A program made the position numbers and the translations under genes. A DNA stretch of 64,000 bases from Curvibacter soli (GTDB lineage: Bacteria > Pseudomonadota > Gammaproteobacteria > Burkholderiales > Burkholderiaceae_C): positions 18,197 to 82,196 of the forward strand of contig NZ_JARGEN010000021.1 in the NCBI RefSeq assembly GCF_029211125.1, in the 5' to 3' direction. Numbering within the stretch: the first letter of the stretch is position 1; each line of letters starts with the position of its first letter. The notes beneath the pieces were generated by a model that saw nothing but the letters and a program-made list of their open reading frames with translations, ran no database searches and was not told the origin of the DNA. This document shows, one piece after another, positions 1 through 64,000 of the stretch.

Positions 1-546
1 AACAGCGGCATCGCAAGCCAGCAGATGCGGGTTGTGGTGGGTGGCGCGACCCTGCTGTATGCGAATGGGCTGACAGATACCTCGTTCATGCGCCTGAACA
101 CCGCGCCACCTGCGGGCGTGGTGTATGCGGGCTGGCAAAGCGCGACGCCCGTGGCAGGAACGTCCGTGGCAGACATCAGCCACCCATCTGGCGACGTACA
201 GAAGCTCAGCGTGGGCAGCATTTCCGGGTTTGGCACCTGCTCCAACATCAGCGGGGATAAGTTCACGTGCAGCAGCGCCACCGCCAGTACGGGCAACTTC
301 GTCACCGTCAATTGGACCAGCGGGGTGACGGAGAGCGGCAGCAGCGGCTCGGCGCTGTTCGCCTCAATCGGCGGGCACCGCTACCTGGTCGGCCAACTCA
401 CGGGCGGCACCGCAAGTTGCACGATCAAGAACGGTGTCGACTACTTCGGCCGCTTCGACCTCGCCTACACCGCAGCGTTGAGTCAGTGGCTGGGTGCCAC
501 ACAGCAAAGCGGTACCACCTGCAGCACGTCTGCTGCGCAGCAATAG
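1..546 (+). CDS. Trypsin-like serine protease, C-terminal part (cut by window start)
   Basis: The frame is open from the first base to the TAG at 544-546, so this is the last ~181 residues of a longer protein. The motif GSSGSALF carries the nucleophilic serine of the chymotrypsin/trypsin fold. It is followed by a Gly/Ser-rich loop and a C-terminal [11 protein letters not shown] segment, which is typical of secreted lysyl-endopeptidase-like proteases. The His and Asp of the triad and any signal peptide lie outside the window. It is probably an exported peptidase. It ends 13 bp before ruvB, but the two need not be functionally linked. The exact substrate specificity cannot be read here. Confidence 0.75.
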
Positions 547-559
547 TGGCCTCCGGCGC

Positions 560-1621
560 ATGACCATCCAGACCGATGACTTCGCCACCGCTCCGCAGTC
601 GCGCGTGGTATCCGCCGTGCCTGCCTCACCGGGCGAGGAAGTCATCGAGCGCGCGCTGCGCCCCAAGCTGCTCGGCGAATACGTCGGCCAGGCCAAGGCG
701 CGCGAGCAGCTCGAAATCTTCATCGGCGCGGCCCGCAAGCGCGGCGAGGCGCTCGACCATGTACTACTGTTTGGCCCGCCCGGATTGGGCAAGACCACGC
801 TCTCCCACATCATTGCCGCCGAACTCGGCGTGAACCTGCGCCAGACCAGCGGCCCGGTGCTCGAAAAGCCCAAGGACCTGGCCGCGCTGCTGACCAACCT
901 GGAGCGCAACGACGTTCTGTTCATCGACGAGATCCATCGCCTCAGCCCCGTGGTGGAGGAAATCCTCTACCCGGCGCTGGAGGACTACCAGATCGACATC
1001 ATGATCGGCGAAGGCCCGGCGGCGCGCAGCATCAAGCTCGACCTGCAGCCCTTCACCCTGGTGGGCGCCACCACGCGCGCGGGCATGCTCACCAACCCGC
1101 TGCGCGACCGCTTCGGCATCGTGGCGCGGCTGGAGTTCTACACCGACGAGGAGCTGGCGCGCATCGTCGCGCGCAGCGCCAGTCTGCTCGGCGCGCCGAT
1201 GGACGAGGAAGGCGGCTTCGAAATCGCGCGCCGCTCGCGCGGTACCCCGCGCATCGCCAACCGCCTACTGCGCCGCGTGCGCGACTACGCCGACGTGAAG
1301 GCCGACGGACGCATCACCCGTACCATCGCCGACCTGGCGCTCGCCATGCTCGACGTGGACCCGCGCGGCTTCGACGTGATGGATCGCAAGCTGCTAGAAG
1401 CCGTGATCCATCGCTTCGACGGCGGCCCCGTGGGGCTGGACAACGTGGCCGCGGCCATCGGCGAGGAGGCCGGCACCATCGAGGACGTAATCGAGCCCTA
1501 CCTGATCCAACAGGGCTACCTGCAGCGCACGCCGCGCGGGCGCATTGCCACGCTGGCGGCGTTCCGGCATCTCGGCGTGGCGCCGCCGCAGAGCGCAGGC
1601 GGGTTGTTCGACGCTAGTTGA
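560..1621 (+). CDS. ruvB: Holliday junction branch migration ATPase RuvB
   Basis: The product (353 aa) is the hexameric AAA+ motor that drives RuvA-bound Holliday junctions during recombinational repair. Visible are Walker [10 protein letters not shown] at about residues 72-80, Walker B with DEIH at about 123-126, the sensor GATTRAG, and the arginine-finger region RDRFGIV. The C-terminal winged-helix domain follows ([19 protein letters not shown]). The ATG at 560 gives the usual family N-terminus and length; an in-frame ATG further upstream would overlap the protease gene. ruvA and ruvC are not in the window. The gene faces the trailer end of the CRISPR array, which is transcribed towards it. 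Confidence 0.97.
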
Positions 1622-1999
1622 GCCGCGCGCGCCTACCATCGCGTCGTGCACGGGAATCCACCAGAGATTGCTTTCTGACGTACCTGAATTTTCTGAGCTG
1701 CCTGCGCTGCAGCGAACCGTTGGCCCATCCCAACTCGCGCAGTTCTTCTTTTTTGAGCTGCCTGCACGGCAGTGAACTCAAAGGCATCGGCTGCCTGCGC
1801 GGCAGCGAACAGCTTGCAGAGTGCCAAGGTATTGGAGAAGACTTTCTGAGCTGCCTGCGCGGCAGCGAACCTTGCCGCAGCGCGGCGATTTCTCGGGTGA
1901 CTTTTCTGAGCTGCCTGCGCGGCAGCGAACCTTGCGCTCGATGTATGCCCGCGCAATCCGAATTTCTGAGCTGCCTGCGCGGCAGCGAACGTTTTTCAA

Positions 2000-2175
2000 C
2001 CTAAATCCGGCAGTTGAACCAACCGAAAAACTGAAAAAACCCAATATCCATGCGGGTTTCCAAAGACTTCGCGTGACTGCAGAGCAGTTCCAAATGGGTG
2101 AGTCTGGAAAGCATGGAAACTCAATGCGTGACAGGCACTTGCTCGAATTTTGGGGATTCAACTGCCGGAAATAGG
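2000..2175. mobile_element. 176-bp MITE-like element (family 1A) inserted in a CRISPR spacer
   Basis: The ends are near-perfect 19-bp inverted repeats. The left end is CCTAAATCCGGCAGTTGAA; the right end read inwards is CCTATTTCCGGCAGTTGAA. The direct repeat TTCAA flanks it at 1995-1999 and 2176-2180. Removing the element and one TTCAA leaves a spacer of exactly 32 nt between the repeats at 1963-1990 and 2204-2231. There is no room for a transposase, so it must be moved in trans. A nearly identical copy lies at 29525-29700. Confidence 0.93.
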
Positions 2176-2379
2176 TTCAAATGCTTGAGCGTAGGCACCG
2201 GAATTTCTGAGCTGCCTGCGCGGCAGCGAACAGACAGTAGAAGTTTTCGCTTGGGATGAAGATTTTCTGAGCTGCCTGCGCGGCAGCGAACTGCCCGTGC
2301 GGCAGCGAACTGCCCGTGCCGGAGGCCATGACCGCAGAGCATTTTCTGAGCTGCCTGCGCGGCAGCGAACTTGTCGTAT

Positions 2380-2622
2380 GAGGGACTTGCAGAATTCGGA
2401 TGAATTTTTTAAACGCGCCAACGTGCGCTCAAAATAGACTGCGACCCCTCCCCCTACGCTGAACATGAAAAACGCCTCAAAACGCACGAGATCGCCTCCA
2501 AATCAATTTGCCCAAAATGGCCTCTAAAAATTCTCGTCAAAATTCCTCAAATCTTAGAAATTTTGCTTAAATTTTAAGCAAATTTAGACGAATTTCGGCA
2601 AAAATAATTCTGCAAGTCCCTC
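2380..2622. mobile_element. 243-bp AT-rich MITE-like element (family 2) inserted in a CRISPR spacer
   Basis: It has perfect 17-bp terminal inverted repeats, GAGGGACTTGCAGAATT at 2380-2396 and its complement at 2606-2622. It is flanked by the direct repeat GTAT (2376-2379 and 2623-2626). Removing the element and one GTAT restores a 32-nt spacer between the repeats at 2343-2370 and 2650-2677. The interior is much more AT-rich than its surroundings, with short palindromes near 2555-2590 and no coding frame. Its ends differ from those of family 1, so a different transposase is implied. Confidence 0.9.
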
Positions 2623-5600
2623 GTATGTGTAGCCCATTGCCGCCTGCCATTTCTGAGCTGCCTGCGCGGCAGCGAACGTGCAGTTCACGGAGAAGTTCGG
2701 CACGCCGTGTTTCTGAGCTGCCTGCGCGGCAGCGAACGAACCGCGCGGTGCTCGGCACGGGCCGATAGATTTCTGAGCTGCCTGCGCGGCAGCGAACTGC
2801 ACGACACCCGAGAGAGCCACGTTCTCGGCTTTCTGAGCTGCCTGCGCGGCAGCGAACCGGGAGTTACGGTTATCGGACGTTCCTCTGTATTTCTGAGCTG
2901 CCTGCGCGGCAGCGAACACAACCGACACGACCCATGCCTTGCAGATAGATTTCTGAGCTGCCTGCGCGGCAGCGAACCGGGCCGTCGAGCCCAGCACGGC
3001 GTCCTGCAATTTCTGAGCTGCCTGCGCGGCAGCGAACATGGAGGTGTTGTGGAGCCATGCGCTGCCGCTTTTCTGAGCTGCCTGCGCGGCAGCGAACCAA
3101 ATGCAGGCCCGCCGGCAGAATCTGCGCTCTTTCTGAGCTGCCTGCGCGGCAGCGAACGCGGCAAAGCTGGCGCTGGCAACGCGCGGGAATTTCTGAGCTG
3201 CCTGCGCGGCAGCGAACGTGTTGCTGAGATGGAGACGCATCGGCATCGTTTTCTGAGCTGCCTGCGCGGCAGCGAACTAATCACTTGAGCTCGAGCTTTT
3301 TGAGGGACTTTTCTGAGCTGCCTGCGCGGCAGCGAACGGCAAACAGCCGCGCGGCGCCGGCAAGCCGGATTTCTGAGCTGCCTGCGCGGCAGCGAACGGC
3401 GGAGGCCGTCGCGTCCGCTGGACGAACAATTTCTGAGCTGCCTGCGCGGCAGCGAACGCTATTTATAGGGCTAAGGCAGGTGAGGCATGGTTTCTGAGCT
3501 GCCTGCGCGGCAGCGAACTCGTACTACAGCTTGGCCTAACAATGGCCCATTTTCTGAGCTGCCTGCGCGGCAGCGAACTGTGCGCTGGCTCTTGCTCACG
3601 GCCAGCACCATTTCTGAGCTGCCTGCGCGGCAGCGAACAAACGCCCTTTCCAGATGCAGAGGTCGAGAAATTTCTGAGCTGCCTGCGCGGCAGCGAACTA
3701 GCTGAAGAATCACCTGGTTGATGCTCCAGATTTCTGAGCTGCCTGCGCGGCAGCGAACGTGTTGCTGAGATGGAGACGCATCGGCATCGTTTTCTGAGCT
3801 GCCTGCGCGGCAGCGAACACCACGAGCTCGACGTCGTGCGGACGCCACCATTTCTGAGCTGCCTGCGCGGCAGCGAACAAATCAAAACAGTTGCGCGAGT
3901 AAGTGTCGGCTTTCTGAGCTGCCTGCGCGGCAGCGAACGGCTGATTGACGCGAACGTGCGCGGCCTTGTCTTTCTGAGCTGCCTGCGCGGCAGCGAACCG
4001 CTGGTGGTACGAGTGGCCCGAGACAAATGATTTCTGAGCTGCCTGCGCGGCAGCGAACACGGTGCTCCTTCTCCGATTCGTGTCCCCATTTTTCTGAGCT
4101 GCCTGCGCGGCAGCGAACCGTCTTCGGCGTCATGCGCACAGGCTTTGTGTTTTCTGAGCTGCCTGCGCGGCAGCGAACGTTCCTGCGCTCGGCCAAGTAA
4201 TGGCCTATCATTTCTGAGCTGCCTGCGCGGCAGCGAACGTACTCCAGCCACTCGGCGGAGCCTTGAACAATTTCTGAGCTGCCTGCGCGGCAGCGAACGT
4301 GATCAGCGCATCCGGGGTCTTGCGTCCACTTTTCTGAGCTGCCTGCGCGGCAGCGAACGCGGACAGTACGGAATGCGTATGGCCCGTGCTTTTCTGAGCT
4401 GCCTGCGCGGCAGCGAACTGGACCGTGGACTGGCTCACCCCCGCCTTCTTTTTCTGAGCTGCCTGCGCGGCAGCGAACTCTTCCAGGATGGAAAGGTGCG
4501 CGGTGTCCTTTTTCTGAGCTGCCTGCGCGGCAGCGAACCGGTGATGATGTCCTGCGACTCTTCGGCCGATTTTCTGAGCTGCCTGCGCGGCAGCGAACGT
4601 ATCCGTGACGCTGGACACATCGACCACAAATTTCTGAGCTGCCTGCGCGGCAGCGAACTTGACGACAGGGCCAGCAATGAGCGCGAGAAATTTCTGAGCT
4701 GCCTGCGCGGCAGCGAACACCACGCCGACCTCACGCAAAGCGTCGAACATTTTCTGAGCTGCCTGCGCGGCAGCGAACCATTGACATCTATCTCACGACG
4801 CAGGCCCCGCTTTCTGAGCTGCCTGCGCGGCAGCGAACTCGAGCTCGTGACGTCCGACCGCTCTCGACCTTTTCTGAGCTGCCTGCGCGGCAGCGAACGC
4901 CACGAGGCCGGCAGCGGGCGGACACCGCGATTTCTGAGCTGCCTGCGCGGCAGCGAACATGAAACGTTTGCTTTGCAGACTACAGGGCATTTCTGAGCTG
5001 CCTGCGCGGCAGCGAACAGCTTCACCCACGCAAATCAGCGACTGATCATTTTCTGAGCTGCCTGCGCGGCAGCGAACCATGTTCCTGACTCCTAAAAATG
5101 TTCCTGACATTTCTGAGCTGCCTGCGCGGCAGCGAACAATTGACAGTAATGTTCGTGCTCTTGCGGGTATTTCTGAGCTGCCTGCGCGGCAGCGAACAAT
5201 CCGTAGTAGCAGGGTTCTCATCGCAAGCATTTCTGAGCTGCCTGCGCGGCAGCGAACTCGATGGTCATTGCGAGTGCTTCAACGGCCCATTTCTGAGCTG
5301 CCTGCGCGGCAGCGAACTTCGGCGGTGAAGTCTTGCAGTTGCTTGCAATTTTCTGAGCTGCCTGCGCGGCAGCGAACAATTGCCCGCTCCTGTTGATTCT
5401 GCTCGATCTTTTCTGAGCTGCCTGCGCGGCAGCGAACGACTTCTGTAGCTTCGCGTTCACTGGCCAAACTTTCTGAGCTGCCTGCGCGGCAGCGAACTCG
5501 AACTCGTGACGTCCGACCGCTGCCGATCTTTTCTGAGCTGCCTGCGCGGCAGCGAACTGGCCGGCGGACGCCGCGAGGCCGGGGCAGCCTTTCTGAGCTG

Positions 5601-7900
5601 CCTGCGCGGCAGCGAACATGGCTCCCCGTCCCCTCTGCGTGTCCCCATTTTTCTGAGCTGCCTGCGCGGCAGCGAACTCGAGCTGGTGGCGTCGGTCTGT
5701 CGCCGATCTTTTCTGAGCTGCCTGCGCGGCAGCGAACGTCCGCCGTCGTCCTGGTCGGCGTCCCCTTGATTTCTGAGCTGCCTGCGCGGCAGCGAACCCG
5801 AAAGCGCCCCGAGCACCGGGAGCCTTCAACTTTCTGAGCTGCCTGCGCGGCAGCGAACAGCTCCACTTCCTCCGGGTCGAGCAGGAGATATTTCTGAGCT
5901 GCCTGCGCGGCAGCGAACAAGCCGCGCATCTTCGAGCGGTACTCCTGGCTTTTCTGAGCTGCCTGCGCGGCAGCGAACCTGGCGATCGTCAACCTCTGGA
6001 GCATCAACTATTTCTGAGCTGCCTGCGCGGCAGCGAACGCGGCTCTCATGGAAGTCGTTATCAAGGGAAATTTCTGAGCTGCCTGCGCGGCAGCGAACGA
6101 TCAACCAGCGCGGCAGTCTTGCCCGCGCCAGTTTCTGAGCTGCCTGCGCGGCAGCGAACGCCAACCCGATAGCAACGCCCCAGACGTCAGCTTTCTGAGC
6201 TGCCTGCGCGGCAGCGAACTCTTCGTGATCTTGGTATTCTTGGTCGCTGGTTTTCTGAGCTGCCTGCGCGGCAGCGAACTGGTTTCTCGTGCTCTTGTTG
6301 CGCTCGGGTTTTTTCTGAGCTGCCTGCGCGGCAGCGAACTTCCTTCAAGCTGCCCGCGAGTTGGTGCACCTTTTCTGAGCTGCCTGCGCGGCAGCGAACG
6401 CTCGACCTCAAGGGGACGCCGGCCAGGACGATTTCTGAGCTGCCTGCGCGGCAGCGAACTGTTTCGTCGCAGCCTGGTTGCGCTGGGTTTTTTTCTGAGC
6501 TGCCTGCGCGGCAGCGAACTTCGGCGGTGAAGTCTTGCAGTTGCTTGCAATTTTCTGAGCTGCCTGCGCGGCAGCGAACCGCCCGCGCTGCATCAAGATC
6601 AGAAGCAACTTTTTCTGAGCTGCCTGCGCGGCAGCGAACTCGAGCTGGTGGCGTCGGTCTGTCGCCGGCCTTTTCTGAGCTGCCTGCGCGGCAGCGAACC
6701 ACTCGGAGGAACTCTCGCAGCAGGCCCACGATTTCTGAGCTGCCTGCGCGGCAGCGAACATCTTCTGCGACACCGGCAACGAGCACGAAGATTTCTGAGC
6801 TGCCTGCGCGGCAGCGAACTTTCAAACATCATCCGCAGCAGACTCGCGTCATTTCTGAGCTGCCTGCGCGGCAGCGAACATTGCCGCGCGCAATGACTTG
6901 TTCGTTATCTGTTTCTGAGCTGCCTGCGCGGCAGCGAACCTGGCGCGCAGGCGCACGATCTTGATGTCGAGTTTCTGAGCTGCCTGCGCGGCAGCGAACG
7001 CGAACGCCAGCATGGCCAGCGGACGCCTCGATTTCTGAGCTGCCTGCGCGGCAGCGAACAAGTTTGTGGGGCTCGATGAAGCAGCACTGCATTTCTGAGC
7101 TGCCTGCGCGGCAGCGAACACAAACCCACGCCACGCCTTCATGCGCGTCGCTTTCTGAGCTGCCTGCGCGGCAGCGAACGCCAAATTTTTCCGTTGAGCG
7201 CTGCATGACTTTTTCTGAGCTGCCTGCGCGGCAGCGAACAGAGGAAGGAAGCTCTTCTTTCCCTTCTTCATTTTCTGAGCTGCCTGCGCGGCAGCGAACG
7301 ACGACATCCGAATCAGTCTTGCCAAGGACCATTTCTGAGCTGCCTGCGCGGCAGCGAACCTCCAGATGTGGCTGGACAATGAGCCCGATGTTTTCTGAGC
7401 TGCCTGCGCGGCAGCGAACGACAAGTTTCATGTCGTCAAGATGGCGAACAATTTCTGAGCTGCCTGCGCGGCAGCGAACACGAAATATCGTGCTGTCCAC
7501 GACGCGCATGAATTTCTGAGCTGCCTGCGCGGCAGCGAACTTGGAGCACAAGGATTGCCTGGCCATCGTCAATTTCTGAGCTGCCTGCGCGGCAGCGAAC
7601 GGGAAAATGTTGCAGATAAGTGCTGGCGGCCTTTTCTGAGCTGCCTGCGCGGCAGCGAACCAGAAGACATAGGACTGATAGCAAGCGCTGGTTTTCTGAG
7701 CTGCCTGCGCGGCAGCGAACCGTCTTCGGCGTCATGCGCACAGGCTTTGTGTTTTCTGAGCTGCCTGCGCGGCAGCGAACATCAGTGCCGAGCGCGAGCT
7801 GGCCTTTCGGGCTTTCTGAGCTGCCTGCGCGGCAGCGAACTTGAGCTCGTAGTGTTCGCCCGCCGTCGTCCTTTTCTGAGCTGCCTGCGCGGCAGCGAAC

Positions 7901-8029
7901 TCCATCATAAGTTGCGCAACACTATGATTCTTAAAGAAAACTAACCCCAAAAAGCAAATGCCTCAAATTCACGGACTATCCGTTAACTCCTTGATTCTTA
8001 TGGACTTGGCATTGAGTCATGGAAAAGGG
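7901..8029 (-). promoter_or_regulatory. CRISPR leader with two IHF-like sites
   Basis: This AT-rich stretch separates the first repeat (ending 7900) from the csy4 stop (8030). On the minus strand AATCAAGGAGTTA (7984-7996) matches the IHF consensus WATCAANNNNTTR perfectly. AATCATAGTGTTG (7917-7929) matches with one change. IHF bends the leader during spacer integration in type I-E and I-F systems, and I-F leaders can carry a proximal and a distal site. A short palindrome ACGGATAGTCCGT lies at 7970-7982. I see no convincing -35/-10 pair for the array. Confidence 0.75.
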
Positions 8030-8596
8030 TCAAAACCAGGGTACGGTTGCGCCATGACTCAAGCCATAGCAGTTGAAGGAGCCGGCTTGGGGGCTAGCTT
8101 GTATCGGGACGTGTTCTACGAATAAGCAAAACCTCTGGCCGGTGGTGGCACTGTGCAGTTGCGTGAAAGGCAGGTTTGGCTGGCGTTGCGCGCTGTCGGG
8201 GATGGCGGCGGCAGCTTGCTCGGCAGTTTCGCCCTTGCGCAGCATGCGGCGGCGGCGCAGACGCTCCACGCTGGTCTTGAATTGGCGGCGTATCACGGCG
8301 CGGTGCAGGGCTCCGGTAGGGGCGGGGGACATGGCAGTCAGCGCGATGTGGTCGCGCATGCCTTTGAGCCAGTCTATGCCCATCAGGCGCGCCAGTGCTG
8401 CCTCACTGCTATGCAGGCGCAGCACGGTGCCAAGTGTGCGTGGGTGCTGCTGGTAGCGCGGAAAGCTCACCCCTATGTCGTTTGCCTGCAATTGCACCAG
8501 TACCTGGTGCAGCTTGGCATAGAGTGCGCTCAGCAGATGGGCATGGCTGAACTCCGGGTCTGGGAGCAGCGTGATGTCAATGTAATGCGTGGTCAT
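8030..8596 (-). CDS. cas6f: Type I-F crRNA endonuclease Cas6f (Csy4)
   Basis: This 188-aa enzyme cuts the array transcript at the 3' base of each repeat hairpin and stays bound to the crRNA as a Cascade subunit. The N-terminus THYIDITLLPDPEF and the histidine in AKLHQVLV (about residue 30) align with the ferredoxin fold and catalytic His29 of Pseudomonas Csy4. The arginine-rich helix (RLRRRRMLRKG) that grips the RNA stem follows, and the protein ends CYGLSHGATVPWF as the family does. ATG at 8596 is chosen because GAGAGG stands upstream; an in-frame GTG lies two codons earlier. It is the last gene of csy1-4, immediately before the leader. Confidence 0.96.
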   Translation of the reverse strand: MTTHYIDITLLPDPEFSHAHLLSALYAKLHQVLVQLQANDIGVSFPRYQQHPRTLGTVLRLHSSEAALARLMGIDWLKGMRDHIALTAMSPAPTGALHRAVIRRQFKTSVERLRRRRMLRKGETAEQAAAAIPDSAQRQPNLPFTQLHSATTGQRFCLFVEHVPIQASPQAGSFNCYGLSHGATVPWF

Positions 8597-8608
8597 GGGC
8601 ACTGCCTC

Positions 8609-9640
8609 TCAGCTTGCATCACCAAACACACCGCCGCGGATCAATATCGCCATCACGAAATGCTGTTGCTCCACAGGAGGGGGCTGGTCCTTGAGCAGCC
8701 AGTTGTCGAGCAGTGTGTAGAAGTCCAGCTTCTGCTTGGGCTGGCGGTAGGCCTTGCCTTGCGTGGTGACGGATCCGTACGGCTCCACGGCGATGGGGCC
8801 GAGGTCTTGCGCGCCTTCGTACCAAGTGTCAATGGTGCGCAGGGCGTTGCCGATTTTCTGCGAGTGGATGGCGGCGACTTCCTGCCCCTTGGGGCCGATC
8901 TGGTAGAGCGTCTTGCTCTTCTTGTCGCCGCGCCCTCGACCGAGGATCAACTCCTGCGATGGGAAAACTTCCTGCCCCGCGCCCATGCGGACGAAGGCGG
9001 TGATTTGCAGCAGCACATGGGCTTGGCCGGCCAAGCCTTCGGCAATAACGGTACCCAGCGATGCAACTTCACTATTGATCGCGCCTTGCGCACGCAGGTT
9101 GTGGGTCAGCGCATCAAAAGACCAGGATTTTTCCGTTCGCCCGTTTATCAGGCGCGCCACGTTCACCTGCGCGCTTTCGGCGCCCAGGCGGTTGCGCCAC
9201 AGGAACCGACCATTGGCCAGGTTGACGGCGTAGCGGTTGGTCAGCTCGCCAAAGCCGTGTTGCTGCACATAGGCTTGCACGGTGTGCTGCAGCTTGGCCT
9301 GGTATTCGGCGCTGTTGCAGGCCGATGGCGTGCCCGCGCCCGCCAGCACGCGCAGGGTGAATTGCACGCGCAGCGTGTCGGCATCAGCGGGTAGTGCGGC
9401 CACGTCCACCGTTTGCAGGTTGGGGTTTTCGATGTCGGCGTCGAGCTTGGCCGGGTCCTGGTCCTTGGTTTTCAGGCGGTTGCTGATCGTGCCGCGCACG
9501 GCCTTCTCGCGCACCTGGACTGGCGTCCAGGCGCTGGCGTCGGCCTGCGCGTCCCAGCGGCCGGCGTGGAAGACGGCGTCAGAGGGGTCGAGCTTGCGCT
9601 CGAAGGCGAGGACGGAGGCAGTCTTGAGGGTGTTCGACAT
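8609..9640 (-). CDS. csy3: Type I-F Cascade backbone protein Cas7f (Csy3)
   Basis: The product (343 aa) is the Cas7-type subunit that polymerises along the crRNA spacer, six copies per I-F complex. The N-terminus (SNTLKTASVLAFERKLDPSDAVF) and the segments WDAQADASAWTPVQVREK and SWSFDALTHNLRAQGAIN are characteristic of Csy3, and the length is normal. It lies 12 bp upstream of csy4. A 103-bp gap that includes a copy of the dispersed Comamonadaceae-type repeat separates it from csy2. Confidence 0.96.
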   Translation of the reverse strand: MSNTLKTASVLAFERKLDPSDAVFHAGRWDAQADASAWTPVQVREKAVRGTISNRLKTKDQDPAKLDADIENPNLQTVDVAALPADADTLRVQFTLRVLAGAGTPSACNSAEYQAKLQHTVQAYVQQHGFGELTNRYAVNLANGRFLWRNRLGAESAQVNVARLINGRTEKSWSFDALTHNLRAQGAINSEVASLGTVIAEGLAGQAHVLLQITAFVRMGAGQEVFPSQELILGRGRGDKKSKTLYQIGPKGQEVAAIHSQKIGNALRTIDTWYEGAQDLGPIAVEPYGSVTTQGKAYRQPKQKLDFYTLLDNWLLKDQPPPVEQQHFVMAILIRGGVFGDAS

Positions 9641-9673
9641 GGTGGTTCAATCCTTGATTACGGGGTTCGGATC

Positions 9674-9733
9674 ATCAAAATTCATAGCTGCCTGCGCTTG
9701 ATACATAAGCGCAAAGTGCCAATTTCTTTCAAA
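9674..9733. repeat. Dispersed ~60-bp repeat in the csy2-csy3 gap
   Basis: The sequence ATAGCTGCC, then CGC, then ATAAGCGC and CCAATTT matches copies at 15180, 21781, 22921, 38983, 41533 and 58276. The gap between csy2 and csy3 (9641-9743) holds nothing else recognisable. Transcription must pass through it for csy3 and csy4 to be expressed. Confidence 0.6.
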
Positions 9734-9743
9734 TTTCTGGCAG

Positions 9744-10811
9744 TCAGTCATAGGCATAGACATCGCTTTCGTCTTCATCCTCCCATTCGCCTGGGGCGTC
9801 AGGCGCTGCATCGGCGGCGTAGCCGCTGCGGCAGCGGTACAGGCCTTGGGCGGCGTCGGTTTCGGCATGCCACAGCAGTTGTTCCAGGCTGCGCAGGCGG
9901 TGGGGGCTGATCCACTCGCCCAGCGAATAGACCGATTCGACGAAGCGCAGCGGCGTGGCGGCGTCGCGGGCATTGGCCACGGCGCCGGCCGCATGTTGGC
10001 CCGACAGCGCGGCGTAGCCCACCGGAATGGGAACGATCCAGCCGCTGCCCCGTGGGCGCAAGGGGTCGTGCCAGCGCACCTTGCCGTCTGCGGCTTGAGG
10101 CTGGTCGGTCTGGGGACGCTCGGCCTCGTAGTTAAAGCGCGAGGCGTGCAGCCAGGCATCGAGCAGAGTGGCCTGCGGAGTGTGTTCGCGCAGCACGCGC
10201 AGCCGCTCGGCCAGCAGGTCGTCGCGCCCCACCAGCGCATAGCCGGGCAGCCATTGGCGGCGCCATTCGCGCAGCCGTGTGGCGCGTTGCTGCGTGTCAT
10301 CGGGCAGCACGGCAATCCAGGGGCGCACGCGCCTGCCGAGTGCTGCGCGCGTTGGCAACAGGCTACCGCCGGCCATGCGCATCTGCGCCAGCACGCGGCT
10401 TGCGTCATCGGCCCATTGCTGCAGGGTGTCGGGCGCGTCCTGCACTAGGCGGGGCAGCGCGCCGGGAGCGCGTTTTTCCGAAACGCTGAAGACCAGCGTG
10501 ATGTCAAGATGGATGCGCCCTTCCTCGACGATGGCGGCCGTGCTGCCGTCCTTGTCCACCGGGTTGCGGGTGAGGTTGAAGCTGTGCACATAGCCTTGCG
10601 TCGTCTGCTCCTGATAGTGGTGGCAGACCACGCCGACGCCATGCAAGTGCAAGGGGATGCCCGCCTGGTTCAGCTTGCGCTCCAGCGCCCACATCAGGCC
10701 GGTGAGGGCGGTGATGGCAGGGAAGCCGTGGGTGAGCGGGCTGGAGATGGCGTTGGCGTTCTGCACGCGCAGGTGGGGGAAGACCAGGATGGCCTGGGGG
10801 TGTTCGCTCAT
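9744..10811 (-). CDS. csy2: Type I-F Cascade subunit Cas5f (Csy2)
   Basis: The 355-aa product pairs with Cas8f to cap the 5' handle of the crRNA. The start segment AILVFPHLRVQNANAISSP and the later GVGVVCHHYQEQTTQGY and SFNLTRNPVDKDG match the Csy2 family. The ATG at 10811 overlaps the csy1 stop by 4 bp (ATGA), so the two are translationally coupled. The last residues are acidic (EWEDEDESDVYAYD). Confidence 0.95.
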   Translation of the reverse strand: MSEHPQAILVFPHLRVQNANAISSPLTHGFPAITALTGLMWALERKLNQAGIPLHLHGVGVVCHHYQEQTTQGYVHSFNLTRNPVDKDGSTAAIVEEGRIHLDITLVFSVSEKRAPGALPRLVQDAPDTLQQWADDASRVLAQMRMAGGSLLPTRAALGRRVRPWIAVLPDDTQQRATRLREWRRQWLPGYALVGRDDLLAERLRVLREHTPQATLLDAWLHASRFNYEAERPQTDQPQAADGKVRWHDPLRPRGSGWIVPIPVGYAALSGQHAAGAVANARDAATPLRFVESVYSLGEWISPHRLRSLEQLLWHAETDAAQGLYRCRSGYAADAAPDAPGEWEDEDESDVYAYD

Positions 10812-12121
10812 TGCGCAGCCTCCAGTTCCGCCTGCAGCACTTTTTTCCATTCACGCGCTTCAACTTCGCTCACGGGGAGCCCGGTCTTCCCGAGTTGCTG
10901 GTTCAGCCAGTTGGCAAAACGCTTGCCCACCTGCGCGGGCCAGTCCATCCATTGCCATTGGCTGGCAAACGCGCCTTCGCTCGGCAATGTGGCGCGCAAT
11001 GGGTCCAGCCACAGTTGCTCTTCTAGCGCTAGGCGGTCGAAGCGGTTTTCCGGATCGGTGCCGGGGCGCGTCCAGCCTGCCGGCATGGCTTGCTGCAACT
11101 CCCCGGCCATCGATACCAGTTCATCGAGCAGCATGTCGATGTAGATCACTCGGCGCTCGCGGGTTTTCAGATTCGGTTCGGGGTCGGATGCGAGGAACTC
11201 TCGCAGCCCGCGCACGGCCTTGCGCACATCGGGGCGGGCGATGAACAGCCGGTCGAACACCGATTCGGCATGCGCGGGCAAGCGCCGCGCGCTGACCGCC
11301 CACGCGGGCGGCAGCGATGACAGCAGGTAGTTCACGCCACCGCGTTCGCTGTTGAGCTGGCTGATGTTCTGCGGCTTCGTTCCACCCATCTTCTGCACGG
11401 CCAGATCGGGGTAGTCGTGGAGTACGCCGTCGTGCGCCTTGCGATCACGCCGAGCCTGGCGGGCGGCCTTGTTGGCTTCGTCGAAGCGATCTTCCTGAAT
11501 CTGCGCATGCACCGCGTGGGCCAGCGATGTGGCAAACAGCGGCGCCAGCAGTTCGTAATCGCCATCGGCGCAGGCATCGCTGCCTGTCAGCCAGTACAAC
11601 TGCTTGGCCCTTGTGTGCGAACTGGGGGGGGCAGCGCGCGGCTGCGTCAGGCCGACAAAGGCGTCGCGCAGCGATCGGGCCTGGGCGGGGTTATTGTGCA
11701 GGGCCTGAATGGCGGCTTCGTCCTCCGCTAGCAGTGCAGCCAGCAGGCTGCGGCCATCAAGCTCCAGCTTCAGGAATTTATAGACATCCAGCGCCCCGGC
11801 AGAGCCGACCACGTCGCCCGTGAACGCTGCGCCCAGCGCGTGGCTGCCCAGCACGCCGAGGCTGGGCAGACTGTTTGGCTCCACATACAGATTGGTGCCA
11901 CGTGCGTCGGGGTGGATGGGTTTGAGGGAGTGGGTGACGGCCTGGATTTGCGTCACGCGCCGTGCGGCATCGTCAATCCAGGCATCGAACTGGTGCTGTG
12001 CCAGTAACTCCGCGCGTTTGGGGTCGTCGTCCTTGAGCTTGTCGAGCTTGGCCTGCAGGCGTTCCTGGATGAAAACATCAATAGCAGACCGCCAGAACGC
12101 TGGGTTGGTGGTTGGCTGCAT
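10808..12121 (-). CDS. csy1: Type I-F Cascade large subunit Cas8f (Csy1)
   Basis: The 437-aa product reads the CC PAM and holds the crRNA 5' handle together with Cas5f. The N-terminus (FWRSAIDVFIQERLQAKLDKL) and internal segments such as GTNLYVEPNSLPSLGVLGSH match Csy1. ATG 12121 is chosen for its strong GGGAGG ribosome site; an in-frame start nine codons earlier has none. It is the first gene of csy1-4. Its predicted promoter (-35 ATGACA, 17 bp, -10 TATCAT on the minus strand) coincides exactly with the target of the mini-CRISPR guide described at 12172-12257. Confidence 0.95.
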   Translation of the reverse strand: MQPTTNPAFWRSAIDVFIQERLQAKLDKLKDDDPKRAELLAQHQFDAWIDDAARRVTQIQAVTHSLKPIHPDARGTNLYVEPNSLPSLGVLGSHALGAAFTGDVVGSAGALDVYKFLKLELDGRSLLAALLAEDEAAIQALHNNPAQARSLRDAFVGLTQPRAAPPSSHTRAKQLYWLTGSDACADGDYELLAPLFATSLAHAVHAQIQEDRFDEANKAARQARRDRKAHDGVLHDYPDLAVQKMGGTKPQNISQLNSERGGVNYLLSSLPPAWAVSARRLPAHAESVFDRLFIARPDVRKAVRGLREFLASDPEPNLKTRERRVIYIDMLLDELVSMAGELQQAMPAGWTRPGTDPENRFDRLALEEQLWLDPLRATLPSEGAFASQWQWMDWPAQVGKRFANWLNQQLGKTGLPVSEVEAREWKKVLQAELEAAQ

Positions 12122-12146
12122 ACATCCTCCCTTAAAAATGTGAACC

Positions 12147-12178
12147 ATGATACTTGGAATCTTATATCATGTCATCCT
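12147..12178 (-). promoter_or_regulatory. csy1-4 promoter and overlapping predicted Cascade operator
   Basis: On the minus strand ATGACA (one change from TTGACA) is followed by 17 bp and TATCAT (one change from TATAAT). An ATG with a strong ribosome site lies downstream at 12121. On the + strand the same 32 bp form a protospacer preceded by CC (12145-12146), the I-F PAM. Its first 16 bases ATGATACTTGGAATCT match the mini-CRISPR guide ATGATCCTTGGGATCT except at positions 6 and 12. Bound Cascade would cover both promoter hexamers. The match is read directly; the promoter and the repression are inferred. Confidence 0.8.
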
Positions 12179-12257
12179 GCCGTGGAGGTAGCTCAGCAAA
12201 TGATCCTTGGGATCTGTCTTCCGTGTTCCTTTTTCTGCCGCATAGGCAGATTTTTGT
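12172..12257 (+). ncRNA. Mini-CRISPR (CreR/CreA-like) guide RNA between csy1 and brnT
   Basis: Two degenerate repeats flank a 30-nt pseudo-spacer. Repeat 1 (12172-12199) keeps the Csy4 stem, CTGCC (12177-12181) pairing with GGTAG (12187-12191) through one G-U. Its handle is CTCAGCAA against CTCAGAAA in the array. Repeat 2 (12230-12257) keeps a perfect CTGCC/GGCAG stem with loop GCATA but no handle. A guide RNA needs only a 5' handle from the first repeat and a 3' hairpin from the second, so the conserved parts are the required ones. The guide begins ATGATCCTTGGG at 12200 and targets the csy1 promoter 20 bp away. CreA and CreR RNAs of this form are known in other type I systems. Transcription is unproven: a TATCAT at 12165 on the + strand could be a -10, but the -35 is weak. 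Confidence 0.8.
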
Positions 12258-12258
12258 A

Positions 12259-12286
12259 TTGACATAGTGAATACGAGAATTAATAT
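12259..12286 (+). promoter_or_regulatory. Consensus-like promoter overlapping the brnT start codon
   Basis: TTGACA (12259-12264), 16 bp, then TAATAT (12281-12286) is close to a full sigma70 consensus. The brnT ATG (12285) lies inside the -10. A transcript started here would begin near 12293 and lack both candidate start codons. Either the motif is not used for brnT or brnT is translated from a longer transcript that begins upstream, for instance through the mini-CRISPR. Confidence 0.4.
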
Positions 12287-12587
12287 GAACTCTGCAGATG
12301 TTCACTACGAAGTCAACGGCGACCTGTTCGTCTGGAGCCGTGTCAAGGCCCAACTGAACTGGCGCAAGCATGGCGTGCGCTTCGAGGAGGTGGCCACCGT
12401 ATTCGGCGACCCGTACTTCGTACTCACGGATGCGTCGCGCAACGACGAGGCGCGCGATGCGGCAATTGGTTTCGATGTCCATGCGCGGCTGCTATTCGTG
12501 GTGCACGTCGAGATTGAGGACACGTGTATCCGAATCATTTCTGCGCGGCGAGCGGAACCCCGCGAAGAGGCTCTTTATGCTGACTGA
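12285..12587 (+). CDS. brnT: BrnT-family ribonuclease toxin
   Basis: The product is 100 aa from ATG 12285, or 106 aa from GTG 12267. The pattern FVWSRVKAQLNWRKHGVRFEEVATVF, then IGFD, then LLFVVHVE, then RIISARRAEPREE is the BrnT signature, a RelE-fold mRNA-cleaving toxin. It overlaps brnA by 11 bp, so toxin and antitoxin are co-translated in the usual toxin-first order. The pair interrupts the cas operon on the opposite strand, between csy1 (divergent) and cas2-3 (convergent). Which start is used is uncertain. By family it would be neutralised by the BrnA encoded next to it. Confidence 0.88.
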   Translation: MNSADVHYEVNGDLFVWSRVKAQLNWRKHGVRFEEVATVFGDPYFVLTDASRNDEARDAAIGFDVHARLLFVVHVEIEDTCIRIISARRAEPREEALYAD

Positions 12588-12861
12588 CCGTTTGAAGACC
12601 CGTTTGACGAAGGATCGACCGATGACGTCGATCACGCTGCGCATTCCCGTGGACGTGGTCGAGTCGATGAAGACCATCGCGCCGCAGCGCGGCTTCTCTG
12701 GCTATCAATCCCTGCTCAAGTCCTACCTGAGCGAGGGGCTGCGCCGTGACGAGCAGCAATTTGCCGCCGCGACGCATGCGCGCCTGATCGAGGCGCTCAA
12801 GCGCCACGGGGTGCCGGTAGAGGTGATCGAGCAGGCAGAGCGCGACGTGGCGGCGGCTTGA
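12577..12861 (+). CDS. brnA: BrnA-like ribbon-helix-helix antitoxin
   Basis: The 94-aa product has the core TSITLRIPVDVVESMKTIA, then GYQSLLKSYLSEGLRRDE, which is the strand-helix-helix arrangement of BrnA/CopG-type antitoxins. These bind the toxin and repress their own promoter. The ATG lies 11 bp before the brnT stop. The gene ends one base before the cas2-3 stop (12863), so the two units are packed tail to tail. The C-terminal half (FAAATHARLIEALKRHGVPVEVIEQAERDVAAA) is helical and longer than in minimal BrnA proteins. Confidence 0.8.
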   Translation: MLTDRLKTRLTKDRPMTSITLRIPVDVVESMKTIAPQRGFSGYQSLLKSYLSEGLRRDEQQFAAATHARLIEALKRHGVPVEVIEQAERDVAAA

Positions 12862-12862
12862 C

Positions 12863-15800
12863 TCAGCGTGTAGGAGTGAAGCCTAGCGCTTCATGAAATA
12901 GCCAGCCATCCCTGCTTTCAGGCAGGCTGGCGGTCGCATACCGCCCGGCGCATGCGCTCAGTGATTGCTCCTGACTCTGCGCCAGCCTCATCAGCTCCTG
13001 CAACAAATCAATCTGCGCCCACGGCGTAAGGTTGGCGTTCGTGTTGAGCTTCAGCCGCACGGCGTGGCGCTGGTTTTCGTCCACGCACACGTAGAGTTTT
13101 TCTCCGCGCCGGTTGCCGTCATCCACGCGGTGCAGCAGCAGGCGCGCTTCATCCTCATCCGGCAAAAATGCCACGTCCACACGTGGTTGCCGGTCATGGC
13201 GGAAGCGCTGGAACTGCGGCAGCAGGCCGGTGAGCCACAGGTGTTCGGGGCTGGCCCAGTGCAGGCTTGCGGCACGGGTCACGGACGTCGTGCCGTGGCT
13301 GTCTGGGGGGCGGGGCAGCATGGCGTCGTGCATACGGGCGTGTTCCAGGTCGGCGAGGTGCTGGCCGGGGTTGAAGTGTGCCTTGGCGACGGCGATGCGT
13401 GCCCGGGCATCCACTGGCCACGCCGATGCGCCGTGGGTATGCTTGGCAAGCAGTTCCTGCAACTGGTGCGAGCGCAGGTGGAAGTGACGCGCGCTGTCGC
13501 GTTGGTCTTGCGTCTGGTCCATCTCGAAACCCGGCTTGCAGAAGGCGGCGCCGCCGGGCTTTTCGTAGGCTCGCAAGTTGCTGTCCATCACCGTCATATT
13601 CACGCCGGCAACCGCGCCGGGGCGGTGGCGGCGCACGCGGCCTGCCAATTGAATGAGCGAGCGCATCGATGACGGCTCGACCACGGCCCAGTCGTAATCG
13701 TGGTCGCGGCCCACTTCGGTAACGGGTGAGCCAAGCACGATGAACAACTGGTTGGACTGCGGACTGGCGTCGAGTAGTGCCCGAATCGCGGGTTGCTGTA
13801 GGGCCGCATCGCTGCCATCTGCCGCCGGGCGGCGGTTGAGCACCGTGTCCAGTTGCCGCTCGATGGCCGAGCGCGCCAGCAGCGGAAACTGCGAGTGGTA
13901 GACGCACAGGTGCACGCGCACGTCGGCTGCGGGTGCGCCTTGCGTGTACATCGCCAGTGCCACGTCGAACAGTGGCCCGATGTTGGCCATGCGGATCAGG
14001 CCGAAGCTCACGCGCTTTCCGCTGCCGGGGTCGATGGTGTGGTTCTGCGGCATCTGGTGCAGGCGCCATGCCTGCTCCAGCGCCAGACGGGCAAAGTCGG
14101 CGCGGCGCTCAGCTTTATCCATGCCATGCCATTTGTCGGGTAAAGCGGCGATCTGCGCGCGGCGGCGCACTTCGGCCTTGGCGAGTTGGGCCACGCGCTT
14201 TTGCACGAAGCCTTCATGGGTGGCGCGAAAGTCCGAGCCATCGGCGCAGTCGGCGGCGCTCTGGTGGAACTCGTCCATCCACAGGCAGCAGATGTTGACC
14301 CGCTCGCCGGGCCGCTCGCTGCGATGCCGTTGGAACACGTCGCGGCCTGCGCGGTAAGCCAGGAACAGCCCTTCCACCAGCGCGGGCGGCAGGGTTGCCG
14401 ACGACAGCAGCACGCGGCTACCGAGCAGTCCGGCCCAATGCACCAGCCGCGTGAGCGCAGGCAGGTCTGCCATGTCGAAATCGTCCGGCTCATCGAGCAC
14501 CAGATCGCCCGTGAGCAGGCGCAGCATGGGCGCGATCTGGCGGCCTCCGCGCAGGCTTTCAGTGGCGGGCGTCAGGTGATCGACAGTGCAGACCAACAAC
14601 GGCGCGGCCAGCAGGCGGCGCGCCTGTGCGTCGCCCATCAGGCGTTGCAGCAGCGGGTGCTGGTCGTTGCCCTCGAACAGCACCTGCCCGCCTTCGTCGA
14701 GCAGCGCCTGGCGCGATGCGGAGCCGGTGGCCTCAGCCTCGTGCTCCCAATGCTCGAACAGCGCGCGGCTGGCAGCGGCGCCGACCTGGATGGCGAGTTG
14801 CTCTTCGTTCAGGCCCAACTCGTTTTGATATACGCGCCCCATTTGCAGTGTCAACGTGCGCAGGCCCACAGCAAACGCGCAGCGCAGGCCCGTGGCCGGG
14901 TCGGCCAGCGCGTTCATGACGCGCGCGTTGCCCAGCGTCTTGCCGCAGCCCGTGGATGCCATGTTGACGATGAAGGTGCCCTGGCTGCCAGCGTGCTGGC
15001 GCACGCTGGCAGCCAGATCGGCGGCCTTGTCCTGCCACTGAAAGCGCGCATCGCGGCTGCGCTTTTTCAGCGCCTTGTGGTTTTGCAGCGCCGGCAGGCT
15101 GCGCGCCAGCGTGGGCAGCGAGCGCGCGACCAGTGTGGCGTGGGCCTGCACGCCCAGCAGGTGTTCATCCAGGGTTTGATGAAAAATTGGCTTTTCGCTC
15201 TTATCTGGCGGGCGCTGATAGCTATCGTTTTTGATGGTGTTGGCGTAGAGCGGATAGCCGGCATTGACGTAAGGCTTGCGCTGCCCATCGTCCCGGACGC
15301 TGGAGTAGTGGTGGTCGGCCAGCATCAGGCACAGGCGGGTCACGTGCATGGCGAACGGATCGTGCAGCACGGCGCCCTGCGCAGTGGATTCCAGCAGCTT
15401 GCGTGCATAGCGGGCGGCCTGCTTTCGCCACGGCACGGTCGTCACCGGCAGCCCATGGGGAAAGCGCCAATGGGACTGTACCGTGACGTTGTCCGCAGAC
15501 TCCTCGCGCGGCTCGTTCCAGTCGGCGCTGAGGCGTTGCAGCAGCCCTTGCAGATCGGCAAGGTTCACGAAAGCGGGGTGCGCCCCGAAGCTCCGCCAGC
15601 GGCTGTGGGGCAGGTCGATGTCCGCATCGCTGCTGCCATCCTTGTGCAGCACCGGCATGCAGGGCAAGCGATGGTGCGTGAGCACCAGCCAGGCCACGGC
15701 CTGCGCCAGCGGCGGCATGGCGGTAAAGGGCAGGTGGTAGCGGGCCTGCGGCTCGTCGATGCCGTCGCGCAGCAAGCGGCCGTTGGAACAGTCCAGCCAT

Positions 15801-16357
15801 TGCGCCTCGAAAGCGGTTGCATCCATGGCTTCATCGGCCAGCCGTTGCAGCCAGCCCGCATCGTCCTCGCCGCCCACGAAGGCCTGGAACAGCCGTACCG
15901 ACACCCATTCGTGCCGGTAGTGGTTGCGCTGGCGCAGGCTGGGGTTTTTCAGGCGGTTCTGGAAGGCGGCCGTCGCCTTGCCCAGGTCGTGCAGCAGCGC
16001 GGCAAGGGCGCCCAGCGCCGTCATCAGCGGCAGGTGGTGCCAGGCGCTTTCGTCGCCGGCGCGCAGCACGTTGCTGGCCGTGGTGTTGGTGGGCGTCGCG
16101 CCCTCGGCGTTGAACTGGCGGCCATCGCCCACCACCCACAGCAGCTCAGTGTGGTCCTTGGCGCGTATCCAGTGGCAGGCCACGGCGGTGTTCTTGCGGG
16201 CGGTCTGGCGCAGCAGCTTGCGCACGGTGTCCAGCCCGGCCTGGGTGATGGGCGTCTGCCAGGTGCGGTCGCCGCAGCGCTCGGCGAACTGGTCGAGGAT
16301 GCGGCGCGTTTCGGTCAGCGCGCGCTTGCTGCATTGGGAGACGAACAGGACGTTCAA
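12863..16357 (-). CDS. cas3: Type I-F Cas2-Cas3 fusion helicase-nuclease
   Basis: The 1164-aa I-F fusion works in both interference and adaptation. Residues 1 to about 95 form the Cas2 domain (NVLFVSQCSKRALTETRRILDQF). An HD nuclease motif HDLGK lies at about 123-127. Helicase motif I STGCGKT is at about 468-474, motif II DEPD at about 622-625, and motif III SAT at about 653-655. The start is a TTG at 16357 overlapping the cas1 stop by 4 bp (TTGA). This gives the exact Cas2 N-terminus of the family; the in-frame extension upstream does not resemble it. Residues about 374-392 are encoded by a copy of the dispersed repeat. It needs its own promoter or the cas1 promoter, because brnTA separates it from csy1. 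Confidence 0.95.
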   Translation of the reverse strand: MNVLFVSQCSKRALTETRRILDQFAERCGDRTWQTPITQAGLDTVRKLLRQTARKNTAVACHWIRAKDHTELLWVVGDGRQFNAEGATPTNTTASNVLRAGDESAWHHLPLMTALGALAALLHDLGKATAAFQNRLKNPSLRQRNHYRHEWVSVRLFQAFVGGEDDAGWLQRLADEAMDATAFEAQWLDCSNGRLLRDGIDEPQARYHLPFTAMPPLAQAVAWLVLTHHRLPCMPVLHKDGSSDADIDLPHSRWRSFGAHPAFVNLADLQGLLQRLSADWNEPREESADNVTVQSHWRFPHGLPVTTVPWRKQAARYARKLLESTAQGAVLHDPFAMHVTRLCLMLADHHYSSVRDDGQRKPYVNAGYPLYANTIKNDSYQRPPDKSEKPIFHQTLDEHLLGVQAHATLVARSLPTLARSLPALQNHKALKKRSRDARFQWQDKAADLAASVRQHAGSQGTFIVNMASTGCGKTLGNARVMNALADPATGLRCAFAVGLRTLTLQMGRVYQNELGLNEEQLAIQVGAAASRALFEHWEHEAEATGSASRQALLDEGGQVLFEGNDQHPLLQRLMGDAQARRLLAAPLLVCTVDHLTPATESLRGGRQIAPMLRLLTGDLVLDEPDDFDMADLPALTRLVHWAGLLGSRVLLSSATLPPALVEGLFLAYRAGRDVFQRHRSERPGERVNICCLWMDEFHQSAADCADGSDFRATHEGFVQKRVAQLAKAEVRRRAQIAALPDKWHGMDKAERRADFARLALEQAWRLHQMPQNHTIDPGSGKRVSFGLIRMANIGPLFDVALAMYTQGAPAADVRVHLCVYHSQFPLLARSAIERQLDTVLNRRPAADGSDAALQQPAIRALLDASPQSNQLFIVLGSPVTEVGRDHDYDWAVVEPSSMRSLIQLAGRVRRHRPGAVAGVNMTVMDSNLRAYEKPGGAAFCKPGFEMDQTQDQRDSARHFHLRSHQLQELLAKHTHGASAWPVDARARIAVAKAHFNPGQHLADLEHARMHDAMLPRPPDSHGTTSVTRAASLHWASPEHLWLTGLLPQFQRFRHDRQPRVDVAFLPDEDEARLLLHRVDDGNRRGEKLYVCVDENQRHAVRLKLNTNANLTPWAQIDLLQELMRLAQSQEQSLSACAGRYATASLPESRDGWLFHEALGFTPTR
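15180..15235. repeat. Dispersed repeat copy inside cas2-3
   Basis: Read on the minus strand it shows AAAACGATAGCTATCAGCGC, then ATAAGAGC and AGCCAATTTTT, matching the dispersed repeat found between genes elsewhere in the window. It stays in frame and encodes about 19 residues between the HD and helicase parts of Cas3. Confidence 0.55.
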
Positions 16358-17352
16358 GCCACGCTCCCGGGCGCTGGGTGATTCGCCATGCGCGCGGTGT
16401 CCAGGGCGATGCGCTTGAGCGTGTCGATGATGAAGTCCAGCGATTCGCTGCGCGTGAGCGCCTCGATGCACTGGTGGCGAAACTGCTGCTCGTCGTCGCC
16501 GCGCATGGCCGACAGGAACGCCTGCGGCAGGATGGCGGCGTCTTTGACCAGATCGGCCGCGTCGAACACCAGCCCGCCGCGCCGCGTCTTGCCGTGCAGC
16601 ACCGCCAGCCCGTGCGGCAGGCCCAGCACCCAGGTGGCCGTTGCGCCCAAGCCGTAGGCCAGGTAGTTGCCGTGGTCGAGAAAACGGTTGGCCGGGTCAG
16701 TGCCCGCGCCGCGCTTGGCGCGGGTGAATTCGCCATAGCCTGTGGCATCCACGGCGAGTTTGAACAACGCCTTGGTCAGCCGGGCCTCGTCGGTCAGCAG
16801 CGCGGTCACATCGGGCGCGTTGGCGATCAGCGGGGTGAACTGCGCCGTGAGCGCCTGCAGCCGCGCCACATCGACTGCAAAGCCCGCTTCGCGCAAGCCG
16901 CGGGTGTTCCATTCGGCCAGCAGGCGCTGCATGCGCCAGGTCTGCAACTGTTTGGCGGCGTGCAGGCGCAGCTCGTCGTCGAACCAGAACCGCGCCCAGG
17001 CCTGAAGGTACTCGGTGGGGCGGTATTCGCTCTGCGGTGCGAGCCAGGCTACGTCCACATCGACCTCATTCGCGCTGAACAGCGGTGTGCCGCCACCACC
17101 GCAAAAGCCCACCAGCACGCCCGCTTTGGAGAGTTCGCGCATGGCGGCCTGGGTGATGGAGGTGCCCGTGCCCAGCAGGATGCTGGTCGTGTTGGCGATG
17201 GGAATATTCCAGTAAAGGCTGCGCTTGCCCGCATCGGTTACGTATTCGACCCTGCCGCCGCTGACCAGGACGCGGCAATGCTCCAGGTAGTACAGGTTGG
17301 CGCGCTTGGAATGGAGGATGGCTTTGAGGTCGGATGCGGCAATGTCGTCCAT
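16354..17352 (-). CDS. cas1: Type I-F spacer integrase Cas1
   Basis: The 332-aa integrase inserts new spacers at the leader end together with Cas2-3. The N-terminus (DLKAILHSKRANLYYLEHCRVLV) and SLYWNIPIANTTSILLGTGTS match I-F Cas1. The metal ligands are apparent as the Glu in LLTDEARLTKALF, the His in GLPHGLAVLHG, and the Asp in GLVFDAADLVKD. It is the first gene of the cas1-cas2-3 unit and ends overlapping the TTG start of cas2-3. Only 46 bp separate it from the next gene upstream, which reads the same way, so it may have its own short promoter or be read through. Confidence 0.96.
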   Translation of the reverse strand: MDDIAASDLKAILHSKRANLYYLEHCRVLVSGGRVEYVTDAGKRSLYWNIPIANTTSILLGTGTSITQAAMRELSKAGVLVGFCGGGGTPLFSANEVDVDVAWLAPQSEYRPTEYLQAWARFWFDDELRLHAAKQLQTWRMQRLLAEWNTRGLREAGFAVDVARLQALTAQFTPLIANAPDVTALLTDEARLTKALFKLAVDATGYGEFTRAKRGAGTDPANRFLDHGNYLAYGLGATATWVLGLPHGLAVLHGKTRRGGLVFDAADLVKDAAILPQAFLSAMRGDDEQQFRHQCIEALTRSESLDFIIDTLKRIALDTARMANHPAPGSVA

Positions 17353-17398
17353 GGCGCACGCCAGTGTGCCCGAGATGCCGGGCCCTGGAAACTATGGG

Positions 17399-18565
17399 TT
17401 ATGAGAGCGCGCCGCGCGCATCGACACGGAGCAGCCGCTCCACGGCGCCGCCTTCGAGCCCGCCGCGCACGCCCACCATCACGTCGTGCAGGTTCACGCT
17501 CGGGTCGCAGTGGCCGGGGATCAGCCACAGCATCTGCCCCAGCGCCGGCAAATGCCCGCCGGGCCGGCGCGCGCGCAGGATGCCGTGCTCGTCACCGCCG
17601 CTGGCGTAATCCAGGGCGTGGCGGTCGTCCTGCGCGAGCACGCGCGGCAGGCCCGAATCGATGGCGTGGCTCTTGTGGCCCGCGTCGCACACGGCGTGCG
17701 TGGCGCGGGCGCTGATGACCTGGGTCTTGACGAACAGCGCGTGCTCGAAATTGGGCTGCGCCGGCTCGCGTTCGTTGGCGGCATAGTCCGCGTCCATGAA
17801 CAGGAACGAGCCGGCCTGCAACTCGCCGTACACGCCGCTGGCGGCCTCGTGCACCAGGGTGCCAGTGCCCGCGCCGGTGACCAGCGGCACGTCGATGCCG
17901 GCGGCGGCGATCAGGTCGCGCGTGCGCCGGGCCGCCTCCACCGCGCCGGCGATGGCTTCGCGCCGCGCCCGCGCGCTGCGCAGATGCTGTGCGCCGCCGT
18001 GGTAGGCGTGCAGGCCGGCAAAGCGCATCTGCGGCTGGCCGTGCACGGCCTGCGCGAGCGCGAGCGTTTCGGGGCCTGGCGCGGCGCCGCAGCGGCCCTG
18101 GCCGACGTCGATTTCGATGAGCACATCCGCGGCGGCCCGTGCGGCGGCCAGGGCTTCGCCGAGCCGCTGGATGCCCTCCGGGCTGTCCACGGCAATGGCG
18201 AGGCGCCCGCCCCGCGCGGCCAGCAGGGCCGCGAGCCGCGCCACGCGCAGCAGCTTGTGCGGCGCGACCACCTCGTTGCTGATGAAGATGTCGTTCACGC
18301 CGCCCGCGGCCAGCGCCTCGGCCTCGGCGGTCTTCTGCACGCAGGCGCCGGTGGCGCCCGCGGCCTGCATCTGCAGGGCCAATTCGGCGCTCTTGTGCAT
18401 CTTCGCGTGCGGGCGCCAGCGCACCTGGTGCTTGCGCGCGAACTCGGCCATGCGCTGGATGTTGCGCTCCATCGCGTCTAGGTCCACCACCAGGGCCGGC
18501 GTGTCGATCTGGTCCACGCGCTGGCCGGTGGTGGCGGGGTTGTAGGTGTCAGGTGGTGGTTTCAT
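17399..18565 (-). CDS. DSD1-family PLP enzyme (D-threonine aldolase / D-serine dehydratase-like)
   Basis: The 388-aa protein has an alanine-racemase-type N-terminal barrel followed by a metal-binding C-terminal domain. The motif RPHAKMHK carries the PLP-binding lysine at about residue 55. VTGAGTGT and GSFLFMDADY are cofactor and substrate loops, and LIPGHCDPSVNLHD has the His/Cys pair that binds the divalent metal in this family. It should act on D-threonine, D-3-hydroxyaspartate or D-serine; the sequence alone does not decide which. Its start overlaps the stop of the upstream phosphatase gene by 17 bp. Confidence 0.88.
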   Translation of the reverse strand: MKPPPDTYNPATTGQRVDQIDTPALVVDLDAMERNIQRMAEFARKHQVRWRPHAKMHKSAELALQMQAAGATGACVQKTAEAEALAAGGVNDIFISNEVVAPHKLLRVARLAALLAARGGRLAIAVDSPEGIQRLGEALAAARAAADVLIEIDVGQGRCGAAPGPETLALAQAVHGQPQMRFAGLHAYHGGAQHLRSARARREAIAGAVEAARRTRDLIAAAGIDVPLVTGAGTGTLVHEAASGVYGELQAGSFLFMDADYAANEREPAQPNFEHALFVKTQVISARATHAVCDAGHKSHAIDSGLPRVLAQDDRHALDYASGGDEHGILRARRPGGHLPALGQMLWLIPGHCDPSVNLHDVMVGVRGGLEGGAVERLLRVDARGALS

Positions 18566-19193
18566 CGAGCGCTCCGCTGGATCGCAGGTGCTGGGTGTCG
18601 GCCCAGCCGACCAGCATGAGGCCCGAGGGCGTCCACAGCAGCCGGTTGATGGCGGCGTTGCCCAGGGCCCAGGTGCGCGGCGCCTGCAGGTCCAGGCCGG
18701 TGGCGTCGCGGTACAGCACGTCCAGCACGCCGCCGTGGGCCACGAGGGCGATCAACTGGCCCGGGTGGCGCGCGGCCAGGCCGTGCGCGGCCTGGGTGAC
18801 GCGCGTGCGGAAGCGGCGCAGCGACTCGCCGCCCTCGGGCTCGAAGTCGGGGTCGCGGCGGCGCCAGCGCAGGGCCTGGGCGGGCAGCGCGGTTTCCACC
18901 TCGGCGAAGGTCTTGCCCTCGAAGATGCCGAAGCCGCGCTCGCGCAGCGCGGGCGCGGCGTGCACCGGCGCGCCGGTCGTGCGGCCCACGGCCTGCGCGG
19001 TTTCCCAGGCGCGGGAGAGGTCGCTCGCGTAGATGGCCGATACGGGTTCCTCGCCCAGCGCCGCGGCCAACTGGCCGGCCTGCCGGCGCCCGGTGTCGTT
19101 GAGCGGGATGTCGAGATGCCCCTGGATGCGCGTGTCCACGTTCCAGGCCGTTTCGCCGTGGCGGATGGCGATGATGCGGGTCGGCTCTTCCAT
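18549..19193 (-). CDS. Histidine phosphatase family protein (phosphoglycerate mutase-like)
   Basis: The 214-aa protein belongs to the branch with the RHG motif: AIRHGETAWNVDTRIQGH provides the phosphorylated histidine. The second catalytic His is in ALVAHGGVLDVLYR, and Glu is in LRERGFGIFEGKTF. Such proteins are usually small-molecule phosphatases (GpmB/CobC type) rather than glycolytic mutases. It is followed in the same direction, with overlap, by the DSD1-type enzyme. The substrate is unknown. Confidence 0.9.
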   Translation of the reverse strand: MEEPTRIIAIRHGETAWNVDTRIQGHLDIPLNDTGRRQAGQLAAALGEEPVSAIYASDLSRAWETAQAVGRTTGAPVHAAPALRERGFGIFEGKTFAEVETALPAQALRWRRRDPDFEPEGGESLRRFRTRVTQAAHGLAARHPGQLIALVAHGGVLDVLYRDATGLDLQAPRTWALGNAAINRLLWTPSGLMLVGWADTQHLRSSGALDETTT

Positions 19194-19196
19194 CGG

Positions 19197-19814
19197 TCAG
19201 CGCGGGATCTCGATGTTGATGCGGCGCGGGCCCTGCGGCGGCTGCGGAAAGTCGCGCAGCGCGGCATCGAACATGGCGGCCAGCGCGGCGGGATCGTCGT
19301 TCCAGAGGTCGTCGTTGACGGCGTGGGTTTCGTAGACGATCTGGTTGCTCGCCGTGTCGCGCATGACCAGGCCGATCTCATGCTGGTACAGCACCGTGGG
19401 CGGGAACCACCCCATGCCGCCGATGGACGAGCGGCGGCCATAAAAGCCCAGGCCCACGCCCATGCGCCAGCGCGGGCCGCCGTACCAGCCGTCGTTCCAC
19501 CCATCGTCGCGCAGGCGGCTGGTGGTCTGCATGCCCACCTGCACCGTGTAGCGCGCATGGGCGTCGTCGCGCTGCATGCCGACCTTGGCCAGCGCCTGCT
19601 CGGCGATGTCCTCCAGCGCCCTTTGCTGCACGGCGGCCTGCGGGGTCTGCTGCGAGGGCAGGCGCTCGAAACGGTAGGTGGCGGCGGGCAGCGGCTGCGT
19701 GGGCAGAGCGGAGAACGCCTGCACGTCGCTGTCGACCAGGCGCATGCCGCCGCAGCCGGACAGCGCCAGCGCGGCCAGGCAGGCAAGGGTGGTGGTGATG
19801 ATCCGCTTCGTCAT
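19197..19814 (-). CDS. DUF4136 lipoprotein
   Basis: The 205-aa protein has a lipoprotein signal: a basic start, a hydrophobic stretch and the lipobox LSGC with the modified Cys at about residue 21. A DUF4136-like domain follows (TYRFERLPSQQT, ARYTVQVGMQTTSRL, NQIVYETHAVNDD). The central segment is rich in Gly, Trp and Tyr. It is probably anchored in the outer membrane, function unknown. The gene stops 3 bp before the phosphatase start, so the two may be cotranscribed. Confidence 0.85.
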   Translation of the reverse strand: MTKRIITTTLACLAALALSGCGGMRLVDSDVQAFSALPTQPLPAATYRFERLPSQQTPQAAVQQRALEDIAEQALAKVGMQRDDAHARYTVQVGMQTTSRLRDDGWNDGWYGGPRWRMGVGLGFYGRRSSIGGMGWFPPTVLYQHEIGLVMRDTASNQIVYETHAVNDDLWNDDPAALAAMFDAALRDFPQPPQGPRRINIEIPR

Positions 19815-19862
19815 GGTGAAAGGCTCCTGGGCACGGGGGGCCGCGCGGATGTGCCGGCCCGT

Positions 19863-20789
19863 CTACAGCGCAACGACTTGCAGCCCCGGCAGCGTGGGCG
19901 CCGCGGCGGAGAATGCTTCATGGTCGAAAGCCTTGTCGCCTTCGTCGCTGGCCACGCCGGTGGCGCGGATGTGCCGAAAATCATGCAGCTTGCCATCGAG
20001 CAGGTGGCTGGGCACCACGTCTTGCAGGGCGCGGAACATGTTGTCCACGCGGCCGGGGTATTTGCGGTCCCACTCGCGCAGCATCTCGGCCACCTGTTGG
20101 CGCTGCAGGTTCTCCTGGCTACCGCAGAGATTGCACGGGATGATGGGAAAGCCCTGCTGCCGGGCCCAGCGCGCGGTGTCCTTCTCGGCCACGTAGGCCA
20201 GCGGGCGGATCACCACGTGGCGGCCGTCGTCGCTCACCAGCTTGGGCGGCATGCTCTTGAGCTTGGCGGCGAAGAACATGTTGAGCAACAGCGTCTGCAG
20301 CATGTCGTCGCGGTGGTGGCCCAGCGCGATCTTGGTGGCGCCCAGTTCGCCGGCCACGCGGTACAGGATGCCGCGGCGCAGGCGGCTGCACAGGCCGCAG
20401 GTGGTCTTGCCCTCGGGCACCACGCGCTTGACGATGCTGTAGGTGTCCTGGTTCTCGATGTGGAACGGCACGCCGAGCTGGCGCAGGTAGGCGGGCAGCA
20501 CGTCTTCGGGAAAACCGGGCTGCTTCTGGTCGAGGTTGACGGCCACCAGGTCGAAATGGATCGGCGCGCGGGCCTTGAGCTTGAGCAGGATGTCGAGCAG
20601 CGTATAGCTGTCCTTGCCGCCCGACAGGCAGACCATGACCTTGTCGCCCGCTTCGATCATCGCGTAGTCGGTGATGGCGCGGCCCACCTCGCGGCACAGG
20701 CGCTTTTCGAGCTTGTGGCTTTCGCGTTCGATCCGGCGCTGGGCGGCGGCGGAATCGACGGGTTCGTTTTCGGTCCAGACGGCACTCAT
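19863..20789 (-). CDS. ttcA: tRNA 2-thiocytidine(32) synthetase TtcA
   Basis: The 308-aa enzyme thiolates C32 of certain tRNAs using ATP and an iron-sulfur cluster. The PP-loop is [10 protein letters not shown] at about residues 57-66. The cluster ligands appear as CGLC at about 142-145 and PCNLCG further on. The [14 protein letters not shown] segment is typical of the TtcA/TilS/ThiI group. The length is normal. It stands between the DUF4136 lipoprotein gene and folB, all on the minus strand. Confidence 0.96.
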
Positions 20790-20820
20790 GGCCGCGATTG
20801 TCGCACCGGGGCGCCAACCC

Positions 20821-21192
20821 TCACCACTGGCCGGTTTCGAGCCGTATCGCCACTTCGCAGTCGTCGAAGATCTCCAGCTTGGCGATCTTCACGCGCACGC
20901 CCACCACGCCGGGCAACTGCATCAGGCGCAGGGCCAGCTTGCCGATCAGGCTCTCCAGCAGGTTCACATGCTCCGCCGTGCATTCGTCGATGATGATCTT
21001 GCGCACCTTGCGGTAGTCCAGCACGTGCAGGATGTCGTCGTCGCGCGGCAGCAGGTCCTGCGCGCCCAGATTCAGCTCGGCGTCCACCTGGATCGGCTGC
21101 GGCGCGGTCTTCTCGTGCGCGAGGATGCCCAGGTTGGCGGCGAAGCGCAGCCCGGTCAGCGTGAGTATCTGGGTGCCTTGGGTCGCGGACAT
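20821..21192 (-). CDS. folB: Dihydroneopterin aldolase
   Basis: The 123-aa protein cleaves 7,8-dihydroneopterin to 6-hydroxymethyl-dihydropterin in folate synthesis. [27 protein letters not shown] at the N-terminus contains the catalytic region, and the [10 protein letters not shown] and [13 protein letters not shown] segments are family features. It follows the SDR gene by 8 bp in the same direction. This supports a shared pteridine/folate role for the pair. Confidence 0.93.
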
Positions 21193-21200
21193 GGCGGCCT

Positions 21201-21974
21201 TTACATGAGCGAGAAATCGCGCTCGAAGCGCATCAGGTGCTGGCCGCCGTCCACCAGCAGCGTGGTGCCGGTGATCGAGGGCGTCTCCAGCACGAACTTC
21301 ACCGCCGCGGCCACGTCCCGCGGCGTGGAGGAGCGGCCCAGCGGCGAAAGCCGGTGCAGTTGCGCAAACCTCTCCTCGCTCAGCAGGTGGCTGGTGAGCG
21401 TGAGCCCCGGCGCCACGCCCGCCACCCGCACGCGCGGGGCCAGCGCCAGCGCCAGCATGGTGGTGGCCGCCTCCAGCGCGGCCTTGGAGAGCGTGTAGCT
21501 CAGGAAGTCGGGGTTCTGGTTCCAGAGCTTCTGGTCCAGCAGGTTCACCACCGCGCCGCGCACCTCGCCGCCACGGGCGGCCAGGTGCGCGTGCAGCGCC
21601 TGCGCCAGCACGATGGGCGCGCCGGTGTTGGCGCGCAGGTGCCGCTCCAGCGATGCGTAGCCGAAGGTGGCGGCGCCGTCATGGTCGAACAGCGCGGCGT
21701 TGTTGACCACCGCGTCCACCGCGCCGAAGCCTTGCACCACGCGCGGCAGCAGCGCACGCACCGCGTCCTCGTCCTGCAGGTCTGCATCAAAACCGGCGCT
21801 ATCGCCCGCCAATGCAGCGCAATCAGCTATTGTTTTAAGAGCATCATCGTCCGAATGCCGGTAGTGCACGGCCACCCGCCAGCCGCCCGCGGCCAGCGCC
21901 AGCGCGATCTCGCGCCCCAGGCGCCTGGCGGCGCCGGTCACCAGCACGGTGCGGGGGCGTGGGGGCGTGGACAT
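21201..21974 (-). CDS. Short-chain dehydrogenase, FolM-like (dihydromonapterin/dihydrofolate reductase)
   Basis: The 257-aa SDR has the NADP-binding motif VTGAARRLGREIA at the N-terminus, NNAALFDHD, and the catalytic YTLSK with its Lys four residues on. The RLGREIA pattern after the glycine motif and the position next to folB point to the pteridine reductase branch (FolM). That assignment rests partly on context. ATG 21974 lies 18 bp from the divergent methyltransferase start. The segment around 21781-21840 corresponds to the dispersed repeat (minus-strand sense), encoding part of the variable loop after the first Rossmann strands. Confidence 0.82.
   Translation of the reverse strand: MSTPPRPRTVLVTGAARRLGREIALALAAGGWRVAVHYRHSDDDALKTIADCAALAGDSAGFDADLQDEDAVRALLPRVVQGFGAVDAVVNNAALFDHDGAATFGYASLERHLRANTGAPIVLAQALHAHLAARGGEVRGAVVNLLDQKLWNQNPDFLSYTLSKAALEAATTMLALALAPRVRVAGVAPGLTLTSHLLSEERFAQLHRLSPLGRSSTPRDVAAAVKFVLETPSITGTTLLVDGGQHLMRFERDFSLM
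21781..21840. repeat. Dispersed repeat copy inside the FolM-like gene
   Basis: The minus-strand sequence contains AAAACAATAGCTGATTGCGC and then GCGATAGCGCCGGTTTTGAT, matching the ends of the dispersed repeat seen elsewhere in the window. The reading frame of the SDR gene stays open through it. Confidence 0.45.
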
Positions 21975-21992
21975 TCGGGGACAATCCGGGGC

Positions 21993-23090
21993 GTGACGAC
22001 AAGACCCGACAGTGTAGCGACCGCCCTGCACGCCCATATCGCGCGGGCCATTGCCGCTGCCGGCGGCTGGATCGGCTTCGACCGGTTCATGGCGCTGGCC
22101 CTCTACACCCCCGGCCTGGGCTACTACGCCAACGATTCGGCCAAGTTCGGCGCCATGCCGGACACGGGCAGCGACTTCGTCACCGCGCCCGAGATGACGC
22201 CGCTGTTCGGCCAGACCCTGGCCGTGCAGGTGGCGCAGGCGCTGCAGGCCACCGGCACCGGCCAGGTGTGGGAATTCGGCGCCGGCTCCGGCGCGCTGGC
22301 CGGGCAATTGCTGGGCGCCCTCGGCGGTGCGGTGGAGCGCTACACCATCGTCGACCTGTCGGGCACGCTGCGGGCGCGCCAGCAGGCGCGGCTGGCGCCC
22401 TGGGGCGGCAAGGTGCAGTGGGCCGATGCGTTGCCCGCGCGCATCGAAGGCGTGGTGGTCGGCAACGAGGTGCTCGACGCCATGCCGGTCACGCTGCTGG
22501 CGCGCGTGGCCGGCCAGTGGTTCGCGCGCGGCGTGGCGCTGCACGCCGGTGCGCTGGCCTGGGCCGACGTGCCCACCCGCCTGCGCCCGCCGGTGGAAAT
22601 CGAGGGCCCGCACGACTACCTGACCGAAGTCCATCCCCAGGCCGAAGCCTTCGTCCGCACGCTGGCCGACCGGCTGGCGCGCGGGGCGGCTTTTTTCATC
22701 GACTACGGCTTTCCCGAGGCCGAGTACTACCACCCCCAGCGCCACATGGGCACGGTGATGTGCCACCAGGGCCACCGCGCCGACGGCGACCCGCTGGCCA
22801 GCGTGGGCGCCAAGGACATCACCGCCCATGTCAACTTCACCGGCATCGCCCTGGCGGCGCAGGAGGCGGGGCTCGACGTGCTGGGCTACACCTCGCAGGC
22901 GCGCTTCCTCATGAACTGCGGACTGCTATCAAAAATGGAGCTGTCGGCGCAGGCAGATAAAGCGCTGGCAGCCAAATTGATCCATGAACATGAAATGGGC
23001 GAACTGTTCAAGGTGATCGCCCTGGGCGCGGGCGGCGCGGCATGGGAGCCGCTGGGTTTTGCGCAAGGCGACCGCACGCACCGGCTGTAG
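21993..23090 (+). CDS. SAM-dependent methyltransferase, MidA/NDUFAF7 family
   Basis: The 365-aa protein starts at a GTG at 21993. GWIGFDRFMALALYTPGLGYYAN, the DFVTAPEMTPLFGQTLA block and EFGAGSGALAGQLL (SAM motif I) are diagnostic. So are VVGNEVLDAMPV, and FFIDYGFPEAEYYHPQR near the C-terminus. The mitochondrial relative methylates an arginine of a complex I subunit; the bacterial substrate is not established. It is divergent from the SDR gene. Near residue 315 the dispersed repeat encodes LLSKMELSAQADKALAAKL, a stretch that varies in length in this family. Confidence 0.88.
   Translation: MTTRPDSVATALHAHIARAIAAAGGWIGFDRFMALALYTPGLGYYANDSAKFGAMPDTGSDFVTAPEMTPLFGQTLAVQVAQALQATGTGQVWEFGAGSGALAGQLLGALGGAVERYTIVDLSGTLRARQQARLAPWGGKVQWADALPARIEGVVVGNEVLDAMPVTLLARVAGQWFARGVALHAGALAWADVPTRLRPPVEIEGPHDYLTEVHPQAEAFVRTLADRLARGAAFFIDYGFPEAEYYHPQRHMGTVMCHQGHRADGDPLASVGAKDITAHVNFTGIALAAQEAGLDVLGYTSQARFLMNCGLLSKMELSAQADKALAAKLIHEHEMGELFKVIALGAGGAAWEPLGFAQGDRTHRL
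22921..22980. repeat. Dispersed repeat copy inside the MidA-type gene
   Basis: The sequence has GCTATCAAAAATGGAGCTG, then GGCAGATAAAGCGCTGGCAG and CCAAATTGA, matching the dispersed repeat. It is retained in frame near the 3' end of the methyltransferase gene. Confidence 0.5.
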
Positions 23091-23231
23091 GGCGGCGCGC
23101 GCCGTGGGCGTGGCACCTGGGCGCCCAAGGGCCAGGCGCACATCTCCGGCATCGCCGGGCTGAGCCGCACGAACAGCCTGTTGCGTCTGCACCGGGACTC
23201 GATCAAGGAGAGGCGGCGGATCGAGAGTTCA

Positions 23232-24014
23232 TCAAGGCGCCGCGCCTGGAGTGGCGGGCGCGTCCAGCGTGGCGGCGTCGCTGCGGTCCTTCAGGCCCAC
23301 GCCGGTCAGGCCCAGGCGGCGCGCCTCGCGGCACAGCCACCACAGGCGCGCGGCGGCGGCGGATGCGGGCAGGCCCTCGGGCCGCACGTTGGAGATGCAG
23401 TTGCGCTGCGCGTCGTGGCAGCCCACGCGCGGCTGCCAGGTGAGGTAGATGCCCAGGCCGTCGGGCGCGCAGAGGCCGGGGCGCTCGCCGATCAGCACCG
23501 CCGCCATGCGCGCGCCCAGCAGCGCGCCGATCTCGTCGCCCAGCGCCACGCGGGCCTGGGTGGCGACGACCACGGGGCCGAGCGTCCAGCCCGCCGGGGC
23601 CTGCGCCCGGATGGCCTGCACCAGCGGCATGGCGTTACGTTCCACGGCCAGCGACGACAGGCCGTCGGCCACCACCAGCAGCAGGTCGCAGCCACCGGGG
23701 GCGGCGGCCTGGCCCAGCCGCTGCGCATCGTCGGCGTCCAGGCGCCGGCCCAGGTCGGGCCGCAGCAGGTAGGTGGCGCGGTCGGCGGCGGCGCTGCGCA
23801 CCACCTGCGTGGCGCAGCCCAGGGATTGCAGACGCGCGGCCAGCGCGGCGGGGTCGAGCCGCACGTGCACCGCGTCGCGCGCCTGCGCGTGCGCCAGGCC
23901 GAAGCGCAGCAGCTCGTGCGTGGGCAGGGCGGCGCCCGCGCGGCCCAGGGCGATGCGCGCGGCGGTGTGGGCGCGCAGGTCGGCCCAGGGGTCGGGGGCG
24001 GGGCGGCGGTCCAT
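23232..24014 (-). CDS. eutC: Ethanolamine ammonia-lyase small subunit
   Basis: The 260-aa protein is the small subunit of the adenosylcobalamin-dependent lyase that converts ethanolamine to acetaldehyde and ammonia. LRAHTAARIALGRAGAALPT at the start, VVADGLSSLAVERNA, and PRVGCHDAQRNCISNVRPEGL near the end are family blocks. It begins 2 bp after the eutB stop. No microcompartment genes are nearby, so this is the short, cytosolic type of ethanolamine utilisation. Confidence 0.95.
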   Translation of the reverse strand: MDRRPAPDPWADLRAHTAARIALGRAGAALPTHELLRFGLAHAQARDAVHVRLDPAALAARLQSLGCATQVVRSAAADRATYLLRPDLGRRLDADDAQRLGQAAAPGGCDLLLVVADGLSSLAVERNAMPLVQAIRAQAPAGWTLGPVVVATQARVALGDEIGALLGARMAAVLIGERPGLCAPDGLGIYLTWQPRVGCHDAQRNCISNVRPEGLPASAAAARLWWLCREARRLGLTGVGLKDRSDAATLDAPATPGAAP

Positions 24015-24016
24015 GG

Positions 24017-25414
24017 TCAGGCCAGTTGCAACTGGCGCATGCGCGCCAGCGCCGGGTGGTGCGCCGTGGCGGGCAGCAGGCGGCCCGCGCCGTCGATGAT
24101 CTGCATGCGCTGCAGCCAGGCCTCGAACTCGGGCGCGTGCCGCAGGCCCAGCGCCTGGCGCAGGTACAGCGCGTCGTGGAACGAGGTGCTCTGGTAGCCC
24201 AGCATGATGTCGTCGGCGCCGGGCACGCCCATGATGAAGGGCACGCCGGCCACGCCCAGCAGCGTCATCAGCGTGTCCATGTCGTCGGAATCGGCCTCGG
24301 CATGGTTGGTGTAGCACACGTCGCAGCCCAGCGGCACGCCCAGCAGCTTGCCGCAGAAGTGGTCTTCCAGGCCGGCGCGGATGATCTGCTTGCCGTCGAA
24401 CAGGTACTCGGGCCCGATGAAGCCGACCACCGTGTTGGCGAGCAGCGGCGCGAAGGCCCGCGCCACGCCGTGGGCGCGGGCCTCGCAGGTCTGCTGGTCC
24501 ACGCCGTGGTGGGCGCTGGCCGACAGCGCGCTGCCCTGGCCGGTCTCGAAGTACATCACGTTGTCGCCCAGCGTGCCGCGCTTCAATGACAGCGCGGCCT
24601 CGCGCGCCTCGCGCAGCAGTGCGAGGCTGATGCCGAAGCTCGCGTTGGCCGCCTCGGTGCCGGCGATGGACTGGAACACCAGGTCCACCGGCGCGCCGTG
24701 CTCGATCATCTGCAGCGTGTTGGTCACGTGCGTGAGCACGCAAGCCTGGGTGGGGATGGCCAGCCGCTCGATCACTTCGGCCAGCCTGTGCACCAGCCCG
24801 GTCAGCGCGGCCAGGTTGTCGGTGGCGGGGTTGACGCCGACCACCGCGTCGCCCGCGCCGTAGAGCAGGCCGTCCACCATCGACGCGGCGATGCCGCGCA
24901 GATCGTCCGTGGGGTGGTTGGGCTGCAGCCGCACCGCCAGGCGCCCGGGCAGGCCGATGGTGTTGCGAAAGCGCGTGACCACGCGGCACTTGCGCGCCAC
25001 GGCGATCAGGTCCTGGTTGCGCATGAGCTTGCTGGCCGCCGCCGCCATCTCGGGCGTGATGCCGGCGCGCACGGCGGCGAGCGTGTCGCCGCTGGCGGCG
25101 TCGCCGAGCAGCCAGTCGCGCAAGCCGCCCACCGTCAGGTGCGCGACGGGGGCGAAGGCGGCGGCGTCGTGCGTGTCGATGATGAGGCGCGTGACCTCGT
25201 CTTCTTCATACGGAACCAGCGCCTCGTTCAGAAAGGTTTCGAGCGGCACGTCGGCCAGCGCCATGCGCGCGGCCATGCGTTCCACCGCCGAGCCCGCGGC
25301 GATGCCGGCCAGCATGTCGCCCGAGCGCGCCGGCGTGGCCTTGGCCATCAGCGTGCGCAGGTCGGCGAACTGCCAGGTGTGGCCCGCAACCGTATGGGAA
25401 TAGGGCGCTGGCAT
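24017..25414 (-). CDS. eutB: Ethanolamine ammonia-lyase large subunit
   Basis: The 465-aa TIM-barrel catalytic subunit shows TRFRNTIGLPGRLAVRLQPNHPTDD, DAVVGVNPATDN, FGISLALLREAREAAL, NVMYFETGQGSALSA and CDVCYTNHAEADSDDMD, all expected for EutB. The ATG at 25414 is 4 bp after the DeoR-type regulator stop, so regulator, eutB and eutC form one operon. The acetaldehyde dehydrogenase and the permease usually found with it are not in the window. Confidence 0.95.
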   Translation of the reverse strand: MPAPYSHTVAGHTWQFADLRTLMAKATPARSGDMLAGIAAGSAVERMAARMALADVPLETFLNEALVPYEEDEVTRLIIDTHDAAAFAPVAHLTVGGLRDWLLGDAASGDTLAAVRAGITPEMAAAASKLMRNQDLIAVARKCRVVTRFRNTIGLPGRLAVRLQPNHPTDDLRGIAASMVDGLLYGAGDAVVGVNPATDNLAALTGLVHRLAEVIERLAIPTQACVLTHVTNTLQMIEHGAPVDLVFQSIAGTEAANASFGISLALLREAREAALSLKRGTLGDNVMYFETGQGSALSASAHHGVDQQTCEARAHGVARAFAPLLANTVVGFIGPEYLFDGKQIIRAGLEDHFCGKLLGVPLGCDVCYTNHAEADSDDMDTLMTLLGVAGVPFIMGVPGADDIMLGYQSTSFHDALYLRQALGLRHAPEFEAWLQRMQIIDGAGRLLPATAHHPALARMRQLQLA

Positions 25415-25418
25415 GGCT

Positions 25419-26195
25419 TCAGGCCACGACCACGTGGTTGCCCGCGGCCTGCAGCGCCGACAGCGCCGGCATGGCGCGCGCCGCCGCGTCGGTGACGATG
25501 GTGTCGATGTCCTGCGGCCCCGCGTACACCACGCGGCTGGCCTGGCCGATCTTGCTGTGGTCGGCCAGCACCACGAGCCGCTGCGCCTGCTGCGCCATGG
25601 CGCGCGCCACGGCGGCATCGGGGTGCGCGAAGTTGGTGGCACCGTGCTGGTCATGCACGCCCACGGGCGAGAGCAGGGCCACGTCGGCGCGGTAGCGGTG
25701 GATGTCGGCCACGGTGATGTCGCCGTGCGCGGCCTGCGCCTCGGTGTTCACGCTGCCGCCCAGCAGGATGACCTGGTTGCGCGCGTCGCGGTTCTTGTCG
25801 GCGGCGGCCAGCCGCAGCGCGACGGCCAGCCCGTTGGTGATGATGGTCAGGCCCGAGAGGGCGGACAGCTCCTCGGCCAGCAGCGCCGTGGTGCTGCCGG
25901 CGTCGACGAACAGGGTCTGCCCCGGCTGCAGCAGTTGCACCGCGGCACGGGCGATGGCGCGCTTCTCCTTTGCGCGCACGGTCTGGCGCGCGGCCAGCGG
26001 CGGCTCGGGCGCGAGGCCCGTCGCCACCACGCCGCCATGCACGCGGCGCAGCGCGCCCAGGGCCTCCAGCTCCACGATGTCGCGCCGCACCGTCTCGCGC
26101 GACACGGCGAGCTCCTGCGCGATGCGGTCGGTGCCCAGGCGCGAGACGGCGGCCAGCAGCATGCGGATGCGGACGAAGCGTTCTTCCTGCAGCAT
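25419..26195 (-). CDS. DeoR-family transcriptional regulator of the eut operon
   Basis: The 258-aa protein has an N-terminal DeoR helix-turn-helix (RIAQELAVSRETVRRDIVELEALGALRRVHGG) and a C-terminal sugar-isomerase-like effector domain (LFVDAGSTTALLAEELSALSGLTIITNGL). It is the first gene before eutBC. Ethanolamine operons are more often controlled by an AraC-type EutR, so a DeoR protein here is unusual. Autoregulation of the operon is inferred from position only. Confidence 0.88.
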   Translation of the reverse strand: MLQEERFVRIRMLLAAVSRLGTDRIAQELAVSRETVRRDIVELEALGALRRVHGGVVATGLAPEPPLAARQTVRAKEKRAIARAAVQLLQPGQTLFVDAGSTTALLAEELSALSGLTIITNGLAVALRLAAADKNRDARNQVILLGGSVNTEAQAAHGDITVADIHRYRADVALLSPVGVHDQHGATNFAHPDAAVARAMAQQAQRLVVLADHSKIGQASRVVYAGPQDIDTIVTDAAARAMPALSALQAAGNHVVVA

Positions 26196-26533
26196 GGGCG
26201 GTGGGTCCTCCGTGGGGTCCGGAATGTTGCGGCGGGCACCCTGCGGCACCCCCCGGGAACGTGTTTTCAATTGCGATTGGGCGGAGATTGTGCGGATTAT
26301 TGGCTGTGCACGGAAACACACAAGCACTGAATATGCCAACCGCTTGGCGGGCGCTGGACATGGGCTCCGGCGGGCGCGCGCCGGCGGCGGCCACGCCGCG
26401 CCGCATGCGCAGGCGCCGGAACGCCTGCGCGCCGTGGGGCTGGTGGTTTTCGATACTACCTGGGAGTATCGTTTGCCGCCGCTTTTATTTATTGCGCTGG
26501 CGAGGTGCTTGGTGGGGAGTATATGAGTAGGCC
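26196..26533. promoter_or_regulatory. Intergenic region with two strong palindromes, between dgdA and the DeoR gene
   Basis: It lies after dgdA and before the DeoR gene, both on the minus strand. There is a hairpin with 9-bp arms (GCGCAGGCG and CGCCTGCGC) at about 26408-26431. A second dyad with 7-bp arms, CGATACT and AGTATCG, lies at 26451-26471. Neither is followed by a T-run, so they are not clear terminators. The dyad could be a DeoR operator, though it is ~255 bp from that start. No gene is seen. Confidence 0.4.
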
Positions 26534-27943
<1,410 letters not shown>

Positions 27944-28177
27944 ACTAGAAACGGCAGTTGGATGCGCCTGCCGGTGCCGTGATCGGGGTGCCAGGCAAGG
28001 CGCGACGACGCGGCGGGCTACTGCCCGCAAGGAGGAGCAACGCCGCATGGCGCGCCGAGCGCGGTGCTGGCAGGTGCATAGCGCTCTCACCCACCAGGTG
28101 AACCCCATCGGAGCCGGCAACGCTCGATTGCATGCGGCCTGGCAAGGGATACGAAGCGGTCAACTGCTGTTTCCAGG
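27944..28177. mobile_element. Family 1B MITE-like element, inverted copy upstream of dgdA
   Basis: This 234-bp copy lies in the opposite orientation to those at 45944, 56429 and 59619. Its ends are ACTAGAAACGGCAGTTG and, at the far end, CAACTGCTGTTTCCAGG. The flanks (TAGAG left, TTCAA right) are not duplicated, unlike the other full copies. This suggests that one side was lost by deletion or recombination. It separates dgdA from the LysR remnant. Confidence 0.85.
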
Positions 28178-28229
28178 TTCAATGAATCGAATAGTTTTCA
28201 TCGCTGGCATCAAGTGAATTGATGACGAA

Positions 28230-28325
28230 ATGGCGCTCTCCCTCGACATCGGCCTGCTGCGCAGCTTCGCCGCCATCGCCCAGGCCGGCACGCTGGGCCG
28301 CGCCGCCGCCCGCGTTCGCCGCGCA
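28230..28325 (+). pseudogene. LysR-family N-terminal remnant (possible former dgdR)
   Basis: About 30 codons read MALSLDIGLLRSFAAIAQAG then TLGRAAARV, the start of a LysR helix-turn-helix domain, and then similarity stops. The frame happens to run on into the DUF2905 gene. The position, divergent from dgdA, is where dgdR would be expected. The remnant is too short to bind DNA. Confidence 0.6.
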
Positions 28326-28382
28326 TGTCCAGGCGGTGCTGGTGCTCCCCTGCGCCTGAGCGCGGCCCTACACTCGGCACCC

Positions 28383-28577
28383 ATGCTGCGCTGGTTCATC
28401 GTCATCTTCCTGGCCCTTGCGCTCATCAGTTGGCTCTCGCCGCTGCTGCGCCGGCTGGGTTTCGGGCGGCTGCCGGGCGACTTCCGCTTCCGGCTGGGCG
28501 GGCGCGAGTGGGACATTCCGCTGGCCTCCACGCTGCTGCTGAGCTTCGCGGTCAGCCTGCTGACCAAGCTCCTGTAG
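28383..28577 (+). CDS. DUF2905 family small membrane protein
   Basis: The 64-aa protein starts at ATG 28383 with a hydrophobic N-terminal helix (LRWFIVIFLALALISWLSPLL). The conserved FGRLPGDFRFR and a second hydrophobic segment at the C-terminus (LASTLLLSFAVSLLTKLL) follow. This fits the DUF2905 family of short two-helix inner-membrane proteins of unknown role. The in-frame upstream extension is the LysR remnant and is not part of the protein. The ROK kinase gene follows 13 bp later. Confidence 0.8.
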   Translation: MLRWFIVIFLALALISWLSPLLRRLGFGRLPGDFRFRLGGREWDIPLASTLLLSFAVSLLTKLL

Positions 28578-28590
28578 AACGCACACTCCC

Positions 28591-29529
28591 ATGAAAGCCT
28601 GCATCGACATCGGCGGCACCAAGGTGGCCGTGAGCCTGGCCGACGGCAGCGGCGCGCCGCCCGTGCACCGGCGCAGCGAGCCCACCGCCACCCGCGGCGA
28701 CCGCGATGCGCTGGCGCGGCAGGTGCTGCGCATGGTGGATGCCGTGTGCGCCGACGCCGGACTGGCGCCGCAGAGCGTGGCGCAGGCCGGCGTGGCGTCC
28801 TGCGGGCCCTTCGTGCTGGACGGCGGCTGCCTGGAGGTGGCCAACCCCAATATTTGCGGCGGCATCGCCGGCCCCGCGCGCGGCCTGCCCAACGACTGGA
28901 AGACCGTGCCGCTGGAGGCGCCGCTGCGCCAGCGCTTCGCGCGCCTGCGCATCGAGAACGACGCCGTGGCCGCGCTGGAGGCCGAGCGCCTATGGGGCGC
29001 GCTGCAGGGCAGCAGCCACTGCGCCTACGTGACCTGGAGCACCGGCATCGGCGCCGGCCTGTGCGTGGATGGCCGCGTGCTGCGCGGCAAGAACGGCAAC
29101 GCGGGCCATGCGGGCCACACCTTCGCCAGCGACGGCGCGCACGGGCTGCTGTGCGGCTGCGGCAACGTCGGCGACGTGGAGGCGCTGGTGGCCGGCAACG
29201 CGCTGGCGCGCCGCTTCGCCAGCGAGGGCTGGGGCGACGCCGCCGGCCTGATGGCGGCAGCCGGCGCAGGCGACGCGCGCGCGCTGGCCGAGGTGGACGA
29301 ACTCTGCCGCGTGCTGGGCCGCATGCTCTACAACCTGGTCGCGCTGCTGGACCTGGAGCGCATCAGCCTGGGCGGCGGCGTGTTCCTGCACCACCGCGCG
29401 CTGCTGCTGCCCAGGCTGCAAGCCGAAGTCGCGGCGCACCTGCCGGCGCTGACGGCGGGCGTGCGGCTCGTGCCGGCGGGGCTGGGGGAGAGGGTGGGGG
29501 ATTTTGGGGCGGTGGCGTTGGTGGCCTAA
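28591..29529 (+). CDS. ROK-family sugar kinase
   Basis: The 312-aa protein has the N-terminal phosphate loop CIDIGGTKVAV. WSTGIGAGLCVDGRVLRGKNGNAGHAGH contains the catalytic and zinc-site region, and LLCGCGNVGDVEAL is the cysteine-containing ROK motif. LERISLGGGVF closes the ATP site. It probably phosphorylates glucose, fructose or an N-acetyl-hexosamine. The stop codon TAA lies within the left end of an inserted element (29525), so the last codons and stop were reset by the insertion. Confidence 0.88.
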   Translation: MKACIDIGGTKVAVSLADGSGAPPVHRRSEPTATRGDRDALARQVLRMVDAVCADAGLAPQSVAQAGVASCGPFVLDGGCLEVANPNICGGIAGPARGLPNDWKTVPLEAPLRQRFARLRIENDAVAALEAERLWGALQGSSHCAYVTWSTGIGAGLCVDGRVLRGKNGNAGHAGHTFASDGAHGLLCGCGNVGDVEALVAGNALARRFASEGWGDAAGLMAAAGAGDARALAEVDELCRVLGRMLYNLVALLDLERISLGGGVFLHHRALLLPRLQAEVAAHLPALTAGVRLVPAGLGERVGDFGAVALVA

Positions 29530-29700
29530 AAACGGCAGTTGAACCAACCGAAAAACTGAAGAAACCCAATATCCATGCAGGTTTCCAAAGACTTCGCGTG
29601 ACTGCAGAGCAGTTCCAGTTGGGTGAGTCTGGAAAGCATGGAAACTCAATGCGTGACAGGCACTTGCTCGAATTTTGGGGATTCAACTGCCGGAAATAGG
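29525..29700. mobile_element. Family 1A MITE-like element, second copy
   Basis: This 176-bp copy is almost identical to the one at 2000-2175 in the CRISPR array, with ends CCTAAAAACGGCAGTTGAA and TTCAACTGCCGGAAATAGG. Its flanks do not match each other (GGTGG left, TTAAT right), because another truncated element adjoins on the right. The left end supplies the stop codon of the ROK gene. Confidence 0.88.
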
Positions 29701-29705
29701 TTAAT

Positions 29706-29754
29706 TTCCTGCGGCCTGGCAAGGGATACGAAGCGGTCAACTGCTGTTTCCAGG
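29706..29754. mobile_element. Truncated family 1B element (49 bp)
   Basis: It contains only the terminal part, GCGGCCTGGCAAGGGATACG to CTGCTGTTTCCAGG, of the 235-bp element. TTAAT flanks it on both sides (29701-29705 and 29755-29759). This looks like a normal 5-bp target duplication followed by internal deletion of most of the element. Confidence 0.75.
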
Positions 29755-29850
29755 TTAATTGCCCAGGATGTGCGCCTTCTCGCGCCCGAACTCCGTTTGC
29801 GTGAGCATGCCCTGTGGTGCAGCAAGGGCCTTGGCTTTGCCGAGCCGGGT
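29755..29850 (-). pseudogene. Possible SHOCT-domain remnant
   Basis: On the minus strand the frame ending TRLGKAKALAAPQG then MLTQTEFGREKAHILGN resembles the short C-terminal SHOCT motif. The TAA stop (29755-29757) comes from the element's target duplication, and nothing coherent lies upstream. It is probably the 3' end of a gene broken by the insertions. The rest of 29760-29890 holds nothing else I recognise. Confidence 0.3.
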
Positions 29851-29890
29851 GTGGCAGTTCCGCGTCGGGGTGACACTGGGGCCGGTGGCC

Positions 29891-30874
29891 TCAGTCAAGG
29901 TCGTCGGCCAGGTCGCAATCCAGCCCTTCCCCCACCGTCTCCCGCGTCATCCGCGCCTCGCGGCGCAGCCATTCGCAGAACGCCTGTACCTCGGGTCGCG
30001 TTGTGCTGCGCGGGCCCACGATGAGCCAGTAGGCCATCGGCGACTCCAGGCGCTTGGCGGGCATCACTTCCACCAGGTCGCCGCTGGCCAGGCTGTCGGA
30101 GATCAGCGGCATGCGCGACAGCGCGATGCCCTGGCCCGTGAGCGCGGCCTGCGCCATCTGGCTGGCGTAGTTGAAGTACAGCCAGCGCCGCGGCGTGATC
30201 TGCAGGCCGTATTCGTCGAACCAGCGGCGCCAGGTCAGCAGCTCCATGTAAGCGCTGCGGTGCGAGTCGCCGGCTTCGATCAGCGTGAACTGCGCCACGT
30301 CCTCGGGCTGCTCCAGCCGTGCGCCGCTCTTGAGCAGCCAGGGGCTGGCCACCACGGTGAGCTGTTCGCCGAAGAGCCGCTGCGCGCCGTGCGGCACGCT
30401 GGCGGGCAGGGCGTAGCGCAGCGCCAGGTCCACGTCGGCGGTGTCCAGGTCCAGCGAGGTGTCGCTGGCGTCGATGCGGATGTCGATGTCAGGGTGCGTG
30501 CGCTGGAACACCTCCAGGCGCGGGATCAGCCACATCGACGCGAACGAGGCCCAGGTGGTGATGGCCACGCTCTTGCGCCCGGCCGTCTGGCGGATCTGCC
30601 GCACGGCGCTGTCGATGCGCGCCACGCTGGACTGCGTGGCGCGCAGCAGTTGCGCGCCGGCGTCGGTCAGCTCCACGGCGCGCGTGTGGCGCAGGAACAG
30701 CGGCACGCCCACTTCGTCTTCCAGCCCCTGGATTTGGCGGCTCACCGCCGACTGCGTGAGCGCCAGCTCTTGCGCCGCGGCGCGGAAGTTCAGGTGCCGC
30801 GCCACCGCCTCGAAGGTGCGCAGGTGGCCCACGGGTATGGGGCGGGTGCGCAGGTGGGTTTGCGGTTGCTGCAT
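29891..30874 (-). CDS. LysR-family transcriptional regulator, GcvA-like
   Basis: The 327-aa protein has the N-terminal winged helix HLRTFEAVARHLNFRAAAQELALTQSAVSRQIQGLEDEVG. The effector domain is of the GcvA branch (ITTWASFASMWLIPRLEVFQRTHPDIDIRI, DVDLALRYA). ATG 30874 is chosen as the N-terminus nearest the DNA-binding domain. It is divergent from the DUF2917 gene (134 bp between starts), which it may control. Confidence 0.92.
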   Translation of the reverse strand: MQQPQTHLRTRPIPVGHLRTFEAVARHLNFRAAAQELALTQSAVSRQIQGLEDEVGVPLFLRHTRAVELTDAGAQLLRATQSSVARIDSAVRQIRQTAGRKSVAITTWASFASMWLIPRLEVFQRTHPDIDIRIDASDTSLDLDTADVDLALRYALPASVPHGAQRLFGEQLTVVASPWLLKSGARLEQPEDVAQFTLIEAGDSHRSAYMELLTWRRWFDEYGLQITPRRWLYFNYASQMAQAALTGQGIALSRMPLISDSLASGDLVEVMPAKRLESPMAYWLIVGPRSTTRPEVQAFCEWLRREARMTRETVGEGLDCDLADDLD

Positions 30875-31007
30875 AGGGGTTTGTCTGGATTGATGCGTTT
30901 GCAGAATCAATAGAGTAGCGCGATTTCATTGGACTGCGTGGGGATGGCGCAACGATCATTCAACCTGGTAGGTTCAATTCCAGCAACGCCCATTGAGGAG
31001 TGATGTG

Positions 31008-31541
31008 ATGTACGCCAACGACGTTCTCGAACTGCAACTTCCGTCGCAGGCCGCCGCGCCGGCCCGCAAGGCATTCACGGGTAGCTGGCGCCTGAATGCC
31101 GGGCACGCCATCACGCTCGTGGCGCGTGGGCCGGCCCTGTTTCGCGTGGACGGCGGCTGCGCCTGGGTCACGTTCGACGGCCCGCAGCACGGCCCCGCCA
31201 ACGACTGGGGCGACCTGTTCCTGGTGCCCGGCCACGCGGTGCGCGTGGAGGCCGGCCAGCGCATCGTGGTCGAGGCGCTGGAGGCTGCGGGCGCGGCGCG
31301 CTTCCACTGGGATGCGGCCACCGCCGCGGCGGCGGCCAGCATGGGCCAGCGCTGGCAGGTCAGCGTGGGCGAGCCGCTGGCCGACCTGCGCCTGGCGCTG
31401 CACGGAGCCGCCGCGGCGGCGCTGCGGCTGGTCGGGGGTGTGGCGGCCTTCGCGTTCGCCGGCAGTGGCCGGCTCAGCGCCCCTTCTGGTAGTCCGGCGT
31501 TTCCAGCCGGCGCGCCACGAGCGAAAGCAGCAGCGTCATGA
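31008..31541 (+). CDS. DUF2917 domain protein
   Basis: The 177-aa protein has a GAGGAG ribosome site before ATG 31008. The N-terminal part (FTGSWRLNAGHAITLVARGPALFRVDGGCAWVTFDG and DLFLVPGHAVRVEAGQRIVVEAL) is the beta-rich DUF2917 domain, with a cupin-like 'DLFL-PG' element. The tail is alanine-rich and low in conservation. The last 68 bp overlap the convergent permease gene. Role unknown; the position beside a LysR regulator is common for the family. Confidence 0.8.
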   Translation: MYANDVLELQLPSQAAAPARKAFTGSWRLNAGHAITLVARGPALFRVDGGCAWVTFDGPQHGPANDWGDLFLVPGHAVRVEAGQRIVVEALEAAGAARFHWDAATAAAAASMGQRWQVSVGEPLADLRLALHGAAAAALRLVGGVAAFAFAGSGRLSAPSGSPAFPAGAPRAKAAAS

Positions 31542-32226
31542 CGAGGTACAGCGCCGAGATCATGAGGTAGGGCTCCCAGTAGCGCGAGTAGGCGCCCGCC
31601 ACGGTGCGGGCGGCCAGCGCCAGCTCGGCCAGGCCGATGGCCGAGACAAGCGACGAGTCCTTGATGAGCGTGACGGCTTCGTTGACCAACGGCGGCACCA
31701 TGCGCCGCGCGGCCTGCGGCACCACCACGTAGCGCATGGTCTGCGCGTGCGTGAGGCCCAGGCTGTAGGCGGCTTGCGTCTGCCCGCGGTGGATCGACTG
31801 GATGCCAGCGCGGAAGATTTCGGAGATGTAGGCCCCCGCGTTGAGCGAGAGCGCCAGCGCGCCCGAGAAGAAGGCGCCGTAGTTCTGACGGAATTCGGTG
31901 GCCAGCGGCCCGGAGAGCAGCAGGCCGTGGTCGGAATGGATCAGTGCAGGCATCAGCGCGAAGTGCACCAGCAGTATCTGCACGAACAGCGGCGTGCCGC
32001 GGAAGAAGGTGACGTAAGCCACGCCGAACCATTGCACGGGCCTGATGGCCCAGCGCGCCAGAGACCCGCGCGGCGGCGGGGCCTGGCGCGAACTGGTGAC
32101 GAGCCCGAAGACCAGGCCCAGCGCCAGCCCGGCGACGATGGCCACGGCGGTGACCTTGATGGTCATCCACAGGCCGGATACGAACAGCGGCATGTAGCCG
32201 GAAAGGATGTTCCAGCGCAAGTCCAT
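31474..32226 (-). CDS. Polar amino-acid ABC transporter permease
   Basis: The 250-aa inner-membrane protein of the HisM/GlnP type begins SGYMPLFVSGLWMTIKVTAVA. It contains YVTFFRGTPLFVQILLVHF and the EAA loop QAAYSLGLTHAQTMRYVVVPQA, which docks the ATPase. About five membrane segments are visible. It lies 42 bp after the substrate-binding protein gene. No ATPase gene is adjacent, so the nucleotide-binding subunit must be encoded elsewhere. Confidence 0.93.
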   Translation of the reverse strand: MDLRWNILSGYMPLFVSGLWMTIKVTAVAIVAGLALGLVFGLVTSSRQAPPPRGSLARWAIRPVQWFGVAYVTFFRGTPLFVQILLVHFALMPALIHSDHGLLLSGPLATEFRQNYGAFFSGALALSLNAGAYISEIFRAGIQSIHRGQTQAAYSLGLTHAQTMRYVVVPQAARRMVPPLVNEAVTLIKDSSLVSAIGLAELALAARTVAGAYSRYWEPYLMISALYLVMTLLLSLVARRLETPDYQKGR

Positions 32227-32268
32227 GTCGCGGTCGTCGTCGTGGGGCCGAGGGCGTGCGTGCGGTGC

Positions 32269-33159
32269 TTACTTCTTCGCCGGCTCGGCGGCGGCAGCCG
32301 GGGCGGCGTCCTTGGCGCCGAAGTACTGGGCGTAGATCTTGTCGTAGGTGCCGTCGGCCTTGATCGCGGCCAGGCCCTTGTTGAGCTTCGCCAGCAATTC
32401 GGCATTGCCCTTGCGCACGGCCAGGCCGTACTGCTCGGGCGCGAAGCTGGGGTCGTTGACGGTCTTGAACTTGGAGCCGGCGTTGTTGGCCACGTAGTTC
32501 ACGATCACGCCGTTGTCGGCCACCACGGCATCGACGCCGCCGGCTTCGAGCTCCTTGAGCGCCAGGGGCGTGGATTCGAAGCGCTTGATGTTGGTGCTGT
32601 CCTTGCCGAGCATCTTGGTCACCACCTCGTCGCCGGTGGTGCCGGTCTGCACGCCGACCTTGAGCTTCTTCAGGTCGTCGAACTTGGTGACCTTGGACTT
32701 CTCGCCCACGGCGATGAGCTGGTGCGCGTCGAAGTACGCGTCGCTGAAGTCCATGGTCTGCTTGCGCTCGTCGGTGATGGTGATGGCCGACACCAGCAGG
32801 TCGCGGTCGCCCTGCGCCAGCGTGTTGAAGATGCCTTCCCACGGCGTGTTGACGAACTTCACTTCCACGCCCTGGCTCTTGGCCACGGCGGTCACCACGT
32901 CGATGTCGAAGCCGACGATCTGGCCCGTGGCGTCCTGCGATTCGAAGGGCGCATAGGCGGCGTCGGTGCCGACCACCAGCGCCTTGGCCGGCGCCGGCGC
33001 GGGGGCGGCGGGCGCCTCGGCTGCCGGGGCGGGCGCGGGCGCGGGCGTTTCAGCCTGCTTGCCGCAGCCGGCCAGTGCCAGGCCGGCCAGCAGCAGGGCG
33101 GCGCCGCGCCACAGGTTGTCCAGCTTCGCGGTAGCGAAGTTCAGCGTTGTTGCGTTCAT
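32269..33159 (-). CDS. Amino-acid ABC transporter substrate-binding lipoprotein
   Basis: The 296-aa periplasmic binding protein is of the bacterial family 3 type. The lipobox LAGC lies after a hydrophobic signal, followed by a Pro/Ala linker (AETPAPAPAPAAEAPAAPA). The domain starts VVGTDAAYAPFESQDATGQIVGFDIDV and includes LVSAITITDERKQTMDFSDAYF. ATG 33159 is preferred for its AAAGGA ribosome site. The proximity of arginase and ornithine cyclodeaminase suggests arginine or ornithine as ligand; this is inference. Confidence 0.93.
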   Translation of the reverse strand: MNATTLNFATAKLDNLWRGAALLLAGLALAGCGKQAETPAPAPAPAAEAPAAPAPAPAKALVVGTDAAYAPFESQDATGQIVGFDIDVVTAVAKSQGVEVKFVNTPWEGIFNTLAQGDRDLLVSAITITDERKQTMDFSDAYFDAHQLIAVGEKSKVTKFDDLKKLKVGVQTGTTGDEVVTKMLGKDSTNIKRFESTPLALKELEAGGVDAVVADNGVIVNYVANNAGSKFKTVNDPSFAPEQYGLAVRKGNAELLAKLNKGLAAIKADGTYDKIYAQYFGAKDAAPAAAAEPAKK

Positions 33160-33279
33160 ATGGATCCTTTGCAATCAGCAAGTTGGGTAAAAGACCGCCA
33201 TTGTGGCGTCAAAAACCGACGCACACGTCAGCACGGGTGGCGGTTAGAAGTGAACCCCGTGGAGCAAATTCCGTACCCG

Positions 33280-34239
33280 TTAAGTGCCGCGGTTGCGCAC
33301 CAGGGTGCTTTTGCCGAACAGGCTTTCGACGAGATCGACCACCAGGCCGGCGGTCTGGTTGCGCACGTCCAGCGCGGGATTCAGCTCCACGATGTCGAGC
33401 GAGCCCAGGCGCCCGGTGTCGGCGATCATCTCCATGCACAGTTGCGCCTCGCGGTAGGTCGGCCCGCCGCGCACCGTGGTGCCGGTGCCGGGGGCGATCT
33501 CGGGGTCGAGGAAGTCGACGTCGAAGCTCAGGTGCAGGTGGATGCCCGGATCTTCCAGGCCGCGCAGCGCCTGCTGCAGGGTGGCGCGCATGCCGGTTTC
33601 ATCGATGAAGCGCATGTCGAACACCTCCACGCCCAGTTCGTTGACCATGCGCTTTTCTTCCTCGTCCACGCTGCGGATGCCGATCTGGCGGATGTCGGCG
33701 GGCGCCAGCGCAGGCACATGGCCGGCCAGGCCCGTGAGCTCCGCAGGCCCGTGGCCGCACAGGCAGGCCACGGGCATGCCATGGATGTTGCCCGTGGGCG
33801 AGATGGAGGCGGTGTTGAAGTCGGCATGCGCGTCGAGCCAGACCACGCGCAACTGCTTGCCCGCGGCGCGGCAGTGCCGCGCCACCGCGCTGATGGAGCC
33901 GATGGCCAGGCTGTGGTCGCCGCCCAGCATCACGGGCATGCGGCCCGCCTGCAACTGCGCGTGCACCGCGTCGTGCACGCCTTGGTTCCATTGCACGCAT
34001 TCGTCGAGGTGGCGAAAGCCGCCGCCGTCGCGAGGGCGCTGCGGGTTGGCGGGGCCGGCCAGGTTGCCCAGGTCGAGCACAGGGCCGGCGAGCTGCGCGA
34101 TGGCCTCGCCCAGGCGCGCCACGCGCAGGGCGTCGGGCCCCATGCCGGTGCCGCGCGTGCCGGCGCCGATGTCGGTGGGCACGCCGATCAGCGCGATGCG
34201 CGCGGGAGGCTCTTCGGCGGTGGAGGCAAGGGCGTTCAT
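33280..34239 (-). CDS. rocF: Arginase
   Basis: The 319-aa manganese enzyme splits arginine into ornithine and urea. The metal-binding motifs are visible: GGDHSLAIGS, WLDAHADFNT and SFDVDFLDP, plus SLDIVELNPALD near the end. ATG 34239 overlaps the ornithine cyclodeaminase stop by 4 bp (ATGA), so the two are coupled. Together they convert arginine to proline, urea and ammonia. Confidence 0.95.
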   Translation of the reverse strand: MNALASTAEEPPARIALIGVPTDIGAGTRGTGMGPDALRVARLGEAIAQLAGPVLDLGNLAGPANPQRPRDGGGFRHLDECVQWNQGVHDAVHAQLQAGRMPVMLGGDHSLAIGSISAVARHCRAAGKQLRVVWLDAHADFNTASISPTGNIHGMPVACLCGHGPAELTGLAGHVPALAPADIRQIGIRSVDEEEKRMVNELGVEVFDMRFIDETGMRATLQQALRGLEDPGIHLHLSFDVDFLDPEIAPGTGTTVRGGPTYREAQLCMEMIADTGRLGSLDIVELNPALDVRNQTAGLVVDLVESLFGKSTLVRNRGT

Positions 34240-35315
34240 GCGTTCTCCAGCACTGCTGTGTGCGCCGCCGTGGTCGCGGGCGCGGGGCGCAGCAGCGCGT
34301 ACAGGTTCTTCGGGTCGGGCAGGCCGGGCACCAGGTCGATGGTGTCGAGCAAGTGCAAGTCGCGTGCCATGCCGTGCATGTAGCGCAGCGCGGAATAGTC
34401 CTCCAGTGCGAAGCCCACCGAGTCGAACACCGTCACCTGCGCGTCGCTGGCGCGGCCCGGCGCCTGGCTTGTGAGCACGCGCCAGAACTCGGTGACGGGG
34501 AAGTCCGCCGGCATCTGCTGGATGTCGCCCTCCACGCGGGTCTGCGGCTCGTATTCGACGAACACGGCGCTGCCGCGCAGTACGCCGGGGTGCAGCTCGG
34601 TCTTGCCGGGGCAGTCGCCGCCCACGGCGTTGATGTGCATGCCGGGCTCCACCATGCCGGGGTGCACGATGGTGGCGCGGGCCTTGTCGGCGGTGGCGGT
34701 GGTCACGATGTCGGCGCTCTGGGCGGCTTCCTCGGCGCTGGCGCAGACGTGCACGCGCAGCTTCCAGGGCCGCAGGTTGGCGGCGAGCTTGAGCATGGCG
34801 GCGGGGTCGGTATCGAAGATGCGCAGCGTGTCCACGCCCAGCAGCGCGTGGAAGGCCAGGGCCTGGAATTCGCTTTGCGCGCCGTTGCCGATCAGCGCCA
34901 TCGTGCGGCTGCCGGGGCGCGCCAGCACGCGCGCGGCCAGCGCCGACATGGCGGCGGTGCGCAGCGCGGTGGTGAGTGTGAGCTCGCTCAGGAAAAGCGG
35001 CGCGCCCGTCCGCACGCTGGCCAGGGCGCCGAAAGCCATGACCGTGGCCATGCCGTCCTGCGTGTTGCGCGGGTGGCCGTTGACGTACTTGAAGGCATAG
35101 GTCTGCTGGTCGGCCACGGGCATCAGCTCGATCACGCCGTCGGGCGAATGGCTGGCGGTGCGGGCGGATTTGTCGAAGTCCTGCCAGCGCCGGTAGTCGG
35201 CCTCCAGGCAGTCGGCCATGCCGCGCAGGCAGTTGGCCAGCCCCACGCGGCGTACTACTTCGGCGGCGCGCGCGGGGCTCAGGAATCCGGTCTCGTTTCG
35301 TCGTGGGGTGCTCAT
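34236..35315 (-). CDS. Ornithine cyclodeaminase
   Basis: The 359-aa NAD-dependent enzyme of the OCD/mu-crystallin family converts ornithine to proline and ammonia. Visible are FKYVNGHPRNTQDGMATVMAFG, the Rossmann motif LIGNGAQSEFQALAFHALLGV, and INAVGGDCPGKTELHPGVL, which carries the active-site Asp. It is the first gene of the ocd-rocF pair. A divergent AsnC-type regulator shares the 119-bp promoter region, so control by that regulator is likely. Confidence 0.94.
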   Translation of the reverse strand: MSTPRRNETGFLSPARAAEVVRRVGLANCLRGMADCLEADYRRWQDFDKSARTASHSPDGVIELMPVADQQTYAFKYVNGHPRNTQDGMATVMAFGALASVRTGAPLFLSELTLTTALRTAAMSALAARVLARPGSRTMALIGNGAQSEFQALAFHALLGVDTLRIFDTDPAAMLKLAANLRPWKLRVHVCASAEEAAQSADIVTTATADKARATIVHPGMVEPGMHINAVGGDCPGKTELHPGVLRGSAVFVEYEPQTRVEGDIQQMPADFPVTEFWRVLTSQAPGRASDAQVTVFDSVGFALEDYSALRYMHGMARDLHLLDTIDLVPGLPDPKNLYALLRPAPATTAAHTAVLENA

Positions 35316-35395
35316 GGTCCGCCTCCGGTTGAGGGAAGTCATAGAGCATCGCAAACCGCCATGCAAAAGGGAATCGTCAAAAATGTAGTGAAATG

Positions 35396-35418
35396 CTGCG
35401 CAAAATTGCGTTTTGCAG
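35396..35418. promoter_or_regulatory. Inverted repeat, candidate AsnC/Lrp operator
   Basis: CTGCGCAAAA and TTTTGCAG form an imperfect dyad in the divergent region between the ornithine cyclodeaminase start (35315) and the AsnC-type regulator start (35435). It lies just upstream of the regulator, where autoregulation would act. AT-rich centres of this kind are common in Lrp/AsnC sites. Confidence 0.4.
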
Positions 35419-35434
35419 AATATCTATTGACGAA

Positions 35435-35860
35435 ATGATGGATGCCACGGACCACGATCTCATCGCGCTGCTGCGCGCGAATGCGCGCACGAGCATCGCC
35501 ACGCTGGCCGCGCGGCTGAAGGTATCGCGCGGCACGGTCACCAACCGTATCGCGCGGCTCGAACGCGAGGGCGTAGTGGTGGGCTACACCGTGCGCCTGC
35601 GGCCCGAGTCCGAGCCCGCAGGCATCGTGGCGTGGACGAGTATCCTGGTCGAAGGCAACGAGGCGCGCAAGGTGGCGGCCAGCCTGCTCGGCGAGCCCGG
35701 CGTGGCGGCGCTGCACGACACCAACGGCAAGTGGGACCTGCTGGCCGAGCTGCGGGTGGAGAACCTCTACGCGCTGTCGCGCACACTGGACCGCATCCGT
35801 CTCATCAAGGGCATCGGCAACACCGAGACCAGCATCCACCTGCAGACCTACCGCGCCTGA
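35435..35860 (+). CDS. Lrp/AsnC-family regulator of arginine/ornithine catabolism
   Basis: The 141-aa protein has an N-terminal AsnC helix-turn-helix (DHDLIALLRANARTSIATLAARLKVSRGTVTNRIARLERE). A C-terminal RAM ligand domain follows (AGIVAWTSILVEGNEARKVAASLLGEPGVAALHDTNGKWDLLAEL). Tandem ATGs at 35435 and 35438 are both possible. It is divergent from ocd-rocF, the standard arrangement for a substrate-sensing activator of that pathway. Confidence 0.9.
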   Translation: MMDATDHDLIALLRANARTSIATLAARLKVSRGTVTNRIARLEREGVVVGYTVRLRPESEPAGIVAWTSILVEGNEARKVAASLLGEPGVAALHDTNGKWDLLAELRVENLYALSRTLDRIRLIKGIGNTETSIHLQTYRA

Positions 35861-35928
35861 CCGGACGGGCGCGGAACATTCATGCGCCTGTCACCCACTG
35901 CGGTTCCAATGGAGCCGGGAGTCCCGTC

Positions 35929-36432
35929 ATGTTGTTGCAGAAAACCGCCAAAGCCCATGCCGAACTGGCTCCTGGGGTCCGCACGCTGGGGTTGCGCGAG
36001 CGCTCGGTGCTGCTGCTCGCGGATGGCCGCAAGACCGACGCGGAGCTGCGCGCGCTTTTCGATGGCACCGGCGAGCGCATCGTCGCCCTGCTGCTGGCGC
36101 AGGGCTATCTGTCTGCGGAAGTGCAAGAGCCGCCTGCGCCCGCCGCAGCGCCCGCGCCTGCGCCCGCGCGTGTGGTCCAGACGCTGGCCGGCGCGCGCAT
36201 GTTTCTTTTTGACATCTGCGAGCGCCTGTTCGCGCGCAGGGATCCGGCGCAGGCAGACTTTTTCCGGCAGGCGCTGCGCGAGGCGCGCGACCGCGAGTCG
36301 ATGCTGCTGGTGGCCGACGAGATGATGGACGAGGTGACGCGTATCGCGGGGCGCGAGCGTGCCGATTCCATCCGGGAGCGCCTGACCGCGCTGTTGCCGC
36401 TCCATGGAGCAGCAGCGCCCACCGATGCCTGA
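35929..36432 (+). CDS. Hypothetical protein, Ala/Pro linker between two domains
   Basis: I do not recognise this 167-aa protein. Residues 1 to about 65 look like a small helical, perhaps winged-helix, domain (LGLRERSVLLLADGRKTDAELRALFD). An Ala/Pro linker follows, then a helical C-terminal part (MFLFDICERLFARRDPAQADFFRQALREARDRESML). The next gene shows the same layout of a helical domain and an Ala/Pro tract and may be a related partner. Confidence 0.6.
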   Translation: MLLQKTAKAHAELAPGVRTLGLRERSVLLLADGRKTDAELRALFDGTGERIVALLLAQGYLSAEVQEPPAPAAAPAPAPARVVQTLAGARMFLFDICERLFARRDPAQADFFRQALREARDRESMLLVADEMMDEVTRIAGRERADSIRERLTALLPLHGAAAPTDA

Positions 36433-36530
36433 GTGGCCTTGCTATTTCTCGGCCTTCATCAAATTGTCATCAATTTGCGGCAAGGCTCTGCATAGAATTT
36501 CCGTTTACACAGCCCTGGCCACTCCCTTAT

Positions 36531-36854
36531 ATGAACGCAATCAAGCTTGCACGCAATTTCATTGCGACCGACCCTACCAGCGAAGCGGCGCGAACGCTCG
36601 CCGCCTTGGTGCTGGCGCTGGAATCCGCCGGCCCCTTTGAACTCAGCAGCCTCTACAGGCTGGACTACAAGCGCTTTCAGTTGGCCATCGACATCCTGGA
36701 AGAGTGGCGCATCGACCGCTACTACGCCGGCAAGGCCAAGTTGTTCGATCTGTCGCTGCAGGTCAGCGAGCTGCCACCTCCCGCTCCCGCGGCAGCGCCC
36801 GCACCCGCACCCGCACCTGCGGCAGCGCCCGCACCCGTGCCTGACAAGAAGTAG
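36531..36854 (+). CDS. Hypothetical protein with Ala/Pro repeat tail
   Basis: The 107-aa protein has a helical N-terminal 75 residues (LARNFIATDPTSEAARTLAALVLALESAGPFELSSLYRLDYKRF, then AIDILEEWRIDRYY). A tail of alternating Ala and Pro ends in DKK. Family unknown. The N-terminal part could be a small helix-turn-helix-like fold. Spacing from the previous gene (98 bp) leaves room for a separate promoter. Confidence 0.6.
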   Translation: MNAIKLARNFIATDPTSEAARTLAALVLALESAGPFELSSLYRLDYKRFQLAIDILEEWRIDRYYAGKAKLFDLSLQVSELPPPAPAAAPAPAPAPAAAPAPVPDKK

Positions 36855-36944
36855 CCCCGGCGCGCGCGACCCCTTCATTTTCACAGTGGCGTCATGGCAG
36901 CGCCGCAAGCTCGGCGGTTTCTTTCCCCGAACATTGCGAACACC

Positions 36945-38726
36945 ATGGACCGCCGCCAATTCCTTTCCCGAACCAGTTTCTTCGTCGTCGCCACCGCCGC
37001 GTCGTCACTGACCGCCTGCGGCGGTGACGACGATGGCGAGCCCCTCGGCCGCTATGCCTTCCCGCAGGGCGTGGCCAGCGGCGACCCCCGCGAAGCCAGC
37101 CTCGTCTTCTGGAGCCGCTGCGTGCGCACCGACGGCAGCAGCGGCGACGTGGCAGTGCGGCTGCAGGTCTCGACAAGCGATAAGTTCGACAGCCTGCTGG
37201 CCGACGTGCCCCTCAGCGCCACCGCGGCCTACGACTACACCGTGCGCGCCAAGGTCACGGGCCTGCCCGCAGCCACGCGGCTTTACTACCGCTTCGCCGC
37301 CGGCGCCGACAAGAGCGCCGCAGGCCGCGCCAAAACCGCGCCCGCCGCCGGCGCGGCGGTGCCGCAACTGCGCTTCGCCTGGTTTTCCTGCCAGGACTGG
37401 AGCGTGAACCACTGGGCCGCTATGGACCTGCTGGCCGCCGAGGACGACCTGGACTTCGTCGTCCACGTGGGCGACTACATCTACGAAACCGTGGGCGCGG
37501 CGTTCCAATCCGGCGCGGCAGAGGCCGCGCATACGCGCATCCAGTTCCCCGACGGCACCACGCTGCCCGACGGCAGCCGCTACGCCACCACGCTGGCCGA
37601 CTACCGCACGCTCTACCGCACCTACCGGGGTGACGCGCGGCTGCAGGCCATCCACGCCAAGTTCCCCATGGTCGCCACCTGGGACGACCACGAGTTCAGC
37701 GACGACTGCTGGCAGGACCACCAGACCTACACCAACGAGAACAAGCAGGAAACCGCGCGCCGCCGCGCTGCCAACCAGGCCTGGGTGGAGTACATGCCCG
37801 TGGATTTCGGCGACGTGTCCTTCGACAGCGCCAACGCCGCCTACGACAATCTGCGCATCTACCGCGACTTCCGCTTCGGCAGCCTGATCCACCTCGTGAT
37901 GACCGACGAGCGCCTGTACCGCGACGACCATGTGGTGAGCGAAGCCGCCATCGCCCAGGCCCAGGGGCACGACCCCGTCAACGGCAGCGACTCCATCGGC
38001 GCACGCTACTTCGTGCAGCAGCCGGTGCTGCAGCAGTTGGAGGCCGGCAAGACCCAGGCCCTGGGCCGCGCGCCGTCCATCCTGGGCGCCGCCCAGACCG
38101 CCTGGTGGAAGCAGACCCTGCTGGGCAGCAGCGCGACCTGGAAGGTCTGGGGCAACGAGATCATGCTCAGCCGCATGTGGGCCGACCTGCGCGCCCTGGC
38201 CCCGGCGCCCTACGACGCGGTCTACGTCGTCAACTGCGACGGCTGGGACGGCTTCCCGAGCCACCGTGCCGAACTGATGCAATTCATCACGTCCAACAAC
38301 ATCCATAACGTGGTGGCAATCACCGGCGATCTGCACGCCTTCCAGTGCGGCGTGGTGCGCGACAATCCCGATCCGGCGGTCGGCAAGCCCGCGCTGGTGG
38401 ACTTCGTGGGCGCGGGCATCAGCAGCTCCAGCTTCTACTCCTACGTCAAGGTCGGCGCGGGCACCACCCCGCTGGCCGCGCTGGCGGCCACACCCGAAGG
38501 CTTCGACGGGCTGCTGCGCGCCAACAACCCCGACTTCGCCTACGTGGACCACGACGCCCAGGGCTACGCCTCGGCCACCGTCACGCCGTCGAGCCTGAAC
38601 GTGGTCTACACCAAGGTCAAGCCGCTGAACGCCGACGGCACCGCGCCGGCCAGCCCGGTGCTCAAGCGCACCCGCATCACGCTGGCCGCCGGCAGCAGCC
38701 AGCCGGTGGTGCAGGACAACGTGTAG
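36945..38726 (+). CDS. phoD: PhoD-family alkaline phosphatase (Tat-exported)
   Basis: The 593-aa protein begins MDRRQFLSRTSFF, a twin-arginine signal, followed by a hydrophobic stretch and LTACGG, which could also serve as a lipobox. The N-terminal PhoD domain (YAFPQGVASGDPREASLVFWSRC) precedes the metallophosphatase core. The core shows FAWFSCQDWSVNHWAAMD, FVVHVGDYIYE, VATWDDHEFSDDCW and VVAITGDLHAFQCG, which carry the metal ligands. It should release phosphate from extracytoplasmic esters. ATG 36945 places the RR motif at the very N-terminus as expected. Confidence 0.92.
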   Translation: MDRRQFLSRTSFFVVATAASSLTACGGDDDGEPLGRYAFPQGVASGDPREASLVFWSRCVRTDGSSGDVAVRLQVSTSDKFDSLLADVPLSATAAYDYTVRAKVTGLPAATRLYYRFAAGADKSAAGRAKTAPAAGAAVPQLRFAWFSCQDWSVNHWAAMDLLAAEDDLDFVVHVGDYIYETVGAAFQSGAAEAAHTRIQFPDGTTLPDGSRYATTLADYRTLYRTYRGDARLQAIHAKFPMVATWDDHEFSDDCWQDHQTYTNENKQETARRRAANQAWVEYMPVDFGDVSFDSANAAYDNLRIYRDFRFGSLIHLVMTDERLYRDDHVVSEAAIAQAQGHDPVNGSDSIGARYFVQQPVLQQLEAGKTQALGRAPSILGAAQTAWWKQTLLGSSATWKVWGNEIMLSRMWADLRALAPAPYDAVYVVNCDGWDGFPSHRAELMQFITSNNIHNVVAITGDLHAFQCGVVRDNPDPAVGKPALVDFVGAGISSSSFYSYVKVGAGTTPLAALAATPEGFDGLLRANNPDFAYVDHDAQGYASATVTPSSLNVVYTKVKPLNADGTAPASPVLKRTRITLAAGSSQPVVQDNV

Positions 38727-38751
38727 TCCCGTCGCCGGCCGGGCGCGCCCG

Positions 38752-38980
38752 CCGGTGTTCCTGGCCCATGGCCAGTGGGACGACAAGCTGCCGCCTCCTG
38801 GGCCGGCGCGCCGACGCCGGGCTGGCCGACTCGGGGCGCCGTACTGCACGCGCCTACTGCCCCATGGGCCATGCGCTCGTGGCGCCCGAGGCGGAGTGCC
38901 TGGCGCGCTGGCTGGGCGCAACGCCGTGGCTGTCCATGGCGGTGCAGGCGCCCGCAGGCTGGCACGGAAACCCACGGTCG
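38752..38980 (+). pseudogene. Carboxylesterase C-terminal remnant
   Basis: Two frames together read VFLAHGQWDDKLPPP and then LGRRADAGLADSG, then YCPMGHALVAPEAECLARWLG. This resembles the last third of an alpha/beta-hydrolase esterase (the strand before the catalytic Asp, then the GHAL histidine). A frameshift separates the halves and no N-terminal part exists. It lies in the otherwise gene-poor 600 bp between phoD and glmU. Confidence 0.55.
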
Positions 38981-38982
38981 CT

Positions 38983-39042
38983 ACCAAAACAATAGCTGCC
39001 ACCGCAGGAAAACAAAGCGCTGGAGGCCGATTTGGCTTGAAG
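38983..39042. repeat. Dispersed repeat between phoD and glmU
   Basis: AAAACAATAGCTGCCACCGC, then CAAAGCGCTGGAGGCCGATT and TGGCTTGAA is a clear copy of the dispersed repeat. The remaining 39043-39327 has a Pro/Ala-rich open frame with no recognisable domain, which I do not call a gene. Confidence 0.7.
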
Positions 39043-39327
39043 CCCCTCGGGCTTGGACATGACCACGACATCCGCATGCCTATGCTCGCGGGTGCCGCCC
39101 CACGCACCCCGAGCCGCAATGTCCAACCCGCCTCCCGCCGCAACGCCTGCGCCGCGCCGCACCGCGCCTGCGGCGCGGCCGCAGCCCGCCCCACGCCACA
39201 GCGACTGGCGCCAGCAGCAGGGCGCCACCGATTTCCACAGTCCCGCGCCCGCGCCGCCGACCGATAATTCCTGGTTGGGGCAGCGCAAACGGCGCCGCCC
39301 GGTACAGCGCAAACGGCGGGGTGGTGC

Positions 39328-40734
39328 ATGGCAGCAGTGGTGGATGTGGTGATCATGGCGGCGGGCAAGGGCACGCGCATGAAAAGCAGCGTGCCCAAGG
39401 TGCTGCACCGCCTGGCCGGGCGCCCCATGGCCGCGCACGTGCTGGCCGCCGCGCAGGCGCTGCAGCCCCGCCGCATCGTCGTGGTCACGGGCCATGGCGC
39501 GGAGCAGACCGAGGCCGCGCTGGCCGCCGCCGCCGCGCCGGGCACCGACCTGCGCTTCGCGCGCCAGATGCCCCAGCTCGGCACCGGCCACGCGGTGCGG
39601 CAGGCCGCGCCGCTGCTGCAGGGCGACGGCGTGGTGGTGGTGCTCAACGGCGACGTGCCGCTGATCGCGCCCGCCACCGTGCGCCGTCTGGTCGACGCCA
39701 GCGCGGGCGCGCGGCTGGCGCTGCTGACCGTGGAGCTGCCCGACCCCGCGGGCTATGGCCGCATCGTGCGCGACGCCGCCGGCGCGGTGCGCGGCATCGT
39801 CGAGCACAAGGACGCCACGCCCGAGCAGCACGCCATCCGCGAGACCTACACCGGCATCATGGCCGTGCCCGCCGCGCGCCTGCACGGCTGGCTGGAGCGG
39901 CTGGGCAGCAGCAACGCCCAGCACGAGTACTACCTGACCGACATCGTCGCCATGGCCGTGGCCGACGGCGTGGCGGTGGAGGGCGTGCGCACCGCCGACG
40001 CGGTGGAGGTGGCCGGCGTGAACAGCCCGCGCCAGCTTGCCGAACTGGAGCGCGCCTTGCAACTGCGCCAGGCCCATGCGCTCATGGACGGGCAGGGCGT
40101 GCGCCTGGCCGACCCGGCGCGCTTCGACCTGCGCGGCACGCTCGACTGCGCGCCGGACGTGGAGATCGACGTCGGCTGCGTGTTCGAAGGCCATGTGGCG
40201 CTGGGCGAGGGCGTGCGCATCGGCGCGCACTGCGTCGTCGCCAACGCGCGCATCGCCGCGGGGGCGGTGGTGCACCCCTTCACCCACATCGACGGCGAGG
40301 CCGCCGGCGTGGAGGTGGGCGCGGACGCGCGCATCGGCCCGTTCGCGCGGCTGCGCCCCGGCGCGCGCCTGGGCGCAGAAGTGCACATCGGCAACTTCGT
40401 CGAGGTGAAGAACAGCACGCTGGCCGACGGCGCCAAGGCCAACCACCTGGCCTACCTGGGCGACGCCACGGTGGGCGCGCGGGTGAACTACGGCGCGGGC
40501 GCCATCACCGCCAACTACGACGGTGCCGCCAAGCACCGCACGGTGATCGGCGACAACGTGCACGTGGGCAGCAACAGTGTGCTGGTGGCGCCCGTCACCA
40601 TCGGCGCGGACGGCACCGTGGGCGCGGGCTCCACCATCACCAAGGACACGCCGCCCGGCGCGCTGAGCATGACGCGCGGGCGGCAGGTGGCGATCGCCAA
40701 CTGGAAGCGGCCCGTGAAGACGCCGCGCCGATGA
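39328..40734 (+). CDS. glmU: Bifunctional UDP-GlcNAc pyrophosphorylase / GlcN-1-P acetyltransferase
   Basis: The 468-aa protein makes UDP-N-acetylglucosamine for peptidoglycan and LPS. The N-terminal nucleotidyltransferase shows VVIMAAGKGTRMKSSVPKVLH, QLGTGHAV and VLNGDVPL. The C-terminal left-handed beta-helix with acetyltransferase activity has IGPFARLRPGA, GNFVEVKNSTL, HLAYLGDA and NYGAGAITANYDG. The length is normal. It overlaps the histidine kinase start by 4 bp. glmS, the other amino-sugar enzyme, lies 3.3 kb downstream. Confidence 0.97.
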   Translation: MAAVVDVVIMAAGKGTRMKSSVPKVLHRLAGRPMAAHVLAAAQALQPRRIVVVTGHGAEQTEAALAAAAAPGTDLRFARQMPQLGTGHAVRQAAPLLQGDGVVVVLNGDVPLIAPATVRRLVDASAGARLALLTVELPDPAGYGRIVRDAAGAVRGIVEHKDATPEQHAIRETYTGIMAVPAARLHGWLERLGSSNAQHEYYLTDIVAMAVADGVAVEGVRTADAVEVAGVNSPRQLAELERALQLRQAHALMDGQGVRLADPARFDLRGTLDCAPDVEIDVGCVFEGHVALGEGVRIGAHCVVANARIAAGAVVHPFTHIDGEAAGVEVGADARIGPFARLRPGARLGAEVHIGNFVEVKNSTLADGAKANHLAYLGDATVGARVNYGAGAITANYDGAAKHRTVIGDNVHVGSNSVLVAPVTIGADGTVGAGSTITKDTPPGALSMTRGRQVAIANWKRPVKTPRR

Positions 40735-41522
40735 CCATGGACGGCCCCGGCGACGAGCTTTCGCAACTGCGCCGCGCGCTGGCCGAGCGCGAGCGGCAAC
40801 TCGCTGACGCGCGGGCCGCGCAGGAGGACCTGCTGCGCGCCGTGTCGCACGACCTGCGCGCGCCCGTGCGCCACGCCACCGCGTTCGGCCAACTGGTGCG
40901 CGAGCTGGTGGCCGAGCGCGGCGGCATGGAAGAAGCCCTGGGCTACCTGGACACCATGGAGCAGTCCGCGCGCCGCATGGGCCGCATGATCGACGGCCTG
41001 CTGGAGCTGTCGCGCATCGGCCGCGCCACGCTGCAGCGGCAGCCGGTGGACATGGCCGCGCTGGTGGCCGGCGTGCGCGACGAACTCATGGCCGGCGCAG
41101 CCGCCACGGGCCGCGCCATCGAATGGCGGATCGCCCCCGGCCTGCCCGCGGTGCCGGGCGACGCCGCCTGGCTGCGCGTGCTGTGGGCCCACCTGCTGGG
41201 CAATGCCGTGAAGTTCAGCCGGGAGCGTGCGCCCGCGCACATCGCCGTGGCCTGGGAGTGCGGGGAAGATGAGGCAGGCGCTGCGTGCTGCGCCTTCACC
41301 GTGCGCGACGACGGCGCGGGCTTCGACGCCGCGCATGCCGGCCCGCTGTTCGGCGTGTTCCAGCGCCTGCACCCGGAGTCGGAGTTCGAGGGCGTGGGCA
41401 CCGGCCTGGCTGCGGCGCGCGCCATCGTCGCACGCCACGGCGGCGGAATCGCCATCCACGGCGCGCCACGGCAGGGCTGCGTGGTGCGCTTCACGCTGCC
41501 GCTGGAGGTGCCGGCCTTGTAG
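40731..41522 (+). CDS. Soluble sensor histidine kinase
   Basis: The 263-aa protein has a short coiled-coil start (SQLRRALAERERQLADARAAQEDLL), then the HisKA H-box RAVSHDLRAPVRHATAFG. The ATPase N-box is LLGNAVKFS, G1 is VRDDGAGFD and G2 is GVGTGLAAARAIVARHGG. No membrane or sensory domain is present. The DLRAPVRH form of the H-box is that of bacteriophytochrome/Hpt-like kinases. No response regulator is adjacent. The ATGA overlap with glmU implies cotranslation. Confidence 0.88.
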   Translation: MTMDGPGDELSQLRRALAERERQLADARAAQEDLLRAVSHDLRAPVRHATAFGQLVRELVAERGGMEEALGYLDTMEQSARRMGRMIDGLLELSRIGRATLQRQPVDMAALVAGVRDELMAGAAATGRAIEWRIAPGLPAVPGDAAWLRVLWAHLLGNAVKFSRERAPAHIAVAWECGEDEAGAACCAFTVRDDGAGFDAAHAGPLFGVFQRLHPESEFEGVGTGLAAARAIVARHGGGIAIHGAPRQGCVVRFTLPLEVPAL

Positions 41523-41532
41523 CTGGTTTTGC

Positions 41533-41593
41533 TTCTGTTTTGATAGCTGCCATCGCAGGTAGAATAAGCGCTGGAGCCATATTTGACTTGAAT
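41533..41593. repeat. Dispersed repeat between the histidine kinase and chemoreceptor genes
   Basis: TTTTGATAGCTGCCATCGCA, then AATAAGCGCTGGAGCCATAT and TTGACTTGAA is one of the best-preserved copies. It lies between two convergent genes and could act as a transcription terminator in either direction, though this is only suggested by position. Confidence 0.75.
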
Positions 41594-41594
41594 T

Positions 41595-43280
41595 TCATTG
41601 GGGCACGGGCGCCGGGGCCGGTGTGCCCAGCGCCAGCGCTGCGGGTGCGGGGGGCTGTGGCGACCTGCCCCTCTTGCCGTTCTTGCGCAGGGCCGCCGCG
41701 TCGCCCATGGCCAGGCCATCGCCGCGCTGCAGGCGAAACACCTTTACCGTCTCGGCCACGGTCTGCGCCTGGCGTTCCAGCGCTTCGGCGGCGGCGGCCA
41801 CCTGCTCCACCAGGCTGGCGTTCTGCTGCGTGATGCCGTCGATCTGCGCCACGGCGGCGTTGATGTGCGAAATGCCGGTCAACTGCTCGCCCGTGGCGTT
41901 GCTGATCTCGCCGATCAGCGTGCTCACGCGCTCCACGGTCTGCAGCGCATCGGCCATGGTGGTGCGCGCGTTCTCGGCCAGTTGGTGGCCCGACGCGACC
42001 TTGTGGGCCGAATCCTCGATGAGCTTCTTGATCTCGCGCGCGGCTCCCGACGTGCGCTGCGCGAGCGCCCGCACCTCGCCGGCCACCACGGCGAAGCCGC
42101 GCCCATGCTCGCCCGCGCGCGCGGCCTCCACGGCGGCGTTGAGCGCGAGGATGTTGGTCTGGAACGCGACGCCGTCGATCACCTGCGTGATCTCGCCGAT
42201 GCGCTGCGACGACTCGCGGATGGCCTGCATGGTCTGCACCACGTCGTGCACCGCCTGGCTGCTGCGCTGGGCCACGCCGGTCGCCTCCTGGGCGAGCCGG
42301 CTGGCCTGCTGCGCCGAATCGGCATTCTGGCGCACCGTGCCCGTCATCTGCTCCAGCGCAGCGGAGGTCTGCTGCAGGCTGCTCGCCTGCGCCTCGGTGC
42401 GCGACGACAGGTGCTGGTTGCCGGAGGCGATCTCTTCCGTGGTGGCGTACATGGTTTCCGTCTCGTCGCGGGCGTCGCGCACGATGGACTGCAGGTTCAC
42501 ATTGAGCTGATTGAGCGCGCGAGCGAGTTCGCCGATCTGGTCGCCGCGCCTCGAATCCATGCGGTGCGTGAGGTCGCCCGCGGCCATGCGGTTGCTGAAG
42601 TCGAGCAGCCCGTCCAGCGGCGCGATCGTCAGGCGCTGCATGTACCAGCCCGCCAGCATGGCCAGGGCCGCAAGCGCGATGGCCGCCATGACCGTGCCCA
42701 TGCTGCCGCCCGGGATGCGGCCCGCGCCGAAGCCGGCGGCGACCAGCAGCGCGGCGGCCAGCGTCAGCTTGCCCCGCACGCCGGGCGTGAGCTGGCGCGC
42801 AAGGCGGCTCCACGGGTCGGTCCTGACGACATGCCCGGCCTGCAGGCCGGACACGGGGCGGCCGCTGCTGCGTTCGCTGCGCATGCGCGCGTACAGCGCC
42901 TCGGCGGCGTTGATGTCGGCGCGGTCGGCGGCGATGCGCACCGACATGTAGCCCACCGGGCGGCCATCCTCCACCAGCGGCGTGACGTTGGCCATGACCC
43001 AGTAGTAGCTGCCGTCCTTGCGGCGGTTCTTGACCGGAGCCGACCACGGGCGCCCGTGCTGGATGGTTTCCCACATGTCGCGGAAAGCCTCCTCGGGCAT
43101 GTCGGGGTGGCGAATCAGGTTGTGCGGCTGGCCGAGGAGTTCCTCGCGCTCATAGCCGCTCACGGCCACGAAGGATTTGTTGCAGTAGACGATGCGGCCT
43201 TGGAGATCGGTGCAGGACACCAGGTTCTGACCGGGGGGGAACGGGAATTCGCGGTCAACGACGGGTAGGTTCGTGCGCAT
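41595..43280 (-). CDS. PAS-domain methyl-accepting chemotaxis protein (Aer-like)
   Basis: The 561-aa protein has an N-terminal PAS domain of the aerotaxis type ([43 protein letters not shown]). One or two membrane segments lie at about residues 170-215, followed by a HAMP region. The signalling hairpin contains [40 protein letters not shown] Pro/Ala-rich C-terminus lacks a clear CheR-docking pentapeptide. It probably senses redox or oxygen through a PAS-bound cofactor. Chemotaxis genes are not nearby. Confidence 0.92.
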
Positions 43281-43418
43281 CGGGGGGCTTCCTGTGTTTG
43301 ATGGCCCGTGCGCTCCTGTGCCGCACGTACCGTTGCCAGTTTCGAATATAAGAGGGAACGGCGCTCGATGATGCGATGCGTGCGGCGGCGCGTCATGCCA
43401 TCTTGATGCAGATCAAAT

Positions 43419-43922
43419 TCAGGCGGAGGCCCGCCGCTGCGGCGCGAGGTGCAGCCGGGGCTCGAACTTGGCCCGCTTGACGCTGAAGAAGGTCTTGACA
43501 TTGCGCACGTTGGCGTCCTGCGTGAAGAGCCGCTGCGCCAGCGCCAGGTAGCCGGGCATGTCGGGCGCCTGCGCCACGAGCACGAAGTCCGGCCCCGGCG
43601 ACACGCGCCAGCATTGCTGCACCGCATCGTCGGTGGCCACGCGGGCCTCGAAGGCGTCCAGGCTCTGGGCGTCCTGCCGGTCCAGCGATACCTCCACGAT
43701 GGCCGTGAGGCCATGGCCGATCACCGGAGCGAGCCGGTCGGGGCTCAGCAGGGCGACCTGCCGCTCGATGAGGCCCAGCTCCCGCAGCCGCTTCACGCGC
43801 CGCAGGCAGGTGGGCGGCGACACGTGGACCTGCTCCGCCAGGGCCTGGTTGCTCAGCGATGCGTCGCACTGCAGCGCATCGAGCAGGCGAAGGTCAATGT
43901 CGTCTATGGATTTATTTTCCAT
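43419..43922 (-). CDS. Lrp/AsnC-family transcriptional regulator
   Basis: The 167-aa protein has the N-terminal helix-turn-helix DDIDLRLLDALQCDASLSNQALAEQVHVSPPTCLRRVKRL. The ligand domain is GLTAIVEVSLDRQDAQSLDAFEARV, then RVSPGPDFVLVAQAPDMPGYLAL. It is divergent from glmS with 142 bp between starts. That region is AT-rich for this genome (43923-44064), so it may regulate itself or glmS. Target amino acid unknown. Confidence 0.92.
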   Translation of the reverse strand: MENKSIDDIDLRLLDALQCDASLSNQALAEQVHVSPPTCLRRVKRLRELGLIERQVALLSPDRLAPVIGHGLTAIVEVSLDRQDAQSLDAFEARVATDDAVQQCWRVSPGPDFVLVAQAPDMPGYLALAQRLFTQDANVRNVKTFFSVKRAKFEPRLHLAPQRRASA

Positions 43923-44064
43923 AAAAAGTTAGTTTTTGAACTTTTATTCCGTTGAAGACGATCGAGGAAATAATAGTCCAAAAACATATGAAAATAGATG
44001 AAAAATTCCAAACGACTCTGTCTAGGATGCGCTCCATTCCATTTCATTCGTCGGAGCAAACTCC

Positions 44065-45942
44065 ATGTGCGGCATCGTCGGCGCGGTTTCCACGCGCAAC
44101 ATCGTCCCCATCCTCGTGCAGGGCCTGCAGCGGCTTGAATACCGGGGCTACGACTCCTGCGGCGTGGCCGTGCATGCGGGCGGCGGCCTGCGGCGCGCGC
44201 GCAGCACGGCGCGCGTGGCCGAACTGCTGGAGCAGATTGCCGCCGACCACATCGAAGGCACCACCGGCATCGCCCACACCCGCTGGGCCACGCACGGCGC
44301 GCCGGTGGTGCACAACGCCCATCCGCATTTCAGCCACGGGCCGGGCAGTGCGCCGCGCGCGGCCCGCGTGGCCCTGGTGCACAACGGCATCATCGAAAAC
44401 CACGATGAGTTGCGCGCCGCGCTGCAGGCGCGCGGCTACGCGTTCGCCAGCCAGACCGACACCGAGGTCATCGCCCACCTGGTCGACAGCCTGTACGAAG
44501 GCGATTTGTTCGAGGCCGTGCGCGCCGCCGTGGGCCGGCTGCACGGCGCCTACGCCATCGCCGTGTTCCACAAGGACGAGCCGCACCGCGTGGTGGGTGC
44601 GCGCGCGGGCTCGCCGCTGATCCTGGGCGTGGGCGCCACCGCCGGGGCGTCGGAGTCCGTGGATGGCGAGAACTTCATCGCCAGCGACGCCATGGCCCTG
44701 GCCGGCGTCACGGACCAGATCGTCTACCTGGAAGAGGGTGACGTGGTGGACCTGCAACTGGGCCGCTACTGGCTCGTCGACCGCGCGGGCCGGCGCATGA
44801 CCGGCACCGAGCGCCCGGTGAGGACCGTGCACGCCCACAGCGGCGCGGTGGAGCTGGGCCCGTACCGCCACTACATGCAAAAGGAAATCTTCGAGCAGCC
44901 GCGCGCCATCGCCGACACGCTCGAAGGCGTGCAGGGCATCGTGCCCGAGCTGTTCGGCGACGGCGCCTACGAGGTGTTCAAGAAGATCGACAGCGTGCTC
45001 ATCCTGGCCTGCGGCACCAGCTATTACAGCGGCTGCGTGGCCAAGTACTGGCTGGAGGCGATAGCGAAGATCCCCACGCAGGTCGAGATCGCCAGCGAAT
45101 ACCGCTACCGCGAATCGGTGCCCAACCCGAACAGCCTGGTCGTCACCATCAGCCAGTCGGGCGAAACCGCCGACACGCTGGCCGCGCTGCGCCACGCGCA
45201 GGGCCTGGGCCTGCGCCACACGCTCGCCATCTGCAACGTGGCCACCAGCGCCATGGTGCGCGAATGCGCCCTGGCCTACGTGACCCGCGCGGGCGTGGAG
45301 ATCGGCGTGGCCTCCACCAAGGCGTTCACCACCCAACTGGCGGCGCTGTTCCTGCTGACGCTGGCGCTGGCGCAGGCCAAGGGCCGCCTGAGCGACGAGC
45401 AGGAGGCCGCCCACCTGAAGGCCATGCGCCACCTGCCCGCCGCGCTGTCAGCCGTGCTGGCGCTGGAGCCGCAGGTCATCAGTTGGGCCGAGGATTTCGT
45501 GCGCAAGGAGAACGCGCTGTTCCTGGGCCGGGGGCTGCACTACCCCATCGCCATGGAGGGCGCACTGAAGTTGAAGGAGATCAGCTACATCCACGCCGAG
45601 GCCTACCCCGCGGGCGAACTCAAGCACGGCCCGCTGGCCCTGGTGACCAGTGCCATGCCAGTGGTGACGGTGGCGCCCAACGACGCGCTGCTGGAAAAGC
45701 TCAAGAGCAACATGCAGGAGGTGCACGCCCGCGCCGGGGTGCTCTACGTGCTGGCGGATGCGGATACCCGCATCGAAAGCGGCGAGGGCATCCATGTGAT
45801 CCGCATGCCCGAGCACTACGGCCAGCTCAGCCCGCTGCTGCACGTGGTGCCGCTGCAACTGCTGGCCTACCACACGGCGGTGGCACGCGGGACGGACGTG
45901 GACAAGCCCCGCAATCTTGCGAAGAGCGTGACGGTCGAATGA
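44065..45942 (+). CDS. glmS: Glutamine-fructose-6-phosphate aminotransferase
   Basis: The 625-aa protein makes glucosamine-6-phosphate from fructose-6-phosphate and glutamine. The N-terminal Cys (MCGIVGAVS) is the glutaminase nucleophile; [10 protein letters not shown] and VHNGIIENH complete that site. Two SIS domains follow ([50 protein letters not shown]). The end [13 protein letters not shown] is the family C-terminus. An insertion lies directly at its stop codon (TSD ATGAC at 45939-45943), but the protein is complete. Confidence 0.97.
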
Positions 45943-45943
45943 C

Positions 45944-46178
45944 CCTGGAAACAGCAGTTGACCGCTTTGCATCCCTTGCCAGGCCGCATGCAATCGAGCG
46001 TTGACGGCTCCGATGGGGTTCACCTCGTGGGTGAGAGCGCCATGCACCTGCCAGCACCGCGCTCGGCGCGCCATGCGGCGTTGCTCCTCCTTGCGGGCAG
46101 CAAGCCCGCCGCGTCGTCGCGTCTTGCCTGGCACCCCGATCACGGCACTGGCAGACGCATCCAACTGCCGTTTCCAGG
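45944..46178. mobile_element. Family 1B MITE-like element at the glmS stop codon
   Basis: This 235-bp copy has ends CCTGGAAACAGCAGTTG and CAACTGCCGTTTCCAGG, flanked by the 5-bp duplication ATGAC (45939-45943 and 46179-46183), which contains the glmS TGA. The interior carries a hairpin GCGGGC-AGCAA-GCCCGC, so it may act as a terminator for glmS. Short frames run through it on both strands in every copy, but they lack ribosome sites and are not called genes. Confidence 0.93.
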
Positions 46179-46207
46179 ATGACCAGCGCGCTGCTGCCGC
46201 AGCGGCC

Positions 46208-47227
46208 TCAGTCCTCGCCGCGGCCCGCGCCCGGTTCGGGCGCAGGTTGCCGCAGCGCATGCTCCGCCTGCTGGTCCGCGTGGTAGCTGGAGCGCACCAT
46301 GGCGCCCACTGCGGCGTGCGTGAAGCCCATCTCGTAGGCATGCGTCTCGAACATCCTGAACGTGTCGGGGTGCACGTAGCGACGCACCGGCAGGTGGCTG
46401 TTGCTGGGGGCGAGGTACTGGCCGATGGTCAGCATGTCGATGCCGTGCGCACGCATGTCGCGCATCACGGCGAGGATTTCTTCGTCGGTCTCGCCCAGGC
46501 CCACCATCAGGCCGCTCTTGGTCGGCACGCCCGGGTGCAGGGCCTTGAACTTCTTGAGCAGGTTCAGGCTGAACTGGTAGTCGCTGCCGGGCCGCGCTTC
46601 CTTGTACAGGCGCGGGATCGTTTCGAGGTTGTGGTTCATCACATCGGGCGGCGCGGCCTTCAGGATTTCGAGCGCCCGGTCGTCGCGGCCACGGAAGTCG
46701 GGCACCAGGATCTCGATCTGCGTCGCGGGTGACAGTGCCCGGATGTTGCGGATGCATTCCACGAAATGCCCGCTGCCACCGTCGCGCAGGTCGTCGCGGT
46801 CCACGCTGGTGATCACGACGTATTTCAGGCGCAGCGCGGCGATGGTGCGCGCCAGGTTCAGCGGCTCTTCCTGGTCGAGCGGGTCGGGGCGGCCATGGCC
46901 CACGTCGCAGAACGGGCAGCGGCGCGTGCACTTGTCGCCCATGATCATGAAGGTGGCCGTGCCCTTGCCGAAGCATTCGCCGATGTTGGGGCACGAGGCT
47001 TCCTCGCACACCGTGTGCAGATGGTTCTCGCGCAGGATGTTCTTGATCTCGTAGAAGCGCGTGGTGGGCGAGCCAGCTTTCACTCGGATCCACTCGGGTT
47101 TCTTGAGCACCTCGGCCTGCACGACCTTCACCGGGATGCGCGACAGCTTGGCCGCGGCCTTCTGTTTGGCCAGCGGGTTGTAGGCTTCGAGGCTTGGGGC
47201 GTCGCGGACGACTTCGGTGCTGCTCAT
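46208..47227 (-). CDS. lipA: Lipoyl synthase
   Basis: The 339-aa radical-SAM enzyme inserts two sulfurs into octanoyl groups on lipoyl domains. The auxiliary cluster ligands are in [12 protein letters not shown]. The radical-SAM motif is [10 protein letters not shown], and GLGETDEEI and [17 protein letters not shown] are further family blocks. It is last in dat-ybeD-lipB-lipA, 9 bp after lipB. Confidence 0.97.
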
Positions 47228-47236
47228 GGTGTGCGT

Positions 47237-47905
47237 TCAGGGCGCCAGCCGGGCGCGGAGCTTGTCGCCCAGCACGGTGGCCGCCTCTTCCCAGGTGGTG
47301 TGGACGCCGATTGTAGAAAGGTCCACCGTGCGCAGCCCCGCGTAGCCGCAAGGGTTGATGCGCGAAAAGGGTTCCAGGTCCATCGCCACGTTCAGCGCCA
47401 CGCCATGGTAGGTGCAGCGGCGGCTCACCTTGATGCCGAGCGCGGCGATCTTGCCCAGGCCCCGGAACGGGCCCGTGTCCGGCTGCGGGCCGGTGAGCGC
47501 GGCGTGGCCGAATGGGTCGTCGATGCGCACGTAGATGCCCGGCGCGCCGGCGACGCGGTGTCCGGTGACGCCGAAGTGGGCCAGCGTGGAGAGTACGGCC
47601 TGTTCGACGCGGTAGACGTACTCCTTGACGAAGTAGCCCGCGCGGCCCAGGTCCAGCAACGGATAGGCCACGACCTGACCCGGGCCGTGGTGTGTGACCT
47701 GCCCGCCGCGGTCGGTGGCCACCACCGGGATGGCGCCGGGGGCAAGGATATGGCTCGAATTGCCAGCCAGCCCTTGTGTATAGAGCGCCTCATGCTCGCA
47801 AATCCATAGCGTATCGGGCGTATCGGGTGTGCGCTGCGCGGTGAAGTCCCGCATGGCCTGGTAGGTCGGCAGGTAGGGCACCCGGCCGCGCATCTCCATG
47901 CGCAT
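47237..47905 (-). CDS. lipB: Octanoyl-[ACP]:protein N-octanoyltransferase
   Basis: The 222-aa enzyme transfers octanoate from ACP to lipoyl domains before LipA acts. [22 protein letters not shown] contains the substrate-binding region. [23 protein letters not shown] carries the catalytic Lys in [15 protein letters not shown] holds the catalytic Cys. Several Met codons lie at the start; the first (47905) is used here. It follows the ybeD stop by 2 bp. Confidence 0.95.
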
Positions 47906-47907
47906 GG

Positions 47908-48213
47908 CTAGAGCGCCACCTTGACCATGGGGTGTGCGGTCAGCGCGCGGTAGATGTCGTCGAGCTGCTGGCGGCTCGTGGCCGTGACGGTGATGGTGAT
48001 GCCCAGGTAGTTGCCGCCCTTGCTGTTGCGCAGCTCGAGGGTGGCGGCGTCGAACGTGGGATCGAAGCGCTCGGCGATCGCGGCGACCGCGTGGACAAAG
48101 CCGTTGACGTTGGCACCCATCACCTTGATCGGAAACCGCGACGGGTATTCGATCAGTGAATCCTTGTGCGGATCCGGTACGGCGCACGGCGGCTGGGCGG
48201 CGGGGGTGCTCAT
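47908..48213 (-). CDS. ybeD: YbeD/DUF493 family protein
   Basis: The 101-aa protein of the DUF493 family is regularly found beside lip[22 protein letters not shown] and [28 protein letters not shown] show the ACT-like alpha/beta fold. Its exact role is not established; the gene order suggests a link to lipoate metabolism. It overlaps the dat stop by 4 bp. Confidence 0.9.
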
Positions 48214-49088
48214 GGGCGCTCCTCGGATGCGGCGCTGCGGACCTTGGCTCGCTGGTATGCCGCGTACAGCCGCTCGTACACGGGGCCTGGAACGCCCTTG
48301 CCGATGGGTTGCCCGTCCAGTTGCGTGACAGCCAGGACTTCCTTGGTGGCAGAGGACAGCAGCAATTCGTCGGCGGCGAAGACGCCCTGGCGCGCGACCG
48401 GGCGCAGCGCAAAGCGCAGGCCGGCCTCTTCGCACAGCTCTTCGATGAGCCCGTAGCGGATGCCTTCGAGCACGTGGGGGCCCTTGGGCGTGCCGATGAC
48501 TTCATCGCCCCGCACGACCCACACGTTGCTCGACGAGGCTTCGGTGAGCCAGCCATCGCGGAACAGGACGGTTTCCGTGGCGTCCGCATCGACGCTGATC
48601 TGCCGTGCAAGCACTGCCCCGAGCAGGCTCGTGGATTTGATGTGGCCCTTCTGCCAGCGGAAGTCGTCGGCGCTCACGCATGCCGCGCCGCGGGCGCGCA
48701 GGCCGGCAGGTACCGGCTTCATGGGCTGCGCCATGGCGAACACCGTCGGCGCGATGCCGGTCGTCATGGCATGGTCGCGCAGCGCGACGCCGCGCGTGAT
48801 CTGGATGTAGACCAGCTGGTCGGCAGCCGGCGCGGCCATGAGCAGCCGCGCGATCACGGCATGCCACTGCGCGGGCGCCAGCGGATTGGCGATGCGCAGC
48901 TCGGCCAGGGAACGGTCGAGGCGCGCGAGGTGCTGCGCCAGCCGCAACGGATGGCCGCCGTAGACGGGGACCACTTCGTATACGCCGTCGCCGAAGATGA
49001 AGCCGCGGTCGAGGACGCTGATCTTTGCGTCGCGCAGCGGCGTGAATTCGCCGTTCAGGTAGCAGGGCGTGTCGGGAAGAGATGTCAT
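48210..49088 (-). CDS. dat: D-amino acid aminotransferase
   Basis: The 292-aa class IV PLP aminotransferase has [30 protein letters not shown] at the N-terminus. [14 protein letters not shown] carries the PLP lysine, and [11 protein letters not shown] is the phosphate-binding loop. It interconverts D-alanine/D-glutamate and oxo acids, though branched-chain or 4-amino-4-deoxychorismate activity occurs in relatives. It leads the lip operon, which matches its usual place beside ybeD and lipB. Confidence 0.9.
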
Positions 49089-49168
49089 GGTGGCTGGATT
49101 ATCGAACGGGGGCAGCCGTGCTGTGGTCGGATGCGGCAAAAGCCTGCGGGAGCCCACTTCTTTTTACT

Positions 49169-49174
49169 TATAAT
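49169..49174 (+). promoter_or_regulatory. Candidate -10 box of the atp operon
   Basis: A perfect TATAAT stands in the 133-bp divergent region between dat and atpI, 47 bp before the first atpI GTG/ATG pair. No good -35 is visible at 16-18 bp, so the assignment rests on the rarity of TATAAT in this GC-rich DNA. Confidence 0.4.
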
Positions 49175-49221
49175 GAAGGGCTTTGTAGAGATTTTGGGCA
49201 GCAACCCTGGTGCGTACAAAA

Positions 49222-49713
49222 ATGACAACAACCGCTCCGGTGCCCGAAGTTGAGGCCGAAGAATCTGCTTTCAAGCCCATGACAGCCGACCAGGCGAGGG
49301 AGTGGCGCCAACGGCATCCCCCGGTATCCGTCCGGGGGGTCGTCATGGGGCAGGCGGTGGTTGGCGTACTGGTGGCATTGGCCGCCTGGGCGCTGACGGC
49401 GCGGCAAAGCGTGGGATGGTCCGCCGGGTACGGCGCGTTTGCGGTGGTGGCTCCAGCCATGCTGTTTGCGCGCGGCATGGCGCGCCTGCATGCACCGGGG
49501 CAATCCGGTGCGGCCATGCTGAGCTTCTTCGGTTGGGAAGCAGTCAAGATCGTGTTGACCATCGCCTTGCTGGCGGCGGCGCCTCGTCTGGTGCCGGGCC
49601 TGAGTTGGCTGGCGTTGCTCGCCGGCATGGTGGTCACGATGAAGATGTATTGGGTGGCGCTGCTCGTGTGGCGGCCCGGTGTTCTGAAACCGACAGTAAA
49701 AGAGAAGAGTTGA
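49222..49713 (+). CDS. atpI: ATP synthase accessory protein I
   Basis: The 163-aa membrane protein has about four hydrophobic segments (VVMGQAVVGVLVALAAWAL, GAFAVVAPAMLFA, VKIVLTIALLAAAP, LALLAGMVVTMKMYWVALLV). It heads the operon and helps assemble the c-ring in other bacteria. A GTG four codons earlier (49210) is an alternative start. Confidence 0.85.
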   Translation: MTTTAPVPEVEAEESAFKPMTADQAREWRQRHPPVSVRGVVMGQAVVGVLVALAAWALTARQSVGWSAGYGAFAVVAPAMLFARGMARLHAPGQSGAAMLSFFGWEAVKIVLTIALLAAAPRLVPGLSWLALLAGMVVTMKMYWVALLVWRPGVLKPTVKEKS

Positions 49714-49716
49714 GAG

Positions 49717-50899
<1,183 letters not shown>

Positions 50900-50936
50900 T
50901 TCCCGTCCAACGCCCTCTCCATAGAAAGGTGTTGCC

Positions 50937-51407
50937 GTGAGTATCAACGCGACCCTGTTCGTTCAGGCCATCGTCTTCCTGATCCTCGTGTGGTTCACGA
51001 TGAAGTTCGTGTGGCCGCCGATCGCGAAGGCCCTCGATGAGCGAGCCCAGAAAATCGCCGATGGCCTCGCTGCCGCCGACCGCGCCAAGACCGAGCTTGC
51101 CGCCGCCAACCAGCGCGTCGAGAAGGAACTGGCCGCTTCGCGCAATGAAACCGCGCAGCGTCTGGCCGATGCCGAGCGTCTGGCCCAGTCCATCGTCAAC
51201 GAGGCCAAGTCTCGCGCCACCGTGGAGGCCGACAAGATCGTCGCCGCCGCGCGTGCGGAAGCCGAGCAGCAGTCCGTCCAGGCCCGCGAAGCCCTGCGCG
51301 AGCAGGTGGCCGCGCTGGCGGTCAAGGGTGCAGAGCAGATCCTCCGCAAGGAGGTCAACGCCGGCGTCCATGCCGACCTGCTCAACCGCCTGAAGACCGA
51401 ACTGTAA
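50937..51407 (+). CDS. atpF: ATP synthase F0 subunit b
   Basis: The 156-aa peripheral stalk subunit has one N-terminal membrane helix ([25 protein letters not shown]) and a long charged coiled coil. The start is a GTG at 50937 with AGAAAGG upstream; the frame has no better ATG. Confidence 0.96.
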
Positions 51408-51421
51408 GGGGAGAGAGCACC

Positions 51422-51961
51422 ATGGCCGAACTCGCTACCATCGCCCGTCCCTACGCCGAAGCTCTGTTCGAGGCCGGCGCGCAGGACGCGGCTTTCGACC
51501 TGGGCGCCACCGCCTGGCTCGACGAGCTGGCTGCCGTTGCCGCGAACCCGCAGTTGCGCCAGTTCGCCGAAGACCCGCGTATCACGCCCGAGCAAGTGTT
51601 CGACCTGATGGCCGGCGTCGTCAAGTCGCCGCTGCCCGAGGCGGGGCGCAACTTCCTGCGCACCGTCATCGACAACGATCGCCTGGCCGCTGTGCCGGAA
51701 ATCGCGGCGCAGTTCCATGCGCTGGTCAACCAGCGCAACGGCGCGTCCGACGCCACGGTCTACAGCGCATTCCCGATCGATGCGTCCGCGCTGGCGGACT
51801 TGTCCGCCACGCTGGAAAAGCGCTTCGGCCGCAGGCTCACGCTGGCGGTCGTGCAGGACGCCTCGCTGATCGGCGGCATCCGCGTGGTGGTGGGCGACGA
51901 GGTGCTCGACACCTCGGTCAAGGCCCGCCTGGAACAAATGAAAGCGGCCCTCACCGCGTGA
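51422..51961 (+). CDS. atpH: ATP synthase F1 subunit delta
   Basis: The 179-aa protein links the b stalk to the top of F1. [21 protein letters not shown] at the N-terminus and [35 protein letters not shown] near the end are the family signatures. Confidence 0.96.
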
Positions 51962-52007
51962 AGCGCGGCGGACGGCCTCGGCTAACCCAAGAAAGAAGGA
52001 AAGAGTC

Positions 52008-53561
52008 ATGCAACTCAATCCCGCAGAAATTTCCGCGCTGATCAAGAGCCGCATCGAAGGGCTGGCGGGCAGTACCGACATCCGCAACGAAGGCTCCGTG
52101 GTGTCGGTGACCGACGGCATCGTGCGCGTCCATGGACTGTCTGACGCGATGCAGGGCGAAATGCTGGAGTTCCCCGCCGCTCCCGATGGCACGCCCTCGT
52201 TCGGCCTGGCGCTGAACCTCGAGCGCGACTCGGTCGGCGCCGTGGTGCTGGGCGGCTACGAGCACATCTCCGAAGGCGACACCGTCAAGTGCACGGGCCG
52301 CATCCTCGAAGTGCCCGTGGGCCCGGAGCTCATTGGCCGCGTGGTCAACGCACTGGGCCAGCCGATCGACGGCAAGGGCCCCATCAACGCCAAGCTGACC
52401 GACGTGATCGAGAAGGTCGCCCCCGGCGTGATCGCGCGCCAGTCCGTGGACCAGCCACTGCAGAGCGGCCTGAAGTCCATCGACTCCATGGTGCCGGTGG
52501 GCCGCGGCCAGCGCGAGTTGATCATCGGCGACCGCCAGACCGGCAAGACCGCCGTCGCCATCGACGCCATCATCAACCAGAAGGGTCAGGGCGTGACGTG
52601 CATCTACGTCGCCATCGGCCAGAAGGCGTCGTCGATCAAGAACGTGGTGCGCGCGCTGGAGCAGGCCGGCGCGATGGAATACACCATCGTCGTGGCCGCC
52701 TCGGCCTCCGAATCGGCGGCCATGCAGTACGTCAGCGCCTATTCGGGCTGCACCATGGGCGAATACTTCCGCGACCGCGGCGAGGACGCGCTGATCGTCT
52801 ATGACGACCTGTCCAAGCAGGCCGTGGCCTACCGCCAGGTCTCACTGCTGCTGCGCCGCCCGCCGGGCCGCGAAGCCTATCCCGGCGACGTGTTCTACCT
52901 GCACAGCCGCCTGCTGGAGCGGGCCGCGCGCGTGAATGCCGACTACGTCGAGCAATTCACCAAGGGCGAGGTCAAGGGCAAGACCGGCTCGCTCACCGCG
53001 CTGCCTATCATCGAGACCCAGGCCGGCGACGTGTCCGCCTTCGTGCCAACCAACGTGATCTCGATCACCGACGGCCAGATCTTCCTGGAAACCAGCCTGT
53101 TCAATGCCGGCATCCGCCCCGCCATCAACGCCGGCATCTCGGTGTCGCGCGTCGGCGGCGCCGCGCAGACCAAGCTCATCAAGGGCCTGTCGGGCGGCAT
53201 CCGTACCGACTTGGCGCAGTACCGTGAACTGGCGGCCTTCGCGCAGTTCGCCTCCGACCTTGACGAAGCCACCCGCAAGCAGCTCGACCGCGGCGCCCGC
53301 GTGACCGAACTGCTCAAGCAGGCCCAGTACAGCCCGCTGTCCATCAGCCTGATGGGCGCCACGCTGTTCGCGGTGAACAAGGGCTACCTCGACGACGTCG
53401 AAGTGAAGAAGGTGCTCGACTTCGAGCACGGCCTGCACCAGTTCCTCAAGACCAGCCATGCCCCGCTACTCGACAAGCTCGAGAAGGCCCGCGCCATGGA
53501 CAAGGATGCCGAGGCCGAATTGAGCGCCGCCATCGCAGCGTTCAAGAAATCCTTCGCCTGA
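52008..53561 (+). CDS. atpA: ATP synthase F1 subunit alpha
   Basis: The 517-aa non-catalytic nucleotide-binding subunit has the P-loop [13 protein letters not shown] at about residue 170. The signature [17 protein letters not shown] and the family N-terminus [15 protein letters not shown] are present. Confidence 0.98.
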
Positions 53562-53579
53562 TTCCGCAGGGGCACTCTC

Positions 53580-55896
<2,317 letters not shown>

Positions 55897-55926
55897 GCCG
55901 CCGCAAGCAAGCTGTAAGGAAACCAG

Positions 55927-56349
55927 ATGGCCAACAACACCCTGCATGTGGACGTCGTCAGCGCCGAGGAATACATCTTCTCCGGCGAGGCTCGCTTCGT
56001 CGTGCTGCCGGGCGAAGGCGGAGAGCTCGGCATCTACCCGCGCCACACACCGCTGATCTCGCGCATCAAGCCCGGTGCGGTGCGCATCGAGACGCCCGAA
56101 GGCGGCGAGGAGTTCGTCTTCGTGGCCGGTGGCGTGCTGGAGGTGCAGCCCGACCGCGTGACCGTGCTGTCCGATACCGCCATCCGCGGCAAGGATCTCG
56201 ACGAGCAGAAGGCGACCGAAGCCAAGCGGGCCGCCGAGGAGGCCGTGAAGAACGCCAAGAGCGATCTCGACCTGGCCCGCGCGCAGTCCGAACTGGCCGT
56301 CATGGCCGCGCAGATCGCGGCGCTGCGCAAGTTTCGCCAGAAGCGCTGA
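55927..56349 (+). CDS. atpC: ATP synthase F1 subunit epsilon
   Basis: The 140-aa protein has the N-terminal beta-sandwich ([39 protein letters not shown]) and a C-terminal two-helix arm rich in Lys, Glu and Ala that can inhibit ATP hydrolysis. It is the last gene of the operon and is followed by an intrinsic terminator. Confidence 0.97.
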
Positions 56350-56381
56350 AGCCCGCAGGGCACGCACACTGCGCCAAACCA

Positions 56382-56411
56382 CAAGGCCGCCTCCGGGGCG
56401 GCCTTGTTTTT
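56382..56411 (+). terminator. Intrinsic terminator of the atp operon
   Basis: AAGGCCGCC and GGCGGCCTT pair around a TCCGG loop and are followed by GTTTTTC. It lies 33 bp after the atpC stop. Confidence 0.92.
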
Positions 56412-56428
56412 CACGGAATTTTCTTCAA

Positions 56429-56663
56429 CCTGGAAACAGCAGTTGACCGCTTTGCATCCCTTGCCAGGCCGCAGGAAATCGAGCGTTGACGGCTTCGATG
56501 GGGTTCACCTCGTGGGTGAGCGCGCCATGCACCTGCCAGCACCGCGCTCGGCGCGCCATGCGGCGTTGCTCCTCCTTGCGGGCAGCAAGCCCGCCGCGTC
56601 GTCGCGTCTTGCCTGGCACCCCGATCACGGCACCTGCAGGCGCATCCAACTGCCGTTTCCAGG
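56429..56663. mobile_element. Family 1B MITE-like element downstream of the atp terminator
   Basis: This 235-bp copy has ends CCTGGAAACAGCAGTTG and CAACTGCCGTTTCCAGG and a perfect 5-bp target duplication TTCAA (56424-56428 and 56664-56668). It is the same family as 45944-46178 and 59619-59853. Confidence 0.93.
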
Positions 56664-56675
56664 TTCAAGCGAAAA

Positions 56676-56722
56676 ATGCTGCCAGCGCTTGTACAGCGTG
56701 CGCTGGCAGCTATCAATTCAGT
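56676..56722. repeat. Palindromic variant of the dispersed repeat
   Basis: TGCCAGCGC and GCGCTGGCA form a 9-bp stem, followed by GCTATCAATTC. The rest of 56723-56878 holds GC-rich palindromic sequence (CCCCGGCGAGGGGG region) and no gene. Confidence 0.5.
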
Positions 56723-56878
56723 TATCCATGGCGCTCGCGCGCCACCCGCGACGCATGAAACTGGCGCAGCCCAATGCCAGGGATACCGCGGAACCGGCTT
56801 TGCCGGGCCGCTGGTATCGCCCCCGGCGAGGGGGTTGGCGGCCACACGCAGTGGGCAAGCCTGGGGGAGTGTTCCATC

Positions 56879-57430
56879 TCAGGAGTCGAGCAGCTTGTCG
56901 CCGGCCAGCACGGGCGCGTCGGGAAGCTCATTGGCACGGAGCCCGCCTGCGCTGTCCGCCGGCGCCGGGAAGTGCTGCACCAGCAGCGCCGACACCTCGG
57001 CCAGCGCTTCGGTCAGGCCATCCTCGTAGCGGCCCTGGCGGAACGCCGCGCCCATGTGCGCCACCAGCGTGCGCCAGGTGCCGGGCGGCACGGCGCGCGC
57101 CAGGCCGCGGTCGGCCACGATCTCGATCGCATGCTCGGCCAGCAGCAGGTAGACCAGCACGCCGTTGTTGTGCTCGGTGTCCCACACGCGCAGCTTGCCG
57201 AATAACGTGACCGCGCGCTCGCGCGCCGTGGCGCCGCGCCACAGGTAGCTCAGCGGCAGGCCGGCTTCCACGCAGATGCGGATCTGGCCCGTGTGGCGCC
57301 GCTCGCTGGCGGCCACGCGCTGCATGAGCCGCTCCACCAGGGCCGGCGGCAGCGCGCGCCGCACGTCGCGCTCGTCCACCAGCCAGCGGTGCCGCGCGAT
57401 GCGCGCCAGGGTATGCCACCAGGTTGCCAT
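56879..57430 (-). CDS. TPM-domain protein (second, soluble)
   Basis: The 183-aa protein has a TPM-type core (GQIRICVEAGLPLSYLWRGATARERAVTLFGKLRVWDTEHNNGVLVYLLLAEHAIEIVADRGLA) with the conserved NNGVLVYLL element. No signal peptide or membrane segment is obvious. ATG 57430 is favoured over the GTG at 57436, because GGGGGA lies 9 bp before the ATG. It is the last gene of lemA - TPM - TPM. Role unknown. Confidence 0.82.
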   Translation of the reverse strand: MATWWHTLARIARHRWLVDERDVRRALPPALVERLMQRVAASERRHTGQIRICVEAGLPLSYLWRGATARERAVTLFGKLRVWDTEHNNGVLVYLLLAEHAIEIVADRGLARAVPPGTWRTLVAHMGAAFRQGRYEDGLTEALAEVSALLVQHFPAPADSAGGLRANELPDAPVLAGDKLLDS

Positions 57431-57432
57431 CG

Positions 57433-58311
57433 TCACCAGTCCCCCGAGGCGCCGCCGCCGCCGAAATCACCCCCGCCGCCGGAGCTGAAGCCACCCCCGC
57501 CGCCGCTCCATCCGCCGCCGCCATAACCGCCCCTGCCGCCGCCACGCCCCGCCACGGCGGGCGCTGCGCTCGCCAGCAGCGTCACGAGCAGAGCGAAGAA
57601 CCCCGCGAGGCCCGCGACGATGGTGCTGGCGGTGAGCCAGAACGCCACGCCGCCCGTGCCCGCGCCCATGACCAGCGGGCCCAGCTTGCCGCCGAAGACG
57701 CGGCGCACCACCGGCCCGATGGCGAACACGGCGAAGAAGAAAAAGAGTGCGAGGTTGCCCCAATCGAAGCCGGACGTGTCCAGCGGCCCGTCGGTGGCCT
57801 GACCCGCAGGTTCGGGCAGCGGCTCGCCATCGATGCGCGCGATGATCTGGTCGGTGGCGGCCTGCAGCCCGCCCGCGAAGTCGCCGCGCTTGAACGCGGG
57901 GGTGATGGCGCTGTCGATGATGCGGCTGGCCGCCAGGTCGGGCACCGCGCCCTCGAGCGTCTTGGCGACCTCGATGCGCACCTTGCGGTCGTTCTTGGCC
58001 ACCAGCAGCAGCAGGCCGTCGCCCACGCCTTTGCGTCCGATCTTCCAGGTGTTGCCCACGCGGTTGGCGTAGCTGGCGATGTCCTCGGGCTGCGTGGTGG
58101 GCACCATCAGCACCACGACCTGCGAGCCCTTGCGCTGCTCGAAGGCCGCGAGCTTGGCATCGAGCGCCTGGCGCGCGCCGGCGTCGAGCGTGCCGGTGGT
58201 GTCCACCACATGCGCGGACAGCGCGGGAACGGACTGCAGGTCCTGCGCGCGCAGCAGGCCGGCATGGCAGGCGATTGCTATCAGAAAAATAGCTGCACGC
58301 GCAATCAGCAT
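57433..58311 (-). CDS. TPM-domain membrane protein, YgcG family
   Basis: The 292-aa protein has an N-terminal signal (ARAAIFLIAIACHAGLLRA) and a TPM domain (LSAHVVDTTGTLDAGARQALDAKLAAFEQRKGSQVVVLMVPTTQPEDI, NDRKVRIEVAKTLEG). Two C-terminal membrane helices precede a glycine/serine-rich tail ending FGGGGASGDW. LemA precedes it, the usual pairing for these envelope proteins. The start codon and signal peptide are encoded by a copy of the dispersed repeat (58276-58340). Confidence 0.88.
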   Translation of the reverse strand: MLIARAAIFLIAIACHAGLLRAQDLQSVPALSAHVVDTTGTLDAGARQALDAKLAAFEQRKGSQVVVLMVPTTQPEDIASYANRVGNTWKIGRKGVGDGLLLLVAKNDRKVRIEVAKTLEGAVPDLAASRIIDSAITPAFKRGDFAGGLQAATDQIIARIDGEPLPEPAGQATDGPLDTSGFDWGNLALFFFFAVFAIGPVVRRVFGGKLGPLVMGAGTGGVAFWLTASTIVAGLAGFFALLVTLLASAAPAVAGRGGGRGGYGGGGWSGGGGGFSSGGGGDFGGGGASGDW

Positions 58312-58340
58312 AAGCGATGGAGGCTGATTTTACTAAAATC
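58276..58340. repeat. Dispersed repeat over the start of the YgcG-family gene
   Basis: GCTATCAGAAAAATAGCTGC, then CAGCATAAGCGATGGAGGCT and GATTTTACTAAAA matches the dispersed repeat. The minus-strand ATG at 58311 lies inside it, so the repeat supplies start codon and signal-peptide codons. Confidence 0.65.
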
Positions 58341-58349
58341 CTGGGCGGA

Positions 58350-58946
58350 TCACTTGGTGCCGAAATCCACCTTGGGCGGCGCCGACAGGTCGGTGCCTGC
58401 GGGGTTGGCGAAGTTGGCCTTGGGCTTGTAGCCGAACACCATGGCGGTCAGGTTGCTCGGGAAGCTGCGCGCGAGCACGTTGTATTCCTGCACCGCCTGG
58501 ATGTAGCGGTTACGCGCCACGGTGATGCGGTTCTCGGTGCCTTCGAGCTGCACGCGCAGGTCGCGGAAGCCCTGGTTGGCCTGCAGCGTGGGGTAGCGCT
58601 CCGACACCATCATCAGCCGCGACAGCGCGCTCGAGAGCTCGCCCTGCGCCTGCTGAAACTTGGCGAACGCCTCGGGGTTGTTGAGCGTCTCGGGCGTGAC
58701 CTGGATGGCCGTGGCCTTGGCGCGCGCCTCGATCACCCGGGTCAATGTGTCCTGCTCGAAGCTGGCCTCGCCTTTCACGCTGGCGACGATGTTGGGGATC
58801 AGGTCGGCACGGCGCTGGTACTGGTTCTGCACCTCGCTCCAGGCGGCGCTGGTCTGTTCGTCGAGGCGCTGGAAGTCGTTGTAGCCGCAGCCGCCCAGGG
58901 CCAGCGTAAGCAGCAGGGCGAAGAGGGTGGACAGGAGTCTTTGCAT
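58350..58946 (-). CDS. lemA: LemA family protein
   Basis: The 198-aa protein has an N-terminal signal with lipobox LGGC (Cys at about residue 20). It then shows the LemA core YNDFQRLDEQTSAAWSEVQNQYQRRADLIPNIVASVKG and RNRYIQAVQEYNVLARSFPSNLTAMVFGYKPKA. It is probably envelope-anchored. It leads the two TPM genes. The 218 bp between it and the divergent SnoaL-like gene contains GC-rich palindromes (CCCCCCGAGGGGGCC near 59124) and no other gene. Confidence 0.93.
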   Translation of the reverse strand: MQRLLSTLFALLLTLALGGCGYNDFQRLDEQTSAAWSEVQNQYQRRADLIPNIVASVKGEASFEQDTLTRVIEARAKATAIQVTPETLNNPEAFAKFQQAQGELSSALSRLMMVSERYPTLQANQGFRDLRVQLEGTENRITVARNRYIQAVQEYNVLARSFPSNLTAMVFGYKPKANFANPAGTDLSAPPKVDFGTK

Positions 58947-59164
58947 GGCGTTTGCAGGTCGAAACGTTGGGGCTGTGCAGTATGGCAGAACGCCAGGGCC
59001 GTCCCGCGCGGTTGCGTCCGGTTGCCGTGGCCGCGGCGCATGGCCGACAATCGGCGGTCATTGCGCCATGCCCCTACCGCCATGAAAAATAGCCCTCACG
59101 CTCCACCGCTGCGCGGGTCGCTGCCCCCCGAGGGGGCCGCCTTTCATCTTGGGGCGGCCCGGCG

Positions 59165-59617
59165 ATGAAACACGCCAAGCCCCCGGCTGCCATCCTCGGC
59201 GGCAATGCCGACGACATCGAGGCCGCCTTCTATGCCGCTTTGCAGGAGGGCGACGTGGAGCGCGTCATGGCCTGCTGGGCCGACGAGGACGACATTGTCT
59301 GCGTCCACCCCGGCGGCGCGCGCCTGGTCGGGCACGCGGCCATCCGCGCCGCGTTCGAGAGCATGGCCGGCCACGGCGCGCTGCAACTGCGGCCCGGCGC
59401 CGTGCGCAAGATCGCCTCGCTCGGCTGCGTGGTTCACAGCGTGGTCGAGCGGGTGGAACTGCGCCTGCCCGATGGCGCGCGCGAGGCTTTCGTCATCGCC
59501 ACCAACGTCTACCACCAGACGCCGCTCGGCTGGCGCCTGGTGGCCCGGCACGCCAGTGCCGGCACGCAGGAAGAGGCGCAGGAGGCCGCGGCCGTCGCCA
59601 CACACCTGCTGCATTGA
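59165..59617 (+). CDS. SnoaL-like / NTF2-fold protein
   Basis: The 150-aa protein has ADDIEAAFYAALQEGDVERVMACWADEDDIVCVHPGGARLVGHAAIRAAFESM, the start of an NTF2-like cone. It ends TNVYHQTPLGWRLVARHAS, as in the YybH/DUF4440 group. Enzymatic role unknown. Its TGA stop lies in the left target duplication (TTGAT) of the element at 59619. Before insertion it would have overlapped the ATG of the YheT gene as TGATG. Confidence 0.82.
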   Translation: MKHAKPPAAILGGNADDIEAAFYAALQEGDVERVMACWADEDDIVCVHPGGARLVGHAAIRAAFESMAGHGALQLRPGAVRKIASLGCVVHSVVERVELRLPDGAREAFVIATNVYHQTPLGWRLVARHASAGTQEEAQEAAAVATHLLH

Positions 59618-59618
59618 T

Positions 59619-59853
59619 CCTAGAAACGGCAGTTGACCGCTTTGCATCCCTTGCCAGGCCGCATGAAATCGAGCGTTGACGGCTTCGATGACGTTCACCT
59701 CGTGGGTGAGAGCGCTATGCACCTGCCAGCACCGCGCTCGGCGCGCCATGCGGCGTTGCTCCTCCTTGCGGGCAGCAAGCCCGCCGCGTCGTCGCGCCTT
59801 GCCTGGCACCCCGATCACGGCACCGGCAGGCGCATCCAACTGCCGTTTCTAGG
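59619..59853. mobile_element. Family 1B MITE-like element between two formerly overlapping genes
   Basis: This 235-bp copy has ends CCTAGAAACGGCAGTTG and CAACTGCCGTTTCTAGG and the target duplication TTGAT (59614-59618 and 59854-59858). The left copy holds the stop of the SnoaL-like gene and the right copy holds the AT of the YheT start codon. Confidence 0.94.
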
Positions 59854-59856
59854 TTG

Positions 59857-60909
59857 ATGGACGACGACGCCACGCTGGCCGCCTACCATGCGCCCGCCTG
59901 GCTGCCCGGCGGCAACCTGCAGACCATCTGGCCCGCGCTGCTGGCGCGCCGCCATTGCGGGCCGCGCCCGCAGTACCGGCGCGAGCGCTGGGCCACGCCC
60001 GACGGCGACTTCGTGGACGTCGATTTCCTCGACCCTCCAGCCGCCCTGACGCCCGCACGCGGGACAATGCCTGCGGAGGGCGCTGCGCTGCCGCTCCTGG
60101 TGCTGTTCCACGGCCTCGAAGGCTCCTCGCGCAGCCACTACGCCGAGGCCTTCGCCGACTGGGCCCGCGCGCGGGGCTGGGCTTTTGCCGTTCCGCATTT
60201 CCGCGGCTGCAGCGGCGAGATCAACCATGCTCCGCGCGCCTACCACTCGGGCGACTATGAAGAGGTGGGCTGGCTGCTCCGGCGCCTGCGCCACGGCCAT
60301 GCGGGCCCGCTCGTGGCCGTGGGGGTGTCGCTGGGCGGCAATGCGCTGCTGCGCTGGGCCGAAGAGGCCGGCGACAGCGCCCGCGCCACGGCCAGCGCGG
60401 TGGCCGCAGTGTGCGCGCCGCTCGACCTGGCCGCGGGCGGGCACGCCATCGGCGCGGGCTTCAACCGGCTGGTCTACACGCCCATGTTCCTGGCCACCAT
60501 GAAGCCCAAGGCGCTGGCCATGCTGGCGCGGCACCCCGGCCTGTTCGACGCCCGGGCACTGCGCGCCGCGCGCGACCTGCACACCTTCGACGACGTGTTC
60601 ACCGCGCCGCTGCACGGCTTCCGCAGCGCCGACGACTACTGGGCCCGCGCGTCGGCCAAGCAGCACCTGCAGCGCATCCGCCTGCCCGCACTGGTGGTGA
60701 ATGCCCGCAACGATCCATTCGTGCCCGCAGCCAGCCTGCCGCAGCCGCGCGAGGCGGGCCGCTGGGTCACGCTCTGGCAGCCCGCGCACGGCGGGCATGT
60801 CGGCTTTCCGCAGGGCCGCCCGCCCGCGCACCTGCGGGCCATGCCCGAGGCGGTGGGCGGCTGGCTGGCGCGGCATGCTATCCAGGGCGCGCCCGCTGCG
60901 CCAGAATAG
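59857..60909 (+). CDS. YheT-family alpha/beta hydrolase
   Basis: The 350-aa protein has PAWLPGGNLQTIWPALLAR at the N-terminus, LLVLFHGLEGSSRSHYAEAFADWA, and the nucleophile motif GVSLGGNALLRW. FRGCSGEINHAPRAYHSGDYEEV, the Asp in NARNDPFVP and the His in HGGHVGFP complete the triad. Relatives are called hydrolases of unknown substrate or carboxylesterases. The ATG stands 3 bp from the inserted element, so its native ribosome site (in the SnoaL-like gene) has been moved 240 bp away. Confidence 0.9.
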   Translation: MDDDATLAAYHAPAWLPGGNLQTIWPALLARRHCGPRPQYRRERWATPDGDFVDVDFLDPPAALTPARGTMPAEGAALPLLVLFHGLEGSSRSHYAEAFADWARARGWAFAVPHFRGCSGEINHAPRAYHSGDYEEVGWLLRRLRHGHAGPLVAVGVSLGGNALLRWAEEAGDSARATASAVAAVCAPLDLAAGGHAIGAGFNRLVYTPMFLATMKPKALAMLARHPGLFDARALRAARDLHTFDDVFTAPLHGFRSADDYWARASAKQHLQRIRLPALVVNARNDPFVPAASLPQPREAGRWVTLWQPAHGGHVGFPQGRPPAHLRAMPEAVGGWLARHAIQGAPAAPE

Positions 60910-60913
60910 GCCC

Positions 60914-61459
60914 ATGGACGACATCGTCAGACAGGCCATCGCCAAGTGGCCCCACGTGCCCGACTGCTACGGCTGGCTCGGGCTGGACGCGCGCGGGCGC
61001 TGGTACATGCGCGACGACCGGGTGCAGGCGGCGGGGCCGTTTCCGCAGGCGCGCGGCGCGCTGCTGGAGCACGCGGCGCTGATCGCCTTCATCACGCGCA
61101 ACTACGAGGCAGACGCCCGCGGCTGCTGGTTCTTCCAGAACGGGCCCCAGCGCGTCTATGTGGAACTGGAGGCCGCCCCCTTCGTCTGGCGCGTGGCCGA
61201 GGGCTTCGCGGTCAGCGCGCATACCGGCGCGCCGGCGCGCGTGCAATGCTGCCTGACCGACGAGGCTGGGCGCGTATACCTGCAGACCGACATCGGCTTC
61301 GGCCTGGTGCATACGCTGGACATGGCCTTGGTCGGCGATGCCGTGGAGCAGGGGCTGTGGCTGCCGCAGGCGGTGGCAGCGGCGGAGCTGCCTGCCCGCT
61401 TCGGCTATGTGCGCAGCCCGTGGGCGCAGGCGGCATCCACCGGGGCCGGGCAGGCGTGA
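60914..61459 (+). CDS. Conserved betaproteobacterial protein of unknown function
   Basis: The 181-aa protein starts DDIVRQAIAKWPHVPDCYGWLGLDARGRWYMRD and contains FITRNYEADARGCWFFQNGPQRVYVELEA and LTDEAGRVYLQTDIGFGLVH. I recognise it as a widespread family in Comamonadaceae of the DUF2940s series, but am not sure of the number. No signal peptide or catalytic motif is evident. It starts 4 bp after the YheT stop, so the two are probably cotranscribed. Confidence 0.7.
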   Translation: MDDIVRQAIAKWPHVPDCYGWLGLDARGRWYMRDDRVQAAGPFPQARGALLEHAALIAFITRNYEADARGCWFFQNGPQRVYVELEAAPFVWRVAEGFAVSAHTGAPARVQCCLTDEAGRVYLQTDIGFGLVHTLDMALVGDAVEQGLWLPQAVAAAELPARFGYVRSPWAQAASTGAGQA

Positions 61460-61490
61460 ACGGCTGCGCTCCTTGGCGGGCGTGCCCTGT

Positions 61491-61660
61491 TCATCCGCCC
61501 GGCGTCGGAGGTGGCTGGCCGTATTGCGACAGCAGCCAGCCGCAAAAGACCTCCAGGGGCGGCAGGTGCGCCTTGGCTTCCGGATAGCAGAGCCAGTAGC
61601 CCGGCTCTTGCGTGTAGCCATCGTCCAGCGGCGTCGACACGAGGCACGCCGCCATAAGTG
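61491..61660 (-). pseudogene. LysR-type regulator C-terminal remnant
   Basis: The frame reads SLRRSLMAACLVSTPLDDGY, then YWLCYPEAKAHLPPLEVFCGWLLSQYGQ. This is the closing segment of a GcvA-like LysR effector domain (compare the same region of the intact regulator at 29891). No upstream part is present; a cytochrome gene follows at once. Confidence 0.55.
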
Positions 61661-61717
61661 AGCGGCGCAGGCTGGCCGTGCCGGCTCCGCTGTGCCGGCG
61701 AGGCGCTGCTTGGCGCC

Positions 61718-62281
61718 TTATTTGCCGCTGCTGTCCGGGGCCGCCGGGGAGGCGGCTGCTTCGGGTGCAGGGGCCGCTGCTGCGGGCGCCTGCGGTTCGT
61801 CGAACTTCGCGCCGCCCGCGTTGGCCATGTAGACCACGGCCCGCCCGACCTCGGTGTCGTTGAACTCGCCGCCGCCCTGCGGCACCATGGCGCCCTTGCC
61901 GGCGAGCGCGGAGTGCAGCAGCGCGTCGAAGCCGGTCTTGATGCGCGGCGCCCAGGCTGCGGCATCGCCGAGCTTGGGCGCGCCGGCCACGCCCGCCGTG
62001 TGGCAGGCCGTGCACTGGGCCTTGAAAACGTCTTCGCCGGAGCGCAGCGGGCGGTTGGCATCGCGGATTTCGACGCTGCCCACTTTCTGGATGCGCTCGG
62101 CAATGGCCTTTTCCACATTCACGGCGCCGGCAGCCGGCTTGTCGCCTGAGGTCACGAAAACCACCAGGCCGATGATCCCGAAAATGGGAACCACGAAGGC
62201 GAAAAACACCGTGGCCAGCAATTGCTTGGGATTCTTGATGGGGCCGGTATGCGCTTCTTCTGCGGCGTGGATCTCGCTCAT
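61718..62281 (-). CDS. Membrane-anchored c-type cytochrome (c5-like)
   Basis: The 187-aa protein has an N-terminal membrane anchor (LLATVFFAFVVPIFGIIGLVVFVTS). A c-type haem domain follows with CTACH at about residues 93-97, and the axial Met is probably in KGAMVPQGG or VYMANAGG. The Ala/Pro-rich tail is low complexity. It is likely an electron carrier to a terminal oxidase. Confidence 0.88.
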   Translation of the reverse strand: MSEIHAAEEAHTGPIKNPKQLLATVFFAFVVPIFGIIGLVVFVTSGDKPAAGAVNVEKAIAERIQKVGSVEIRDANRPLRSGEDVFKAQCTACHTAGVAGAPKLGDAAAWAPRIKTGFDALLHSALAGKGAMVPQGGGEFNDTEVGRAVVYMANAGGAKFDEPQAPAAAAPAPEAAASPAAPDSSGK

Positions 62282-62323
62282 GTCGTCCTCGGTGTTATGG
62301 GGGCTGCGGGGCAGCATAGGATT

Positions 62324-62489
62324 CTAGTGCAGTGCTCAACGCCAAGCAGCACATAAAACCGCGCCTTTTGACGCATGGCGGCGTTGCAAATCCTCGCGAT
62401 AGCTACGGCTATCGCTGTGGTTTGCGCCTTGTCCTGCGCCAAAACGCATCGCTTTTATTGGTGCCGCCAAGCATCGAACACTGCACTAG
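62324..62489. mobile_element. CTAG-ended MITE-like element (family 3)
   Basis: This 166-bp element begins CTAGTGCAGTGCTCAACGCC; its complement starts CTAGTGCAGTGTTCGATGC. The palindromic CTAG at each end may be the target duplication. An internal hairpin ATAGC-TACG-GCTAT lies near 62399-62412. A partial copy is at 27871-27943. No coding frame is present. Confidence 0.75.
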
Positions 62490-62503
62490 CCGTGGGCGAT
62501 GTT

Positions 62504-63950
62504 ATCGGCTTTTGACCTGGGCCAAGCTCGGTGCCTTCCCTGAAGGTACGCGGGGGGCGGGCCCTGAAAGCCATGCCTTTCAACGTCTTTGCTCAGCCTT
62601 CTCGATAACGCGGGCCGTAGAGACATGGGACCTGGCCGTGGCAGCGTCGACATAGCCGGCTTGGGTGCGGCTTTTCTGGGGTCCACGCTTGCTGCTGGCC
62701 AGTTGCCTGGGGTTGAGCCCGCGGGCCAGCCGTAGCAGGCGCTGCAGCAGATGCCCTGGGTCGTCGTCGGCACAGGGCAGGTGCTCGGCCGGCAGCAGCA
62801 TGATCATCGCCTCATAGCCGCTGACGATCTCCACCGCCAGGTGATAGGTGGACACGTCCAGCTCGGGATGCGTGCTCCGATGCGCGTGCTCGGTCACCGC
62901 CTTGAGCAGGGACAGCACGTTGTAGGCCAGCACCGCCACGGCAAAGCCCAGCAACGCCGCGCGTGGATGCCCCAAGGTCTTGACTTCACTATGCAGGACC
63001 GACTCCAGGCGCCCGAACATCCCCTCGATACGCCAGCGCTTGCGGTACAGCCGTGCCAGGGTGGCCGCCTCGACCTGCGCGGGCAGGTTGCTCCATAGCA
63101 TGATGTGCGTGTCGCCCGATTCGGTGGGGGCGTCCAGTGTGATCTCGATGCGCCGCCACGGCCGCGATGCGGCATGGCCTTCCGAGGCCAGCACGATGGA
63201 CTGCTCGCGCACCCGCCCGGTCTCGATGGCCACCGGCCCGCTCCAGGCTCCGGCCTCCTTGAGCCGGGGATGCTTGGCGTGCTCGCGCACGATGAAGCCG
63301 GCGCCCCGTGTCTGCAGCCCGCTCAGCAACACCTCGGTGCAGAAATGCCGGTCGCCGATCCAGGCTTGGCCAGGCTGGGCGCTGTCGATGAGTTCGGCGG
63401 CGGCCACTCGCTCGCTCTCGTAGGCGTCCTCGCACGCCACGATGTCGCACACCAAAGTGCTGTCCGGGTCGTAGACCACCACGGTGTGGCCTGGCAATGC
63501 CGCGCCGCGCAATCCGCGCAGCGGCGCCAGCCGCTTCTCGCTGGCCGGCAGGTGGTTGCCGTCGATGATGCGCACCTGCCAGCCCGGCAGGCTGGGCTCC
63601 ATGTCCAACCCCGCCATCACCGGCGCCAAGCGTTCTGCACTCCCTCTGACCAGTGCCCGCAGCAGGCCAGGCTCGGTGCGCTTGACCTTGGCATACAGCG
63701 CCGCCAGCGATACCGGCAAGCGATCGGCCATCTTGCGTGCTGCCGCGTGCAGCGACGGGCGCAATCCCAGGGTCACCAGCGTCATCAACTCCACCACGCT
63801 GGAAAACAACAACTCGCGCGGATACTGACGCTGGCGGTTCTGCTCGAACACTTCGTCGATCCACGCTGCCGGCAGCGCACGATCGAGCGCCAGGCGGGTC
63901 ATCACCGCCGCCGGAGCTCGCTGTTCATTAGGACTTACGCAAAAGCCATG
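62504..63950 (-). mobile_element. IS4-type insertion sequence (ends tentative)
   Basis: The transposase gene is flanked by GGCTTTTGACCTGGGCC (about 62518-62534) and, on the other strand, GGCTTTTGCGTAAGTCC (about 63931-63947). These agree at 11 of 17 positions in inverted orientation. This fits IS ends, but no target duplication could be seen and the right boundary is uncertain. Confidence 0.4.
62580..63902 (-). CDS. IS4-family transposase
   Basis: The 440-aa DDE transposase has the first acid in QVRIIDGNHL and the second in AWIGDRHFCTEVLL. The YREK-type signature appears as LYRKRWRIEGMFGRLESVLHSEVKTLGHPRAALLGFA. The N-terminal segment (ELMTLVTLGLRPSLHAAARKM) is helical. The gene appears complete. 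ATG 63902 is used; a GTG lies one codon before. Its presumed ends differ from those of the small elements, so it is not obviously their helper. Confidence 0.9.
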   Translation of the reverse strand: MTRLALDRALPAAWIDEVFEQNRQRQYPRELLFSSVVELMTLVTLGLRPSLHAAARKMADRLPVSLAALYAKVKRTEPGLLRALVRGSAERLAPVMAGLDMEPSLPGWQVRIIDGNHLPASEKRLAPLRGLRGAALPGHTVVVYDPDSTLVCDIVACEDAYESERVAAAELIDSAQPGQAWIGDRHFCTEVLLSGLQTRGAGFIVREHAKHPRLKEAGAWSGPVAIETGRVREQSIVLASEGHAASRPWRRIEITLDAPTESGDTHIMLWSNLPAQVEAATLARLYRKRWRIEGMFGRLESVLHSEVKTLGHPRAALLGFAVAVLAYNVLSLLKAVTEHAHRSTHPELDVSTYHLAVEIVSGYEAMIMLLPAEHLPCADDDPGHLLQRLLRLARGLNPRQLASSKRGPQKSRTQAGYVDAATARSHVSTARVIEKAEQRR

Positions 63951-64000
63951 GAGAGCGATGGACTTCTGAGTTCCTGACGCAAGTAGTCTGAGAGCAACGA
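63903..64000. other. Non-coding end of window with an IS-like terminus
   Basis: AGGACTTACGCAAAAGCCAT at 63930-63949 resembles the ends of several betaproteobacterial IS elements. It may be the upstream terminus of the IS4-type element or the start of another element running out of the window. Nothing else is recognisable. Confidence 0.35.

Follow-up and report, generated by a model that had tools for sequence, protein, structure and literature searches.

The 741-bp gap between csy1 and cas2-3 (12122-12862) of a type I-F CRISPR-Cas locus in Curvibacter soli contains a mini-CRISPR that is very probably a type I-F CreR; its guide is predicted to steer the cell's own Csy complex (Cascade) onto the csy1 promoter, likely repressing csy1-csy4. 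What is observed is a pair of degenerate repeats, a guide-target match interrupted by mismatches at positions 6 and 12, a CC flank, promoter-like hexamers at the target and, in relatives, the same layout built from different sequences. The mini-CRISPR and its match to the promoter region were first described in an earlier note on this DNA, and both are confirmed here. All coordinates are those of the window, the whole 64,000-nucleotide stretch that was analysed.

The mini-CRISPR and its match upstream of csy1

The gene order of the locus is the array, csy4-csy3-csy2-csy1, the gap with brnT and brnA, and then cas2-3 and cas1, with all but the brn genes on the minus strand. The features are:

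1697..7900, minus strand: I-F CRISPR array of 98 repeat-like units, some of them partial, with its leader end at 7900
8030..8602, minus strand: csy4 (cas6f), whose product would be expected to process R1 and R2
8609..9640, minus strand: csy3 (cas7f)
9744..10850, minus strand: csy2 (cas5f)
10808..12121, minus strand: csy1 (cas8f), the predicted regulated gene (Pfam Cas_Csy1, E 9.8e-135)
12145..12146, plus strand: CC, PAM of the target, the dinucleotide enriched over others in relatives
12147..12178, plus strand: protospacer in the predicted csy1 promoter, with 12147-12162 matching the guide save at positions 6 and 12
12147..12152, minus strand: predicted csy1 -10 box TATCAT (promoter scan), with GG, complementary to the PAM, immediately after it
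12170..12175, minus strand: predicted csy1 -35 box ATGACA (promoter scan)
12172..12199, plus strand: R1 (psi-R1), a degenerate I-F repeat with a Csy4-type 5-bp stem
12200..12229, plus strand: guide (psi-spacer) of 30 nt
12230..12257, plus strand: R2, a degenerate repeat
12285..12587, plus strand: brnT toxin gene (Pfam BrnT_toxin, E 1.7e-23), in the same direction as the mini-CRISPR
12577..12861, plus strand: brnA-type CopG antitoxin gene (Pfam CopG_antitoxin, E 1.2e-5; 26.4 bits, short of the cut-off of 28)
12863..16471, minus strand: cas2-3
16354..17352, minus strand: cas1

The start of csy1 is most likely at 12121 rather than at the longest-ORF start, 12148, given the Shine-Dalgarno-like AGGGAGG just upstream (about 12126-12132). 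In the array, 88 of 97 intervals are 32 nt; its trailer end (1697-2650) is decayed, containing partial repeats as well as gaps 213 and 279 nt long, and three spacers occur more than once. Outside the array, the window has no match to an array spacer at 13/15 or better.

As the earlier note had it, both repeats keep the Csy4 stem and the first keeps a near-normal 8-nt handle. Compared with the locus repeat GTTCGCTGCCGCGCAGGCAGCTCAGAAA, R1 is identical at 19 of 28 positions and R2 at 16 of 28. The R1 stem has 5 bp, one of them a G-U pair, and its 5' handle (12192-12199, CTCAGCAA) agrees with the normal CTCAGAAA at 7 of 8 bases; the R2 stem, CTGCC-GCATA-GGCAG (12235-12249), is intact, and its handle has been lost, with ATTTTTG in its place. 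The G-U pair and the lost handle count against the CreR reading. R2 with its T run is terminator-like (one such site found by the scan, 0.1 expected), and R2 also gives the sole Rfam match, a weak one to CRISPR-DR4 that scores 17.3 bits where the cut-off is 35. The element has the arrangement expected of a CreR, a single guide enclosed by two degenerate copies of the repeat of its own I-F system.

The guide begins ATGATCCTTGGGATCT and the target at 12147-12162 reads ATGATACTTGGAATCT; they agree at positions 1-5, 7-11 and 13-16 and differ at 6 (C/A), 12 (G/A) and 17-20. The described 16-nt match, failing only at 6 and 12 and then ending, is therefore borne out, as is the CC at 12145-12146. The spacing of twenty bp given earlier holds for the interval that separates the 32-bp protospacer from the guide (21 bp); the two start 53 bp apart. 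The promoter scan returned the very hexamers named before, ATGACA-17-TATCAT facing csy1 (12175-12147, minus strand), among two promoter-like sites where 0.4 were expected: read in reverse complement, the first six bases of the protospacer give the predicted -10 box, and the -35 box also falls inside the 32 bp. PAM-flanked partial complementarity of 14 of 16 bases is thus present, at a csy1 promoter that is itself predicted.

Chance is a poor explanation for this match. Of 200,000 shuffled guides, one scored 14/15 at some CC site among the 16 in 12122-12300; the pattern CCATGATNCTTGGNATCT occurs without mismatch nowhere else in the 3.36-Mb genome, and the reversed pattern has no site within three mismatches genome-wide. 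Two other sites match with one mismatch. As second targets both were taken as chance: one precedes a REP-type-transposase-like ORF (by eye), and the other was judged from its sequence only.

Guides and targets in relatives

Upstream regions of csy1 were assembled from named genomes (22 loci), plasmids (11 of 16 matches taken), overlapping genome samples with a csy1 match in 10 of 199, 20 of 399, 32 of 369 and 42 of 399 genomes, and 10 further stretches; a few of the csy1 matches in the last two samples yielded no locus, and some were left out. Together with the window this gave 136 sequences with a csy1 match, of which 15 were dropped as identical or with less than 250 nt upstream, leaving 121 distinct regions; six loci with no csy1 match were excluded. 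Distances to csy1 and gap lengths are approximate, being taken from extended tblastn matches. No Csy1 relative was found on viral contigs, and nothing similar to the csy1/cas2-3 gap in plasmid DNA.

Scanning 900 nt upstream of csy1 on the opposite strand, with a fixed handle/stem filter and a threshold of 13/17 at a flanked site, found a repeat-preceded guide matching a CC-flanked site in 45 of the 121 regions (window included) and none in the other 76; as strand, range and filter were fixed, 45 is a lower bound. The same scan with the 15 other flanks gave AC 1, CA 2, CT 1, TG 1 and zero for the remaining 11, and shuffled guides gave 0.3 loci per replicate. Mismatches over the 45 loci fall in a sharp pattern: 0-1 at each of positions 1-5, 36 at position 6, 1-4 at 7-11, 35 at 12, 1-7 at 13-17, 33 at 18, and 22-37 beyond 18. 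With 6, 12 and 18 omitted, 43 loci show no more than one mismatch over the 15 positions that remain; the other five phases give 2-5. Weaker matches fall below the threshold in L003, L005 and L016 (11/15 each) and L024 (12/15), and one in L019 is seen by eye only.

Each guide fits its own target and not those of other loci: own matches average 14.2/15, pairings between loci whose targets are dissimilar average 5.1/15, and none of the 1960 pairings of that kind reaches 13. In L004 the guide ACGATgCGTGGgTTTTT meets the target ACGATaCGTGGaTTTTT, and in L009 ATAATcCAAGGcATTCTt meets ATAATaCAAGGaATTCTg; L022, L133 and L137 have similar pairs, with one or zero further mismatches by position 16. The conservation check proposed in the earlier note thus came out positive, the seed co-varying with the target while the mismatches at 6 and 12 and the CC flank persist. 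The guide bases at 6, 12 and 18 appear to drift freely, since across 37 distinct targets they match 9, 9 and 9 times where independent columns would give 7.8, 8.1 and 9.1. Between the close relatives L037 and L108, positions 1-16 differ only at target position 6 and guide position 12. In L037 the first 16 guide bases repeat exactly the stretch that leads from the PAM into R1, hinting at local duplication as the origin of such guides.

Conservation among the nearest relatives is mixed, which counts against the CreR reading: the guide-target match is kept, although only 8 of the 17 other distinct loci with Csy1 at least 60% identical pass the threshold. Five of these (L004, L009, L037, L108 and L133) have the PAM no more than 60 nt from csy1, and three (L023, L055 and L112) have it further off; L003 and L005, in the same identity class, have an element at the same place at the sub-threshold score given above. 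The remaining seven lack a qualifying element: L002, L008 and L114 despite gaps of at least 380 nt (L008 partly N), and L006, L007, L038 and L115 with csy1 gaps under 60 nt.

The targets appear in at least two placements, many at promoter-like sites, as judged from the hexamers at or near their seeds. Twelve of the 45 loci (window included) have the PAM no more than 60 nt from csy1, and in 10 of these 12 a -10-like hexamer stands directly at the seed (background 3.5%). The other 33 targets lie 60-545 nt upstream; among them a -35-like TTGACA (5 or 6 of 6) starts 0-4 nt past the PAM in 13 (background 3.2%), a -10-like hexamer is at the seed in 14 (background 4.1%), and most have room for a creT-sized gene before csy1. 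One far locus, L027 (LoGeW2-3), is apparently among the Acinetobacter strains of the published I-F CreTA work (PMC10097628). In four loci of Vreelandella/Halomonas and Comamonas composti (L012, L013, L017, L023) a short ORF with a Shine-Dalgarno-like sequence is seen by eye between target and csy1; these ORFs are candidate creT genes in a CreTA-like layout.

A further regularity concerns the DNA at the skipped positions. Of the 37 distinct targets, 28 carry an A at position 6 and 25 carry one at position 12, regardless of the guide base, compared with about 20% A at other target positions from 2 to 17 (Fisher p 6e-5 for the 8 distinct targets of the near group, 1e-13 for the 29 of the far group); the guides themselves have C or G in 22 of 37 at each position. 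Position 1 is also A-rich (26/37), but at that position the guide agrees with the target, and the bias is found in array spacers too (35/87). The excess at 6 and 12 is absent from array spacers (29/174 in the window array; 403/2056 in 1028 pooled spacers, slightly under other positions). In the near group it is partly explained by position 6 often being the first T of the -10 box; in the far group no comparable reason was seen. It is conceivable, though we hold it only tentatively, that I-F targets carry a two-part code, 15 paired bases (1-5, 7-11, 13-17) plus a guide-independent A in the DNA at 6 and 12. If so, Csy/Cascade would sense, or need for R-loop opening, a DNA base that its guide ignores, and natural promoter-parking guides would follow that rule.

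The neighbourhood on the other side of the element is also recurrent. A type II toxin-antitoxin operon on the mini-CRISPR strand shares the gap in 8 of the 12 near-csy1 loci, HigBA in seven (with HigB in two pieces in L058) and BrnTA in just one, the window. Such operons recur in the cas2-3/csy1 gap (12285-12861 in the window; L004, L005, L009, L037, L058, L108, L133, L137), and the same slot elsewhere holds a HicB-like gene in eight Vreelandella/Halomonas loci and an acetyltransferase/DUF1778 pair in Methylomonas. L002 and L003 have HigA matches and no HigB, with no repeat found in L002, and in Vitreoscilla L025 this gap contains a VapC-family gene together with an XRE regulator. BrnT was considered as a special partner and set aside: with a match in 52 of 100 related genomes, BrnT is common enough that finding it here carries little information by itself. 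As for the idea that read-through from creR drives brnTA, the sole plus-strand promoter-like site ahead of brnT, at 12259-12286, extends over the start codon of that gene, and the HigBA relatives appear by eye to have an operator of their own after R2.

Other readings and the predicted circuit

The guide of the window is a near-palindrome, which counts against the CreR reading and opens another: that the match represents a pair of operators, GATNCTTGGNATC, for a dimeric protein that binds DNA, such as the BrnA antitoxin, the repeats being incidental. The guide holds a perfect inverted repeat, GATCC-TTG-GGATC, in which 6 and 12 are palindrome partners, so that an operator pair could mismatch there too, and the window has just two copies of GATNCTTGGNATC, at 12149 and 12202. 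Yet 10% of shuffled window guides are equally palindromic, and among the 12 near-csy1 loci only L137 (4%) and L133 (0.2%) fall below 5% on this measure; the different guides ACGATnCGTGGnTTTTT and ATAATnCAAGGnATTCT still match their targets and follow the 6/12 rule next to a toxin-antitoxin operon of another type, HigBA, and a CC flank would mean nothing to an operator. The clustering of mismatches at 6, 12 and 18, with 0 of 1960 cross-fits, makes this reading very unlikely.

A decayed, functionless CRISPR relic, with the match a leftover duplication, would account for the degenerate repeats and for the L037 guide, which duplicates the 16 nt before and into R1; it is hard to reconcile with 15 paired positions kept while 6, 12 and 18 drift, across 37 distinct targets, or with a kept CC flank, and we regard it as highly improbable. 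Equally little weight falls on the element being the creA antitoxin of a CreTA pair, its guide repressing a toxin RNA gene rather than csy1. The genomic slot and anatomy are those of the Acinetobacter I-F CreTA as far as described in PMC10097628, and in 33 of the 45 loci the target is far enough upstream of csy1 to leave, in most, room for another gene; at the window locus, by contrast, the 23 nt between PAM and csy1 start leave no room for a creT, the predicted promoter runs into the Shine-Dalgarno-like sequence of csy1, and the target appears to control no creT.

Under the CreR reading, the mini-CRISPR RNA would be transcribed on the plus strand, cut by Csy4 after 12191 and after 12249, and loaded into Csy1-4, where 14 of the first 16 guide bases could pair with the csy1 promoter, 6 and 12 being skipped. 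The R-loop should be too short to license Cas2-3, and the complex would cover the -10 to -35 interval and block RNA polymerase; repression would be lifted when free Cascade is lost, whether through an anti-CRISPR, competing crRNAs or a low level of Cas proteins. No convincing promoter for creR emerged in the window, a further point against the CreR reading. The window scan returned no plus-strand site of at least 9/12 before R1, and the best candidate (8/12) is equalled by 19% of shuffles; in 4 of the 12 near-csy1 loci (L037, L099, L108, L137) the candidate is equalled by at most 5%. Such a promoter, between csy1 and R1, might be covered as well, as the target sits there.

Binding without Cas3 cleavage, as the earlier note had expected, is the outcome to be anticipated by analogy with PMC7296934, PMC10097628 and PMC8501985, as far as these sources were covered. 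It is backed by the I-F1 biochemistry described in PMC7296934, where shortened R-loops or a 6-bp PAM-distal mismatch gave no Cas2/3 engagement, and for csy1 it is a prediction. The same source describes binding that weakens with guide shortening and protection lost at truncations of at least 18 nt, so that 14-17 pairs may bind weakly, a point against the CreR reading. For archaeal CreA, PMC8501985 describes positions 6 and 12 as freely changeable.

Were the circuit to work as predicted, the level of I-F immunity would be tied to the amount of free effector, and anti-CRISPR attack would become a signal for more Cas protein. The survey of relatives amounts to a natural experiment on I-F guide pairing, in which guide positions 6, 12 and 18 are free to vary and matches extend no further than about 17, and its pairing rules can inform the design of promoter-silencing I-F guides.

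Relation to known regulatory mini-CRISPRs

Shmakov et al. (2023, NAR gkad495) reportedly predicted mini-arrays partially complementary to cas8 promoters and tested one I-F1 mini-array as a regulatory guide. CreR RNAs have been published for types I-B, I-E and V-A (as cited in PMC13131331), the source being Liu et al. 2023 in Cell Host Microbe as known through PMC13131331, PMC12948488 and PMC12737573. With these and an I-F CreA in print, the element belongs to an already known type of regulation, and the idea of autorepression is less new than first supposed. Possibly new are the adjacency of guide and HigBA or BrnTA, in 8 of 12 near-csy1 guides, and the A bias at the skipped target positions; in the literature surveyed, which comprised listings and some passages, we recognised no description of the bias or of the position-by-position drift.

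The Racr elements, or solitary repeat units (PMC10651486), are likewise repeat-like RNAs engaging the host CRISPR complex, as proposed here, according to the part of that source covered; they are solitary repeats on viruses, whereas the element has two repeats inside a host cas locus and a promoter-matching guide. Closer is the I-F CreA of Acinetobacter sp. WCHA45, which in the available part of PMC10097628 lies in the cas3-csy1 gap and represses creT transcription in a Csy-dependent manner, with 17 paired guide bases and positions 6, 11 and 18 unpaired. It shares with our element the type I-F system, the gap, two degenerate repeats, the CC PAM and an unpaired position 6; its guide controls the creT toxin RNA, whereas the target here precedes csy1 itself. 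With CreR, as the sources above present it, the element has in common its nature as a mini-CRISPR close to cas genes, a guide of limited complementarity to a cas promoter, and predicted autorepression that is guided by the effector and relieved by anti-CRISPRs; unlike the published examples it would be of type I-F, with its seed on the predicted csy1 -10 box and its place between csy1 and a toxin-antitoxin operon.
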